From the NCBI RefSeq assembly GCF_002804105.1, contig NZ_CP024964.1:62001-126000 (forward strand): a stretch of DNA of 64,000 nt, read 5' to 3'. The notes beneath the pieces are model-generated. The model saw nothing but the letters and a program-made list of their open reading frames with translations. It was not told the DNA's origin and did not search any database. Positions 1-64,000 of the stretch are shown piece after piece. The translations under genes were made by a program, and so were the position numbers. The DNA comes from Mesoplasma melaleucae (lineage in GTDB: Bacteria; Bacillota_I; Bacilli_A; Mycoplasmatales; Mycoplasmataceae). Positions within the stretch are counted from its first letter, which is position 1, and every line of letters begins with the position of its first letter.

Positions 1-468
1 CCAACAAGTCAACAATTAGCAGATATTGCAAAAATGACAGCAAAATTTGCTCAATCGTTTGATGTTAAAAATCCTGAAGTTGCTTTATTAAGTTACTCAA
101 CAGCAGGATCTGGAGCAGGTGAAGATGTTGATCGTGTTAAAGAAGCAATTAACTTATTAGATTCTCAAACAGTCGATTTTAATTATGCCGGAGAAATTCA
201 ATTTGATGCAGCATGAGATAAAGAAATTAGAAATAAAAAATTTAAAGATTGTAAATTAACTAAACAAACACCTGATGTATTTGTGTTCTCTGATATTAAT
301 GCAGGAAACATTGGTTATAAAATTGCACAAAGAATGGGTGGATACGAAGCAATTGGTCCATTTGTTCTAGGATTCAATAAACCAGTTAATGATTTAAGCC
401 GTGGGGCTACATTAGTTGATATTATGAACACAGCAATTATTACAATTTATCAAGCATTGGAGGCATAA
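1..468 (+). CDS. pta: Phosphate acetyltransferase, C-terminal part
   Basis: Cut by the window start; about 155 C-terminal residues remain, open from base 1, of a family usually about 320 long. Pta converts acetyl-CoA and phosphate to acetyl phosphate in the cytoplasm. The visible part has the family's C-terminal blocks: the Ser/Gly-rich stretch LLSYSTAGSG, a conserved Trp encoded by TGA (base 214), TPDVFVFSDINAGN, and the end block LGFNKPVNDLSRGA. It stops one base before ackA, so the two are almost certainly co-transcribed and act in sequence to make ATP from acetyl-CoA. Confidence 0.95.
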
Positions 469-469
469 T

Positions 470-1663
470 ATGATTTTAGTAATTAATGCAGGAAGTAGTT
501 CAATCAAATTTAGATTGTTCAACGATTCTGATAAAAAAAATCCAATTGATATTCTTGATGGAATAGCTGAAAGAATAACAATTGGTGGAGATGTTTCGTT
601 TAAATATGAAGGCAAGAAATACGAATATGAAGTAGCTTTACCAAATCACGAAGTAGCAATTAAATTTATTTTAGATAAATTAATTGAATTAAATATTATT
701 AGCAATGTTGATGATATTAGTGCAGTTGGATTTAGAGTTGTTCATGGGGGAACAATTAGTAAATCATCAATTATTAATGATGATGTGTTTAATAAAATTA
801 AAGATGCTGTTAAATTAGCACCTTTACATAACCCAGGAGCAATTACAGCTATTGAAGCTGTTAAAAAAGTTATGCCAAAAGCAGAATTGGTTGCATGCTT
901 TGATACAGCATTCCATCAAACTTTAGCAGAGGAACAATATTTATATGCAGTTCCTTATTCTTGATATCAAAAATATGGAGTAAGAAAATACGGATTTCAT
1001 GGAATTAGTTACCAATACATCACAGAAAAAATGTCTGAGGTTTTAAACAAACCAAAAGATAAACTAAACTTAATTGTTTGCCACCTTGGTAATGGTGCAA
1101 GTATAGCATGCATCAAAAATGGTAAGTCATTTGATACAACAATGGGATTAACTCCTCTCGCTGGTGTAATGATGGGTACAAGAAGTGGTGATATTGATCC
1201 ATCAATTATCGAGTACATGTGTAAACAATTAAATACAGATGCTTCAAAAATAACAAATATGTTAAATAAAGAATCAGGTCTATTAGGAGTAAGTGGTAAA
1301 TCAAGCGATATGCGTGATGTAGCAGGTGGATATTTTAGCGGTGATTCAGATTTCAAGCGTGCACTTAACAAATATACTCAAGTTGCAGCAGATTACATTA
1401 TTAGGTTTGCAAACTTATTAGGACACGATATTGATGCAATCGTTTTCACAGCAGGTGTTGGAGAAAACTCAGCGCATACAAGACAGTTTACACTTCAAAA
1501 GTTACCTTTACTAGACATTAAATTAGACATGGATAAAAATGAAGAAAGAAACTACAAAGATTACAAATACATTTCTGCAGCAGATTCAAAAATTAAAGTA
1601 TTAGCTTTTAGAACTAATGAAGAATTAATGATTTGTAAAGACACAATAAGTTTAACTAAATAA
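470..1663 (+). CDS. ackA: Acetate kinase
   Basis: 397 aa, normal family length. Transfers phosphate from acetyl phosphate to ADP, giving acetate and ATP. Visible motifs: NAGSSSIKF at residues 5-13, GFRVVHGG with the conserved Arg, FDTAFHQT, YGFHGISY, the phosphate-binding CHLGNGAS, and GLTPLAGVMMGTRSGD. One TGA codon at base 962 encodes Trp. The ATG lies one base after the pta stop and the ribosome-binding site GGAGG sits inside the pta end, so translation is probably coupled. A hairpin terminator follows. Confidence 0.97.
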
Positions 1664-1671
1664 TATTTTCC

Positions 1672-1697
1672 AAAAAACCCTTATATTGGGTTTTTTT
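1672..1697 (+). terminator. Rho-independent terminator after ackA
   Basis: Arms AAAAAACCC and GGGTTTTTT around a 7-base loop, running into a T tract. It closes the pta-ackA unit. Confidence 0.85.
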
Positions 1698-1758
1698 CCA
1701 TCAATTTACAACATTTCTTGTTTAAAATAAAATACAATAATTAGGAAGGAGAAGCAAT

Positions 1759-2559
1759 ATGAAAAAAGTTTTATTTATAGGGCTTGGACACATGGGTTCA
1801 GCTCTAATAAAAGGTGTTCTTTCAAAGAAAGAACACAAAATTGAAGTATATGGATATGATGCTATTAAAGAAGTACAAGAAAAAGCATTAGCCAATATTT
1901 CAGCTTTAAAAGCATTTAACGATTTAAAAGAGGTTGAGTCAGAAAACATTGATTTTGTTGTTATAGGAACAAGACCAATGGATGTAGAGCCATTATGTGA
2001 AAATTTAGATAAATTAAACATGGATGGAAAAACTGTTATTTGCATGGCAAATGCAGTTACAATCGATAGAGTTCAAAATAGTTTTAAAAATAATAAAAAC
2101 GTTTCAGTTATTAGAATGATGCCTAACATGAATGCATCAATTCAAAAATCTGTAACAGCATTAGCAACAAAAAATGCTAGCCCAGAGCAATTAAAATTTG
2201 CATCTAAAATGTTTGAATTATGTGGAATAGTTGAATTAATTAGTGAAGATAAATTTGGGACATTAACAGCAGTTTCTGGGTGTTTACCAGCTTATGCATT
2301 TACATTCTTTAAAGGACTTACAGATTACGCTGTAGAAAAAGGATTTAACAGAGATCAAGCTTACAGAATAGCTGAAATAGCAGTAATTGGAAGCATTATG
2401 AATGCAGCAAATGCAAAAACAGATTTAAGAACAATGATTGATCAAATTTGTGTACCTAACGGTTCAACAATTGAAGGACAAAAAGTATTAGATAATGACG
2501 GTTTCGAAGACATCCTTAAAAAATGTCTTGCAGCAGCAGAAAAAAAAGCGTCTGCATAG
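1759..2559 (+). CDS. proC: Pyrroline-5-carboxylate reductase
   Basis: 266 aa, usual length. Reduces pyrroline-5-carboxylate to proline with NAD(P)H in the cytoplasm. The N-terminus is a Rossmann dinucleotide site (FIGLGHMGSALIKG, residues 6-19). VIRMMPNMNA in mid-protein and the C-terminal block TAVSGCLPAYAFTFFKGLTD match the P5CR dimerisation and active-site region, although SGSGPAY is more typical than SGCLPAY. A strong AGGAAGGAG ribosome-binding site stands 8 bases before the ATG. No other proline biosynthesis gene is adjacent, so the precursor may come from arginine or ornithine breakdown (inference). Confidence 0.9.
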   Translation: MKKVLFIGLGHMGSALIKGVLSKKEHKIEVYGYDAIKEVQEKALANISALKAFNDLKEVESENIDFVVIGTRPMDVEPLCENLDKLNMDGKTVICMANAVTIDRVQNSFKNNKNVSVIRMMPNMNASIQKSVTALATKNASPEQLKFASKMFELCGIVELISEDKFGTLTAVSGCLPAYAFTFFKGLTDYAVEKGFNRDQAYRIAEIAVIGSIMNAANAKTDLRTMIDQICVPNGSTIEGQKVLDNDGFEDILKKCLAAAEKKASA

Positions 2560-2573
2560 TTTAAGGTAAAGAT

Positions 2574-4297
2574 ATGAATTTACAATAAAAATTAGTTTCT
2601 AAAGATAAAGAAATTGATTCTAAATACCTTGAATTAGAAAACTTAATTAAATCAGATTCTAGTGAAAAAACAAAAAATTAAAGAAGCTGAATTAAAAGTT
2701 GATAATTTATTTGATGAATATGTCGAATTGCAAAAAAATAAAGAATTAAAAAATTTACGTATAGAAAATAAAGAAAAATATAAGAAAATATTAGCTAGTT
2801 ATAAAGCAGAAATAAAATCTGCAAAAGAAAAATCAAAACTAGAAATTAAAAAAATAAAAGAGAAAACTTTAACTGATCAAAATAAAGAAGCTGATGCTAA
2901 AGCTAAAGATATTAGAAATATTGAAATAAAAAATATTTCTGAATCAAAGAAAAATAAAATGAATAAATCTACAGGAATGGTAGATAAAATTGAAATAAAA
3001 TAAATGCATTGATTTAAAACTGAACAAGCAAAACAAAAATATATGAAAGTTACTTCTGAAAAATACTAAAACAGGTTTAGTTGGTTCAGAAAAAGAAAAA
3101 TTAAATCTTGAAATAAACAGAATTAATAAAAATATGAAAATAAATTAGCAGAAGCAAAAGAAAATTTTGCAGTAACAAATAAAGTTATGAACAAACAACT
3201 AATTTTCATAATCCCAATTCATGTTTTCGCACTTGTTGGATCTCTTGCGATGATTTTAAACTATTTAGTTTACTTACCACAAAAAGCTGCAATTAATAAC
3301 AAACTTGCTTATGGTGGTTCATTTTCACAAGCATCATATACAATAGGATTTATCTTATGTATATTACTAATCGTGATTGGATTGGCATTTACTATTTATG
3401 TATCAGTTGTTTCAAAAAAATCATTGATTAAAGAAAGAAAAACAACAATGACTAAAAATTTATCAACAGGTTATTAGTTGGTTTCCTAGAATTATTTGGT
3501 ATTGGTGCTTTTGCTCTGACAATTTCAATTTCTAATGTAATTGGTTTAATTGAAGATGACAAACAAATACCGGGTAAATTAAATGTTAGTTATGCAATGA
3601 GTGTTGTTTTACAAGAAATTATTATGATTACAGCTGTTGAAGTTGATATCATTACTTTAGTGGCATTGATTACCGCTGCTGTAGGTGGTAGTTACTTAGG
3701 AGCTACTGTTGCAAATAAAGTAAATAAATTAAAAATTAAATTTGGAATGTCACTAGTTTTATTTGTTAGTGTTATATTAATGATCTTACAACACCTCAAG
3801 TTGGAGTTATTGTAACAGGAGAAGGTGTAACAAAATTGCCTTTTACAGAAGCTAAAATTTTATATTGCCATTATAGTTTTCTTAATTTTGGGATGTTTAA
3901 TGAGTTTTGGAGTTGGATTATATGCACCAGCTTTAGTTGCAATTTCATTATTAGGTATTGATGGAATGGCTGCTTACCCAATTATGATGGGTGCATGGCA
4001 TTCTTAATGACAGTTGCCAGTCATAAATTTATTAGAGATAAAAACTATAGTCCCTATAGTCCAAAATTATCAGTAACTTTAGAAATGACTGGATGTTTTG
4101 GAATATTTATTTCATTTATCGTTTTATTCTTAATCATAAGAATAGGTCTAAAAATGAATGAACAAACTTTATTATGAATTGTTATTTCAGTTATTGTTTA
4201 TTCAGCATTTTTAATGTTTACAGGATGTTTAAAAGTATTTGATCAAAATAAAAAGAACAAATATGAAAAACTATCAGTAAAATATCAAAATGAATAA
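2574..4297 (+). pseudogene. TauE/SafE-type permease with N-terminal coiled coil, broken
   Basis: One ancestral gene can be followed across all three frames. The first part (2574 to about 3185) is a Lys/Glu-rich coiled coil, interrupted by TAA at 2589 and at 3001 and by shifts near 2650, 3070 and 3130. The second part (3187 onward) is a multi-span membrane protein with blocks like the TauE/SafE anion exporter family: VGFLELFGIGAFALT, PGKLNVSYA, ITAAVGGSYLGATVANK, LKIKFGMSLVLFVSVILM. Frameshifts near 3470, 3790, 3870 and 3990 break it. A fused cytoplasmic coiled coil is unusual for this family. The number of lesions rules out a functional protein. Confidence 0.8.
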
Positions 4298-4642
4298 AAG
4301 AAGTTTAATAATTCAATAATCGCAAAGTTTAGAATTGGTAGCATAATACATTTATTAGCCTTAATTCCTTTAATTTTATTTCTACCCTTCGCGAAAAATT
4401 TTATTTCAACCCAAAAATATAAAGATTGAAATAAACGGAACCCTTAAAAATTACAAACATGAAGATGTAAAAAAATTTTATATAAAAACGCAACTATATT
4501 TGGTACAAAAGAATATATTTACTTTGAGGTTGATGATTTAAAATTTCAAAAACTTTTTAAATACACTAAAACAAATGTAGTGATGTATGCACTTTATTAT
4601 AATTTGATTAAAATAAACAAAAAAGTAAAAAAACAAAGTTAA
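4290..4642 (+). pseudogene. Remnant of a small membrane protein
   Basis: Follows the permease remnant, with an ATG overlapping its stop. After a few codons the frame is lost. A hydrophobic segment (HLLALIPLILFLPFAKNF) is readable in one frame and a soluble tail (FGTKEYIYFEVDDLKFQKLF, ending KKVKKQS) in another, so at least two frameshifts separate them. The original would have been about 115 residues with one membrane span. Family not recognised. It decays together with the upstream permease, suggesting they were one unit. Confidence 0.5.
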
Positions 4643-4674
4643 ATTAAAAAAATCTAATATTTGTGTAATTTAAA

Positions 4675-5274
4675 TTAAAACTTTTTAGCAGCTTCAATTA
4701 ATTTAAGAACAATTGTTGAAACAATATCTTTTGGTGTTTGTGTGCTTAAAGGTTCAACCTTAACACCAGCTAATAAAATAGGTTCAGCTACTGTAGCTCC
4801 CATGAATTCTCAAGTACCTTTTAAGTAAGCTACATGATCTCCTCATGGGTATCAACCTTTTGGAGCACCTTGAGTTGCAAGAATTTGAATTTTTAATTTA
4901 TCCAATAAACCAATACTTTCTCCTTTAGTTGCATATTTATATGAAAATGTTTGGTTTGCTAATGCAACATGATCAATATAGTTTTTTAACATTCCAGAAA
5001 CTTGGAAGTTATACATTGGTGCAATAACTAAAACTTTATCAACTTCTTTTAATTGGTTAATGTATTTCATACCTTCATCTTCACTTCAGTATGTGCCAAA
5101 TGTTTCAGTTGTTAATGTGTTTGTACCAACAACTAATTTGTTTAAATTTAATTCAATAATTTCGTCTTTTGGATTAACTTTTTTATATTCTTCTAAAAAT
5201 ACTCTAGCCATTTCATGTGAATTTGATTTTTCACTTGGAATAACAGAACCGTTTAATACTAATACTTTACTCAT
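4675..5274 (-). CDS. azoR: FMN-dependent NADH-azoreductase
   Basis: 199 aa, usual for the AzoR/AcpD flavodoxin-like family. Reduces quinones and azo compounds using NADH and FMN. Visible: N-terminal strand and loop [17 protein letters not shown] (FMN phosphate site), [22 protein letters not shown] (the PMYNF-x-P-type flavin block), and [11 protein letters not shown] before a TGA-encoded Trp. Three Trp codons are TGA. The ribosome-binding site AGGAGAA is upstream. A broken paralogue lies at 8039-8635, so this is probably the working copy. Confidence 0.9.
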
Positions 5275-5302
5275 AAAAATATTCTCCTTTTTTATTATTT
5301 TA

Positions 5303-5326
5303 ATTATATCACTGAAAGTTTATAAT
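5303..5326. promoter_or_regulatory. Divergent promoters between azoR and tatD-like gene
   Basis: A minus-strand TATAAT at 5308-5303 faces azoR, and a plus-strand TATAAT at 5321-5326 faces the hydrolase at 5356. No convincing -35 boxes were seen, as is usual in mollicutes. Confidence 0.55.
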
Positions 5327-5355
5327 TAATATTATGAAAAAAACTCAAAGGAGCT

Positions 5356-6159
5356 ATGAAAATGAAAGATAATAAAATATTTGATGCGCATATTCATTTC
5401 AACGATGACTATAAATATACTGATGAAATGATTGAACCAATGATTAAAGAAGCAATAGAAAATAATGTTGAAGGTTTTTTATGTGCAAGTTTTGACTTAA
5501 AATCTAGTCAAAAGGCTATTGAGTTATCAAAGCAATACAAAGGCATTGTTTTTGCAGGAATCGCAATTCATCCAAATGAAGTTTCAAATACAGAATTAAG
5601 TGTTTTTGATAAACTTGACGAATTAGCTAAATTTGATGAAGTTGTTGCAATTGGTGAAACTGGTTTGGATTACTTTTATACTAGAGAAGATATTGATTTA
5701 CAGAAATTGTTTTTTAAAAAACATATTGAAATAGCAAAGAAACATAATAAAATACTACAAGTTCATATTAGAGATCAAGTTGATGTTTTCGACGCTTATG
5801 ATGATGTGCTTGAAATCTTAAAAGAAGTAAATGCAAATAATGTAATAATTCACTGTTTTTCAGCTAATAAAGAATATGCTCAAAAGTTTTTAGAAGTTGA
5901 ATGTTATATTATCATTGGTGGAGCAGTAACTTTTAAAAATGCAAAAGTTTTACAAGAAGCAGCACAATATATTCCATTAGAAAAGATGTTAATTGAAACT
6001 GATGCTCCATATTTAACACCGCATCCACACCGTGGGCAACTTAATGAAGCTAAATTTATTAATCTAACTGTTGAAAAAATAGCTGAGTTAAAGAATGTAT
6101 CAAAAGAAGAAGTAATAAAAATTACAACTAGTAACGCTAAACTAATTTTTAATATTTAA
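5356..6159 (+). CDS. TatD-family metal-dependent hydrolase, copy 1
   Basis: 267 aa, full length for TatD/YcfH nucleases (TIM-barrel amidohydrolase superfamily; 3'-5' DNA/RNA exonuclease activity known in the family). All metal ligands are visible: DAHIHF (H12, H14), VAIGETGLDY (E101), LQVHIRD, IIHCFS and LIETDAPYLTP. The first two codons could be skipped in favour of the ATG at residue 3; the first ATG is 1 base after AAAGGAGCT, so the second (5362) is about equally likely. Its neighbour at 6209 is a paralogue. Confidence 0.9.
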   Translation: MKMKDNKIFDAHIHFNDDYKYTDEMIEPMIKEAIENNVEGFLCASFDLKSSQKAIELSKQYKGIVFAGIAIHPNEVSNTELSVFDKLDELAKFDEVVAIGETGLDYFYTREDIDLQKLFFKKHIEIAKKHNKILQVHIRDQVDVFDAYDDVLEILKEVNANNVIIHCFSANKEYAQKFLEVECYIIIGGAVTFKNAKVLQEAAQYIPLEKMLIETDAPYLTPHPHRGQLNEAKFINLTVEKIAELKNVSKEEVIKITTSNAKLIFNI

Positions 6160-6208
6160 AAAAGTTTTATAATTAAATTATAGATACGAGAAAAAAGAGG
6201 ACTATAAA

Positions 6209-7015
6209 ATGGCAGGAGTTTATGACACACATTGTCACTTAAATGACAATATATATATTGAAAACGAAATTTCAAGTAGAGAAATGGTAGCTGAAGCTAA
6301 AAAAAGTGGAGTTGACATCATCAATAATGTTGGATATGATATTAAATCTTCAAGAGTTGCTTTAGTACAAGCGCAAAAAAATAAGAATGTTTGAGCATTA
6401 GTTGGTATTCACCCAACTCATGCACAATTTTTTACAGAAGAAGCATACAACACTTTAGAAATTATAGCTAATGCTGATAAAGTTGTAGGAATTGGTGAAA
6501 CTGGTTTGGATTACTCAAGAGGAACTGATTATAAAGCACAACAAATAGCAGGATTTATTAAGCAAGTAAAATTAGCTAAGAAAATGGACTTACCATTAAT
6601 GCTTCATGTTAGAGATGTTCCGGGATCAACTGATGCTTATGAAGACACTCTATCGATACTAAAAAAAGAAAAATACTTTAGCGGTGTTTTACATGCTTTC
6701 AACGAAAGTTTAGAAGTAGCACAAAAATTTATTGAAAAAGGAATTTTAATATCAGTTAATGGACAAATTACAAGAGATAAAAATTTAAAAAAAGTTATTA
6801 AAGATTTACCAATGAACAGTATTGTTGTTGAATCTGATGCACCATACGATACACCAAAACCGTATAATAAAAAAACTAACGCTCCTAAATACTTACCATT
6901 AGTGGTACAATCTATAGCAAACATTAAAAAAATGAACAGATCAGATGTTGCTGAAATAACAAGAGACAATGCAATGAGAGTATTTTTCTCAATAGATAAA
7001 AAAAACTTAGCCTAA
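6209..7015 (+). CDS. TatD-family metal-dependent hydrolase, copy 2
   Basis: 268 aa paralogue of the gene just upstream. Metal ligands are kept: YDTHCHLND, VVGIGETGLDY, LMLHVRD, VLHAFNES, VVESDAPYDTP. One Trp is TGA (base 6392). It has its own TATAAT (6168-6173) and AGAGGA ribosome-binding site, so the two copies are probably separately transcribed. The substrate loops differ (YDTPKPYNKK versus YLTPHPHRGQ), which suggests diverged specificity (inference). The terminator overlaps its last codons. Confidence 0.9.
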
Positions 7016-7027
7016 GCTAAGTTTTTT
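7001..7027. terminator. Bidirectional terminator between tatD-like gene and metallothionein-like gene
   Basis: An 11-bp inverted repeat AAAAACTTAGC/GCTAAGTTTTT with loop CTAA, flanked by A and T tracts, so it can act on both strands. It overlaps the last codons of the hydrolase and abuts the stop of the convergent small gene. Confidence 0.8.
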
Positions 7028-7028
7028 G

Positions 7029-7139
7029 TTAGTCACATGAGCATTCGCTCATTGTGCAGTTGCAATCTTTGCATGTGCAATTTTCTTTTACACAATCTGC
7101 GCATTTGCAACTTTTACAAGTACATTTGTTATTTGACAT
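7029..7139 (-). CDS. Metallothionein-like cysteine-rich mini-protein
   Basis: 36 aa with 11 Cys at positions 6, 8, 11, 13, 16, 21, 23, 26, 28, 33 and 35, in repeated C-x-C and C-x-x-C spacing, with Lys, Asp and Ser between and no aromatic residue. That composition is what metallothioneins use to wrap Cu(I), Zn(II) or Cd(II) in thiolate clusters. Support for a real gene: a perfect GGAGG ribosome-binding site 7 bases before the ATG, a terminator directly after the stop, and a divergently transcribed Cys-rich partner. It is shorter than the cyanobacterial SmtA type (about 56 aa) and has no His, so homology to known families is unproven. Metal scavenging or storage is inference. Confidence 0.8.
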   Translation of the reverse strand: MSNNKCTCKSCKCADCVKENCTCKDCNCTMSECSCD

Positions 7140-7149
7140 ATGAACCTCC

Positions 7150-7165
7150 AAGGAAATTATTCCTT
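7150..7165. promoter_or_regulatory. Inverted repeat upstream of the metallothionein-like gene
   Basis: AAGGAA, 4-base spacer, TTCCTT: a perfect dyad between the start of the small gene and its probable promoter. It could be an operator or an mRNA hairpin next to the ribosome-binding site. Confidence 0.4.
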
Positions 7166-7188
7166 AATTTAAATAATAGCACTAAATT

Positions 7189-7239
7189 TAAAATATGTAT
7201 ATAAAATATGTATATAAATTATTTTTTATAATGTATAAT
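7189..7239 (+). promoter_or_regulatory. Tandem 13-bp repeat and twin -10 boxes before the ribbon-helix-helix-like gene
   Basis: TAAAATATGTATA occurs twice head to tail (7189-7201, 7202-7214). Two TATAAT boxes follow at 7227-7232 and 7234-7239. Tandem direct repeats are the typical target layout of ribbon-helix-helix regulators, which fits the gene downstream. Confidence 0.5.
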
Positions 7240-7260
7240 CAAATTAAAGAGGTACACACA

Positions 7261-7587
7261 ATGAAAATTAAAGAATTAGAAATAGTTAATAAATTGGGTG
7301 GTAAACCAGTTAATATCTATTTAAATGATGAAACTTTAATATTAGAAGAAATGTTTGAAAAGAAATTTAATCAAAAACCCAATAGATCAAAAATTTATAA
7401 AGAGTTTTTAAAAAAACAATTAGGTGAAGAGCTTTTATCAGAAGCAAATAACTTAGATAAAAATGTTTGCGATTGCTGTAAGCAAGATTATTCAGTAACA
7501 AAGAAACAAATGTATATTTGTAAAGATAAAGATTTATATAAAACTTGCATAGTTTGTCACGAATGCATCATAAAAAATAAAATCTAA
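7261..7587 (+). CDS. Cys-rich protein with ribbon-helix-helix-like N-terminus, possible metal sensor
   Basis: 108 aa from the ATG preceded by AAAGAGG; an earlier in-frame ATG at 7195 lies in the promoter repeats and is unlikely. Residues 16-55 have the pattern of a ribbon-helix-helix DNA-binding fold: strand PVNIYLND, helix ETLILEEMFEKKF, then NRSKIYKEFLKKQL with the typical N-R-S start of helix B. Residues 70-102 carry seven Cys (70, 72, 73, 87, 96, 99, 102) in CDCC and CxxCxxC clusters, a likely zinc ribbon or soft-metal site. It is divergent from the metallothionein-like gene. Role as its metal-responsive regulator is inference; the family was not recognised. Confidence 0.65.
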   Translation: MKIKELEIVNKLGGKPVNIYLNDETLILEEMFEKKFNQKPNRSKIYKEFLKKQLGEELLSEANNLDKNVCDCCKQDYSVTKKQMYICKDKDLYKTCIVCHECIIKNKI

Positions 7588-7590
7588 AAT

Positions 7591-7923
7591 TTAGAATTTA
7601 TTTTTTATCATTTTTGATTCCTCATTCATTCATTCATTAATCTGGTTAAGCATAGGTTGTAAACTTTTTCCTAGATCAGTTAATGAATATTCTACTTTTG
7701 GTGAAACTACAGGATACACTTTAAGCTCAATCTAATCATTTTTTTCTAAAAATCTTAAATTTGTTGTTAGTACTTTTTGACTTATTCCAGCAAATCTTTT
7801 TTCTAATTCATTAAATCGGCATGTTCGGAATGCTAATTCTCTTATAATAAGAATCACTCATTTTGATTTAATAAAACTTAATGTATATTCTAAAGGACAA
7901 AATATCTCCACAAATTCACACAC
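7591..7923 (-). pseudogene. HxlR-family regulator with one in-frame stop
   Basis: 110 codons from a GTG start, all in one frame, with a single TAG at 7734-7732 (codon 64). The sequence is clearly HxlR-type winged helix: CPLEYTLSFIKSKW, ILIIRELAFRTCRFNELEK, GISQKVLTTNLRFLEKND, then after the stop IELKVYPVVSPKVEYSLT and DLGKSLQPMLNQM. HxlR proteins often control a divergent oxidoreductase, and the divergent neighbour here is a broken azoreductase. Both have decayed. One base change would restore the frame, so recent loss or a sequencing error is possible. Confidence 0.8.
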
Positions 7924-7933
7924 TTTCTTTTTG

Positions 7934-7964
7934 GTAAGTATATAAGAATTTTGTATGTACTTAC
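7934..7964. promoter_or_regulatory. Probable HxlR operator
   Basis: GTAAGTA and TACTTAC form a perfect 7-bp inverted repeat with a 17-base spacer, in the gap between the divergent hxlR and azoR remnants, where HxlR proteins normally bind. Confidence 0.5.
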
Positions 7965-8038
7965 ATTTTATTTTGCTATATATTGTTATATACATGTTAA
8001 CCAAAAAATACAAAATAAAAAAATAGAGGAATCATAAA

Positions 8039-8635
8039 ATGAGCAAAATTTTAGTTATTAATTCAAGTGTTTTACAAAAAGAAAATTCTGATTCACTTGC
8101 AATGTCAAACTTATTTATAAATGAATACAAAACTTTAAATCCAAATGATGAAGTAGTCTACGTTGATCTAAATGATCTTAAAATGGCAAAAAACATTAAC
8201 AAAAAGCAATATAGGAACATACTTTAATGAACAAGATTCATTTAGTGTTATTAAACAATTAAAAACAGTTGATAAAATTGTAATTAATTTTTTCAATGAT
8301 TAATTATGGGATACCAGCTATCTTAAAAAATTACATTGATCATATAACAATTGCAAACGTTACATTTACTTATAAAGAGTCAACTGATTGTAGTCCAATT
8401 GGATTATTATCCAAACATTAAAAATGTTCAATTATTAGCAACAAAAGGTGGAGCAGGAACACCAAACTCAGAATTTACAGATTATGTAAAAAATATTTGA
8501 AAATTCTTGGATGCAAAAGTTGCAACACCAATCATTAATTAAATGATGGATATACCTCCATATAATGAATATTCACCAGTTCAAAATGCTGAAAAAGTTA
8601 AAGAAAAAATTTTTAAAGCAGCAAAAGCTTTTTAA
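8039..8635 (+). pseudogene. Second azoreductase, broken
   Basis: Starts well: AGAGGA ribosome-binding site, ATG, and KILVINSSVLQKENSDS like the intact AzoR at 4675-5274. The frame is then lost near 8210 and again near 8300 and 8410. Later blocks are recognisable in other frames (ILKNYIDHITIANVTFTYK, LLATKGGAGTP, KIFKAAKAF at the end), and there is an in-frame TAA near 8540. Length and layout match the 199-aa family, so this is a dead paralogue. Confidence 0.8.
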
Positions 8636-8640
8636 TTTAA

Positions 8641-8690
8641 AAAAAACAAAAGACGCTTTAGAGTGCTACCAAAATAGTAAGTATTAAGTA
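8641..8690. repeat. Left copy of an imperfect inverted repeat bracketing the HsdR-IS-Fic segment
   Basis: Contains AAAAGACGCTTT and, after a short gap, TACCAAAATAGTAAGTATTAA. The reverse complement of 12980-13055 contains AAAAGACACTTT and TACCAAAAAGTAAGTATTAA in the same order with similar spacing. The two copies lie 4.3 kb apart. Confidence 0.55.
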
Positions 8691-8790
8691 AAAAGTGAGA
8701 TAAAGCATATTTCACTTTTTTATTTCACTTTTTTATTCTTACTAAAATTGGATAAGTTATAATATAACTAATAATAAAAAAGGAGTACTT

Positions 8791-9465
8791 ATGATTGTTA
8801 ATGAAAAATTTTTTGAAGAAGAAGTTGAATCAGAATTACAACTTTTAGGTTGAGAAAAATTAACTGATAAAAATTTTTATAGAAATGATTATGCACAAGT
8901 CATCAATTTTAAAGTTCTTAATGAGTCAATCCAAAGAATTAACAATATTGCAGAAGACAAAGCAGAATTAGTCATAAGAGAAATTAATAAAAATATTGAC
9001 TCATGAGAAAACCTAAATATAAAAGGAATGGAAATCATAAATAATGGGATAAGAATTTATGATGAAATTGAAGAAAGAAATTTAACAATCAAATTAATAT
9101 CAGAAAATGTTGATGAAAATATTTTTAGTTATTATAGACAATTTGAAATAACTGATGGGTACAACAAAAAGAGAATACCTGATATTGTTTTATTCATAAA
9201 TGGATTACCCGTTGCAGTTTTAGAATTAAAGCAACCATTAGCTAATGAAAATATAGAAGATGCTTTCAAACAAAATGAGTCTTTAAAATATTTTAAACCT
9301 GAACTTTGATATTTTAATGTTATAAATTTTGTTTCTAACAGAACATCTTCAAAGTATGGTTCAACAACCTCTGGTTTAAAACATTTTTATGGTTGAAATA
9401 ACTGAAATTTAGAAAAAGGTGAAAAAACAAAAAATAAGCTAATTTCATTATTAGTAAATTATTAA
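8791..9465 (+). pseudogene. Type I restriction enzyme HsdR, N-terminal fragment
   Basis: 224 codons open from an AGGAG-preceded ATG, against about 1000 aa for full HsdR. It matches the N-terminal nuclease domain: EEEVESELQLLGWEKL, then a PD-(D/E)xK core, IPDIVLFINGLPVAVLELKQP (Asp, then Glu-x-Lys). After about residue 200 the sequence ends without the helicase domain. No hsdM or hsdS is present. It is a truncated restriction remnant: the nuclease core could fold, but without the motor it should not cut as a type I enzyme. Confidence 0.8.
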
Positions 9466-9880
9466 AAATTGATACTTTTTTTGATAATTTTATATAAAAA
9501 AGCATCTTTTTTAACTAAAATTTAAAAAAAGTGAAAAAAATCCTATTTTATTTGTTCAAAAATATTTTTATTTAAAGAAATAAAGAAAAAATAGTTGGGT
9601 TTCAACTATAAAGACAACGCTATTCATAACAAAATGACGCCATTTTTTTGACTAAAATCCTTTAAAATAGAGTTTATTTTGTTTTTTAAAGGTATTTTAT
9701 TGTCTTTAAAATGAAAAAGCGTAGTCACTTTGAAAATGTGGCGCTGTTTTTTTGACGTTATAAAATAAGATTTTATATAGGTTTTTGGTGGTTTTCCACA
9801 AAAAGCGTAGTCACCCCTTATCCTGCTTACCATAAAATGGTAAAAAATAGCTTTCAGAAAATTAGTTTAGTTTTAGATGG
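9466..9880. repeat. Gene-free region with degenerate repeats (GCGTAGTCAC core)
   Basis: No credible gene. AAAAAGCGTAGTCAC occurs twice (9715-9729 and 9800-9814). A diverged third copy (ACGCTATTCATAAC) starts near 9617. The first two units continue with a related block (GACGCCATTTTTTTGAC near 9636, GGCGCTGTTTTTTTGAC near 9740), so the unit is roughly 85-100 bases. A 69-codon minus-strand reading across 9624-9833 is a by-product of the repeats. Confidence 0.5.
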
Positions 9881-9920
9881 TATAATATTTACAACAGCAT
9901 AGGGTATCCTATGCTTTTTT
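9881..9920 (+). promoter_or_regulatory. Promoter followed at once by a terminator-like hairpin, IS leader
   Basis: TATAAT at 9881-9886 is followed by AGCATAGG, GTAT, CCTATGCT (9896-9915) and a T8 run. A transcript from this promoter would form the hairpin within its first bases. Similar hairpins in mobile elements block outside transcription or attenuate transposase expression. Confidence 0.5.
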
Positions 9921-9956
9921 TTGTTCTTTTTCTAGAAGGCTAGAAAGATAATAATA

Positions 9957-10905
9957 TGAAAAGAAAAATGAATAGTGAAGATAAACTGACATTTTTAAAA
10001 AATAATAAGATGTTATAAAATATAAAAAAATAGATATTGTTGAATTTATAGTTAAGAATAAATTAAATGAAAAATATTACATTTCAGATTTACTTGAAAT
10101 TTTTTCTGTAAAAAGATCTTATTGAGATAAATATAAAAGTAAGGTAAGTTACGTTAAAAATAAAGATTATAAGATAGTTAAGTTGATAAAAGAAATATTT
10201 GATAATTCTCTAAAACAATATGGAGTAAGAAGAATTAAAAGGGAATTAAAATTAAAATTCTGTTTAACTGTGAATCATAAAAAAATTAGAAGAATATTAA
10301 ATGAGCATGAATTATTCTCTGAGTATGTTATTAAAATAAAATCTAATAGAGCTAAGAGATATGATCATAGAAATTATAGGACTGAAAATCCTAGATTTGC
10401 AAAAGACTTAATAAACAGAAATTTTAGAAAAAGTGAAAAACCAAATCAAATATGATACACAGATGTAAGATATTTAATATCTGAAAATGGAAAAAGATAT
10501 ATGTCTACTTTCATAGACGATTTTGATAAAAGAATAGTGGGTTATCATATATCAAACATGAATGATACAAAATTAGTGATTGAAAGTTTAAAAAATTCAA
10601 TCACTAATTCAGGTATAACAAAAGAAGAATGTAAAAACCTTATAATTCATTCTGATAGAGGCGTTCAATATGTTTCTAATGAATATAAAGCATATTTAAA
10701 ATTTTTAGGAATAAAAAGTTCGATGGGGCAAACAGGAGTTACTCAAGATAATATAGAAATTGAAAGATTTCACTCAGAACTTAAAAAAGGAACAATACAC
10801 AATAATTCATATTTTAAATTTGATATAAATTCTTATGTAGATTTTGTTAAAAATGAATGAATCCCTTGGTATAACAAAGAAGTTCAAAAAAGAAACAAAA
10901 ACTAG
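9957..10905 (+). mobile_element. IS3-family transposase remnant, first element
   Basis: After about 17 codons the frame shifts near 10010, then reads open to TAG at 10905. The OrfB part has the full integrase core: IWYTDVRYL, LIIHSDRGVQY and DNIEIERFHSELKKG give the D-D-E triad. The helix-turn-helix OrfA is missing and the C-terminus stops at WYNKEVQKRNKN, short of the usual end. Most similar within this window to the element just downstream, but clearly diverged from it. Likely inactive. Confidence 0.8.
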
Positions 10906-10955
10906 CTTAAAAATGTTTTACGTTACGATATTATACAGATGTAAGTGAGGATAAT

Positions 10956-11177
10956 ATGGCAAATAGAAAAAACAAAAAATATTCAGCTGAATTTAGAATT
11001 CAAATATTAAAACAAATAGATAATGGAATAAATCCTAAAGTTTTAAGCCAAAAAAATGAAATTAACATTAATACAATATATTCATGAATTAACAGTAGAA
11101 ACGAAGGCAAATTAAATAAACCGGTAGGAAGAACTAAAGAAAACTTTTCAAGTTTAGAAGAGGAAAATATTTTTTAA
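10956..11177 (+). CDS. IS3 OrfA, helix-turn-helix protein
   Basis: 73 aa. The opening KKYSAEFRIQILKQIDNGI, then KVLSQKNEININTIYSWI, is the usual IS3 OrfA helix-turn-helix that binds the element's ends. It ends at TAA within a T6-A6 run (11170-11181). In IS3 elements OrfA and OrfB are joined by -1 slippage, but here OrfB lies in the +1 frame. Deleting one T from the run would fuse the two frames directly, so the run may be a decayed or unusual slippage site. Confidence 0.75.
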
Positions 11178-11190
11178 AAAAGTACTTAGC

Positions 11191-12159
11191 ATGGCTAAAG
11201 ACACAAAATTAAAAAGAGTTGAGTTTATTAGCAACGAAATAGATTCAAATAATTTAAGCATAAAAATTATGTTAGATATACTACAGTTAAAAAGATCTTA
11301 TTGAGACAAATATAAAAATAAATGAAAAGAAATTAAAGGTAAAAAGAATTTTGAATTTAATGTTGTTAATTTAATTTATAATGAAAGTCTTAAACAGTTT
11401 GGGTATAGAAGAGTAAAAAATGGTTTAAAGTTTAAATTAGACATTAATTATAGCAATCATAAAATAAGGCGAATAATGAAAGAAAATCATTTAATTCCGC
11501 AATATCATTTGAAAGCAATTAAAAGTGCAAATTTAAGAAAAGGTATTATTAATAGTCAATGTATTTATGAAGATAAAATAAAAAGACAATATAAGTTAGT
11601 CAATGAACCTTACAAAGTTTTTTACACTGATGTTACTTATCTTATATCTAAAGATGGAAAAAGATATATGTCTACAATAATTGATGGATATTCTAAAAAA
11701 GTTATAGACTATAAAATATCAGATAAAAATGATCAGGAATTAGTTATGAATAATATAAAAAGTTTTATCAAAAAAATGAGAAAAGATGCCATTGATTTAA
11801 ATGGTATAATTTTACATTCTGATAGAGGAGTTCAATATCAAAATATTCAATATCAAAATCTAGCAAATAAAAATAATATTGTAATTTCTATGGGTAGAAC
11901 AGGTGTTTGTTATGATAATGTTGTTATAGAGTCATTTCACTCATTATTAAAGAAAGGAACTATTTATAACAATAAAACGATTATAAACAGTATTGGTGAA
12001 TATCAAACACAAGTTAAAAAATGGGTTAATTGATATAATCAGAATAGAGATTTTGAAATGCAAAATAACATTGCTAAAAGAAGACAAAATAAACATTATA
12101 AATCTAAAGCACTTTTAAAACCAAAATATTCTAAATTACAAAATAAAATAATATATTAA
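11191..12159 (+). CDS. IS3 OrfB transposase
   Basis: 322 aa from the first ATG of the frame. N-terminal helices (LQLKRSYWDKYKNKWK, FGYRRVKNGLKF) precede the DDE integrase core: KVFYTDVTYLIS, ILHSDRGVQYQN and NVVIESFHSLLKKG supply the catalytic Asp, Asp and Glu. The tail after WVNWYNQNRDFEMQ lacks the usual end of the family (L-S-P-x-x-Y) and is Lys-rich, so the C-terminus may come from another sequence. Four Trp codons are TGA. Confidence 0.8.
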
Positions 12160-12168
12160 GGAGTTAAA

Positions 12169-12897
12169 ATGAAAAGTAAAGAAGACATCTACAGTGAAAT
12201 ATATAATAAGCATGTGTTTAGTTCTATACCAGAGAACAATGAAGGCTTTTGTTTAGAATTTTTTGAGTGAGAATTATTTGAATCTGAATACATTGCCAAT
12301 ATAGATAGTTTTAAAATTATTGAAATGATTGAAAAAGTTTCAAAAAAACTATTATTATTTGAAAATATAAATTTAAATCTTAATAAAGATTTTGATGAAT
12401 TTGAAATGATGATCATAAGTAATATGTCAAAAGCTGCTTCAAAAGTGATCTGAAATCTTTTTAAACCAAATAAACCTGTTTTTATAAAAGAACTTAATAA
12501 ACTTATGACAGAAAATCAAGCCCTAGTTCCAGGATCTTTCAGAAACAAAAATATTTTTGTCAAAGGAGTTAAAAAAGAATTTAAATTCTTAAGTGAAGAG
12601 AGAATTGATGAAAAACTAAATAAACTTTTAAGCCAAGCTAATAACTCTGAAGAAATAGCATTACATCTACTATTATTTATAATTACACAGCAAGTTTTCT
12701 TCGACGGAAATAAAAGAACTGCATTTTTAATAGCTAATAAAATACTATTGGAAAACTTTTATAAATTTATTTTGTTAGACGAAACTAACATTGATAAGTT
12801 TAATTTACTACTAAATGACTTATATAATAATTTTAAATATGAAAAATATAATAATCTATTTAACTTTCTCAAAGAACAAATAAAAGACTTAAAATAG
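12169..12897 (+). CDS. Fic/Doc-fold protein lacking the catalytic His
   Basis: 242 aa; AAGGAGT ribosome-binding site overlapping the upstream stop. The N-terminal half is helical; the Fic part has LVPGSFRNKNIFVKG (residues 120-135), typical of the Fic flap region, and the signature stretch VFFDGNKRTAFLIANK. In the family motif H-x-F-x-D/E-G-N-K/G-R the His is the catalytic base for AMP transfer; here that position is Gln (Q175, codon CAA). The phosphate-binding D-G-N-K-R is intact. Either the enzyme is dead, or it has become a binding module. Its position beside insertion elements suggests an imported toxin-type gene. Confidence 0.75.
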
Positions 12898-12927
12898 TTT
12901 AAGGATTCTAACTTAAGCTATTTTTTT
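12891..12927 (+). terminator. Terminator after the Fic-like gene
   Basis: AAATAGTTTAAG pairs with CTTAAGCTATTT (one mismatch), followed by T7. The left arm includes the stop codon. Confidence 0.75.
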
Positions 12928-12979
12928 ATGCAAAAGATTTCTTTTAATAATTCTTAATCAAACAAAAGCAAAAAAAGAC

Positions 12980-13055
12980 GCAATTTTGCATCTTTTATAA
13001 TACCTTATTTAATACTTACTTTTTTGGTATCCCTATACTTCAAAGTGTCTTTTTT
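12980..13055. repeat. Right copy of the imperfect inverted repeat
   Basis: Reverse-complement partner of 8641-8690 (see that entry). It also contains AAAGACGCAA/TTGCATCTTT, which could fold as a weak terminator for the convergent genes. Confidence 0.5.
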
Positions 13056-14594
13056 TTATCCTAATATATCTTCAAAGTCTAAAACTTTATCAGCTCATTG
13101 AGTTTCAAAGTTAATATCGTGGGTTGTTATTAAAACAGTACCCTCAAATTTTTTGATTGCATCTAATAATGATTCTTTGGCTAAAACGTCAATATGGTTT
13201 GTAGGCTCATCAAGAATTAATAAACTACTTGGTTCTAAACTTAAAGCAGCTAATCTTACTTTAGTTTGCTCTCCCCCAGAAAGATCTTTCATTTTATTCA
13301 TCATTAATTCACTTTTTAAACCAAAGATTCCAATTTTTGCTCTAACTTCACCTGAAGTCATTTGTGGGTATCTAGTTAATAAGTAACTAACAGGTGTTTC
13401 ATGTTCTTCAAAATCATCAATTTGGTGGAAGAAGTTAGTATATACTCCTTGACCAACTTCAAGATCGCCACTAATTTTTTCAATTTCACCTGCAATTGTT
13501 TTTAAGAAAGTTGTTTTACCAATTCCATTGTATCCTTTTACAATACATTTTTCACCTTCACGTAATTCAAATGTTAAAGGTTTTGTTAATGCAAAGTCAT
13601 ATCCAATTTCTAATTGCTCAGCTTTAACAATGACTGTAGAACTTGGTCTTTTATATTTAAAGTGTATGTTAGGTTTTGCATTTTCTTTTCTAACATCCAT
13701 TACATCAATTTTTTCTAATTGCTTTTTTCTTGACTGTGCACTACGTGCAGTTGAGGCTCTAGCACCATTTTTAGCTATGTATTCTTTAAGTTTTGAGATC
13801 TGTCCTTGTTGAGCTTCGCGTGCTTTATCGTATTGCTCAGCTCTTAATGCAGAAAGTTCTACATATTTATCATAGTTACCAACGTATCTAACAATTTCTA
13901 AATTCTCAATTGCATAAATTACATTAACAATTTTATTAATAAAATCTCTGTCGTGAGAAACAACTAAAAATGCACTCTCATAATTTTGTAAGAAAGTAAC
14001 CAATCATTCAACTTGTTCAACATCTAAAAAGTTTGTAGGCTCATCAAGTAAAATAAAGTCGTCATTTTTCAAAAGCAATTTAGCTAATAAAATTTTTCCT
14101 CTTTGTCCACCAGAAAGAAAACCTAATGGTCTTTTAACATTATCTGGTTTAATTCCTAAACCTGCTACTAAGTTTCCAATTTGTTTATCAATACTATCAA
14201 AACCTTTTATGTTTAGTTCGTCTTGCAAAGCTAATGCTTTAACAAGTTCTTCTTCTTTATATTTAATAGTCATGTTTTCATAAATTTGATGAATTTCAGC
14301 TTCCATATCAAAAAGATGTTTAAAGGCATCTTTTAAATAATCTTCTCCAGTAATAGTCATGTCGACTTCTTGGTGTTGATCAAGATAACCAATTTTAGCT
14401 TTTGGATGTCATTCAACATTTCCATGATCAGGAACAATTTTTTGAGCAATAATATTTAATAAAGTAGTTTTACCAGCACCGTTTGGACCTAAAAGAGCGA
14501 CGTGCTCACCTTTGTTGATGCGCATGCCTGAATCTTCATATAATTTTTTACCACCATTTTGGTGTGTTATATTTTCTAACAATATTAAACTCAT
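13056..14594 (-). CDS. ABC-F family ATPase (ribosome-associated)
   Basis: 512 aa with two ABC domains and no membrane span, the layout of ABC-F translation factors that act in the ribosomal E site. Domain 1: Walker A LLGPNGAGKTT, signature FLSGGQRGKILLAK, Walker B FILLDEPTNFLD. A charged linker (about residues 240-290) follows. Domain 2: Walker A VKGYNGIGKTT, signature DLSGGEQTKVRLAA, Walker B LLILDEPTNHID. Three TGA Trp codons. Which ABC-F subgroup (translation factor or antibiotic resistance) cannot be settled from sequence alone; the linker is not obviously extended, which favours a housekeeping role. Confidence 0.9.
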
Positions 14595-14661
14595 ATTTTC
14601 TCCTTAAAAATAAATCTTTTTAATTTTATCAAAATAATAAAAATAAAAAAGGGACAAACCT

Positions 14662-15795
14662 TTATCTAAAATTTTTATTATGTTTTAAGTTATATTTTCC
14701 AACTATTTTATCTATTATAATTCCATTAACAATTAGCATTAATAATGAAACTGAAATTGTAAATGATGTATCAGTAATTCAATGTGTTCTTGAAATAATT
14801 TGTGTATATTGCATTACATTAATATGTAAAAACCAAAAGCCAATAAATAATCATTTATATCAATTTATTTGTCTATTCTTTTTTTCTCCTAAAAAGAAAT
14901 AACCACTAAATAAAATTGCAAAACATGAATTCATATGCCCAGAAGGGAAATCCATGTTTCATCATCCTGGCTCACCAGTACCTAATGGTTTAAATAAACT
15001 TCGAATATTGCCAAAGAAATCATTGATTTGTCATCATTCTTTGTATGGAACAGATTCAACTACACCATCTTTATTAATGTATCCTCAGCTTCTGATTGTA
15101 TGACCCGTTTGAATTCAATAATCTTTTCATTCTGTTTGTGTTTGATCAGAATTAAAAATGTTTACAAAATCTACACTATAAAAATAAGGTCTTCCAAAAG
15201 TAGGTTTCATTATTCAAACAACAACACTTGATAATAAATAAATTGTTATTGCTTTAATTGCATCAACTCTATATCCATTTTGAATTAAGTCAGTACGTTT
15301 AGAAAATTTAAATCTAAGATAATAAAATAATGCACCAAAACTAATTGATTCAATTATGAAAAGAGCAATTATAATGTATTGACGTTTCTTTTGACTGTCA
15401 AGGAACCAAACATTAACACCAGGCCCATATCCATCATCTCTATTTGGTGCATTAATAATGTCAATTAAGTTATAAGTTAATCAAACAACTAGTCATCCAA
15501 AATAATAAATAGTTAAAAATACTTTTCACTTTTTATTTTTGTCTGATGAAATGTAAGTTATTTCAATTATTACAGAAACAAATCCAAAAATAAAAACAAC
15601 TGATTGTGTCATTCCAAGTTCTTCATAAATTCAAACAATAATTTTTATTGTGTAATTATCCATTCCTTTTGCGAATCACGTGTTGATTTGCATATCAAAA
15701 AAACTTCCTACAATAAACAAGGAAATTGATAATAAAAAGAAAGAAATTAACAGTGTTTTTAAAGTTAGGTAGCTCTTATTCTTAGTTTGAAACAT
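14662..15795 (-). CDS. PAP2-family membrane phosphatase
   Basis: 377 aa and rich in TGA Trp codons, which hide it from standard-code readings. A polytopic membrane protein with the PAP2 phosphatase triad spread over its C-terminal half: KPTFGRPYF (K-x5-R-P), FPSGHMNS (P-S-G-H), and SRTHWITD (S-R-x-H with the following Asp). These three build the phosphohistidine active site of lipid phosphatases acting on phosphatidic acid or prenyl pyrophosphates. The ATG overlaps the end of the exonuclease gene by 14 bases, so they form an operon. Substrate unknown. Confidence 0.85.
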
Positions 15796-16726
15796 GTTTT
15801 TCAGTAACCTTTTTGTTTAGAGAAGTATGCTTTGATTCTGCTGCCATTTTTTCAACATCAGGAACATAAGCTCATATTTTATGTTTCTTTAAAAACTTAC
15901 TTAATCCATATCAGTTAATTCTTGTGGGTTTTAAATTAATTCTTCCAATAGGAAGACGATCTTGAATTTTAGTTATTTTTTTATTAACTAAAATTAATTC
16001 TTTACTTTCATTTAATCGCTTTGCAACGTTTTTCTTTACTTCATCAATATGTTCAAAAATTGTATCAATGTCTTCATATTTTTTCAATAAATCAAGTGCT
16101 TGAGCATAGTGAAGATATCTAACACCTTTGATGTTGTCACTTGTATCACCCATTAAAGCTTTAATATCAGCTACTTGGCTTGGATAACATCCAAACTTTT
16201 CAAAAACTTTTTCTGCATCAACAATAATATGTTCATCATCTTTACTTGCATTAGTAATAACTTTTGTATTTTCACCAACTAATTGGAAGATATCCTTGTC
16301 ATTTGACAAGATATGTACTTCATAATCAAGTTTTGTAGCTATTCTGTTAATAGTTCCGATAATATCATCTGCCTCATATCGTGGCATTTCATATCAAGGA
16401 ATGTTTGCGGCACTTAAAAATTCCCTCACAATTTGTTTTTGAGGTATTAAATTTTCAGGTGTCTCTTTTCTTTTTGCTTTGTATTCTGGATATAATTCTC
16501 GACGTCAACAACCTTCGTCCATGTCTAAAGTAACAATGATACTGTAGTAGTTATTTTTCTTTACTAATTGATTAATTTTTGCAACAAAGGTGTAAATTGC
16601 ATTAATTGGCACACCTTCTCGATTTATTGCTAATTTTTTTCTCTTAAGAGTTCCATAGTAACCCTTATGTAGCAAATGATATCCATCGATAATTAATATC
16701 GTGCGTTTTTCATTTAATGTATTCAT
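15782..16726 (-). CDS. Stand-alone 5'-3' exonuclease (PolA N-terminal domain type)
   Basis: 314 aa; a FEN-type nuclease like the N-terminal domain of DNA polymerase I, without a polymerase domain. Metal ligands: ILIIDGYHLLHKGYY (first Asp), VTLDMDEG (second), RYEADDIIGT, VHILSNDKDIFQLV, then the helix-hairpin-helix region IKALMGDTSDNIKGV. Expected to remove RNA primers and flaps. A separate exonuclease is normal in mollicutes. The start ATG has AAGGA upstream; three Trp codons are TGA. Confidence 0.9.
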
Positions 16727-16784
16727 TTTTCTAAATCCTTACAAGGAAATTATAACATTAACATGTTATTGAATAAAACTAAAT

Positions 16785-17345
16785 TTAATTTAGTAAATGT
16801 TTAATTTCTTCAATGTCATCTTTTTTAGCATTTATTGTAAATAAACAGGTTGTTTCATTAAAGTTTTTGTTTAAAATTTCTATATTATTTTTGTTTAAGA
16901 AAAACTCAATTTCTTTAATGTTAGATATGTAAAATTTAATATCCAAATTATTAATAATTTTAATATTTTCAAACTTTGTTATTTTTAAAATATTAGCAGC
17001 ACTTGAAGTATAAGTTCTTGTCAAAGGTCCAGCACCCAATTTAATTCCACCAAAATATCTTTTAACAACAATACAAATATTTGTTAAATCATTTTTTTCA
17101 ATAACATTAAAAATTGGTTTGCCAGCAGTTCCTTTTGGTTCACCATCATCACTATATCCACCAAAAATAGTGTTAGTTCCAATTTTATATCCATAACAAT
17201 TATGTCTTGCATCAGATAGAGAAATTTCATTTAAAAAAAGGTCAAGTTCTGCTTTTGAATTAACTTGTTTTACTGTACAAATAAATTTGGATTTCTTTAT
17301 TTCTGTAGTTTGTGAATAAACTATTTTACTTTTTATTGTTTTCAA
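16785..17345 (-). CDS. YigZ/IMPACT-family protein
   Basis: 186 aa from a TTG start 8 bases after AAGGAG; the nearby ATG at 17352 is out of frame, and a longer reading from 17381 would put the ribosome-binding site inside the gene. Recognised by IKKSKFICTV, ARHNCYGYKIG, GGYSDDGEPKGTAGKPI and VKRYFGGIKLGAGPLTRTY, the UPF0029 N-terminal core. Family members relate to the translation regulator IMPACT; the bacterial function is unclear. Divergent from secA. Confidence 0.85.
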   Translation of the reverse strand: MKTIKSKIVYSQTTEIKKSKFICTVKQVNSKAELDLFLNEISLSDARHNCYGYKIGTNTIFGGYSDDGEPKGTAGKPIFNVIEKNDLTNICIVVKRYFGGIKLGAGPLTRTYTSSAANILKITKFENIKIINNLDIKFYISNIKEIEFFLNKNNIEILNKNFNETTCLFTINAKKDDIEEIKHLLN

Positions 17346-17370
17346 AGTCCATTTCTCCTTTACTAAATAG

Positions 17371-17387
17371 ATTATAATCATTATAAT
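17371..17387. promoter_or_regulatory. Divergent -10 boxes for yigZ and secA
   Basis: Minus-strand TATAAT at 17376-17371 and plus-strand TATAAT at 17373-17378 and 17382-17387. The two directions overlap, so transcription from them is probably mutually exclusive. Confidence 0.5.
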
Positions 17388-17423
17388 AATTAAAGTTAAA
17401 AATTTAATTTAATAGGAGGCAAA

Positions 17424-20255
17424 ATGGCATCAGACAAAAGTTTACTTCGAATGTATGGAAAATACGCGAACGAAATTCTTTCATTAGAATCAGAAATGAA
17501 AAAACTTAAAAATGAAGATTTTGCGATCAAAACTCAAGAATTTAAAGACAGAATTGCTAATGGTGAAAATATTGATGACTTGCTTGTTGAAGCATATGCA
17601 TTAGCCAGAGAAGCAGCAAACCGTGTTTTAGGTTTAAATGCCTATAAAGTTCAATTAGTTGGAGCAATTATTCTTCACTTTGGTGATATAGCAGAAATGA
17701 AAACTGGGGAAGGTAAAACTTTAACAGGATTATTCTCTGCATACTTAAACAGTTTATCAGGTAAAGGTGTTCACATCGTTACTGTCAACGAATACTTATC
17801 AAGACGTGACTCTGAAATAAATGGTCAAGTTTTTGACATGTTAGGAATAACAGTTGGATTAAATGGCACAAGAATGCCAAAACACTTAAAAAGAAGTGCA
17901 TATTTAGCTGATGTTACATATACAACTAATGCTGAATTAGGTTTTGATTATTTAAGAGATAACATGGTTGTTGATAAAGAGCATAAAGTGCAAAGAGGCT
18001 TAAACTATGCAATTATTGATGAGGCTGACTCAGTACTTATTGATGAGGCTAGAACTCCATTAATTATTTCTGGAGGATCATCTTCAAGAATTAATTTATA
18101 TAAAGCTGCAGATGAATTTGCACAAAAAGTTAATGAAAAAGAAGATATTGATATTGATTTAGAAACAAAACAAGTTTATTTAACAGAAACAGGAATGAAA
18201 AAAGCGAAAGACTTTTTTTCATTGGAAAACTTATTCGCTTTAGAAAATACTGAAATTTTTCACTTAATCTTGAATGCATTAAAAGCGCACTTTACATTTA
18301 AAGAAGGTGTTGAATATACAGTTGTGACTGGTGAAGTTGAGTTAATTGACCAATTTACAGGAAGAATTTTAAAAGGTCGTGCTTATTCTGATGGATTACA
18401 ACAAGCAATTCAAGCAAAAGAAAAAGTTGAAATTGAAGAAGAAACAACAACATTAGCAACAATTACCTACCAAAACTTCTATCGTTTATATGCAAAACTA
18501 TCAGGTATGACAGGAACTGCTAAAACTGAAGAAGAAGAATTTATTAAAATTTATAATACAAGAGTTGTTGTTTGTCCAACTAATAGACCAGTTATTAGAA
18601 AAGATGAACCAGATTATACTTTTGGTACAAAACATGCAGCACTTAAAAAGTTAATTCATGATATTAAAGTTGTAAATAAAATTGGTAATCCAATCTTGAT
18701 CGGTACTACTAGTGTTGAGTCATCAGAACAAATTGCTAGATACTTAGAAAAAGCTGGATTACATTTTGAAATGATTAATGCTAAGAACCACGATCGAGAA
18801 GCTGATATTGTTGCTCAAGCAGGTCAATTAAAAGCAATTACATTAGCAACTAACATGGCTGGGCGTGGAACAGATATTAAATTAAGTAAAGAAGTAAAAG
18901 AACTTGGTGGTTTATTTGTATTTGGTGTAGAACGAAATGAAGCTAGACGTATTGATAATCAATTACGAGGAAGAAGTGGTCGTCAAGGAGATCCAGGAAC
19001 ATCAAGATTCTATATTTCAATGGAAGATGATTTAATGATTCGTTTTGCCTCACCAAGAGCAAGAAAAAGCTTCTTAAGTTTAGGTGATGAACATATTAAA
19101 TCTAAGTTCTTTACTAGAGCTGTTACAAATGCTCAGAAAAAATTAGAAGGATTAAATTTTGATCAACGTAAAAACGTTTTAGACTATGACAACATTTTAG
19201 CTCAACAACGTGAAGCAATGTATAAACAACGTGATTCAATCTTAGATGCTGAAAACTTGAAAATAGTTATCAAGAAATTCCAAATTACAGTTGCATACGA
19301 ATTAATTGAAGAAAATTCAGAAATTGTGCATGGTGAAAAAACACTTAACGCAGAAAAACTATTAAACGCAATTGATGGAAAATTTGTAGCACACAAACGA
19401 TTTGTAGCAAAAGATTTCTATAATAAAGAAAAAATGAATTTAGCAGTGCAAATTGCTGAAGCGATGTTAGAATTCTATAAAGCAAGAGTTATTGATATTC
19501 CTGAAGATGTAGTTTTACAAATGGAAAGAAAAAATGTTTTATCTTCATTTGATAAATACTGAACAAGACATATCGATATTGCTTCAAAATTAAAAGTTGG
19601 TATTTATTTACAACAATATGCCCAAAATAACCCGTTAGCAGTTTATGTTGAACAAGCAACAGAATTATTTAATAAAACAAAAATTTATATTGCATCAGAA
19701 GTTGTTGATATTCTATCAAAAATTATTTTAAAAGATCCAGAACAAGTAGTTGAACCTCAAAAAATTGAAATCACTGATCAAATCATTGATGATATTTTAG
19801 AAACAACAGGATTAACAAAAGCAAACATTAATAACCAAGATATTAATGCTAAATTTGATGAATTAATTAGTCAAACTAATGATCAAAATCAAATTAAAAA
19901 ATTATCTATTCAACGTGATATTATGTTAGGACTTGTAATTGAAATTCAAAAACGTAGAGAAAACTCAGGAAATCAAACAGTAAATTTAGGTAAAGATGAA
20001 ATTGATGAAATGCTTAAATTATTAAACATTGATGATATTGGTAATGCTACAAGAGAAGAAATTCTTAACAAGGTCGAAGAAAAACTAAAAACATGTGAAA
20101 ATGATGAACAAAGAAATATTGTTAATATTGCCAAAGAAGTAATAATAGCATTACATGAACAAATTGAATTAATTAAAAAAGATGCAAGTTCTTTGAAATC
20201 AGTTATTGACGATGATAAAGACGGTGGAGAAATTGCGAAAGTAAGAATTGGTTAG
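17424..20255 (+). CDS. secA: Protein translocase ATPase SecA
   Basis: 943 aa, longer than the roughly 840 of Bacillus. The motor drives preproteins through SecYEG at the membrane. Helicase motifs: MKTGEGKTLTG (Walker A), IIDEADSVLIDEARTPL (DEAD box), LIGTTSVESSE, TLATNMAGRGTDIKL, and the arginine finger region QLRGRSGRQGDPG. The C-terminus carries extra helices (about residues 715-943) and ends in an Asp/Lys stretch without the Cys-rich zinc motif of many SecA proteins. One TGA Trp at base 19560. AGGAGG ribosome-binding site. secG, secE and the lipoprotein genes are in the same window. Confidence 0.97.
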
Positions 20256-20290
20256 AACTAAACACTAGAATAAACTCTAGTGTTTTAGTC
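20256..20290 (+). terminator. Terminator after secA
   Basis: ACTAAACACTAGA pairs with TCTAGTGTTTTAGT around ATAAAC, a long stem, directly after the stop codon. The T run is short, so some read-through into uvrB is possible. Confidence 0.75.
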
Positions 20291-20324
20291 ATTATAAAAA
20301 TTTAGGAGAGATAGGAGGGAAAAA

Positions 20325-22328
20325 ATGAAATATATAAGTGATAAAAAGTTTGAACTAAAAAGTAATTTTCAACCTGATGGAGATCAACCAAAAGCAATTG
20401 AAAAATTATTAAAAGGTTTAAAAGAAAATAAAAAACATCAAGTTTTATTAGGTGCAACCGGAACTGGTAAAACTTTTACAATGGCAAATATTATTAAAGA
20501 AATTAATAAGCCAACATTGGTTTTAGCACATAATAAAACATTAGCAATGCAACTTTATTATGAGTTAATGGAATTCTTCCCAAATAACAGAGTTGAATAC
20601 TATGTTTCAAATTTCGATTTTTTCCAACCAGAAGCATATAAACCGGCAACAGATTTATATATTAATAAAGATGCGAGAATTAACATGGAATTAGACATGT
20701 TAAGAATGAGCGCAATGAATGCATTGTCTATTGAAAATGACACAATTGTTGTAGCATCAGTTGCAGCAATTTATCCAGCTCAAGATCCTGTCCAATATGC
20801 ATCAAGTTTCTTTGAATTAAAAGTAGGGCAAAAGTTTTCAAAAAGACAATTGTTAACTTATTTAGTTAAAACAGGATATACAAGAAATGATATAGAAAAT
20901 GCACCAGGAACATTTAGTGTAAAAGGTGATGTAATTAAAGTGGTACCAGGATGATCTTTATCAGCAATGTATCGTTTTTCACTATTTGATGAGCATATTG
21001 AAATGATTGATATGTTAAATATTGTAACTGGAGCTTTAATTGAAAGAATTTCAACAGTTACAATTTATCCAGCGCAAGCTTATATAACTCCAGAAGATAA
21101 ATTAAAACAAGCATGCTTAAACATTAGAGAAGAATTAACAGTAAGAGTTAATGAGTTTAAAGAAGAAGGTAAGCTATTAGAAGCCGAAAGACTAGATCAA
21201 CGTACAAGATATGATTTAGAAAGCTTAGAAGAATTTGGTTTTTGTAGTGGAATTGAAAATTATTCAGCGCATTTAGATTTTAGAGCGTCAGGAGAAACAC
21301 CTTATTCATTACTTGATTACTTTAAAGGTGATTTTTTAACAATTATTGATGAGTCACACATTATGGTTCCACAAGTAAGAGGTATGTATAATACTGATCA
21401 TAGTAGAAAACAAACACTTGTTGAATATGGATTTAGATTACCATCAGCTTTAGATAATAGACCATTAAACTTTGAAGAGTTCACAGGTAAATTACAACAA
21501 GTTATTTATACATCAGCAACACCTGGTGATTATGAACTTGATCTTGTTAATAATGAAGTAGTAGAACAAATCATTAGACCTACAGGATTATTAGATCCAG
21601 TGATTGAAGTTAAACAAACTGAAGGGCAAATTGAAGATATCATTGAACAAATTCACCAACGAAGAAAGGTTAATGAAAAAGTATTTATTACAACTTTAAC
21701 AATTAGAATGAGTGAAGATTTAACAAGTTATTTACAAGAAAGAAACATTAAAGTTGCATATCTACACTCAGAATTAAAAACACTTGAAAGAAGTGAAATT
21801 TTAAACGACTTAAGACGCGGAATTTATGATGCAGTTGTTGGAGTTAACTTATTACGTGAAGGTTTAGACTTACCAGAAGTTAGTTTAGTTTGTGTATTAG
21901 ACGCAGACAAACAAGGATTCTTAAGAAATACAAAATCATTGATTCAAACTGCGGGTAGAGCAGCTAGAAATGCTAATGGTAAAGTAATCTTTTATGCTGA
22001 TACTATTTCAACAGCAATGCAAGAAGCAATAAATGAAACAAACCGTAGACGCTCAATTCAAGAAGCATATAACAAAGAACATAATATTACACCAGTAACA
22101 ATTAGCAAAAAAATTAATCAATCAACATTGACTGAAGCAACAAGAAAAGAACTTGATAATATTAAAAAACAAAAAACTGCTAAAGGTAAAAAACAAGCAT
22201 ATCAAAAAACAATTGATGATATCAGAGCAGAAATGATTCAAGCGGCAAAGGATTTAGATTTTGAAAAAGCTGCTGTTTTAAGAGACACAATAATTGAGTT
22301 AGAAGCTAAAAAGAACGAGGTAAAATAA
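20325..22328 (+). CDS. uvrB: Excinuclease ABC subunit B
   Basis: 667 aa, full length. Damage-verifying helicase-like ATPase of nucleotide excision repair, loaded by UvrA and then partner of UvrC. Visible: LLGATGTGKTFTMAN (Walker A), VSNFDFFQPEAY with the start of the beta-hairpin, TIIDESHIMVPQ (Walker B), GVNLLREGLDLPEVSLV, and a C-terminal UVR motif (IRAEMIQAAKDLDFEKAA) that contacts UvrC. The stop overlaps the uvrA ATG (TAATG). GGAGGG ribosome-binding site. Confidence 0.97.
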
Positions 22329-25177
22329 TGGAAAATAAAATAGTAATAAAAGGCGCTAGAGAAAATAATTTAAAAAATGTTGATCTAGAAATTCCTAAAA
22401 ATAAATTAGTTGTTTTCACTGGATTAAGTGGTAGTGGTAAATCATCATTAGCTTTTTCAACAATTTATGCTGAAGGTAGAAGAAGATATATTGAATCATT
22501 ATCAGCATATGCTAGACAATTTTTAGGTGGAAATGAAAAACCTGATGTTGACTCAATTGAGGGATTAAGTCCAGCTATTTCAATTGATCAAAAAACAACA
22601 TCACATAACCCACGTTCAACTGTTGGTACAGTAACAGAAATATATGATTATTTAAGATTATTGTATGCAAGAGTAGGAACACCATATTGTATTAATGGGC
22701 ATGGACAAATTCATGCAGCAACAATTAAAGAAATTATTAATAATATTAAAAATACCACACAAGATAATGAACAAGTTTATGTTTTATCTCCAGTTGTTAG
22801 AGACAAAAAAGGAAGTCACAAAGATTTATTTGTTAAATTATTAGCTGAAGGATTCATTAGGGTTTTAATTAATGGTGAAGTTAAAATGCTTGAAGAAGAA
22901 ATTTTGCTTAATAAAAACTTAAGACATAATATCGATATTGTTGTTGATCGTTTGATTTATCATAATGATGATGAAATACATTCAAGACTATTTTCAGCTA
23001 TTGAAATTGCACTACAATATTCAAATGGTTTAGTAAAAATCAAATATCCAGAAACAAAAAATAAAGAAGATAACTTATTCTCAAACTCATACTCATGTAA
23101 TGTTTGTGGATTTAATATTCCAGAATTAGAACCAAGACTATTTTCATTTAATGCGCCTTTAGGAGCTTGTGGAGATTGTGATGGTTTAGGAGTTAGATTG
23201 GTATCAGATCCAGAATTAATTATTCCTGATAAATCATTATCAATTAATCAAGGAGGAGTTTTATATTTTAAAAATCTTATAAATACTGATAACTTAGAAT
23301 GGCAAAAATTTAAAACTCTTTGTGATTACTATTATATTGATATGAACTTACCAATTGAGCAATTAACTAATAAACAAATTAAAGCTATTTTAAAAGGTAG
23401 TGAAGAACAAATTGAAATTAAGTTACTAAGTACTAGTGGAAGAAGATATGATTCATATGATTTTGTTGAAGGAGTAGCTGAGTTAATTCAAAGAAGATAT
23501 TTTGAAACTAAATCTGAAGAAGTTAGAAAATGATTTACAAAATTTATGTCATCAAGTACTTGTCAATCATGTGAAGGAGCAAGATTAAATCCAACAGCAT
23601 TATCAATTAAAATTGCTGATAAAAACATTTTTGACTTTACTAAAATGAGTATTCAAGCTGAATTAGAATTTATTTTAAATGTTAATTTAACTCAAACGCA
23701 AGCTCAAATTGCAAATCTAGTTTTAACTGAAATCACAAATAGAATTAGTTTTTTAAATGAAGTTGGTTTAGGTTATTTAGATTTAGCAAGAACAGCTACA
23801 ACATTATCTGGTGGGGAAGCACAGAGAATTAGACTAGCAAAACAAATTGGTAGTCAATTAACAGGAATTTTATATGTACTTGATGAACCATCAATTGGAT
23901 TACACCAAAGAGATAACGATAAATTAATTAAAACTCTAAAACACTTACGTGATTTAGGAAATACATTAATTGTTGTTGAACACGATGAAGATACAATGAA
24001 AACAGCTGATTGAATTGTTGATGTTGGCCCACGAGCTGGAGAACATGGTGGAGAAATTACTTTTAGTGGAACATATGATCAGATTTTAAAATCAGATACT
24101 ATTACAGGAAGATATTTATCAGGTAAAGAAACTATTTCAGTTCCTAAAAAACGCAGAGTTGGAAACGGACAAAAAATTGATATTGTAGGGGCTAGAGAAA
24201 ATAACCTTAAAAATATTAATGTAAGCATACCTTTAAATAAATTTATTGCTATAACTGGAGTTAGTGGTAGTGGTAAATCAACATTACTTGAAGATATTAT
24301 TTATAAAGGGATTAAAAAGAACTTAGCAAAAGAAACAATCATAACTGGTAAATTCAGTAAAATGAATGGATTAGAAAATATTGATAAAGTTATTTTTATT
24401 TCACAAGAACCAATTGGTAAGACACCAAGATCAAACCCAGCAACTTATACTAGTGTATTTGATGATATTAGAGATTTATTTACAAACTTGCCAGAAGCTA
24501 AAATTAGAGGATACAAAAAAGGTAGATTCTCATTTAACGTTCCAGGTGGAAGATGTGAACATTGTTATGGTGACGGAGTTATTACAATTTCAATGCAATT
24601 TATGCCAAGTGTAGAAGTTGTTTGTGAAATTTGTGAAGGAAAAAGATATAACGATGAAACTTTACAAGTTAAATTTAAAGAAAAAACAATTGCAGATGTT
24701 TTAAATATGACAGTTGAAAGTGCAGCAGCCTTTTTTGAAAATATTCCAAGTATTAAAGATAAATTAGACACAATTTTAGAAGTTGGTTTAGGTTATATTA
24801 GATTAGGTCAATCTGCTACAACATTATCTGGTGGAGAAGCTCAAAGAATTAAACTATCTACATACTTACTAAAAAAACAAACTGGTAAAACTATGTTTTT
24901 ATTAGATGAACCAACAACTGGTTTACACATTGATGATGTAAAAAGATTAGTTCACGTTTTAAATAAATTAGTTGATTTAGGAAATACAGTAGTTGCAATT
25001 GAACATAACTTAGATTTCATTAAAGTAGCTGATCACGTGATTGATTTAGGTCCGGAAGGTGGAATTGGTGGAGGTCTAATTGTTGCAGTAGGAACACCTG
25101 AACAAGTAGCTGATACTAAAGGTTCATACACTGGAGCTTACTTAAAAGGATATCTATATAATGATTTCAGTAAATAA
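22328..25177 (+). CDS. uvrA: Excinuclease ABC subunit A
   Basis: 949 aa, full length, the damage sensor of excision repair. Two ABC modules: Walker [16 protein letters not shown] and [14 protein letters not shown]; signatures [14 protein letters not shown] and [14 protein letters not shown]. Two zinc fingers are intact: CNVCGF with GACGDC, and CEHCYGDG with VCEIC. Trp codons TGA at 23531 and 24011. Co-translated with uvrB (1-base overlap) and overlapping folC by 17 bases, so repair and folate genes share one transcript. Confidence 0.97.
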
Positions 25178-26267
25178 TTATTTAATTCCGATTCAACAAA
25201 GATTTCAAAAAGAATATAACTTAGGTAAAGTTTTAAAACTATTAAATAATATTGAAAAAGAAATTCCAATTATTAACGTAGTTGGAACAAATGGAAAAGG
25301 AAGTACTTCTTTTTTCTTATCGCATGGATTAAAAACAAAATATAAAAAAGTAGGTTTGTTTATTTCACCAGCATTTTTATATCATAATGAAAGAATTCAG
25401 ATTAATAATGAGCCAATCAGTGATGATAATTTATATAAATACATTGCAAGAATTGAAACTTATATTAAAGAATATAATTTAACATTTTTTGAAATTTGAA
25501 CTTTAATCGCAATTTTATATTTTTACGATAATAAAGTTGATATAGCAGTAATTGAAGCAGGAATTGGTGGAATCAAAGATTCAACTAACTTATTTTCAAA
25601 TCAAATTGCTGCATTACTAACTTCAGTTTCTTTTGATCACACTGAAATATTGGGTAACTCAATCGAAGAAATCATTTATCAAAAAGTTAATATTGTTAAA
25701 GATAATTCATTTTTAATTGTAAGTAATGATAATGAACAATATATGAATGTTATTACAAAATCACTGCACCAAAATGCAAAAACATTTTTGGCTGATAAAT
25801 ATCAAGATGAACAAATCGAATATCAAAAAGGTAATAAAGGGCTTGTTAAATTTATTCTTGAAAGGTTAAAGATTACAGATTTTTCTTGTTTAAAACTTAA
25901 ACCAATGACAGGAAGATTTACAGAACTTAACTATAAAAATAAACAAATTATTATTGATGGTGCACATAATGTTGATGGAATTAATGCACTTATTAGTAGT
26001 GTTAAAAATAAAGATGACTGAAATATTTTATATGGAGCAATTGAAGGAAAAGAACATGATAAAATATTAAAAGTTTTAGATGAAAATTTTAAAAATGTTA
26101 ACATAACTAATTTTGATTTTAATAAAGCTTGAGACATTAATAATATTAATCACTCAAATAAAGTAGATGATTGAAAAGAGTTTATTGAAGCTTCTGATAA
26201 AAACTTAATTATTTGTGGAAGTTTGTATTTTATCCCTCAAGTCTTTACATATTTAACTAAAAAATAA
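25161..26267 (+). CDS. folC: Folylpolyglutamate synthase / dihydrofolate synthase
   Basis: 368 aa, slightly short for the family (about 420). Adds glutamate to folates and traps them in the cell. Mur-ligase fold: ATP loop VVGTNGKGSTSFFL, FISPAFLYHNERIQIN (omega-loop region), VIEAGIGGIKDSTN, TSVSFDHTEILG, MTGRFTELNYKNKQIIID then GAHNVDG. No folate synthesis genes are nearby, so folate is presumably imported, in agreement with the ECF S-component directly downstream. The start overlaps uvrA by 17 bases. Confidence 0.92.
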
Positions 26268-26281
26268 AAGGAGGGCATTGC

Positions 26282-26956
26282 ATGCTGTTTTGAACAACAA
26301 ATATTATTGCTGCTGCACTTATCATTGCCATGTTTTTTATCGGAATGTTAATTGATAAAATACATGCTAAAAAATTCACAGTTAAAAACATTGCATTATT
26401 AGGTTTAATAGTTGCTTTAAGTATCATTCTTACTAATGTTATTGGATATTCTAGTGTTTTTGGTTTTAGAATAATGATTGGTAACTTTATGATATTTTTT
26501 GCAGGTATGGTTTTTGGTCCACTTGGTGGAATTATGGCTGGTTTTTGTTCAGATTTAGTTGGATCAATGATCAATATATCAGGTATGTTTCATTTTGGTT
26601 TTATGTTTGCCAAAGTGTTTATTGGCTTTTGTGGTGCCATGGTATTTATTTTTAAAAAAAATAATTTATGATTTGCAAAAATGATTTTCTTTTTAATATT
26701 CAGTTTAGCTATAACAAGTTTTTTAATTACACCAATTTGTTTAGTAGCTAGTGGATTTGGCAGTTTGGCAGGTATTAATTTTGTTAAAAAAACAATTATT
26801 TTACCTATTGAACTAGTAATTTTTATTCCAAGTATTTATGCTTGTTTAAAAATATCCAGCATATTATTAAGAAGTGAAATTCAACAACCCTCACAACCAT
26901 GATTTTTAAGACATGGACAACTAAACTTTATAATTAAAAAAAGTGCGAAAGAATAA
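26282..26956 (+). CDS. folT: ECF transporter S-component, probably for folate
   Basis: 224 aa, six predicted membrane spans, GGAGGG ribosome-binding site 6 bases before the ATG. The substrate-binding subunit of an energy-coupling factor importer; it needs the shared EcfA/EcfA'/EcfT module, which is not in this window. The arrangement ALLGLIVALSIILTNVIG, FRIMIGNFMIFFAGMVFGPLGGIMAGFCSDLVG is like FolT-type S-components. The folate assignment rests on this resemblance plus its place 14 bases after folC. The C-terminal tail is basic and cytoplasmic. Confidence 0.75.
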
Positions 26957-27042
26957 TTTGACTTTTTATGTTATTTAAATACTAATCATTATTTAGCAAA
27001 CAAATATAGTAAAATTATAATAATAAAAAAGGAGCTAAGTAA

Positions 27043-27975
27043 ATGAGTAAATTAACTATCAAAGAATTAGTAAAAAAATTTAATTTTGAAATTATTGCAG
27101 GTGCAGATTACATGGATAATGAAATTACTGTGTATGGTTTAAACCGTGCAGGTTTAGAGCTAACTGGATATTTCAATGAAAAAGAAGATAAAAAACACAA
27201 GCGTGCTATTTTAATGTCATCAAAAGAAAATAATTTTATGTCACAATTTTCAGATATTGAAGCATGTGAAAAGTATAAAAACTTAATTAAAATGGGAGCA
27301 CCAGTAATTATTATTACTCAAAAATTTACTGATGAAAGATTAAACAAAGTTGCAAAAGAATTGAACTTTCCTTTATTAAAAATTAACTATCCATCAACAA
27401 GTGAACTAACTCAAAAAATATTAGATATGTATGATTTATATTTCGCTCCAACTATTGAAGTTCATTCAACATTAATGAATATATTTGGAAAAGGAGTTTT
27501 AATCTTTGGTCAATCAGGAATTGGTAAATCAGAGGTTTCATTAGAATTAATGAAAAAGAATCACTTATTTATTGGAGATGACAGAATCATTGTTTCAAAT
27601 AGAAATAGTGAATTATTTGGTAAATCACACCCATTACTTCAAAATTTAATTGAAGTAAGAGGAATTGGAATTATTGATATTTCAAAAGTTCAAGGACAAC
27701 AATTAATCATGCCAGAAACAAAAATTCATATGGTGATTGAATTATTCAAATTCCAAGAAGGTGGAATTGACAATACTGACAGATTAGGAAACGAATGAAC
27801 TCAAAAAGATTTCTTAGGACTAAAAATTCCTTACTTAAGAGTTCCAGTTAGTGCTGGACGTAACTTAGCAAATATTATTGAAGCTGCTGTTGGGCAATTG
27901 AAAGTTAATGAAAGTTCTGATGCACAAGACATTATTGAATTATTAGCAAAAAGAAGCAATGAATTAACAGAATAG
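27043..27975 (+). CDS. hprK: HPr kinase/phosphorylase
   Basis: 310 aa, normal length. Phosphorylates and dephosphorylates HPr on Ser46, coupling sugar uptake to metabolic state. Walker A GQSGIGKSEVSLEL (about residue 156), IGDDRIIV with the metal-binding Asp, and the HprK signature EVRGIGIIDI (about residue 205). One TGA Trp at 27796. Head of the hprK-lgt-trxB-lgt-whiA cluster, a layout common in Firmicutes and mollicutes. AAGGAG ribosome-binding site. Confidence 0.96.
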
Positions 27976-27982
27976 AGGAAAC

Positions 27983-29578
27983 ATGTGAAACAAATACGAG
28001 GATTTTTACAGATGAATAAATACTTCGAATAAAACACCTGAAGACATCCGTCTTCTTTTTGGTCTTGTTCCTGCATATCCTGTATTTATGTTTTTAGGTA
28101 TTTGTTTAGTAATACTAATTACTGTAATACAAATGAATAAAAGAAAAATTACATTAAGAGAGTTAGAAATTGGAATTGTTATAATTATTCCACTTGGTAT
28201 TATCGGTGGTACTTTTTTTGGAAAGATATTTTTACCAAATTATCAAAACTGGTCAAACTTTTATAAAGCATTTTACTTTTGACAACCAGGTATGTCATTC
28301 TTTGGTGCAATAGGTTTAGGTTCAGTTGCTGGATTTGGTTGATTTTACAAAAGAAGTAAGACAACTCAAATTTCAATGTGAGTTTATTTAGATTTGATAC
28401 TGGTGAATATTTTATTAGGACATGCACTTGGTAGGTGGGGGAATTTATATAATCAAGAAATTTTAGGACATGCAGTTAGTTATGAGAGTATTTCATGATT
28501 ACCAAGTTTTATCAGAAACAGATTATTTTATTTCCCATCGTTAGTAAATTTTACTGATAGTGCAGGAAATTCACTTTATGCAGATCCAACATGATGAATA
28601 AGAATGTTTTATTCTGATGGTTCTTTAAATCCTGTTTATACACAACAATGATCATACAATGGACAAACATTATATGATGTAATGAGAAGCTCAATTCAAT
28701 ATAGAGTCCCATTATTTTTAATTGAAGGATTAGGTAATGTTTTATTATGATTATTAATTACTTTTGGAGTTAGAAATATTAATAGATTTGCTAACAGAAA
28801 AAATAATCCATGAAAACTTGAACCAGAAGCATATCCTTGTTTATGAAATCCAAAATATAAAACTATTTCAGAAGACAAATTAAAAGATTGATATACATTA
28901 GCACCTGTAAAATATAGAAAAGTTAAAAAACAAACTGAAAATGGTGAAACATATGAGTTAACCATGAGTTTAAGAAGTGTATGAAATAAGGCTTATTATT
29001 GGGTTGAGCCTAATTATGAAGCAAATCAAAATTTGTATGCTCAAATTGAAGAATGAAAAAATGATTTATATAATACAACGCTAAAATATCAAAATGATAA
29101 AAAACAATTAAAAGTTAAATTGCAAAAACTAAAAATTGATTTTGATAAAAAACTTAAATTTACTAAACAAAATTTACAAGAGCAATTAAAAGTTGAATAC
29201 AAACAAAATGTTGCTTTAGAAAAAATGAAGATTAAAGAAAAAAAACAAGAACTTAGTGCAAAATTTGCATTTGATGAAAGGTATTTAAACATAAATCCGT
29301 TTAGTAGAAAATTAGAACAAGCTAATAATCCAAATAACTTTATAGTTACTAGATGTGGTGTGTCTGCTGGTTGATATGTGCTTGGTTATGGTATACTAAG
29401 AACAATATTAGAAACACAAAGACAAGCAACAGAATACATGATTCAAAATCATGTAGTAGCAAACTTTTTGGTTTTAAGTTTAATAATACTAACAGGAATA
29501 ATGATTATTGTAATAACTCAATTTGTTAGTCCATATAGATGAAGGGAAGTAGGATGATTATATGAAAAAACATACTAA
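27983..29578 (+). CDS. Lgt-family protein, paralogue 1, lacking the conserved His
   Basis: 531 aa, against about 270-300 for bacterial Lgt. A polytopic membrane protein with the Lgt signature [18 protein letters not shown] well preserved. At the family block G-G-M-S-F-H-G-G, whose His is essential in E. coli Lgt (H103), it reads [10 protein letters not shown], with Phe107 at the His position. A cytoplasmic insertion of about 180 residues with a strong Lys-rich coiled coil (about residues 350-430) sits before the last membrane spans. Follows hprK by 7 bases and overlaps trxB by 17. Either a regulatory or partner subunit, or an enzyme with changed chemistry; the true Lgt is probably the copy at 30523. 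Confidence 0.8.
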
Positions 29579-30497
29579 TGAAAATTTAAAAGACATATTA
29601 ATTATTGGTGGTGGTCCTGCTGGATTAACTGCAGGTGTTTATGCTGCTAGAGCTGGAATGAAAACTATCATTTTAGAAAAAGAAGCACCAGGAGGAAAAA
29701 TGGTTAAAACAGATACAATCGAAAACTACCCAGGATTTGATAGTATTAAAGGTCCTGATCTTGCTTTAAAAATGTATATGCAAGTAATTAACTTAGGTGC
29801 TGAATTTGTTTATGATGAAGTAATTAAAATTGAAAAAAACGAAGAAACATTTACAGTAACAACAAGAAATGGTCAAACAATTGAAGCATTAAGTGTAATT
29901 GTTGCAACTGGAACATTAGAAAATAAATTAGGTATTCCTGGAGAAGATCAATTGTATGGTAAAGGTGTAAGTTATTGTGCAGTTTGTGATGGTGCATTCC
30001 ACAAAGGAAATCCTGTTGTAATTGTTGGGGGAGGATACTCAGCAGTTGAAGAAGGAATTTATTTAAGTAAATTTGTAAGTAAATTATATGTTGTTGTTAG
30101 AAAAGATCACTTTAGAGTTGATCCTGTAACATTATCAAAATTAGAACAATTAGATAATGTTGAATTTATTATGAACACAGTTGTTAAGAAAGTAAACGGA
30201 GCAGAAAAAGTTGAATCTGTTGAAATTGAAAACGCTTTAACAAAAGAAACTAAGACTTTAAATGTAACTGGTCTATTTCCATACATTGGTGCAACACCAG
30301 TAACTCAATTTTTAGAAAACTTAAATTTAAATAAGAGTGAAGGTTATTTAACAGGAGATGCTAAATTAAAATCTAATGTTAAGGGATTATTTATTGCAGG
30401 GGATGTTAGAGAGGTTCCATTAAGACAAATAGCAATTGCTGCTGGAGATGGAGCTTTAGCAGGTCAAATGGCAGTAAACTATGTACAAGAATTGTAG
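29562..30497 (+). CDS. trxB: Thioredoxin reductase
   Basis: 311 aa, normal length. NADPH- and FAD-dependent, keeps thioredoxin reduced. FAD site [19 protein letters not shown] at the N-terminus, redox pair CAVCDG (about residues 139-144), NADPH site [17 protein letters not shown], and the C-terminal FAD block [23 protein letters not shown]. No TGA codons in the gene. It is set between two lgt genes and overlaps the first, so all three are one operon. Confidence 0.96.
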
Positions 30498-30522
30498 TTA
30501 TCTTTAGGAAAGGAGAACAACT

Positions 30523-31905
30523 ATGAAATTTAAAAAATTTAAATTAAAGAAAATTGATTTCAATTTTAAACAAGATAAGATTAAATGAATTTCAATCAGT
30601 CTATGGTCATTGTTTTTTATTGTAGTCATTATTCTATTTGCCGTTTTTTGATCAACAACAAATGTTAATTGAAATCAAGGAAATAGCTTTACTGATCCAG
30701 TCAAATGAGGTGGAGTTAAAGATTCATATGGTGGAATAAGAATATATCCAATGGCTATGACATTGGGTATGTTAGTTGCCATATTATTTTCATTGTATAA
30801 ATTTTGAAAAAAAGGTTTAAGTGTTGTTGAATTATCTATTGCTATTGCGATATGTATACCTGCATCACTTTTAGGTGCAAGTTTCTTTGGCAAATTAAAT
30901 GCACAAGGATCTGGTGTTAACGCTGGTGAAGTTGGATTTTGAGGTCTTTTTGCCTTTTGAGAAGGTGGAATGGCAATTCACGGTGGAGTTTATGGTGGGC
31001 TGTTAGCTGGATTAATTCTTTTCTATTTTGTAGGAAGAAGAACAAAAACATCAATGCTAGTTTATGCTGATGCAATAGTTCCAAACATTTTATTAGGTCA
31101 AGCAATTGGTAGATGAGGAAACTTCTTTAATCATGAAGTAATGGGAGCACCAGTCGGTGTTATTGCTGCAAAAGGTACTTGGGGTTCTTTAACTGATCTT
31201 AAATGAGAAAATGTTCAGAATGTTTTAAACTTACCAAAATGAATTACAAGAAACCTTGTTGTTAAAGCAAAATTTGACATTGAAAAATTTGGAATTTCAC
31301 AAGGTGACTTAGTTCAATTATCACCAATATTTTTATATGAATCATTAAGTTTATTAGCTGCATGATTTATCATAACTTTTGTAATTCCAAATATAACTAA
31401 ATGAATAAGTAAAAAACCTTGAAATGTTGAACAAGGAAAATATAACTATAGTTTATCATTCTCAATCAAACAATGATTTATGCCTTGAAAAGAATCAACT
31501 GATGAAATTCAATCAGCAAGAGACATATGAAATCTTGCATATTTAAGAAATATTGATGAAAAAGCTAAGCAAGAATATATCAAAAGTTTAGAAATTGATA
31601 GACAAAAATACTTAAAACCAAAAGAAATTAATAAAGCAAATGGTCTAAATAACTATATTTCGACAAAAGCAGGAGTAGAATTTTTTGCATATTTCTTCGC
31701 TTGAAACTTCGTTAGATTTTTCTTAGAACTAAGTAGACCTGATGATCATTTATTCATTATGTACGATAAAACATTGTCATTAACATTGATTTTATTATCA
31801 GCTTTAATAGGATTAATTGGGATGGTTGCTTCTCAATATTGGTTACCAAATTTAATTAGAAAAAATGGATACTTATACGAAAAAGAATACTTTTCATTAA
31901 ATTAA
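30523..31905 (+). CDS. lgt: Prolipoprotein diacylglyceryl transferase
   Basis: 460 aa; family core plus an extended N-terminus and a large cytoplasmic insertion (about residues 305-385). Transfers diacylglyceryl from phosphatidylglycerol to the lipobox Cys of prolipoproteins. Key blocks are intact: EGGMAIHGGVYGGLLAG with the essential His (H153), and the signature GQAIGRWGNFFNHEVMG. Many Trp codons are TGA, which fragments it in the standard code. Substrate example in this window: the lipoprotein at 51663. AAAGGAG ribosome-binding site. Confidence 0.93.
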
Positions 31906-31926
31906 AATAGTAAAGGAAGTGAAATT

Positions 31927-32880
31927 ATGTCGTTTGCATTAACAGTTAAAGAAGAAATAATTTCTCATACTTTTGACGATGAATTAGGCAAAAGTTTTTT
32001 AGCCGGATTTATTAAATATAATGGTGACTTCATTTGAAGTTCAGGAAGTGAAAAATTAAAGTTATCATCAATAAGTAATAAAATTGCAAGAAGTATTTTT
32101 TGATTATGTAAAAAGAATTTTGATGGTTATATTGAAATTTCTGTTTCACAAACTCAAACACTAAAACAAAACAAAACATATCAAATTACATTAGTTGGTA
32201 GAATCTTAAACTTTTTAAAATCTTTAAATATATGAGATGAAAATAACATGAAAATTATTGAGTTTAAACCTTTAAAAGAACAAAAGAATAAAGAAGAATT
32301 AACAAAATTAAAACGTGCTTATATGGCAGGGGTTTTTGTAGCTGTAGGTTCAGTTAATTCACCTCAAACAACTAACTATCATTTAGAACTTCAATTTAAA
32401 GAAGAAGACTCTGGTAATTACATTGCTCAACTAATGAATAAATATGACTTTGATTTTAAAGTATTAAAACGAAATGATAAATTGTTTATTTGCTATATTA
32501 AAAAGGCAATTATGGTTTCAGATTTCTTAAAATTTATTGATGCTTATCAAGGTGTTATGAATTTTGAAAATGAAAGAATTATGAGAGACGTTTATAATAA
32601 TGTTAATAGAGTAAATAACATAGATATTTCAAATGAGAAAAAAACTTTATCTGCAGGTTTAAAACAAATTGATCAAATTAGTAAGATTCAAGCAAACCTT
32701 GCAAAAAAGCGCCTTTCAGATAAAGCTACTTATCTTTGCGAGCTTAGAATTCAAAATCCAAATGCCTCATATGCTGAGCTAACTGAACTGATGAATGAGA
32801 ACGGTTATGACATAACAAAATCAGGTGTTAGCAATTTATTTAAAATAATTGAAAAATTAAGTCTAGAATTTAAAAGTTAG
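31927..32880 (+). CDS. whiA: WhiA-family DNA-binding protein
   Basis: 317 aa, full length. WhiA has a degenerate LAGLIDADG N-domain and a C-terminal helix-turn-helix; it is linked to cell division and chromosome control in Gram-positives. Visible: MSFALTVKEEI start, GKSFLAGFIKYNGDF and LKRAYMAGVFVAVGSVNSP (LAGLIDADG-like repeats), and the C-terminal helix-turn-helix region NASYAELTELMNENGYDITKSGVSNLF. Last gene of the hprK-lgt-trxB-lgt cluster. TGA Trp codons at 32035, 32101 and 32233. Confidence 0.93.
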
Positions 32881-32922
32881 TAAGTATTGGACATAATCAT
32901 TTTTTAATGTTTTAATTAAGTT

Positions 32923-32948
32923 AGGAAAAAGGCGGAAGGAAAAAGGCG
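32923..32948 (+). repeat. 12-bp direct repeat upstream of the XRE gene
   Basis: AGGAAAAAGGCG occurs at 32923-32934 and 32937-32948. It carries two ribosome-binding-like AGGA blocks just before the regulator's ATG and could equally be an operator. Confidence 0.5.
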
Positions 32949-32957
32949 AAAAGAAAA

Positions 32958-33194
32958 ATGAGAAAATATGAAAACGAAAATGCATTGCTTTTAATAGTTG
33001 CTGGAAATTTAAAAAGAATCAGACAATCTAAAAAGCTAAACCAAGAAGAACTTGGTTTCAGATGTGGCATTTCAAAAAATTATATTTCTGATTTCGAAAG
33101 AGGTCGAAGAAATATAACAATTAAGGTTTTTCAAAAAATAGTTGAAGGATTAGAAATTCAACCTGAAGAATTGCTAAAAACCCACTCTAAATAG
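32958..33194 (+). CDS. XRE-family transcriptional regulator
   Basis: 78 aa, essentially one helix-turn-helix domain of the Cro/CI type: GNLKRIRQSKKLNQEELGF, then CGISKNYISDFERGRRNI. No sensor domain. Single-gene unit with its own terminator. The direct repeat ahead of it could be an autoregulatory site. Target unknown; the gene sits between whiA and secG. Confidence 0.85.
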   Translation: MRKYENENALLLIVAGNLKRIRQSKKLNQEELGFRCGISKNYISDFERGRRNITIKVFQKIVEGLEIQPEELLKTHSK

Positions 33195-33202
33195 TGGGTT
33201 TT
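33176..33202 (+). terminator. Terminator overlapping the XRE gene end
   Basis: AAAACCCACT and AGTGGGTTTT around CTAAAT. The left arm is inside the last codons of the regulator. Confidence 0.85.
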
Positions 33203-33264
33203 ATAGTATTAAAATCTAAAATGTAGTAATATTAAATATAATATAAATGAAAGGAAATATAACT

Positions 33265-33531
33265 ATGAGTTCATCAACAGCACAAATAATGGTTTTAGTA
33301 GTTGAAATAGTAGCAATGATTGTTTCAATTATAATGATTTTAATTGGTATATTTCAAAATAAAAATTCTCAAAGTGGATTAAGTGCACTTAATGGGGGAA
33401 ACGACGAGTTATTCTCAAATTCAAAAGAACGTGGTTTAGATAAAACCTTATCAAACTGAATGATGACTTTAGGAATAATTTTCTTTATCGTAGCATTAGC
33501 AGTATGTATAATAACTAACATTTACCTTTAA
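33265..33531 (+). CDS. secG: Preprotein translocase subunit SecG
   Basis: 88 aa with two membrane spans (about residues 8-30 and 65-87) and the SecG loop QSGLSALNGGNDELF between them. Accessory subunit of SecYEG. Start taken at 33265, 9 bases after AAAGGA; an upstream in-frame ATG at 33247 would cover that ribosome-binding site. One TGA Trp at 33457. Confidence 0.85.
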
Positions 33532-33558
33532 TAGCCTATACAAAGGAGTGAAGTTGAA

Positions 33559-36500
33559 ATGAAACTTCGATTAATTTTAAAACAGTCATGAAAAGATTAT
33601 AAAAATAAAAGTATTCTGTACTTTGTTTTTGTAATGTTTTTAACTATCATTTTAGGTCTTATTATTGGTATTTTGGCGTTCATTTCATATGCACAACTTA
33701 ATTATGATCAGGCCCATCAAACAAAATATGCTGGTCAAGTATACATAAGAAACAATATTGCAAGTGAAAGAAACAAAGATGAAATTTTAGAACAAAGAGC
33801 CATTGTAGATAAAGATGGAAAACTTAAGCAATATATAATTGATAATTTAAATCCTAAAACTGTAAAGAAAATAAATAATTATTTTTCATCAGCAGATATT
33901 GAAATAATAGTTAATGATTATATAGATATTTTAGGTAAATTCTTTAATGGAAATATTAAGACATTGAAAAACACCAGTAAAGAAGTTATCAGTACATTAT
34001 CTGATCAATATAATACAAATAGTAATCTTATAGTAGATATTAATAAAGATCTTTATTGAAATTTGCCAGCCGTTTCAAGCGAATTAATGCTTATATATTT
34101 TTATGACACTTTAAAAGCAGATCATCAATTATGATTTAATCCAATTTTCTCAGATTTTAAGGATAAATTCAACAACTACTTAGTTGCTTACCTTGCACCA
34201 ACTTATAGGGATAATGTAAAAAGTGATGAAGAATATAACAAACATCGAGAATTTCATGAAAGTAGTGCAAGCAATTTCCACATTTATGAGGAGAAGAAGA
34301 CCGCAGAATTTAGTGAAGAAGACCAACAAATGATATATGCCGGTCAATATCTTTATGCTACGCCAAAATACTTAACAATTAATAATTTAAAAGTTGGAGA
34401 GAAAATTGAAGTTTTTTATAATGACAAAAGTTACAGTATGTTAATTAAAGGAACAATGATAACTCCATATACAACAGCAATGAATTATAATCAAGGTCTA
34501 TTTACTATAAGCGCTAAAGGCTTTGCTTATCTTTCAGAGAATAAAAAAACCTATGATGAAAATGATCTTAGATTAAATAATCAAAGACTTCTTTTTACTG
34601 AAGAAGGAAATAATTGAGCAAAAACGGGTCATATAATTAATGAAGAAATAAATAAGCATTTTAAGTATTCAAAAGCTTATGGTAATAATAATCAATTATT
34701 GCCAGATAGATTAGAAGTTATTTGAAGTCCTTCATTTTTAGAAGATGTTTATTGAAACACTTATAAATTATTAGCGAAAATATTAGGCCTTGTGATAATT
34801 GGTTTATTAATTCTTATTTTTATAGTTTTTTACTTTATGTGTGAAAACTTTTTAAGACAACAAAAAGAATCATTTTACAATTTAAAAGCAATGGGTGTAA
34901 ATAATTTTGTGCTTACTTTATTATCATCGTTTTCGGCAATAATTCCTATTTTCATTTCATTAATATTATCCTTATTTGTTGCAGTACCGATTAGCCGAAT
35001 GCTAGCGACTTCAGTTTCAACTGCTTACTCTTTTGATTGACCACCAATTTTATTTACATGAAAGCTGCTAATATATATCTTTTTAATCATTTTATGTATT
35101 TTTACTATTTTTATGTTTAATAATTTTATTGTTTTAAATGGTAAAAAATCTAAAATTGATAAGTTTAAAGAAAGTAAAAAACCTTCTAAATTTATAATGA
35201 TGAACAAAAAAATGCTTACTCCGCTTCCAAGTAGAACAAGAATAGGTTTATCATTTGCTTTAACAAATGTAGCAAAAAATATTTATTGTTTAATTATTCT
35301 TTCATTAGTTTTTACAGTGATTCTATTTACATTCCAATTTAACGTTTCAGTAAATAATTCAGCAAACTCAATGATTAGTTTTGCTAATCCTGATATATCG
35401 ATTAAGTATCAAAGTAGTTCATGGGATTTAAAAACTATTTATGATGAAGAAGGAAATGTACAAGAATATCAACATGCATATGATCAAATAAACAAATATG
35501 ATGATTTAAATAAACTTTTTGTTGTTGATAACCTTGATAAATTTATTGACATGGCCATTTATACATCACTTAATGCCAATATAATTGAAACTAGTAAAAA
35601 TAATATTTCTAACTATATGATAAGTGGAGATTATATTTATAAATTAGCAACCTCTATTACTAGTGAAGCAGAGTTAAAAGAAATAATTAATAAGAATGTT
35701 ATACCAAGAATTGACAATCTAGTGATTAAAGATGTTGCTAAAAAATGATTAACTAATTCTGACAACCAAACTTTAATGTGAAATTACTACAAACTATTCC
35801 AAGATAAAATTAAAAGTATGAAAGCTAGTCTTCATCAACTAGACATTGATGAAAAATCAATTTTTCCAATTAATGTATTATTTGGTAAAACAGTAATTAT
35901 ACCTGGAGAAAAAAACTATTGAAGTTCAGGAGTATCTTTTTCAAGTATCTCAACTAATAACGATTTAGCAAATGCAACTTCAGTATCAGCAAGTAGAAAA
36001 CAACATCAAAATTCATTTGGATCAAATAAACTAAATAATTTTTATAGCGAATCAACAATTACAAAAATAAAATTGGTTAATGGAAACGAGGTTTCAGGTT
36101 TAAAAATTCAAGTAGCTCAACCATTAGCAAATAGATATAGATTGCGTGTTGGAGATACAATGTTTATGAGTGTAAATTCACTTAAAACAAATGAAATTGC
36201 AGATGTTAAAATACCAATAGTAATCTCTGGGTTTATGTCTAATGATTTAGTTACACAGAATGTTTATTTTGAAAAAACAGATTATTTTAGAGTTCTTAAA
36301 GAAACCTTAAAAAATAAAATTCTACATTTTAATACAACTAATGTTAAAGAAGAAACAAAAAATCCTTTATCACTAGGTCCTGCATGAACAAGTTATATAA
36401 AATTTTTAGATGACACTATTGAAAAATCAGATACATTAGGAAGCAATGATAATCTTGTTTTAAATAACTCTCAATTTTCAAAAGAAGATATTCCTGTAAA

Positions 36501-37134
36501 CTTAAGATATTTAACTTTACCAAAAGTTTCAAATGACTTAGTACTTAACAAAATATCTGAATCACAAAGTATTAAAAGTGTTGAAAATGAAAGAACTGAT
36601 ATTTTAAGTTATTGAGATAACATTGACGGACCAAATGATTTCTGAAAATCAAAAAATGGTAAATATATTAATTCACTTTCAAATGACTTATATAACTATA
36701 GATTAATAAAAGAAGCTATTTTACTTAAAGCTGCACCATTCCAAAATATTATGAGAACTTTAGACCAAGCACTTGTAGGTATTGTGTTGTCAATTTCGTT
36801 AGTAATAATTACACTAATTCTATTTGAAAATAAAAATACAATTATATTATTTAAATCACTTGGTTATAAAACTAGAGAAATTAATAAATACTTAATTACA
36901 GGGTATGTACTTTCAGGAATAGTAGCATTAATTTTTGCACTTGTAGCAAATAATTTTATGATCAGTTATTTATCACAAACAATTTATGATGCTGTTGGTA
37001 TATCACTGGTATATGTTCTAAGTTCTTCATATATTTTATATGGAGTAATATTAACAGCGTCATTCATACTGTTGATCCTTGGTTCAATTAAAATATATAC
37101 AAGAAGACAAAACCCAAAAGAAGTAATTAAATAA
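33559..37134 (+). CDS. Very large FtsX/MacB-type ABC transporter permease
   Basis: 1191 aa, interrupted by many TGA Trp codons but open throughout. Layout: one N-terminal membrane span, a large outside domain (about residues 50-400), three spans around residues 410-530 with an FtsX-like block (QQKESFYNLKAMGVNNF), another span near 580, a second large outside domain (about 600-1060), then three C-terminal spans with the repeat of that block (NTIILFKSLGYKTREINKYL). That is two FtsX units in one chain, as in lipoprotein or lipid export permeases. No ATPase gene is adjacent, so the partner must be elsewhere. Substrate unknown. Confidence 0.8.
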
Positions 37135-37146
37135 GAAGGAAAAATT

Positions 37147-38493
37147 ATGATTAAAATAAATGAAACAAAAAATGAAATTAAATTAATAGGAGTTAAAGAT
37201 AACTCAAAAAATAAACTAATAAAAGATAAAGCAGGTCAAATTACATTGATCTCAGAAGACAAAACAATTTATTTAGTTTTAAAAAAAGATGAAGAAACTT
37301 TTATCGAACAAATTAATTCAGCAATTAAGGCTGCAATCAGTACAATTGAATTTGATTTAAATATCGATATTGATTCAATTCACAGTGTTTGTCAAGGTGT
37401 TGAAAAAGAAGAAATTATTAAAAATGTTTATGAAACAATTGCATTTGAAACTCATAAAGGATTATCAATTGCTAAAAAAGAAAAAGAAATTAATTACAAT
37501 TTAATTTTTAAAGGTGATTTTAAAGAATTGATTGCTAACTTAGAAATAGTATGTGAATACATTAACTATGCTAGAGATTTACAAGATACACCACCAAACA
37601 TTGGAACAAGTGAATATTATGCTGAAAAATTAGTTAGTGATGCTAAAGATATTAAAGGCTTAAAAGTAACTGTTTTAGGTAAAAAAGAAGCTAAGAATTT
37701 AAAAATGGGATTATTCTTAGGTGTTAATGCTGGATCAGCACACGAACCAAGAGTTGTTGTAATAGAATACTGTTCAGATGATTCTAAACCAAAAACTGGA
37801 TTAGTTGGTAAAGGAATTTGCTTTGATTCAGGAGGATACAACCTAAAATCTTCTAATTATATGGAAGGTATGAAATTTGATATGTCAGGTGCTGCTATTG
37901 TTTTATCAGCAACTATGGCATTAGCAAAAGCAGGAGCAAAAGCAAACATTGTTGCTGTTGGAATGTTTACTGATAATAAAATTGGTCAAAATGCAACTTT
38001 ACCAGATTCAGTAATTGAATCAATGACTGGTAAAAAGGTTTTAATTTTTGATACAGATGCTGAAGGAAGATTAGTTTTAGCTGATGGTATTAGTTATGTT
38101 GTTAAAGAAAAACAAGTTGATCAAATTATTGATGCTTCAACATTAACAGGAACTGTTTTATTCGCTTTAGGTCATAATGCAACAGGAGCGTTCTCACATT
38201 CTAATGAGATGATTGAAAAATTAAATAAAGCATCTGAAAAATCAGGTGAAAGATTCTGAAGACTACCAATTTTTAAAGAACATTTAAAACAAGTAAAAAA
38301 AGATGCAGCACCTTTAGCAGACTTAACAAATGCATGTAGAGTTAGATATGAAGATTGTTCATATGCTGCAGCGTTCTTAAATGAATTTGCCGAAAACAAA
38401 CCATTTTTACACTTAGATATTGCAGGAACAGCAGATAAAGAGAATAAAGGTCAAGGTGTTTTAGTTAAAACATTATTTGAAATGTTGAAATAA
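37147..38493 (+). CDS. M17 leucyl aminopeptidase, copy 1
   Basis: 448 aa. Cytosolic two-metal exopeptidase removing N-terminal residues from peptides, presumably those imported by Opp. NLQDTPPN-type block YARDLQDTPPNIGTSEYY; metal and catalytic residues in LVGKGICFDSGGYNLK and MKFDMSGAAIV are present. The signature N-T-D-A-E-G-R-L reads DTDAEGRLVLADG here, an Asn to Asp change just before the metal ligands that the other two copies do not share. Starts 12 bases after the permease, so it may be co-transcribed with it. Confidence 0.92.
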
Positions 38494-38515
38494 GTGGTTA
38501 ATTCCACTTTTTTTT
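38492..38515 (+). terminator. Terminator between aminopeptidase copies 1 and 2
   Basis: AAGTGG/CCACTT around TTAATT, then T8. The stem begins inside the stop codon. A TATAAT at 38547-38552 probably restarts transcription for copy 2. Confidence 0.8.
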
Positions 38516-38582
38516 CTAACCACTTATTGTTTTACTTATTAAGTGCTATAATTTTTAGTAAATAGAAAGATGGTGCATATTT

Positions 38583-39926
38583 ATGATTACATTAAACAAG
38601 AAAAATCACGATATTAAATTAGTTGCAGTTGCTGAAAATAAAACTAATGAGTTTATCAAAGACAGTGCGGGAGCAGTTACTTTTATTTCAGAGGACAAAA
38701 CAATCTATTTAGTTATTAAACAAAAAGGATGTAGAGTTAAACAAATTAAAGCTGGATTAAAAGCAGCACTAGCAAGTTACAAACAAAACCTTAACATTGA
38801 TTTAGATTCAATTATTGCTCAATTAGGAGAAGAAAACAAAGAAATAGTTTTTAACACAGTTTATGAAACTATTGCATTCTTATCTCATGATGTTGTTTCA
38901 TACAAAAAAGAATCAAAACCAAGTAAAACAGAATTTAATATTCAAACATCAAAAGATTTTGTTGAATTAGAAAAAGCAGCAGCAATTAAAACAGAATTTA
39001 TTAATTATGCAAGAGACTTACAAGATACACCTCCAAACATTGGAACAAGTGAATACTATGCAGAAAAAATTTCAAAAGATGCAGAAAAAATTGAAGGCTT
39101 AAAAGTTACTATTTTAGGTAGAAAAGAAGCTGAAAAATTTGGAATGGGATTATTCTTAGGTGTTAATGCTGGATCAGCACACGAACCAAGAATTATTGTT
39201 ATGGAATATTGTGGAGACACATCAAAACCAAAAACAGGATTAGTTGGTAAAGGAATTTGCTTTGACTCAGGAGGATATAACTTAAAACCTTCTGCTTCAA
39301 TGTTAGGTATGAAATTTGATATGTCAGGAGCAGTTATTATGTTATCTGCAACTATGGCATTAGCAAAAGCAAAAGCAAAAGCAAACATTGTTGCTGTTGG
39401 AATGTTTACAGACAACAAAATTGGTCAAAATGCAACTTTACCAGAATCAGTATTAACTTCAATGAACGGATTAACTGTTGAAATTAATAATACAGATGCT
39501 GAAGGAAGATTAGTATTAGCTGATGGAATGACATATGCAATTAGAGAAAAAGGTGCTGAAAGAATTATTGAAGCATCAACTTTAACTGGAGCTTTATTAA
39601 TAGCTTTAGGAAACTCAGCAATTGGAGCATTTACTCATTTTGATGATATGTGAAACACATTTGAAGCAGCATCATTAAAAACAAGAGAAAGAATGTGAAG
39701 ATTACCAATCTATGAAGAACACTTAGAAAGAGTTAAAGCTGGAGCACTTTTAGGAGATCTTTCAAATGCTGTTAAAGGTTATGAAGGAAGTTCAACTGCA
39801 GCAGCATTCTTAAATGAATTTGCTGAAGAAAAACCATTTATTCACTTTGATATTGCTGGAACAGCTGATATTGATGGACGTGGACAAGGTGTTTTAATAA
39901 AAACATTATTTGAAGTTTTAAAATAA
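38583..39926 (+). CDS. pepA: M17 leucyl aminopeptidase, copy 2
   Basis: 447 aa, closest to copy 1 (long identical stretches such as YARDLQDTPPNIGTSEYYAE). All active-site elements are canonical: LVGKGICFDSGGYNLKP, MKFDMSGAV, INNTDAEGRLVLADGMTY. Has its own promoter and is flanked by terminators, so it is expressed separately from copies 1 and 3. TGA Trp codons at 39650 and 39695. Confidence 0.93.
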
Positions 39927-39937
39927 TAAAATAATTC

Positions 39938-39967
39938 AATCATAAGTATAAAGCTTATGATTTTTTT
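39938..39967 (+). terminator. Terminator between aminopeptidase copies 2 and 3
   Basis: AATCATAAG/CTTATGATT around TATAAAG, followed by a T7 run. Confidence 0.8.
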
Positions 39968-39985
39968 AAATAGAAAAGAGACGTT

Positions 39986-41335
39986 ATGATTACAATTAAT
40001 AACAAAAATGAAGAATATAAATTAGTTGCTGTTTCAGATAATAAACTTAATTTAAATATTGATGATAAACCTAGTAAAGTAAGTTTTATTAGTGAAATTA
40101 AGACTTTTTATTTAGTAATTAAAAAAGATTCGATGTCTGACTTAAGACAATTAAAATTAGGTCTAGCAGAATTTGTTAAACAAGCAAAAGGTGATACTAA
40201 TATTGACTTTAAAAGTATTTGCGATTTAATTCCTGAAGTTAAATCTGAAATCATATTTAATGTTATTTGCGATGTAATTTCTTTTGAAACACATAAATTT
40301 GTAACTTATAAAAAAGAAATAAAAAATGTTAAGTTTAATTTTAATATTGAAGCATCAAACGAATATAAAATATTATTACAAACAAATGAAATTAAAAATA
40401 AATATGTAAACTATGCAAGAGATTTACAAGATTTCCCACCAAACATTGGAACAAGTGAATTTTATGGTGAAAAGCTAAAAAATGATGCAGCAAAAATTGA
40501 AGGATTAACAGTTACTGTATTAAAAAATAAAGAATTAAAAGCCTTAGATATGAATCTTGTTTTAGCAGTTAATCAAGGATCAAGTCATGAAGCAAATGTT
40601 ATTGTACTAGAATATAACAATAATTCAGGCGGTGAAAAAGTTGCACTTGTTGGTAAAGGGATTTGTTTTGATACAGGTGGATATGATCTAAAACCATCAG
40701 TGTTTATCGAAGGAATGAAATTTGATATGACTGGAGCAGCAATTGTAATGTCAATTGCCATGGCATTAGCAGAAGCAAAAGCTAAAATTAATTTTGTTGC
40801 AGTTGGATTGTTTACAGACAATAAAATTGGAGAAAAAGCAATCTTGCCAGAATCAATTGTTAGATCAAAAAATGGATTAACAGTTGAAATTAATAATACA
40901 GATGCTGAAGGAAGATTAGTATTGGCTGATGGAATTACTTATGCAATTAGAGAAAAAGGTGCTGATAAAGTCTATGATATTGCTACTTTAACAGGAGCTA
41001 CTGCAATGGCACTTGGTGAGTCAGCATCAGGAGTATTTACTGAGTATGATGAAATGTGAAATGAATTACATAAAACTTCATTATACACAACTGAAAGATT
41101 TTGAAGATTACCTGTTTTTGATGAACATAAAGAACAAGTTCAACAAGATTCAGAACTTGCTGATTTAATAAATTCATGTAAAAAAGGTCCAGGTGGATCA
41201 ACTGCAGCTGCATTCTTAACTTTCTTTGCTGAAGATAAAAAATTCTTACACATTGATTGTTCAAGAGTTGTAAGAGTTGATTTAAAAGGCCAAGGATACA
41301 TTGTAAAGACAATGTTTGAGCTGTTTAAAAAATAA
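39986..41335 (+). CDS. M17 leucyl aminopeptidase, copy 3
   Basis: 449 aa, more diverged than copies 1 and 2. Active-site elements are present: LVGKGICFDTGGYDLKP, MKFDMTGAAIV, INNTDAEGRLVLADGITY. It differs in the substrate-side block (YARDLQDFPPNIG instead of DTPPNIG) and the N-terminal domain is quite different, so specificity may have changed (inference). TGA Trp codons near 41057 and 41102. AAAGAGA-type ribosome-binding site. Confidence 0.9.
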
Positions 41336-41346
41336 AATATTTTAAG

Positions 41347-41352
41347 TTATAA
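41347..41352 (+). promoter_or_regulatory. -10 box of the unknown gene at 41380
   Basis: TATAAT, 28 bases before the ATG; no clear -35. Confidence 0.5.
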
Positions 41353-41379
41353 TAGAATTAAGAAAATAAAGGAATATAT

Positions 41380-42054
41380 ATGAAAATTAACACATGAACA
41401 TTTTATGATGCAAAAGAATTAGTTGATGTACAAAATAATCCATTGTTAAGTGGTGATATTGTATTTTTAGTATTAAGACCTGATATTAATCAACCAAATA
41501 GATTATTAGGGTTTGGATTACCAAAAGACAAGTCTGCAACTGTTATTGTTGATTTACAAAATAAAGAATTAACACATGATGATATTTATGCAATCTTTAA
41601 AGGTAACTTAGGAATTACTGAATCTAAAAATATTGCACCAATCGAAATTAATGGAACAAAATTATCAACTCCAATTAGATTAGAAAATATTCAAAAAATA
41701 ATAGAAGTTTATAATGTATTTTTTAAAACAGATTCAGTAGAATTTAATACTGATGATTATTCAACTGAAGAAGGATTATCAAGACCTGATATTTTTACAG
41801 AATTAGATTTTAATAAAATTGCATTACCAAATATTTTACAAAGCTTACAAGCTGGTATGACTGAATATAATAAACAAATGCAATTTTTACAAACAACACA
41901 AATGCCTGATGAAGAAAGAAAAAATAAAATCGTAGTTTTATCAGTATTACAATCAAACCTTATTTTATTTTTTGATAACGCAATAAGAAAAATAAATGAT
42001 GTTGTTGTTGAACAACAAGAAGAAATTAATAAGTTAAGAAACCAAAAAAATTAG
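41380..42054 (+). CDS. Conserved-looking protein of unknown function
   Basis: 224 aa, not recognised. No signal peptide or membrane span. The first half looks like mixed alpha/beta (GDIVFLVLRPDINQPNR, LLGFGLPKDKSATVIVDLQN); the last 70 residues are helical and probably a coiled coil (VVVEQQEEINKLRNQKN). Good AAAGGAA ribosome-binding site and own promoter. Stands alone between the aminopeptidases and purA. Confidence 0.7.
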
Positions 42055-42094
42055 TACAAATAAATTAAGATTTTAATTAGCAAAAATTTTAATA

Positions 42095-42100
42095 TATAAT
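42095..42100 (+). promoter_or_regulatory. -10 box of the purA leader transcript
   Basis: TATAAT 28 bases before a 21-codon ORF; the transcript would pass through that ORF and a terminator before reaching purA. Confidence 0.5.
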
Positions 42101-42127
42101 AATTAAGTAAGTAAAGGAGTTATTCTA

Positions 42128-42193
42128 ATGAGTAGTTTTATACAATTATCAAAATTGAATAAAATTATCGAAAAGATAACTCAAATAATATAA
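42128..42193 (+). CDS. 21-residue leader peptide or mini-protein upstream of purA
   Basis: Begins at an ATG with a consensus AAAGGAG 8 bases upstream and reads MSSFIQLSKLNKIIEKITQII. It could form a short amphipathic helix. The stop codon touches the left arm of a strong terminator and purA begins 63 bases later. This layout (promoter, short ORF, terminator, biosynthetic gene) is that of a leader-peptide attenuator, but no run of one codon points to a sensed amino acid. A free small membrane-active peptide is the alternative. Confidence 0.5.
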   Translation: MSSFIQLSKLNKIIEKITQII

Positions 42194-42236
42194 AAATAAC
42201 CTTGCTTTGCGAAATAGCGTAAGGTTATTTTTTTAT
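42193..42236 (+). terminator. Terminator/attenuator in front of purA
   Basis: AAAATAACCTT pairs with AAGGTTATTTT; an inner GCT/AGC stem extends it. T7 follows. It lies between the leader ORF and purA. Confidence 0.8.
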
Positions 42237-42256
42237 TTTTATAGGAAAGGGTTTTT

Positions 42257-43546
42257 ATGAAAAAAATAAATTCATTAGTTGTAGTTGGAAGTCAATGAGG
42301 AGATGAAGGAAAAGGAAAAATGACAGACTATTTTGCTCAAAAAGCAGATGTTGTTGTCAGATTTGCTGGTGGAGATAATGCTGGACATATCATTAACTTT
42401 AATGGTCAAAAGCATAAAGTAACAATTATTCCATCAGGTATTTTTAATGCAAATGTTACAAGTGTTATTGGAAACGGTTGTGTAGTAAATTTAATCAATT
42501 TAGTTAAAGAATTAAAAACTATTCAAGCTAGTGGAGTTAAATTAGGTAAATTATTAATTTCAGATCGTGCTCAATTGATTCTACCTTACCATATTCTAAT
42601 TGATGGTGCTCAAGAAGATTCAAGAGGGGCTAGAAAAATTGGAACAACAAAAAGAGGAATTGGTCCAACTTATCAAGATAAAACTGCAAGATTAGGAATT
42701 CGTATTGCTGATTTAGAAGAAAAAGACTTTAAAGAAACATTTAAAGAAATTTTTGATTATCAAATGATGTTTTTAAACAAAATGTTTAACGTTGAACCAA
42801 TTAGCTTTGAAGAAACATATAAAGATTTAATGGAAGCATATAATGTTGTTAAAGATTGTGTTACAGATACTGGGATTTTTGTTGAAAAAGCAATTAAAGA
42901 TGGTAAAAATGTATTATTTGAAGGTGCTCAAGGTGCTCTTTTAGATATTGATCATGGAACTTATCCTTTTGTTACAAGTTCAAATACTTCTGCAAACAAT
43001 GCTTCAACAGGAACAGGAATTTCACATAAATTAATTAATAATACACTTGGAGTAGTTAAAGCTTATTCAACAAGAGTTGGTGCAGGTGCATTCCCAACAG
43101 AATTGCTTAATGAAATTGGTGATGGTATTAGAGAACGTGGCCATGAATATGGTTCAAATACAAAAAGACCAAGACGTGTTGGGTGAATTGATTTAGTTGC
43201 ACTTAAGCATGCAATAAGAACTTCAGGAATTGATTACTTGTTTATTACTTTATTAGATGTTTTATCAGGAATTGATGAATTAATGATTTGTGATAAATAC
43301 GTTTTAGATAATAAAGAAATTGAATATGTTCCATCAACAACATCAAAACATGAAAGATGTAGTGCAAAATACATTTCAATGCCAGGATGAAAAGAAAATA
43401 TTACACAAGTTAAAACTTTTGATGAATTACCAACTAATGCAAAAAACTATTTAAATAAAATTGCTGAAATTTGTGAAACAGAAATAGCAGGTTTTTCAGT
43501 TGGACCAGACAGATTACAAACTGTAATTACTAAAGAAATAATGTAG
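42257..43546 (+). CDS. purA: Adenylosuccinate synthetase
   Basis: 429 aa, full length. Joins IMP and aspartate with GTP. GSQWGDEGKGK with the catalytic Asp (residue 16), FAGGDNAGHI with the catalytic His, GTTKRGIGPTYQDK, LFEGAQGALLDIDHGTYPFVTSS, TRVGAGAFPTE and the GTP-specific Asp region. Three TGA Trp codons. Followed by purB 18 bases on; the two make AMP from IMP. IMP synthesis genes are absent, so the input is presumably a salvaged base via prs-made PRPP. Confidence 0.97.
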
Positions 43547-43564
43547 AAATTGTATGGTGATAAA

Positions 43565-44863
43565 ATGATAAATAGATACGCAATAAAAAAAATAGAAGCA
43601 ATATGAAATGATGAACACAAGTTGAATGTTTGACTTGAAGTTGAAAAAAAAGTCGTATATGCTTGAATGAAACTAAATGTTATTTCTGAACAAGAATACT
43701 TACTAATTGAAAAGAATGCAAAAATTAACATTGATAGAATGTTAGAAATTGAAAAAGAAACTCGTCATGATATTGTTGCATTTACAAGAGCAATATCAGA
43801 AACTTTAGGAAAAGAAAAAAAATGAATTCATTTAGGATTAACTTCAACTGATGTTGTTGATACTGCACAAAACAAATTAATACAAATGTCTAATGAAATT
43901 GTAATGAAGTCATTAATTGATTTAACAAAAACATTAGAAGCAAAAGCAATTAAATATATAAATACATTAACAATGGGAAGATCACATGGAATTTATGGTG
44001 AACCAACTTCACTCGGATTAAAGTTTTTATTATGATTTGATGAAATTAATCGACAAATTACTAGATTTGAATTAGCTAGAAAACAAATTGAAGTAGCAAA
44101 AATTTCAGGATCAATGGGTAACTATGCTAATTTAGAATTTGAAATTGAAGCAATCGTTGCTAAAGAAATGAACTTAGAAGTTGATAATATTTCAACACAA
44201 GTTACACAAAGAGATAGACATGCATTTTTAGTTAGTGTTTTTGCAAACATAGCTTCAACATTAGAAAAAATCGCAACTGAGATTCGATTATTTCAAAGAA
44301 GTGAAGTACAAGAGTGACATGAAGGATTTAAAACAAATCAAAAAGGTTCAAGCTCAATGCCACATAAAAAAAATCCAATTAGTTCAGAGAACATAACTGG
44401 ATTATCAAGATATATTAGATCATTTACTAATACTGCATTTGAAAACAATGTTTTATGACATGAGAGAGACATATCACATAGTTCAAATGAAAGAATTATT
44501 CTTAGTGACGTATATAATGTTTTAGTTTATTCAATCAACAGACTAAAAGATACACTAGATGATTTAGTAATTGATGAACAAAAAATGCTTGAACATATTA
44601 ATTCACAATATAATGTTTTTTACAGTCAACCAATTTTAAATTACATGCTTATTAATTGTGATAAATCTAGAGAAGAAATATATGACTTTATACAAAAATG
44701 TACATTTGAAACAATGAATAATAAAATTGATTTCAAACAATCATTAATCAGCAATGGTTTTGATCAGTACATTAAGGATATAAGTGTTCTTGATGAAATA
44801 TTTAACATTAATTACTTCATTAGAAATGTTGATAAGATTTATAAGAGAACATTGAATAAATAA
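43565..44863 (+). CDS. purB: Adenylosuccinate lyase
   Basis: 432 aa. Splits adenylosuccinate to AMP and fumarate. Superfamily signature [11 protein letters not shown] on the flexible loop with the catalytic Ser, [13 protein letters not shown] and [12 protein letters not shown] with catalytic His residues. Start ATG chosen because the conserved N-terminus (MINRY) begins there; the ribosome-binding site is weak, so translation is probably coupled to purA. An in-frame TTG five codons earlier is possible. Nine or so TGA Trp codons. Confidence 0.95.
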
Positions 44864-44899
44864 TTTGATATTAATAAAACAAAAGGGGAATATTTAAAA

Positions 44900-45943
44900 A
44901 TGCATTCAAACAAAGAAAATGTGCACATATTTGGTTTAACTCAAGGTATTGAACTAGCACAAGAAATTTGTGAAATATTAGGAGTTAGAAGAAAAGAAGT
45001 TAAAACTTTAAGATTTGCTGATGGAGAAATCTTAATTGAATCTTTAGACTCTGTTAGAGGTAAGGAAATTTATGTAATTCAGTCTACTTCAACACCTGTA
45101 AACGATAGTATTATGGAATTATTAATTGCAATTGATGCATTTAAAAGAGGAAGTGCAGAAAAAATTAATGTTGTAATTCCTTACTATGGTTATGCAAGAC
45201 AAGATCGTAAAGCAAAAGGAAGACAACCAATTACTTCAAAACTAATTGCTGATTTAGTTACAAAAGCTGGAGCAGATAGAGTTATGACAGTTGATATCCA
45301 CTCACCTCAATCAATGGGATTCTTCGATGTGCCAATGGATAACTTTTATACAGCACAAACTTTAGCTAGTCAAATCATTGATACTATTGAAGTTAAAAAA
45401 TGAAATCCAAAAGATTGTATCTTAGTATCTCCAGATTATGGAGGAATGACGAGGGTTCATAAAGTTGAATCATACACTGGCGGAGTAACTAATGGAATTG
45501 CAGTTATTGGTAAAAGAAGACCAGAACCTAATAAAGCAGAAATTGAATTTGTTTTAGGAGATATCGCAGATAAACATTGTTTTATTATTGATGACATGAT
45601 TGATACAGGTGGAACAATCATAAATGCTGCTAAAGCATTAAAAGACCAAGGTGCTAAAGATGTTCATATCTTTGCTTGTCATGGATTATTTAATGGTCCT
45701 GCAAAAGAAAGAATGGAATTTGCAATTAATGAAAGCATTGTTGAAGAAGTTGTTGTAACAAACACAATTCAAATTTCTGAAGAAAAAAAATTCAAAGGAT
45801 TAAAAATAATTTCAGTTGCCCCATTATTAGCTGAAATGATTGATTCATCAATTAGTCATGAATCATTATCAGAAGTTTATAATAATAAAAAACAATTAAT
45901 TTGAGATAGAGCTCAATGTATTGTTAATAAATTTAAAAAATAA
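44900..45943 (+). CDS. prs: Ribose-phosphate pyrophosphokinase
   Basis: 347 aa. Makes PRPP from ribose 5-phosphate and ATP, feeding base salvage. Visible: FADGEILIES, VIQSTSTPVNDSIMELL, IPYYGYARQDRKAKGRQPI, the flexible-loop region GKRRPEPNKAE, and the PRPP-binding loop FIIDDMIDTGGTI. The usual D-L-H-A-x-Q-I-Q-G-F-F block reads DIHSPQSMGFFDVP, a moderate divergence. Trp codons TGA at 45401 and 45902. Ribosome-binding site AAAGGGG. Confidence 0.95.
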
Positions 45944-45957
45944 GAAAAGGAATAATT

Positions 45958-46521
45958 ATGAAATTAATAGTTGGATTAGGAAATCATGGTTCACAATATG
46001 AAGTTACAAGACATAATGCTGGATGAATTGCATTAGATCAGCTAATTGATAAATATGGGTATACTCAACAAAAAAATGAACATAATTCTATTATTTATTT
46101 TTCAACTATTAATAATGAAAAGGTTCTATTTGTTAAACCACAAACTTATATGAACAATTCAGGTATAACTATCCAAGCAATTATGCATTATTACAAAATT
46201 GATATTAAAGATCTTGTAGTTTTACATGATGAAAAAGATTTCCCAATTGGAAAAAATCAATTTAAAATGAATGGATCAGCAGCTGGTCATAATGGAATAA
46301 AGTCACTTATTCAATATTTAGGAACACAAAACTTTAATCGTTACAGAATAGGAATTGGACAACCAGAAGAAGGTTGACAAATAATTGACTGAGTTCTTTC
46401 AAAGTTTAAACCAGCTGAATTAGAAAGCATAATAAGTAATTCAAAACAAATTGCAAATTTCGTAAATGATTGAACAATTGGAGTAACATTTCAAAACATA
46501 ATGAACAAGTACAACGCATAG
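45958..46521 (+). CDS. pth: Peptidyl-tRNA hydrolase
   Basis: 187 aa, normal length. Rescues tRNA from dropped-off peptidyl-tRNA. GLGNHGSQYEVTRHNAGW holds the conserved Asn and the catalytic His; FVKPQTYMNNSG, HDEKDFPIGK and GSAAGHNGIKSL complete the active-site cleft. The family usually has GLGNPG and GSAGGHNG, so two small substitutions are present. Fourteen bases after prs, likely the last gene of the purA-purB-prs-pth transcript. Confidence 0.95.
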
Positions 46522-46541
46522 TTGTATTTTTTTAAAAACTT

Positions 46542-47285
46542 TTACTTTTCAAAAATGAAAGTAAGAGTTTTTAAATTTAGTATTTTTAAATTATTGTAAT
46601 TAATAATGTGATTAATATTTTTAAACTCAAGTTCTTTTAAAATATTTGTAAATTCTTCAACACCATATCATCAAAGAGAAAAGGGTTGAATTTCAGACTT
46701 ATTTTTGTATCAATATTCCAGTTCTGTATAAGTTTTTTGAGTGATTCAATCAATCGAAATTGATTTATTTTTAACATTAATAATTTCACTATTATCTAAT
46801 TGAAAATCAAATTCATGTATAGTTCCAGCTTTAAAACTTGTTGGAAAAATAAGATCCAAATACATTTTTCCATTTTCATTTAAATGAGCCTTAAAGTTAT
46901 TTAAAACATCAATAATATTATCTCGATTTATTAAGCAAAAGCTTCCATTTGGCATAATTATTGAATCAAATTTTTCATCAGTTTTAAAATCTTTTAAATC
47001 ACCTAAAAGCATATTTGATTTCATATTGTACTTAACTAAATTTGCTTTATATAAATCTAACATTTCTTGAGAATTATCTAAACCAAAAACTTCAAATCCT
47101 TTTCTTAAAAGTGGAATAGCCATTCTTCCATTACCAACCCCTGCTTCTAAAACAATTCCATCACGTTGAATTAATTCTTCTGTGTAAAATTGAATATCTC
47201 CGTCAATTGATGTACCAGGTGGTTTTGATTGATCATAAACAAGTGAAGATAAACTTCCATAATAATTTCTTTTGATATTTTCCAT
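46542..47285 (-). CDS. SAM-dependent methyltransferase, class I
   Basis: 247 aa. SAM-binding motif VLEAGVGNGRMAIPLLRKG, then VFGLDNSQEML with the acidic residue that holds the ribose, LLGDLKDF, and FDSIIMPNGSFCLI in the usual strand order. No substrate-specific domain was recognised, so the target (small molecule or macromolecule) is open. Convergent with pth, with only 20 bases between stops. One Trp is TGA at 46745, several more near the C-terminus. Confidence 0.85.
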
Positions 47286-47304
47286 ACTTAATATTATAAA
47301 TAAA

Positions 47305-47330
47305 ATAAAAAAATAAGGTTTGAAACCTTA
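47305..47330 (-). terminator. Terminator of the membrane-protein gene
   Basis: On the minus strand AAGGTTTCAAACCTT is followed by ATTTTTTT; it starts at the stop codon of the gene at 47328-47855. Confidence 0.8.
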
Positions 47331-47855
47331 CTTTTTAGCTTTAAGTGATTTTTTTTGTAAATGTTCTTCATAACTGATTCGTAACATAATTTTAACAACT
47401 CATATAAGAATCAGTGCACTTATTGAATCACAAATAATTGATAATATTGTTGCAATTACTGATCCTTGATCTGATTTCATAGACTCAAATAAGAATAGTA
47501 AACTTAATATACTTAATAATAAACCTGCTAATCCAAAGAAGAAACTATATAAGTCTAATCTATTAGCAAATTTTTCTTTCGCAGAAGCTTTTAAGCCTTT
47601 TTCGCTTTTTCTTTTTAGAATAATTCCTCCGTACTTAAAGGCTATTATGGCCGCTGCGGTACTCAATGAATCAAATCCTACAGTTAATGATGTAAAAATG
47701 AAAGATGCTTCTTCATCTGCTTCTCCACCTCATGTACTTGGATTTAAACTTAGTAAGCTTAATATTCCTAGCACTACACCAATAATTCCACAAATGGCAC
47801 TAATCAACTCAATTGTAATTAATATCCTTGTTTCCATCTTAATATTCTTTTTCAT
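47328..47855 (-). CDS. Four-span membrane protein of unknown function
   Basis: 175 aa; the ATG is taken at 47855, ahead of the hydrophobic segment ILITIELISAICGIIGVVLG. Four membrane segments can be seen (about residues 10-30, 50-75, 100-120, 125-150), with a Lys-rich loop KRKSEKGLKASAKEKF in the middle. No motif recognised. Ends Lys-rich (KSLKAKK). Trp TGA at 47397. Divergent from rpsF. Confidence 0.7.
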
Positions 47856-47940
47856 AAAAATAATTATACACTTTTAAAGTATTTTTGCATAAATTTGGGA
47901 AATTGGCTGATGATAAGTAGATTTTGAAGGTCTATTCCTA

Positions 47941-48014
47941 TATAATATTTTAAGCGAGTTAATGTACACGGGGTTAACTCCTTGGCCCAAAGGCCCAAAG
48001 ACCAAAAGGAGGAC
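47941..48014 (+). promoter_or_regulatory. rpsF leader: -10 box and ribosome-binding-site-sequestering RNA structure
   Basis: TATAAT at 47941-47946. The leader can fold two ways. GAGTTAA (47956-47962) pairs with TTAACTC (47974-47980). CTCCTTGG (47978-47985) pairs with CC-AA-AAGGAG (48002-48011), which hides the ribosome-binding site AGGAGG. The two stems share bases 47978-47980. Between them GGCC/GGCC (from 47984) can form an apical stem. rpsF operons of other bacteria are known to carry leaders bound by S6:S18; whether this is that motif is not shown. Confidence 0.6.
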
Positions 48015-48021
48015 ATTTTAA

Positions 48022-48897
48022 ATGTTAAGAAAATATGAAGCTATGTTTATCTTAGACCAAGATACACAAGATGTTAACGCTTTATCATCAAGAATGATTG
48101 ATATCATTTCAAAAGATGGAAAAGTAATTGAAAAAAACGATTTAGGATTAATCGAATTTGCTTACAAAATTAACCACAAGAAAAAAGGACACTATTTTGT
48201 TGTTATAGTTGAAGCAACTGCTGAAGCTATTAAAGAATTTGAAAGAATTGCAAACATTGAGAAAAATGTTGTTAGAACTTTAATCATCAATATTGAAAAT
48301 GAACAAGGTTATCAACAATCAGTTAAATTATCAAAAACTGATATGACTAAATTTGAAGAAGAAAAAAAAGCAAAAAGAGATTTCAAAAAACCTTTTGTTA
48401 AAAAAAATTTTAGTAAACTAACAGAAAAAAGAACTTTTGAAAAACCTTTAGAAGAAAAAGTTGCTGAACCAAAATTTGAAGCACCAAAAGCTGCTGAAGT
48501 TAAATCCGCTAAAGCTAAAAAAGTTGAAGAAGAAGTTTCACATGAAGAAGCACATGACTTTGTTTCAAAAATGGAAGAAAAATATAAAGCTCATTTAGCT
48601 GAAACTATTGAAGACTATTTTGATGATGAAGTTGAAGTAAAAGAAGCGAAAGAATTAAAAACTACAGTTAAAAAAGAAGCTGCACCAAAAATGTCAGCTG
48701 CTGAAAGAGCTAAAGTTGATGGATCACACAACATTGATGAAGAAAGATATGAATTACAAAAATACTCAAACAAATTAAGAAGTGTTGCAATCGAAAAAAA
48801 CTTACCAAAAAAATTACAAGAAGTTAACTTAAGAGATTTAACTAAAAAAGAACTAATCGAATACATGAGAAAAGTTCGTTCTGCATTAGCTAAATAG
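48022..48897 (+). CDS. rpsF: Ribosomal protein S6 with long C-terminal extension
   Basis: 291 aa, nearly three times the common 95-130. Residues 1-97 are ordinary S6 (YEAMFILDQDTQDVNALS, LIEFAYKINHKKKGHYFV, NVVRTLIINIENEQGY). The remaining 194 residues are a charged, Lys/Glu/Ala-rich region, mostly helical or disordered, with a compact end (YSNKLRSVAIEKNLPK, VNLRDLTKKELIEYMRK) that looks like a folded helical module. No TGA inside and codon use like its neighbours, so this is one gene, not a fusion artefact. First gene of rpsF-ssb-rpsR. Confidence 0.95.
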   Translation: MLRKYEAMFILDQDTQDVNALSSRMIDIISKDGKVIEKNDLGLIEFAYKINHKKKGHYFVVIVEATAEAIKEFERIANIEKNVVRTLIINIENEQGYQQSVKLSKTDMTKFEEEKKAKRDFKKPFVKKNFSKLTEKRTFEKPLEEKVAEPKFEAPKAAEVKSAKAKKVEEEVSHEEAHDFVSKMEEKYKAHLAETIEDYFDDEVEVKEAKELKTTVKKEAAPKMSAAERAKVDGSHNIDEERYELQKYSNKLRSVAIEKNLPKKLQEVNLRDLTKKELIEYMRKVRSALAK

Positions 48898-48959
48898 TTA
48901 TATAATCAAAATAACAAGTATTAAATAAGCTTAAAGAGCTTAAAAGGAGCAGTAAAATT

Positions 48960-49415
48960 ATGAATCAAGTATGTTTAATTGGAAGACTTACAAAAGATAT
49001 TGAATTAAGAAATACAACTAATGGACAAGGGAAATTCGTTTCATTTACATTAGCTGTTAGTGAATATTCTGGACAAAAAGAAATCACAAACTTTATCCCA
49101 TGTTTTGCTTTTAACAATACAGCTGAAAATATGGCTAGATTTTTATCAAAAGGAAGTCTAGTATCAGTTTCAGGAAGAGTTAATGTTAGAACATCACAAA
49201 CTGATGGAAAATATGAAACTATCGTAACTATTACTGCCGACCGTGTAAACTTTTTAGAATCTGCAAAAGCAAGAGGAGCTAACGCTTCTGCTGATGTAAA
49301 TTCAAACATTAATTTAGATTCACCAATTCAAAATAAACCATCATCAATTGCATCAAGCAACGTAGATACAGATGAAATTATTTTAAGTGAAGATGAATCA
49401 ATTTTATGAGATTAA
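48960..49415 (+). CDS. ssb: Single-stranded DNA-binding protein
   Basis: 151 aa. OB-fold: MNQVCLIGRLTKDIELR, FTLAVSEYSGQKEITNFIPC, FLSKGSLVSVSGRVNVRTS, ITADRVNFLES. A flexible Ser/Asn linker follows. The acidic tail, which normally ends in D-D-D-I-P-F and recruits repair and replication proteins, here ends EDESILWD: acidic, with Trp (TGA at 49407) where the aromatic Phe is expected and an extra Asp after it. Located between rpsF and rpsR as in most bacteria. Confidence 0.95.
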
Positions 49416-49441
49416 TATAAATTAGAAAGGCTACTAAAATT

Positions 49442-49672
49442 ATGGCAATGAAAAAATTCGTTAAAAAAAGAAAAAAAGTTAACTTTTTTGCTAAAAACAA
49501 AATTAACTACATCGATTACAAAGATGTTGAATTATTAAAAAAATTCATTTCAGGAAATGGACAAATCTTACCAAGAAGAATTACTGGTACATCTCCAAAA
49601 CATCAAAGACAATTGGCTGTTGCAATTAAAAGAGCACGTCAAATGGCATTATTACCATACGTAATTGACTAA
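49442..49672 (+). CDS. rpsR: Ribosomal protein S18
   Basis: 76 aa, usual length. [40 protein letters not shown] and [22 protein letters not shown] are the S18 core. Partner of S6 on the small-subunit platform. Ends the rpsF operon, before a terminator. Confidence 0.97.
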
Positions 49673-49682
49673 TAAATAACTA

Positions 49683-49706
49683 AACCATCAAACCGATGGT
49701 TTTTTA
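49683..49706 (+). terminator. Terminator after rpsR
   Basis: AACCATC/GATGGTT around AAACC, followed by T6. Confidence 0.85.
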
Positions 49707-49805
49707 TTTTATCATCTTTTTTAAAATCAAATTAGAATGAATTATGTTAATTAAATTAAAGTGATTTATAATATTATTAAGTTCAAAATAACTTAGGGGG
49801 TTTTT

Positions 49806-50249
49806 ATGAAAGTAATTTTTTTACAAGACGTACAAGGGCAAGGCAAAAAAGATGAAATAAAAGAAGTTAGTGATGGTTATGCAAGAAACTTTTTAATTTC
49901 TAAAGGATTAGTTAAAATGGCAACTAATGGAAGTGTAAAATCAGTTAAAAATAAAAAAATTGTTGAACAACAAGAAAATGATTTAGCAATTGCTGAAACT
50001 AAACAACTTAAAACTTTATTAGAAGAAATAACATTAAAATTTAAATTACAAATCAATGAGGGAAAAGCTTTCCACTCAATTTCTAATCAAGACATTGTAG
50101 ATCAATTAAAAAACTCATATAAACTTGACTTAGATAAAAGAAAATTTGTTAACTTTAAAAATCTTAACCAATTAGGTTTACATTATATTGTTATTAAATT
50201 AAATTTTGGAATTGAAGCAAAACTTAAAGTAGAAATTCAAGGGGTATAA
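49806..50249 (+). CDS. rplI: Ribosomal protein L9
   Basis: 147 aa, normal. N-domain [35 protein letters not shown], long connecting helix, and C-domain ([14 protein letters not shown]). Preceded by an unusual purine-rich start region (AGGGGG). One base separates its stop from dnaB, a pair conserved in Firmicutes. Confidence 0.95.
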
Positions 50250-50250
50250 A

Positions 50251-51597
50251 ATGAGCAGAAAAGATATGAGTGAAAATAACTTATATGCAGTAGAAAAAAT
50301 GGTATTGGCAATTGCAATGCATTCACCAAATGCGTTACCAGATATTATTACAGGGTTAGTTGCAGATGATTTTCTAGATTCAACTCACAAAATAATTTTT
50401 CAAGCAATTATTGATCTTCAATCTGAAAGTAAAGAAGTTACTATTAATTCAGTTGCAAACCAAATTGAGAAAAAAAGTAATTTAGATTCAATTGGTGGAA
50501 TTCAAAGATTGCAAGATATTGCATTAGATTTCTTTTCAGATGAAGGAATTGAAAACTTTATTGAAGAAGTTTTTTACGCAAGTTCATCAAGAAAATTTGA
50601 TGCAGCATTAAGAAGAGTACAAAACTTAAGAAAAGAAGAACAACTTGATATTGAATCATCAATTAATGAGATGCAAAAAGAATTATTAAAAATAGATCTT
50701 AATGCTCAAAAGAATGAAGTTCAAAGTATTTATAAATCAACTGAATTATTAATTAAAAAAATTCAAGAATTAGAAAAAAGAAGTGAAACTTTAACAGGTA
50801 TTCCAACAGACTTATATGATTTAGATGAAATTACTTCTGGATTACAAGAAGGTGATTTAATTATTCTTGCTGCACGTCCAAGTATGGGTAAAACAGCTTT
50901 TGCTTTAAACCTTGCATATAATGCAGCAAGACATAAAAATGGTGTAGCTATATTTTCATTAGAAATGCCAGCAGAACAATTAACTCAAAGAATTATGACT
51001 ATGGTTTCAAAGATAGATTCTAGAAAATTAAGAACAGGAAAAAACATTTCAAAAGCTGAATGAAGTAACTTATTAGCTTCAAAAGAAATTATTTCACAAT
51101 TACCAATTTATATTGATGATACTCCAGGTATTACAGTTCAACAAATTCAATCAAAATTATATAAATTAAAAAGAGATCATGATGTTAAATTTTGTGTAGT
51201 TGACTACTTACAATTAATTAGTTCAACAAATAGCACAGGTGATAGACAAAATGAAATATCAAATATTTCTCGTCAATTAAAAAGAATTGCAAGGGAATTA
51301 AAAATTCCGATTGTTTGTTTATCACAACTGTCAAGAAGTGTAGAAAAACGTGAAGATAAACGACCAATAATGTCAGACTTGCGTGATTCAGGTGCTATTG
51401 AACAAGATGCAGATATTATTATGTTCTTATACCGTGATGACTACTATAAACACAAAGATGGTACTGAAGAAGAAAACAAAATTATTAATCAAGTAAGTTC
51501 AACAGATTTAATTCTTTCAAAACATAGAAATGGTGCTACTGGAACAATTAGTATTTTATTTGATAAAAGTCATGGTAAGTTCATGGACAAAGGGTAA
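50251..51597 (+). CDS. dnaB: Replicative DNA helicase
   Basis: 448 aa, full length. N-terminal primase-interaction domain (AVEKMVLAIAMHSP), linker, RecA-like motor: Walker A ARPSMGKTAFALNLAYNA, FSLEMPAEQLTQRIM (DnaB motif), CVVDYLQLIS (Walker B), LSQLSRSVEKREDKRP, SDLRDSGAIEQDADI and LSKHRNGATG (arginine finger region). Unwinds DNA at the fork. One TGA Trp at 51061. Followed by a terminator. Confidence 0.97.
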
Positions 51598-51600
51598 TTA

Positions 51601-51625
51601 AAATGAAAGAAATTTCATTTTTTTT
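51601..51625 (+). terminator. Terminator after dnaB
   Basis: AAATGAAA/TTTCATTT around GAAA, then a T run. Confidence 0.8.
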
Positions 51626-51627
51626 GT

Positions 51628-51633
51628 TATAAT
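51628..51633 (+). promoter_or_regulatory. -10 box of the lipoprotein gene
   Basis: TATAAT 30 bases before the ATG, directly after the dnaB terminator. Confidence 0.5.
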
Positions 51634-51662
51634 TATAAAAGATATGCTCATAAGGAGGATTT

Positions 51663-53057
51663 ATGAAAAAACTACTATCTATTATTACATCATTAACTGT
51701 AGCTGCCTCAGCAACAACTAGTTTAGTTTCATGTAAAGTTATAACTAATTTGTTTAAAATTGAAATTAGTAATTGAGAAGCGGCAGGTGATTTAAAATAT
51801 AAATTCGATACAAAAGAAGGAATTTATAAACCTACACCTTATGATTCATCAACAACAGATGACCAAAAAAAAGCTAATGTTAAAAAAGCACTTGATGGAG
51901 CTTCTGGGACTTTTGCCTCATCTTTAGTTGCAGATATGATCAATTCTGTATTTTTTAACTCAGAATTAAATGTAACTAAAAATACAATTAAAACATGACA
52001 ATATCTTTTTAGAACAAATCAAGAAGGTGTTTATGCTGATGGTCAATTTAGAACAGCTGGATTAAATAGTTCACAAGAAGATGAAATAAAAGAATATTAT
52101 TCAAAAGTAACAAATATTTCTTCATTGTTAGGTTTATATCAATACACAAAATATACATCTACAGAATCTTCAACAAAAGCTGACGCTAACTTGACTAAAT
52201 TGTCTCCAGAAACAATTAATGAGATTGAAACAAGTGGAATTTTTAGTAGTTCTAATAATCAAGGAATTACAAATGTTAAAATAAACTTTACTCCTTCATT
52301 ATATGAAGGTAAAATTGGTTTAGGTAATTTGACAGGTGATACTGAAATAAAAAAATATGACTCAAATTATATTTCACCAACTACAAACTATAATGCTAAA
52401 ACAGCTAAAGAAACAGAAAAGGATCCTTCTAAGGGTTATAAAGAATATCTTGCAGGAACAAATATTGCTTATAACTTTTTCCAGCAATTAATGATTTTAG
52501 AAGTTAAATCTACTGATTTAGAATTACCAATAACTGTTAAAGAAGTTAAAGAACAATCTGAAACAAGTAAAAAAAATGTTAAAAAACAAGGGTTAATTTT
52601 AAATCCTAAATCATCAGAAAAAGCTACTGAGCCAATTGTTTTTGAATATACTACAAATGATAAGAAAGAAAAAACAGCATATTCATATGGTTACTCATTA
52701 GTTTCACTTGCGCCAATTGATTTAGAAATTACATATAATGATAATGTTGACTTAAAAACAGGTACACCCAATGGAAAAAACTATCTAATTGATTTAACTA
52801 TTGATGGCTTGAGTGCTGCATTTAAACCAATCTTAAACTTTACATCAAACAAAGATGAAGAAGATAAAACTACTACTTCAAATGGAACTCCATACATTGG
52901 TTGAAGATTTATGGGGTACCAATTCAATTCAAAAAATATTGTTGGATATAACGAAGATGGAACGTTATTTACTGAAAAACGAAGTAAAAAAATGACAGCA
53001 ACAAATAAAAAATTTAATGACTTCAATATTACAAAATTAGAATTTAAAGAAGCTTAG
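51663..53057 (+). CDS. Surface lipoprotein, unknown function
   Basis: 464 aa. Typical mollicute prolipoprotein start: KK, hydrophobic stretch, and lipobox LVSC (Cys24), so it should be modified by Lgt and anchored outside the membrane. The mature part is polar, rich in Ser, Thr, Asn and Lys, with no recognised domain; NNQGITNVKINFTPSLYEG and TYNDNVDLKTG suggest beta structure. Single-gene unit with promoter and terminator. AAGGAGG ribosome-binding site. Might be a surface antigen or a binding protein. Confidence 0.85.
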
Positions 53058-53082
53058 GAAAGTACATAAAATAAAGAAAAAT

Positions 53083-53107
53083 AAGCATATTACATATGCT
53101 TTTTTAT
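53083..53107 (+). terminator. Terminator after the lipoprotein gene
   Basis: AAGCATAT/ATATGCTT around TAC, then T6. Confidence 0.85.
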
Positions 53108-53176
53108 TTTTAAAAACCAATTTTTGATTAATACAAGTATAATATTATTAAGTATTTTTGCTTGAAAGGAGATATG

Positions 53177-54091
53177 ATGGATAATTTTTTACAATGATTA
53201 ATGACTGGAAATCATCTAGCATATGCTTCAAGCTTGTTAACTTTTATAAGTTTACTACTATTCGCACTAGGTTCATTCATTTATAAGAAATACTTAGTCA
53301 GAAAAGGTGAACTATTTATTTCACCAACATTTAATACAAAAAATATTACTTACATGGGAATTATGATTGCTTGCTCTGTTTCAGTTACAGTTGTTATTTC
53401 ATTAGTTGCACCAATTACAGTATTTCCACCAATTAGAGTTGCCTTTGAAGGTATTATGATCAAAATTACAGGAATGATTTTTGGACCAATCATTGGTTTA
53501 ATTGTTGGATTGATTACTGAGTTATTAACTATGCTATTTATTCCGTCATTTATTCACCCTGCGTATTTTGTTGTTGCAATTGGATTTGGATTCTGAGCAG
53601 GATTAGCTTCATTTACTTTTAAATTTGAAGCCAAAAAGCAATGAATAACTATTGCTATCATTACAGTATTTATTATTCTAGCAACTCTATTCTTATACAA
53701 CACACTTCAATACTTGGATGCTGATGAAAATGGAAATGTAAAATTATTTGGCATTCATGTTAAAAAGGAACTTATTCCAAGTTTATTCTTAATAATGATG
53801 GGAATAATGTTAGGGATATGCTACACAATGTGTGGTGTTTTAGTATTATTAAAAAAACAAAGATGATTACAAGTTATCTTACCAATTTTTTTAATCTGTA
53901 TTGTGACAGAAATTATTGTTACAATTTTAACTGCTGCTTGAGGAGATGCAAGCTTATTAACTTCAAATAGTGATGAAGGATATATTAGTATGGTTGCATT
54001 AAGGGTAATTCAAATGCCAATAAAAATAGTATTTAACACAGCTTTATTAGCAACAGTTTATTCTGTGCTAAGACCATTAATTAAAAAATAA
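53177..54091 (+). CDS. ECF transporter S-component, substrate unknown
   Basis: 304 aa; the second of two adjacent ATGs is taken because it is better spaced from AAGGAG. Membrane protein with an extra N-terminal span and a core like FolT/HmpT-type S-components: MGIMIACSVSVTVVISLVAP, PIRVAFEGIMIKITGMIFGP and IIGLIVGLITELLTMLFIP. The length is above the usual 180-220 because of the added N-terminal span and a loop around residues 175-195. The ATPases are not nearby. Substrate cannot be read from context; cysS follows 16 bases later. Confidence 0.7.
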
Positions 54092-54107
54092 TAAGGAAGT
54101 GATCTAT

Positions 54108-55439
54108 ATGAAATTATTTGATACATTAACTCAAGAACAAAAATTATTGGATAAAAAAAACATAAATATATATTCATGTGGACCAACAGTTTATGATTTT
54201 ATTCACGTTGGTAATGCTAGACCAATAATTTTAATGGATACTTTAATTAGATTTTTAGAAGCAAATAATGTAAAAGTTAATTTTTTACAAAACATAACTG
54301 ATATTGATGACAAAATCATTGAACGAGCAATTGCTGAAAATATTACAGAAGAAGAAATTGCAGACAAATATACAAAAGCTTTTAAAGATAATCTTAAAAA
54401 ATTAAATATTAGAATGCCAGATAAGTTAATTCCTATTAGTGACAAGATAAAACAAATGGAAACATTTATTTTAGAATTACTAAATACTTCTGATGCATAT
54501 GAATCAAATCGAAACATTTATTTTAATATAAAAGAAAATGCTGACCAGTATGGTAAATTATCAAAAGCCAAAATTGAAGATTTAATTTCAGGTGCTAGAG
54601 TTCAAGCAGATGAAAATAAACAAGATCCTTTAGATTTTGCTTTATGAAAAAATACTGAAAAAGGTAAGAAATGAAATATTGGCAATAGTGGAAATTTAGG
54701 AAGACCTGGATGACACACTGAATGTGCAGTTTTAATTGATGAATATTTCAATAAAGAAACAGTAGATATTCATTCAGGAGGAATTGATTTACAATTCCCT
54801 CATCATGAAAATGAAAGAATTCAATATATTGCTAAAAATAAAAAAGAAATTGCAGATATTTGAATGCACAATGGTCACTTAACAATTGATAGAGAAAAAA
54901 TGAGTAAGTCTTTGGGTAATGCTATGACATTAACTAATTTCTTAGAAAAATATAATCCTGACATTTTAAGATGAATATTCTTAATAACTTATTACAAACA
55001 ACCAATTAATATTTCAGATGACTTAATTGAACAAGGAAATAAATTTATTGTAAAACTTAATAATTTAAATAAGAAAGTTAAGCAGTTAGTAATAACTGAT
55101 AACTTTAAATTAGATGATTCAATTGATAAAGAAATAATTGACGAATTTAATAATTTTATGAATGATGATCTAAATACATCAAGGGTTTTAACATTAATTG
55201 AAGATGTCTTAAAAGATATTAATAAAGTTTTATTATCTAAAGACTTTTTAGTGATAACTAAAAAGATTAATGCACTAAACTTTGTTTTAAATACATTAGG
55301 TTTATCAATTAAAATAGATGCAAATGTAAATGTAAATGATAAACAAACTTTCTTAATGTGAAAAGAATTAATTTCTGCAAAAGACTTTGAACAAGCAGAC
55401 AAAATCAGAGAATCATTAGTAGAAAAAGGAATCTTATAG
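54108..55439 (+). CDS. cysS: Cysteinyl-tRNA synthetase
   Basis: 443 aa, class [18 protein letters not shown] has the zinc-binding Cys and the HIGH-type motif (HVGN); LGRPGWHTECAV and [13 protein letters not shown] supply further zinc ligands; [12 protein letters not shown] is the KMSKS loop. Start ATG 8 bases after AAGGAAG; a GTG three codons earlier is possible. Five TGA Trp codons. One base separates it from rlmB, a classic pair. Confidence 0.96.
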
Positions 55440-55440
55440 T

Positions 55441-56169
55441 ATGGAAAATTTAAGTTTAATATATGGAAAACATGCTGTAAATGAATTTATTAAAAATCAT
55501 TCAAACTTAATTAAAAAAATATATGTTTCTAATAATTTTAAAGTTGAATCAAGTGAATTTGATTTTACAGTTATTCATACTGATATTAAAAAAATTGAAG
55601 CTATGGTTGGAGTAGAAGTAAACCACCAAGGTGTTGTAGCGGAAGTTAAAGAATTTAATTACAAACCATTTGGTGAAGCATTAAATGAACTAAATAATGA
55701 AGGACCAAAACTAGTTTTAATTCTTGATCAAATTCAAGATCCTTACAATTTTGGTGCAATTATTAGAAGTTCTAGTTTATTAGGTGTTGATCAAATTGTT
55801 ATATTAGATCACAAACAAGTATTTGTTAATTCAACAGTTGTCAAAACATCAGCTGGAATAGTTTATGATATGAAGATTAGTAAAGTTACTAATCTAAGTA
55901 ATGCAATTAAAGATTTACAAAAAAATGGGTTTTGAATTTATTCAACACATTTAAACTCTGAATCTAATGACATGCGAAAAGTAGACTTTGCAAATAAGAC
56001 TGCAATCGTAATAGGAAATGAACATAAAGGTGTTAGTGAATTAGTAATGAAAAACAGTGATATGAATGTTTATATCCCTTCAACAAATACAATTGATTCA
56101 TACAATGCTAATGTGGCAACTTCTTTAATTCTTTATCATGTTGCTAATTATATTGGAAAACTAAAATAA
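55441..56169 (+). CDS. rlmB: 23S rRNA 2'-O-ribose methyltransferase, TrmH/SPOUT family
   Basis: 242 aa. N-terminal substrate-binding domain (YGKHAVNEFIKN) and SPOUT knot: VNHQGVVAEV, DQIQDPYNFGAIIRS (motif 1, catalytic Asn and Arg), VIGNEHKGVS (motif 2), YIPSTNTIDSYNANVATSL (motif 3, where S-L-N-V-S is more usual). Expected to methylate a guanosine in 23S rRNA; target not certain. Preceded directly by cysS. Confidence 0.88.
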
Positions 56170-56175
56170 TAAATG

Positions 56176-56242
56176 TATAATAAACATAGTTATTAGGAGG
56201 TCAACCTCCTTTTTAATTAGACAAATACTTTATTTAGGAGGG
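56176..56242 (+). promoter_or_regulatory. rpmG leader: promoter plus terminator-like hairpin that mimics SD and anti-SD
   Basis: TATAAT at 56176-56181. AGGAGGT (56195-56201) then CA then ACCTCCT (56204-56210) and T5: a terminator-like stem at the start of the transcript. The right arm CCTCC can alternatively pair with the true ribosome-binding site GGAGGG at 56237-56242. The left arm is itself a perfect ribosome-binding site and the right arm equals the 16S 3' end. Confidence 0.55.
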
Positions 56243-56247
56243 TTAAT

Positions 56248-56412
56248 ATGCAAAAATCAAAATTAACCAAAAAGATAATTTTAGTATGTGAAGATTGTTT
56301 AAGTAGAAACTATTCACTGAATAAAAACAGTTTAACTCAAAAAGAACGTTTAGAAATTAAAAAGTTTTGTTCTATGTGCAACAAACATACATTACATAAG
56401 GAAACAAGATAA
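56248..56412 (+). CDS. rpmG: Ribosomal protein L33
   Basis: 54 aa with the zinc-ribbon type Cys pairs CEDC and CSMC, followed by HTLHKETR at the end. Head of the rpmG-secE-nusG unit that in most bacteria lies next to rplK. Its stop overlaps the secE start (TAATG). Confidence 0.9.
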
Positions 56413-56780
56413 TGGCAAAGAAAAAAGATAAAGACATAATTGTTGAACAAGTAGTTGAACCAATTGAACCAATTGAAATAATTGAACTTGTTGAACATGT
56501 AGAAACAAAAAAAGCTAAAAAACAAAAAATTAAAATTTCTAAAGAAACTAAAAAATCAATTAAAGTTAAAAAACAAAAAGAAAAGAAAAATTTTAAATTG
56601 GCAATGAAAGAATTGCCAATTAAAATAGTAAAAGAAATAAATAAAATCAAATGATCGGGTTGAGACAATTTAAAGAAAAAATACATAATAGTGTTATTAT
56701 TTATGATATTTTTCGCTGTCTTATTCTTCTGCATTGGATTAGGTATAGAAGCAATATTTAGATTAATTAAAGTTTATTAA
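56412..56780 (+). CDS. secE: Preprotein translocase subunit SecE
   Basis: 122 aa; family often about 60-75 in Gram-positives. Residues 1-65 are an unusual charged segment (IVEQVVEPIEPIEIIELVEH then Lys-rich). The conserved part has KWSGWDNLKKKYIIVLLFMIFF, one membrane span, with TGA for both Trp. It clamps SecY. Co-translated with rpmG and 11 bases from nusG. Confidence 0.85.
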
Positions 56781-56791
56781 AAGGAGCTAGT

Positions 56792-57412
56792 ATGAATAAA
56801 GAAGAAATATTAAAATTAGAGGCCGAGATATTATCATCAAAAGGACAATGATTTGTTGTTAACTCTCAAACAGGACATGAAGAAAAAGTTTTAAATGATT
56901 TAAAAAATAAAATTAAAGCTGAAAAAATGGAAGATCAAGTTTTTGATATTAAAATTTCAAAAGGATGAGTTTTAACTAAAGCTGGAAAAGAAAAAGAAAA
57001 AAACTTATTCCCAGGATACTTATTTATTAACATGATTATGTCTGAAGAGTCATGATTTGTTGTTCGTAATACTCCAGGAGTTACTGGATTTATTGGTTCA
57101 TCAGGACGTGGTGCAAAACCATTTCCATTAACAGTTGATGAAGTTGTTGAAATGTTAATTCCAAAAACTGAAGTAATTAAAGAAGAAACACAAACTGAAA
57201 ATGAAGCAGTTGCGAAAAAACCTTTATTCACTGCACCATTTGAAATTGGTGACTTTGTAAGAGTTAAAGAAGGAATCAATGCTGGTGAAGAAGGCGAAGT
57301 AAGTTCAATGGACTTTGAAAAAGGTGTTGCTGTTGTACTTATTGAAATGTTTGGTAGATATACAAACTTAGAAATCGCTTTTGATAGCGTAGAACCTGTT
57401 AAAGAATATTAA
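56792..57412 (+). CDS. nusG: Transcription elongation/antitermination factor NusG
   Basis: 206 aa. NGN domain: QWFVVNSQTGHEEKVLNDLK, LFPGYLFINM, VRNTPGVTGFIGSSGR. KOW domain at the C-terminus: FEIGDFVRVKEGINAGEEGEV. A 25-residue acidic/Glu linker lies between. Binds RNA polymerase and couples to ribosome protein S10 or Rho; here the S10 link is the more likely role. AAGGAG ribosome-binding site. Ends in a terminator. Confidence 0.95.
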
Positions 57413-57420
57413 TAATTATT

Positions 57421-57443
57421 AAGTGACGTCAGTCATTTTTTAT
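57421..57443 (+). terminator. Terminator after nusG
   Basis: AAGTGAC/GTCATTT around GTCA (one G-U pair), then a T run. Confidence 0.7.
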
Positions 57444-57496
57444 TTTTTCTTTTATATGTTAAAATATTTAAAAGCAAAACTGATCTAATCTAACGT

Positions 57497-57508
57497 TAAT
57501 CGCGATTA
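57497..57508. promoter_or_regulatory. 12-bp perfect palindrome before the RNase J-like gene
   Basis: TAATCGCGATTA, GC core in very AT-rich DNA, 47 bases before the ATG; a wider CTAATC/GATTAG repeat surrounds it. Possible regulator site. Confidence 0.4.
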
Positions 57509-57554
57509 GTGAATAATAAATTATAATTATGAATTAATAATAAGGAGAAACTAA

Positions 57555-59318
57555 ATGTCAAAAATTAAATTTATGGCACTTGGTGGACAAGATGAACGAG
57601 GAAAAAATCTTTATGTCTTAGACATTGATGACAACCTACTCATTTTAGATGCCGGTGTTAAATATCCTGATAAAGGAATTTTAGGTGTAGATATTGTTAC
57701 ACCAAAACTAGATTATTTAAAAAATAATAAACAAAAAATCAAAGGAATTTTTTTAACAAACTCAGCAAGTTACAACATGGGAGCTGTTCCATTTATTTTA
57801 AAAAGTATGGATGTTCCAGTTTACTGTAACGAAATTACTCAATTAGTTGGTAAAATTAAAATTTCTAGAATGCGTATTAAAAATACAAAAGACCAAAACT
57901 TTGTTGTAGTTAAAGATAAACAAATCTTAAACTTTGGAAATATTAAAGTTGAAGTATTTAGAACAACATCAGCTTCACCACAATCTTATGGTTATGCTTT
58001 CCATACAGAAGAAGGAACTATTGTTTATGCAGGTGATTACATTATTGATGGTAAAGAACAATCATACTTTTCAACAGATTTTAATCACATTAATGAAATT
58101 GGAAAAAAAGGTGTTCTTGCATTAATTGCTGATAGTGAATATGCTTCAAGAAGTGGTTTCACTGTACCTAATCATAAAATTGAGAATTTTATTTCTACTT
58201 CATTTAAAGAAAAGAAAACAAAAATTGCAATTGGAATTTTTGAAGAAGATATTTTTAAATTAGGTGAAATATGCATGGCAGCAAAAGAAAACAATCGTAA
58301 GATTGCTGTTTATGGAAGAACAATGACTGAAATTCTTAATTCAAACTTAATCAATGAAAACTTGAAAATAGTTTCAGATGATTTAATCACAGTTGAAGAA
58401 TACATGGAATCAGAAAATGGGTTATTAATTATTTCAGGAACAGGAGATATACTTTATTCAAAACTAGCAAAAATTGCTACAGGGAATGATGAAGTTGTTG
58501 AGTTTACTGAAAAAGATTTAATTATTTTAGCAACACCTCCAGCACCTGGTGTTGAAAAAAGACATGCTCAAATTCTTGACGAATTAGCAAGAACAGATGC
58601 AAGATTAATTGCTTTAAGTGATAGAAACATTTGATCAATGCATGCATCATATGAAGATGTAAAAGTTTTTACAAGTATGTTAAATCCAAAATACTTTATC
58701 CCAGTTAAATCATTATTTAAAGATTCATTAAAAGCTGAAAAAGCTGCAATTGAAGCTGGAGTTAATGAAAAAAATGTTGTGATATTAGACAATGGACAAG
58801 TTGCTAATATTTCAAAATCAGGAATTTCTGTTGCTGACAAAAAAGTTGATATTGGTAATTCATATGTTGACCAAGCAGGAGTTGGAGACGTTGGAGCAAT
58901 AGTTTTAAATGAAAGAAAACTATTAGCAACTGATGGTGTAATGATTATTGGAGCAACTATTGATACAAGAAATAAAGAATTAATTTCAATGATCGATACT
59001 CAAATGCGTGGAGTTTTATATATTAAAGAAGAAAATCCAATTTTTAAGATCATTCAAAAAGAAATTGAATTACTTTTAGAACAAGGACAAAGTCTATTTA
59101 AAGAATCACCAAATAAATATGATATAAATGAAATTAAAAAAGATATTGCAACAAAAGTTAGATCATTAATTAAACAAGAATCAGGTAAACAACCAATTGT
59201 ATTAGTTATCGTAAATGAATATGAAGGAAAAGACTACGTTTTTAAACCAAGAAATAATTCAAATAGAAATAACTTTAAAAATAATAATAATAATAATAAT
59301 AAAAAAGGATCAAATTAA
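57555..59318 (+). CDS. RNase J-family protein lacking the metal-binding His residues
   Basis: 587 aa, full RNase J layout (metallo-beta-lactamase, beta-CASP, C-terminal domain). The start ALGGQDERGKNLYVLDIDD and IVTPKLDYL match the family, as does HASYEDVKVFTSMLNPKYFIPV. The catalytic motif H-x-H-x-D-H is replaced by NSASYN (residues 69-74), and other conserved His positions are also lost (RTTSASPQS, VYAGDYIID, WSMHASYED). It should not bind the zinc pair or cut RNA. Like Bacillus RNase J2 it may serve as a partner of an active RNase J1 elsewhere. The tail is Asn-rich, encoded by an AAT run. Confidence 0.85.
59280..59300 (+). repeat. (AAT)7 microsatellite at the RNase J-like gene 3' end
   Basis: Seven AAT units encode seven Asn in a row near the C-terminus. 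Copy changes would keep the frame. Confidence 0.85.
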
Positions 59319-59333
59319 TTGATCCTTTTTTCT
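59301..59333 (+). terminator. Terminator of the RNase J-like gene
   Basis: AAAAAAGGATCAA/TTGATCCTTTTTT around ATTAA. The stem includes the last codons of the gene; the convergent gene begins its stop codon at 59332, so the structure can serve both. Confidence 0.85.
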
Positions 59334-59838
59334 ATACACAATACATAACAATTGTGAAAATTATAAATAACATTAAACAGATTGTAACAGTATTTCTTCA
59401 TTTAATTAAAATAGATTCTCTTTTAGTATAAGTCTTTTGGTATCTTAATCTTTTATCATTAAAATAATTAACTGCTTTTTTATTTCTCACATAATTAATA
59501 ATAAAGATTGTTAAGATTTCAATAAATAAAAATGCTGTAGCAACAAAAGCTGTTGCTTGTAAAAATCTTTTATCACTACTTAGGTTAGGAGCAATACTAG
59601 CAACATTTCTAAGGGCATATCCTAATCCAAAACTAAAACCAATCCCAATTAAAGTTATTAAAAAAATTGCAATTCAACTAATTCAATCTAATTTTTTATT
59701 TTCACGAAAATTTTTCATTTTTGTGTAATTTTCAGCTGCTTTTAAATCACTATTTAATTCTTTGTTAACATCCTTATAGTGCTTGTCTAGCCCTTCTTTT
59801 CTTAATTTCTTAAGGTTTTTTAATTCGTCCTTTGCCAT
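59332..59838 (-). CDS. Three-span membrane protein of unknown function
   Basis: 168 aa. Cytoplasmic Lys-rich start (KNLKKLRKEGLDKHYK, residues 5-20), then three hydrophobic segments (about residues 53-75, 91-114 and 148-167). AAAGGAG ribosome-binding site 6 bases before the ATG. Two Trp codons are TGA. No family recognised. Divergent from oppB. Confidence 0.75.
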
Positions 59839-59916
59839 ATTTGCTCCTTTCAATTGACTTACATACTCTTTTAGTTTATCATATTAAAAACTAATATAAA
59901 TATGGAGGCAAAGACC

Positions 59917-61245
59917 GTGATTAAATCAAAAAACAAAAGTACATTAAAAAACTTTAATTTAGACGCTTTGGATTTAGATCTAAATGAAGAGTTAATTTAT
60001 GCTCAACCAACATTCTTAAGAACTGTTTCATATAGACTTGAAGAATTAAAAGAAGAGACTTCAAAATATTTTAGAAGACATCCTCTAATTGGATACTCAT
60101 TTAAACGTATTGTTTATGGGTTATTAACATTAATTGTAAGTATTGCAATAGTTTTCTTTTTAGTTAACTTTGTAACACCTGACTCATCATACTTACCTGA
60201 TCCTCAAGAAATGGCAAAAATGGGAATAGGTGACTCTGGTGCACGTTATGATGCATTCTTACAAACAAGATTAGAATTATTTGGAGTTAGTGGGTCTGCT
60301 ATTGAAAGATTATTAACATATTTCAAAAACATTATTCCATTTATTCCAAAACACATTTTAGTTGGACAAGCAGTTGAATTTCCTGAAAGTTCAACAACAG
60401 ATGCTATTATTAAAAACACAATTTTTTATACTGGTGGACAAGTTGATTGAATTCTTAGATCAGGTTCACAAGAACTAATTGATTTAGTAAAAGTTCATGC
60501 AAACTATAAAACTATCTGAGTATATTTAGGAATTGTTAAATCAAATTCAATGGGAATGCCAGGTTCAACTGAGGTAACTTCTCTATTTGCAGACGCAATT
60601 CCTTACTCATTTGGAATTGGAAGTATTGCAGTTTTAGTTTCATACATAATTGGTATTCCACTAGGCATTGAAGCAGCTAAAAGAAAAGGTAAAACAGCAG
60701 ATGGTGTTATTAATGGAGCATCAACATTTTTATTAGCAATACCTTCATTAGTTATTGTTATTGCTGTTTACTTAACATCAATCTTAGTTTTCGGACATTC
60801 ATCAATTTTTAGTTCTGGTTCTTTCTGAACTAGATTCTGACCAGTTGTTGCATTAATTATTTTAATGGCACCAACAACAATTATTTTAACAAGACGTTAT
60901 GTTGTTGATGAAATGACTGCAGAATATACAAAATTTGCATATGCAAAAGGTTTAGGAGAATCAAAAGTATTCTATATCCACATTTTTAGAAACACTGGAG
61001 TAAGAATTTTACGTGAATTACCATTAGACTTAGCATTTACATTATTCGGAGCTTCAATTTTAACTGAATCTCAATGAAACATACCTGGTATGTCTCAATT
61101 AATTATTAGTGGGGTAAACAACCGTGACTCATTTGTTATTTTAGGATTTATTACTTTTGCATCATTAATTAAAATTGCTGCAACATTAATATCAGACTTA
61201 TTTATGGTATTGATGGATCCTAGAGTTAAATTAAGCGGTAAATAA
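59917..61245 (+). CDS. oppB: Oligopeptide transporter permease OppB
   Basis: 442 aa from GTG. The in-frame ATG at 59902 lies over the ribosome-binding site GGAGG (59904-59908), so GTG 8 bases later is preferred. Long cytoplasmic N-terminus (about 70 residues), then the usual permease: SFKRIVYGLLTLIVSIAIVF, a long outside loop, and FAYAKGLGESKVFYIHIFRN, the EAA loop that contacts OppD/OppF. The loop between spans 1 and 2 is large, as in other mollicute OppB proteins. First gene of oppBCDF. Confidence 0.92.
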
Positions 61246-61261
61246 GAAAGAGGGGGAAATT

Positions 61262-62233
61262 ATGATAAACATCGATAGAGAAAAATTCGAAAGAGAAAAC
61301 AAAGTTGATTTTGATAATATTGATTCAAAAATGTTTGAAATGGTCGAAGAACAAACTAGCGAAAGCGAAAGATTAAATTCAAAACCATATAGTTATTGAA
61401 AATCTGTAGGTAAATTATTAATTACATCTCCTACTTTTATGATTTCTATTTTAGTTTTAATTGGAGTTGTACTGCTAGCTTTCATTGTTCCAGTAGTAAC
61501 AGGTTATAAAAATGGAGCAAGTACAATTGGTGATCCAGCATTACCATCATGAGAGCACTTATTTGGAATCGGTATGAATGGTGAAGATTTATTTCAAAGA
61601 GTTTGAGCTGGAACAAGAACAACATTATTGTTTGCTTTCTTAATTGCAGCAATTCAATTAGTAGTTGGGGTTGTTTTAGGTTCAATTTGAGGTTATTTTA
61701 GAAAATCAGATTTAATTTTCATTCAAGTAGCAAATATTATTACAATTGTTCCTCAATTCATTCTATTACTATTAATGGTTTTCTTATTTAATAGTAAAGG
61801 TTACTGAGTTATTGTTTTTGCGATATCACTTCAAGCATGAGTTGGTATTGCTCAAATGGTAAGGGTACAAATTATGCTAGTTAAAAATACTGACTACAAT
61901 ACAGCATCAATTAGTTTAGGTTCAAGTTCATACAGAATTATTAACAAAAACATTATGCCAAAAATTTTACCAGTTATTGTTCAAACAACTGCGTTTGCAA
62001 TTCCAACTGCTATTTCAATCGAAGCATCACTTGCATACTTAGCATTTGACTTCATTCCAGCAGGACAAACATCACTTGGACAAATCTTAAACCAAGTTAT
62101 GAACGAAACAAAATGACAAATTTATCCAAACTTATTAATTGCTCCAATGGCAGTTATTATGGTTGTTTCAGTTGTATTCTTTTTAGCTGCTAGAGTATTT
62201 GCTGACTCATTAGATCCAAAAAATCATAGATAG
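61262..62233 (+). CDS. oppC: Oligopeptide transporter permease OppC
   Basis: 323 aa. N-terminal cytoplasmic region, then spans with ISILVLIGVVLLAFIVPVV, EHLFGIGMNGEDLFQRVWAG (the usual H-x-x-G-T-D-x-x-G-R-D-block with a T to M change), FLIAAIQLVVGVVLGSIWGY and the EAA-like loop SISLGSSSYRIINKNIMPKI. Forms the channel with OppB. Six TGA Trp codons. AGGGGG-type ribosome-binding site. Confidence 0.92.
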
Positions 62234-62244
62234 GAGACCAACTT

Positions 62245-63813
62245 ATGGCTACAAATAAAGAAAAAATTATTTCGCTTCAAGACGTTGTTGTAAAATTCAA
62301 CGTTCGTGGAAAAATGTTAACAGCTATTAGAAACGTTTCTTTTGATATTTATGATGGAGAAACAATTGCAATAGTTGGTGAATCTGGGTCAGGTAAATCA
62401 GTTTTAACTAAAACATTAACTAACATGTTAGAAAATAATGGTTACATTTCAAATGGAACAATTATGTATTTTCTAACTGAAGAATCAAAAAACAATCCTG
62501 AAACAGCAATTAGAGAAGATGTTAACTTAGTAAACTACCACAAAGGTTCATTAACTTCTGACACAAGAAGAAAAATTAAAAAAAGTAATTACAAAACAAT
62601 TAATAACGCAAAAATTCGTTTAGAAGCATTAAACGCACGTTTAGGAATTAAAGGTGCAGATTCTAATGAAGTTTTAGAAAAAATTAAAGAAGAAAGTGAA
62701 ATTATTCATGATGCATATTTTGAACTTTCAACATTCTCAAGATTAAGAAAAAGAACTGTTTTACGTTTAACTCCAATAATGAAAGAAATTTCAGCTAAAA
62801 AAACAAATCTTTCAATCATGAAAGGTAGACAAATTCTTGCTGGTTTAAGGATTCTTGCTGAACAAGAATTTTTAACTGAGTTTGAATTAAACTTAAAATC
62901 AGTTTTAGAAAAATTAAAAAGAGCTGAAGTTGTTGAAGAACATGAAGTTAATACTTTATTAGCTGCATGAAAATTCCAAACAAAACCAACTTGAGTAAAC
63001 AAAAGAGAAGCTATTAAAAAATTAAAACAAGTTAGAGGGGGAACAATTGCTACAATTTTTCAAGACCCTATGACTTCATTAAACCCATTATTAAGTGTAG
63101 GTTTCCAAATTTCAGAAGCAATCAGATTACATAATAAAGTTTCTAGACATGCTGCAAAACAACAAGCAATTGAATTAATGAACAAAGTAGGTATTCCAAA
63201 TGCTGAAAAACGTTATCACGATATTCCAGGTAAATACTCTGGAGGTATGAAACAACGTATCGTTATTGCTATTGCATTAGCATGTAATCCAAAAGTTTTA
63301 ATTTGTGATGAGCCAACAACAGCACTTGATGTTACTATTCAAGCTCAAATTTTAGAATTAATTAAAGATCTTAAAAAAGAATTTAACTTAACTGTAATTT
63401 TCATTACTCACGACTTAGGAGTAGTTGCTAACGTTGCTGATCGTGTTGCAGTATTATATGCTGGGCAAATTATTGAATATGGTACAACTAAAGATATTTT
63501 CTTTGATGCAAGACACCCATATACTTGAGCATTATTATCATCATTACCTCAATTAGGTACAAAAGGTGAAGAATTATTTGCTATTACAGGTACACCACCA
63601 AGTTTATTCAACAAAATAAAAGGTGATGCTTTTGCACCAAGAAACAAATATGCTTTAGCAATTGACTTTGAATATAACCCACCAATGTTTGAAATTAGTA
63701 AAACACATGGTGCAAAAACTTGATTATTAGATCCAAGAGCCCCTCAAGTTAATAAACCTAAAATGTTAGACAACTTAAAAGAAGCTGTAAGCGAAGCAAA
63801 GGTAGGTGAATAG
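62245..63813 (+). CDS. oppD: Oligopeptide transporter ATPase OppD, with a large insertion
   Basis: 522 aa, against about 330-360 in other bacteria. Walker [16 protein letters not shown] (about residue 46) is followed by an insertion of some 165 residues (about 85-255; helical, charged), then the Q-loop [11 protein letters not shown] (about 272), signature [14 protein letters not shown], Walker [19 protein letters not shown] and H-loop FITHDLG. The C-terminal Opp-type extension lacks the usual Cys cluster. The insertion sits next to the nucleotide and may be regulatory. Co-transcribed with oppC (11-base gap) and oppF. Confidence 0.93.
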
Positions 63814-63814
63814 T

Positions 63815-64000
63815 ATGGCTAAAGAATCATTAGTAAAGGTACGTGACCTTTTAATTGAATATGGACACGGAAAAAACAAAGTTTCTGCAGTTAAAGAAGT
63901 ATCATTTGATATTTACAAAGGAGAAACTTTTGGATTAGTAGGTGAATCAGGTTCTGGTAAATCAACAATTGGTAAAGCCTTAATGGGAATTGAACCAATT
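63815..64000 (+). CDS. oppF: Oligopeptide transporter ATPase OppF, start only
   Basis: 62 residues before the window ends. [21 protein letters not shown], then Walker [19 protein letters not shown]. Follows oppD by 1 base. OppF and OppD form the ATPase pair. Confidence 0.9.

Follow-up and report, generated by a model that had tools for sequence, protein, structure and literature searches.

The window analysed here, a 64,000-nucleotide stretch of the Mesoplasma melaleucae genome, carries a divergent pair of small genes, one encoding a metallothionein-like protein and the other a putative metalloregulator, which are separated by a spacer with a conserved repeat and predicted promoter elements:

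7000–7027, minus strand: terminator-like hairpin and T run, 3′ of the metallothionein-like ORF
7029–7139, minus strand: metallothionein-like gene with an ATG start, 36 amino acids with 11 Cys, product MSNNKCTCKSCKCADCVKENCTCKDCNCTMSECSCD
7145–7149, minus strand: ribosome-binding site GGAGG, 5′ of the metallothionein-like ORF
7150–7165, minus strand: hairpin AAGGAATAATTTCCTT, conserved in all seven genomes compared, with which the metallothionein mRNA is predicted to begin
7173–7181, minus strand: predicted TG-extended −10 element TGCTATTAT of the metallothionein gene, after the M. florum promoter motif (PMC7745072)
7193–7218, no strand assigned: tandem 13-bp direct repeat, two copies of ATATGTATATAAA, putative operator, from the intergenic alignment
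7227–7239, plus strand: predicted −10 region of the regulator gene with two overlapping TATAAT candidates, from sequence
7261–7587, plus strand: putative metalloregulator, 108 amino acids, with an N-terminal domain (possible ribbon-helix-helix, residues ~15–54) and a C-terminal seven-Cys domain (residues 70–102)

A sequence-only reading of this DNA had reported the 36-codon ORF with its 11 Cys, the GGAGG site and the terminator, and all of these were located as listed. The Cys residues of the product are spaced as CxCxxCxCxxCx4CxCxxCxCx4CxC and Phe, Trp, Tyr and His are absent, and with 31% Cys (the criterion being approximately 20–35%), CxC and CxxC motifs and no aromatic residues the protein has the composition of the operational metallothionein class. 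Within the window, no other stretch of 36 open codons holds more than 8 Cys, against 11 here, and the values from 12 first-order random windows were 6–8. The metallothionein Cys-spacing pattern has a single match genome-wide and none in the reversed control, and the hairpin at 7027–7000 is the sole terminator-like site in its stretch, with 0.1 expected. No prokaryotic metallothionein profile in Pfam or NCBIfam matches the ORF, which is of a length that profiles can miss, and the best Pfam match is a sub-threshold eukaryotic model (E 5.8). Matches to viral nucleocapsid zinc knuckles among the PDB sequences (E 0.4 or worse) were judged to be due to chance, and an Rfam search of the region returned no family. 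The gene is very likely real. A search of the literature, incompletely covered, found no description of a mollicute metallothionein, and the Mesoplasma protein has apparently been undescribed so far.

The same reading had placed a 108-residue gene with clustered C-terminal Cys head-to-head with this ORF, which agrees with what is found on the plus strand: all seven Cys of the regulator lie from residue 70 on, within the C-terminal 40 residues, in the pattern CxCC-x13-C-x8-C-x2-C-x2-C. A 130-residue version starting at the ATG at 7195 was rejected, and the start at 7261 is preferred because conservation begins at the Met encoded there and the longer frame crosses the repeat. Within the Cys tail, C70-x2-C73 and C99-x2-C102 would suit a treble-clef-like site and could hold a structural zinc; the remaining C72, C87 and C96 could then serve for sensing.

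The further claim of a ribbon-helix-helix (RHH) N-terminus is compatible with helix positions and conservation and finds no backing in profile or fold searches. Two blocks of the regulator are near-invariant, residues 13–24 (GGKxVNIYLNDE) and 38–47 (QKPNRSKIYK), and a low-confidence AlphaFold model of the N-terminal domain (pLDDT 59) places helices at residues 23–36 and 44–65, which, following the conserved V-N-I-Y-L stretch, match the strand-helix-helix order without proving an RHH fold. The strand itself is unmodelled in this short model and lies elsewhere, at residues 6–12, in the full-length model, which is also weak (pLDDT 71) and folds the Cys tail into two strands and a short helix. No RHH profile match was found in Pfam, NCBIfam or the PDB sequences, an absence that does not speak decisively against the fold, the RHH families being very divergent, and hhalign against a small RHH set gave a probability of 0.1. 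Foldseek and VIA-align with the full model and Foldseek with the N-terminal model yielded no informative fold match, nor does the regulator match HTH_5, the winged helix of ArsR/SmtB, the NikR profiles of Pfam and NCBIfam, or the penicillinase-repressor winged-helix family of CopY. The matches from Pfam, NCBIfam and PHROGs (FYVE_2, GMT-wHTH and others) are sub-threshold and of unrelated or unknown function, and the main PDB sequence matches, de novo TIM barrels covering residues 4–30, consist of several short weak pieces and were judged to be chance. The odds that the N-terminal domain adopts the RHH fold appear to be about even.

The regulator gene and the metallothionein-like ORF are found as a divergent pair in all seven sampled Mesoplasma genomes, with regulator identities of 67–74% to the copy in the window. 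Each genome has a 36–37-residue ORF with 11 Cys on the opposite strand, 111–131 bp from the regulator gene; the lack of conservation that would have contradicted the sequence-only reading is therefore not seen, the 11 Cys being kept in all seven genomes with the spacing shifted in one species, and the seven Cys of the regulator are all invariant. In the metallothionein-like gene dN is 0.02–0.12 and dS is approximately 0.5 or more, or saturated, except in the closest pair, and its Cys codons swap between TGT and TGC with the residue remaining Cys. As judged from these sequence comparisons, both genes are under strong purifying selection in Mesoplasma. Beyond the genus, no relative of the regulator was found among 313 other genomes of the order, and its N-terminal domain was not found among 385 further genomes sampled from the phylum. 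Scans of plasmids, viral contigs and a genome-contig collection with exact seed peptides, which distant relatives would escape, returned none besides M. grammopterae. Order-level matches with E values of 0.002–0.01 proved to be frames with stops or unrelated proteins without the Cys tail, and were rejected. The regulator thus appears to be specific to Mesoplasma among the genera searched.

The spacer between the genes is variable among the seven genomes, and within it the tandem ATATGTATATAAA repeat is near-invariant, with three copies in one genome (L007). The double repeat is matched nowhere else in any of the seven genomes, even with up to three mismatches allowed (reversed control, 0). The M. 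florum promoter motif consists of a TAWAAT −10 element with a TGN extension and a start 6–7 bases downstream (PMC7745072), and by this rule the metallothionein transcript would begin near A7165. The mRNA would then open with the leader hairpin AAGGAA..TTCCTT directly 5′ of GGAGG. In the computed folds of six leaders the hairpin forms by itself, at −5 to −8 kcal/mol. A general promoter scan of the region is at chance level, with 4 found and 6.5 expected, and the promoter assignment therefore rests on conservation. The −35-like hexamer of the metallothionein promoter sits inside the repeat. Since the repeat spans the −35 regions of the two promoters as predicted, a protein bound to it would be well placed to repress both genes. 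The tandem repeat is likely to be an operator, and the pair is likely to be regulated through it.

The seven Mesoplasma genomes have no P1B-type heavy-metal ATPase above the family cut-off and no cation diffusion facilitator (CDF) exporter, for both of which control genomes were positive, and no ArsR-family gene (HTH_5), for which 14 of 14 controls were positive. Weak partial P1B matches in Mesoplasma were read as other P-type ATPases. The absence of the three classes makes a buffer consisting of metallothionein only plausible, and among the classes tested (P1B ATPase, CDF and ArsR) the metallothionein would be the only recognisable soft-metal defence.

The neighbours of the pair in the genus include tatD (six of seven genomes), msrA (three of seven) and a gene for an HxlR-type regulator, from which an azoreductase-like gene diverges. 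In L007 transposase-like frames (350–1206) stand in the place of tatD beyond the metallothionein gene, and the pair is intact. In the window, the HxlR-type gene adjoins the pair at 7591–7900 on the minus strand and carries an in-frame TAG at 7732–7734; it is uninterrupted in several other Mesoplasma loci (L003–L007). The azoreductase/flavodoxin-like gene divergent from it (8039–8690, plus strand) is split into several frames, and a second copy at 4675–5274 on the minus strand is intact. A short restriction-subunit-like frame (8791–9465, plus strand) and then transposase-like frames (10183–11177, plus strand) suggest a zone of mobile-element insertion or decay downstream of the pair.

Small Cys-rich proteins of a similar kind are also present elsewhere in the Mollicutes. 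A looser Cys pattern was applied to 317 genomes of the order and the matches were filtered for short ORFs by reading the loci; most of those in other genomes were low-complexity TGT/TGC repeats and were dropped, and metallothionein-like ORFs of approximately 21–50 residues were retained in about 25 non-Mesoplasma Mollicutes genomes. In ten genomes read from the sister genus g11 (L123–L132), a mini-metallothionein gene of 21–28 residues lies tail-to-tail with an ArsR-family gene, of which the tested member matches PF01022 with an E value of 1.2e-12 and the other nine are near-identical by eye. The promoter of the g11 mini-metallothionein carries the 12-2-12 inverted repeat TCTATATAGATA-GT-TATCTATATAGA, perfect in most loci and altered at one or two positions in some, and the described targets of SmtB-type repressors are 12-2-12 repeats (PMC8790569). 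The combination of mini-metallothionein, ArsR-family gene and 12-2-12 repeat implies that an SmtA/SmtB-like logic is present in the family, and in Mesoplasma the partner of a comparable small protein would be an unrelated regulator that has a putative direct-repeat operator. In most g11 loci a lipoprotein gene with a CxxC motif comes next.

The g11 arrangement resembles the Mesoplasma pair in that both belong to the same Mollicutes family and join a short CxCxxC protein to an adjacent small Cys-containing regulator; it differs in its shorter protein with 6–8 Cys, its tail-to-tail ArsR-family gene and its 12-2-12 operator. In mycobacteria, the small Cys-rich metallothionein MymT is under the control of the metal sensor RicR, and the Mesoplasma pair similarly has a small Cys-rich metallothionein-like protein with a putative metal sensor, although no NCBIfam match is found in the pair and RicR belongs to the CsoR family. 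CopY of enterococci is a small repressor with a C-terminal Cys motif; the Mesoplasma regulator is likewise small with a C-terminal Cys motif, but has no winged-helix family match and its Cys spacing differs from CxCx4CxC. For the control of metallothionein by SmtA/SmtB of Synechococcus and NmtA/AzuR of Anabaena the model is derepression by metal (PMC8790569); with these systems the Mesoplasma pair shares the pairing of a small Cys-rich protein with a putative transcription factor and a putative operator at the promoter. In contrast to both, the Mesoplasma regulator is not of the ArsR/SmtB family, HTH_5 being without match in the genus, its putative operator consists of 13-bp direct repeats rather than a 12-2-12 repeat, and the metallothionein is without match to a prokaryotic metallothionein profile. 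A 2019 review names NikR as the sole RHH protein regulated by metal (PMC7055735). Provided that its N-terminal domain is indeed an RHH, the Mesoplasma regulator would resemble NikR in joining an RHH DNA-binding domain to a putative C-terminal metal domain, but where NikR has its C-terminal domain the Mesoplasma protein has a seven-Cys tail of approximately 35 residues.

We consider it somewhat better than an even chance that the pair constitutes a soft-metal buffering module in which the regulator releases its operator on binding metal and the metallothionein is then made. In such a module the N-terminal domain of the regulator would bind the tandem 13-bp repeats and block the metallothionein promoter together with its own; as metal rises, the seven-Cys C-terminal domain would bind it, the metal-bound regulator would leave the operator, and the metallothionein would be made, its 36 residues wrapping Cu(I), Zn(II) or Cd(II) in 11 thiolates, until free metal drops. 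We infer that metal is probably the inducing signal. Other inferred parts of the scheme are the binding of metal and of DNA, the choice of repression over activation, the identity of the metal and the fold. The soft-metal module is favoured because the pair occurs in seven of seven genomes, the regulator Cys are invariant, each metallothionein has 11 Cys, purifying selection acts on the genes and a unique repeat covers both −35 regions, and also because P1B ATPases above the cut-off, CDF exporters and ArsR sensors are absent, which would call for sequestration as a route, and g11 has an ArsR-paired mini-metallothionein with a 12-2-12 repeat. Counting against it, the searches link the regulator with none of the DNA-binding families, and the HxlR, azoreductase-like and MsrA gene neighbours suggest redox stress as well as metal.

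The neighbourhood could thus be taken to mean that the module answers oxidative or electrophile stress, with a zinc-bound Cys cluster that is oxidised or alkylated and the 36-mer scavenging thiol-reactive agents as a thiol scavenger or storing zinc instead of detoxifying metal. Quinones are sensed by HxlR regulators such as YodB, and besides the HxlR-type regulator with its divergent azoreductase-like gene nearby, msrA adjoins the pair in three species; however, a CxC/CxxC array of this density is what metal-thiolate clusters typically show, and the repeat is confined to the spacer of the pair and absent from the azoreductase and msrA promoters, which leaves a redox function rather unlikely. 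The repeats lie directly upstream of an extended −10 promoter with no required −35, a position from which a metal-loaded 108-residue protein might recruit polymerase as an activator, in the way that metal-loaded Ace1 activates CUP1 in yeast. The repeats also overlap the promoter region of the regulator itself, which is the usual layout of autorepression, and the known regulators of bacterial metallothioneins are mostly repressors, so that activation seems improbable. That the two genes are neighbours with no functional link, the regulator controlling only itself or something else, would be in keeping with the fixed neighbourhoods common in small genomes and with a link between the genes that is drawn from sequence; yet the pair is kept in seven of seven genomes while the adjoining tatD and msrA come and go, the unique conserved repeat lies in the shared spacer and both proteins are Cys-rich, and we regard such independence as the most doubtful of these alternatives.

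On the soft-metal reading, a wider proposal can be put forward tentatively, with rather less than an even chance of being correct: that a second class of metal-regulated RHH repressor, combining RHH with a treble-clef-like seven-Cys domain and a direct-repeat operator, has control of the Mesoplasma mini-metallothionein where the sister genus has an ArsR sensor, that sequestration is the only recognisable soft-metal defence, and that mini-metallothioneins are widespread and overlooked in the Mollicutes. A confirmed RHH fold would make the regulator the second metal-regulated RHH protein beside NikR (PMC7055735). Within this genus, for which the tests made gave no recognised soft-metal exporter or ArsR sensor, M. 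florum serves as a near-minimal model organism. If true, a module of just two genes, metallothionein and sensor, would rank among the smallest metal-homeostasis systems; it would be testable in a tractable organism described as without pathogenic potential (PMC7745072) and of possible use as a compact metal biosensor. With an ArsR-family protein and a 12-2-12 operator in one genus, and direct repeats with an unrelated protein in Mesoplasma, the exchange of one metal sensor for another would become directly testable.

The short metallothionein-like ORFs in other Mollicutes point to a category of small genes which may escape gene callers. One Mollicutes genome (L141, 2623–9491, G170) has four identical 30-residue mini-metallothionein genes with 8 Cys, approximately 2–2.5 kb apart. 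Mini-metallothioneins that contain His (CHCExC.., at L138 2647–2730, L139 2614–2730 and L140 2696–2764) occur in three genomes belonging to a different family of the order, and a reductase-like gene (MKIGFLGAGHLG..) is located near them. A distant genome of the class encodes a 126-residue acidic protein (L062, 1222–1602) with a Cys-, Glu- and His-rich tail (DECECDECHCEECDDECEC...CCCCHH) that has the appearance of a metal-binding sequence.

Follow-up and report, generated by a model that had tools for sequence, protein, structure and literature searches.

The 64,000-nucleotide stretch of Mesoplasma melaleucae DNA analysed here (the window) carries a gene for an RNase J2-type protein in which the metal-binding active site of the RNase J family has decayed. 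The same decay is seen in nearly all J2 proteins of the order, an intact RNase J1 is encoded elsewhere in the genome, and a J2 match is present in every genome examined. From the sequences, and by analogy with better-studied J2 proteins, we think it probable that the protein is a pseudo-nuclease retained as a structural partner of RNase J1. Published work is cited by PMC number and as excerpted.

The gene and its surroundings

The M. melaleucae genome is a single contig of 845 kb, and its closest named relative, at 93% identity, is Mesoplasma grammopterae. The first-pass annotation had described a full-length RNase J homolog in an open frame, and this is borne out: under translation table 4 the interval given in Table 1 is exactly one ORF of 587 amino acids. 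The frame is open under that table only, as with table 11 the same stretch falls into pieces of 359 and 226 amino acids.

Table 1. Features of the J2 gene and its upstream neighbor, in window coordinates.
Feature	Position	Strand	Remarks
Gene for RNase J2-type putative pseudo-nuclease	57555..59318	+	587 aa, table 4
Putative nusG	56792..57412	+	label from sequence recognition; adjoins J2 gene upstream
Former HxHxDH motif, now N69-S-A71-S-Y73-N74	57759..57776	+	alignment
Ser139, in place of metal ligand H142	57969..57971	+	alignment
Asp161 (= D164), single metal ligand retained	58035..58037	+	alignment
Glu334, in every J2 examined and in no J1 examined	58554..58556	+	alignment
In-frame TGA read as Trp360 (mollicute code)	58632..58634	+	only one in frame
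His363, motif B His (= H368 of J1), retained	58641..58643	+	alignment
Lys385, in place of metal ligand H390 (motif C)	58707..58709	+	alignment
PF17770, RNase J C-terminal domain	58902..59219	+	residues 450-555

In M. grammopterae (locus L132) the order cysS-rlmB-secE-nusG-J2 is the same as at the window locus; among the 34 named loci (L132-L165), some of them on contigs that end early, a nusG hit upstream of J2 was found in M. grammopterae only. Convergent with the J2 gene, and lying between it and an opp-like transporter operon, is a membrane-protein-like ORF of 173 amino acids (window 59332-59853, - strand; these labels were assigned by eye). Further upstream, at window 51663-53057 (+ strand), is a 464 aa lipoprotein-like ORF with a signal peptide that ends in a Cys, likewise recognized by eye.

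Family identity

The window protein matches the RNase J family model TIGR00649 with 425.2 bits (cut-off 400) over positions 1-545 of 546. Against the J1 model NF047419 it scores 362.2 bits, below the cut-off of 820; the J1 of the same genome, with 781.5, is also under that cut-off. The Pfam domains PF22505 (RNase J beta-CASP) and PF17770 are above cut-off, while metallo-beta-lactamase and RMMBL fall below it in the window protein and above it in the J1. When the sequences of solved structures were searched, J2 of Staphylococcus epidermidis (6k6w) came out on top, with an E-value of 4e-90, compared with 6e-77 for Bacillus subtilis J1. The AlphaFold model, built from 20 sequences, is of moderate quality (pLDDT 79.7, pTM 0.70). 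A Foldseek search with it found B. subtilis J1 (3zq4_A, E 1.6e-49), and the fold is matched over its full length, at 28% identity, in 3zq4 and in 9a5v, which we take to be the B. subtilis J1-J2 crosslink model. With VIA-align, the closest folds belong to S. epidermidis J2, whose entries align at Z 45-47 over about 430 residues (rmsd 2.2-2.6), and the model also aligns with entries for INTS9/INTS11 and CPSF73 complexes.

A tree was built from 75 rows (13 J1 and 62 J2), with the ligand columns excluded and the root placed on J1 by choice. Support for the split of J1 from all J2 is 100/100; a single clade (100/99) contains all 53 mollicute J2 rows. As judged from these sequence relationships, the window protein is an RNase J2 by descent and not a new paralogue; it shares with J2 (RnjB) of Staphylococcus and Bacillus its subfamily in the tree, its best structure match and Glu334. 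An extra mollicute paralogue existing alongside J2 was considered and is ruled out by the tree together with the presence of just one further RNase J in the genome. The earlier description of the protein as "further degenerated than J2" calls for other wording, since it is the lineage's own J2 and the loss is nearly order-wide.

The lost metal site

Ligands are numbered here as in B. subtilis J1 and were located by alignment to the genome's own RNase J1. For J1 of B. subtilis and S. epidermidis, the listed metal ligands are H74, H76, D78, H79, H142, D164 and H390 (PMC7864078, PMC5383250); in the window protein these positions hold N, A, Y, N, S, D and K, respectively. The alignment thus confirms the first-pass claim that HxHxDH had become NSASYN and that the other His ligands had been replaced too. 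Six of the seven ligands are gone, with D161 the sole survivor; the motif A Asp is also retained, as is the motif B His, a residue present in 32 of the 168 J2 copies of the order and missing from the majority. The fold and domain order are shared with RNase J1 (RnjA), but J1 holds all seven ligands and the window protein one, so it belongs to the RNase J family by descent and is not filed here as an RNase J enzyme. It also differs from staphylococcal J2, which is reported to keep HGHEHA, H144 and E166 and to bind one metal (PMC7864078), in having no His ligand at all.

The first-pass annotation had also proposed testing whether relatives share the loss, and they do. NSASYN is identical in all seven genomes of the genus, which, with the loss seen throughout the order, excludes chance or a sequencing slip. 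A pseudogene or frame error is ruled out by that same conservation and by the dN/dS values given below.

Distribution across the order

J2 matches were found in 60/60 genomes of the family and 148/148 of the order. For the site comparison, the order sample consisted of 148 genomes from the larger group plus 19 further family genomes, a J2 copy being defined as the RNase J match of a genome other than its J1 match. The 167 genomes yielded 168 J2 copies, one from each and two from G260; the 34 loci L132-L165, several of which duplicate genomes already included, were left out of this count. No locus assigned to J2 in this way had an intact site, so sorting by motif and sorting by score give the same two groups. 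Both copies in G260 (L078 and L079), which also has one J1, carry a K-P-S-type sequence in the place of HxHxDH.

The HxH pair is missing from 167 of the 168 copies, the exception being L196, and H79 and H390 are absent from all of them. None of the seven ligands is retained in 53 copies, one in 98, two in 16 and four in a single copy. What stands in the place of motif 2 is varied: 78 distinct hexapeptides occur, namely the HGHTQQ of L196 and 77 others, with 17 found within the family. In 13 J2 proteins of other Bacilli (L020-L032), the HxH pair is complete and the Asp is kept, while H79 and H390 are absent. J2 of L082, L084, L086 and L090 (the Spiroplasma ixodetis group and its kin) has an insertion of some 10-25 residues before the C-terminal domain.

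The J2 of L196 (L246; genome G280) retains H74, H76, H142 and D164. For this assembly, completeness is put at 75% and contamination at 4%. A contaminant using the standard code is an improbable origin for the J2, as its own frame includes two TGA codons and other genes of the contig likewise stay open with table 4. In the tree it lies within a 33-row group separate from the Mesoplasma-Spiroplasma clade (100/100), with less than full support for the group (93/86) and for its own placement (83/99). If lost ligands are never regained, this position would mean that the J2 active site has been lost at least twice.

Selection and J2-specific residues

By a plain counting method applied to the 21 pairs from seven genomes of the genus, mean dN/dS is 0.046 for J2 (highest pair 0.070) and 0.022 for J1. 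J2 is under strong purifying selection. Its protein sequence changes about twice as fast as that of J1 (dN 0.027 vs 0.013). Across the order, the variability of the seven former ligand columns is near that of ordinary ones, with entropies between the 19th and 85th percentiles of 529 J2 columns.

Glu334 is present in 168/168 mollicute J2 and 16/16 other J2 proteins and in 0/29 J1. Asp368 is Asp in all 168 mollicute J2 copies, in 81% of the 16 others and in 7% of the 29 J1. Glu334 together with a non-His motif C and a non-His residue at H79 marks J2 in these alignments, a definition found here and not taken from the literature; the window protein carries all three marks (Glu334, non-His at H79 and non-His at H390). 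Glu334 was not recruited as a substitute for the metal site, being equally invariant in J2 proteins that still hold that site. The J1-invariant residues of the STGSQGEP loop, which we take to be an RNA contact of J1, and those around H364/G367 have also been lost in mollicute J2. In the J1 numbering, H364, S366 and H368 are reported to recognize phosphate (PMC7864078).

The intact RNase J1, a presumed partner

The first-pass annotation had proposed searching the genome for a second RNase J gene with an intact HxHxDH, and there is one. It is the only other one, lies at contig position 707639-709402 and has HGHEDH, NHSIPD, TGD and PMHGE all intact; the window J2 is identical to it at 132 of 545 aligned residues (24%). 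The J1 motif is kept in 147/148 genomes of the order, as HGHEDH or HAHEDH in 146 and as HAHDDH in G338. In the remaining genome, G251, which is 77% complete, J1 was searched for and not found. All 27 aligned J1 loci have an intact site. In G307 (L245) the J1 frame is broken after an intact HGHEDH in a gene that is otherwise of full length, through either a sequencing error or a real frameshift.

In G314 (C1:844607-848171) J1 on the - strand and J2 on the + strand lie head to head with about 230 bases between them, an arrangement that gives a hint of joint expression.

A probable role and its alternatives

In S. epidermidis J1, mutation of metal ligands abolishes activity (PMC7864078). As RNase J catalysis needs its metals and the ligands have been lost, the window J2 most likely does not cut RNA. 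According to the reading preferred here, the decay of the two-metal site and of part of the RNA-contact surface would have made cutting by the RNase J mechanism impossible, while the fold and C-terminal domain were kept. J2 would then be maintained through its pairing with the intact J1 of the same cell, and may stabilize J1 or steer its 5'-3' exonuclease. The interpretation in the first-pass annotation is supported in part, its scaffold or regulator role being a putative one.

From the precedents in S. aureus and E. faecalis, we presume that mollicute J2 pairs with J1 and forms the dead half. S. aureus J2 is the closest, its active site being dispensable: the active-site mutant is reported to grow as wild type, while the J2 deletion strain is sick, and J2 is required for exonuclease action, which was interpreted to mean that J2 acts as a structural component of the J1-J2 complex (PMC3937233). 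J1-J2 heteromers are known in B. subtilis and E. faecalis (PMC5289998, PMC5383250), and active-site mutants of E. faecalis J2 still bind J1, with KD values of 81 and 89 nM vs 74 nM (PMC5383250). Pilus control in E. faecalis depends on J2 activity (PMC5383250), so J2 is not purely structural in every species; also counting against the preferred reading, S. epidermidis J2 is described as mostly monomeric in solution (PMC7864078), and L196 keeps its first metal site.

A similar arrangement is found in INTS9 and CPSF100, beta-CASP proteins with a ruined HxHxDH (NYHC in INTS9) whose paralogues INTS11 and CPSF73 are active; INTS9 has been termed a pseudoenzyme, and both are described as inactive beta-CASP partners (PMC7980224). 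As with INTS11/INTS9, one intact and one ruined beta-CASP metal-site paralogue are encoded in the same cell. The likeness is one of arrangement and not of shared descent, the window protein being a bacterial RNase J2 whose pairing with J1, by way of the C-terminal domains as in INTS11/INTS9, is presumed.

A pseudo-nuclease could also have a job independent of J1, as an RNA-binding or degradosome adaptor linking J1 or RNA to RNase Y, a helicase or the ribosome. The C-terminal domain of Streptococcus mutans J2 binds RNase Y, DnaJ and FtsZ (PMC6759994), and RNase Y is present in the M. melaleucae genome, but we regard such a role as unlikely. RNase Y is matched at 1e-20 or better in 91/148 genomes of the order, and at no better than 1e-5 in any of the 38 genomes of one family, f2, all of which have J1 and J2 (tables read by eye). 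A role tied to RNase Y is weakened by this absence, though a divergent RNase Y may have been missed; G278, for example, has no match although its relatives do. As J2 is kept where RNase Y was not found, J1 is argued to be its main partner. B. subtilis J2, moreover, is reported to enter the degradosome only via J1 (PMC5289998). The losses in the STGSQGEP loop and the H364/G367 region, which presumably touch RNA, also speak against an RNA adaptor.

That J2 is still an enzyme, using a new site of other residues such as Glu334, Asp368 or Asp161 and working without metal or with one, seems to us improbable. The invariance of Glu334 and Asp368 in all mollicute copies would fit such a site, as would S. 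epidermidis J2, which is reported to be active although its site is altered and binds a single metal (PMC7864078). But that one-metal site is made up of the three motif 2 His, H144 and E166, and the window protein lacks all four His; Glu334 is just as invariant where the metal site persists, and at the Asp161 position 48 of the 168 copies have N, S, C, G or Q. Least credible is a decaying gene near loss and kept by chance: the higher dN of J2 is what such a gene might show, but no pair exceeds a dN/dS of 0.070, and J2 was matched in every genome examined, at sizes of 0.4-2.2 Mb, where much else has been shed. The dN/dS values and the order-wide retention refute it for practical purposes.

Relation to earlier work and implications

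That J2 can have a weak or dispensable site is already known, and both RNase J proteins have been counted among the RNases common to all Mollicutes (PMC4014445). No description of active-site loss in mollicute J2 was met in the literature searched, nor of an order-wide ruined J2 that no examined genome has lost or of Glu334 as a J2-only residue; subscription journals were little covered, and an earlier description is possible. The excerpts of PMC5436854 and PMC10278164 contain nothing on mollicute RNase J, and no paper turned up on RNase J in JCVI-syn3A.

More broadly, the nuclease J1 and pseudo-nuclease J2 may form an obligate pair throughout the order, reached by at least two separate site losses and equivalent, in bacteria, to CPSF73/CPSF100 and INTS11/INTS9; the chances of this we judge to be evenly balanced. 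If it is true, RnjB (MMSYN1_0257) of the minimal cell JCVI-syn3.0, whose retention was noted as "unexpectedly" (PMC4993169), would be an indispensable dead partner and not an RNase; that this protein is dead is presumed from the sequences of its relatives. The reason for two RNase J proteins in Gram-positive bacteria has been named as an open question (PMC5289998). To this the mollicutes, as a natural experiment, may give half an answer, namely that in them J2 is most likely kept for something other than RNase J chemistry, and their small genomes, together with the single residue Glu334, make a structural role of J2 directly testable.
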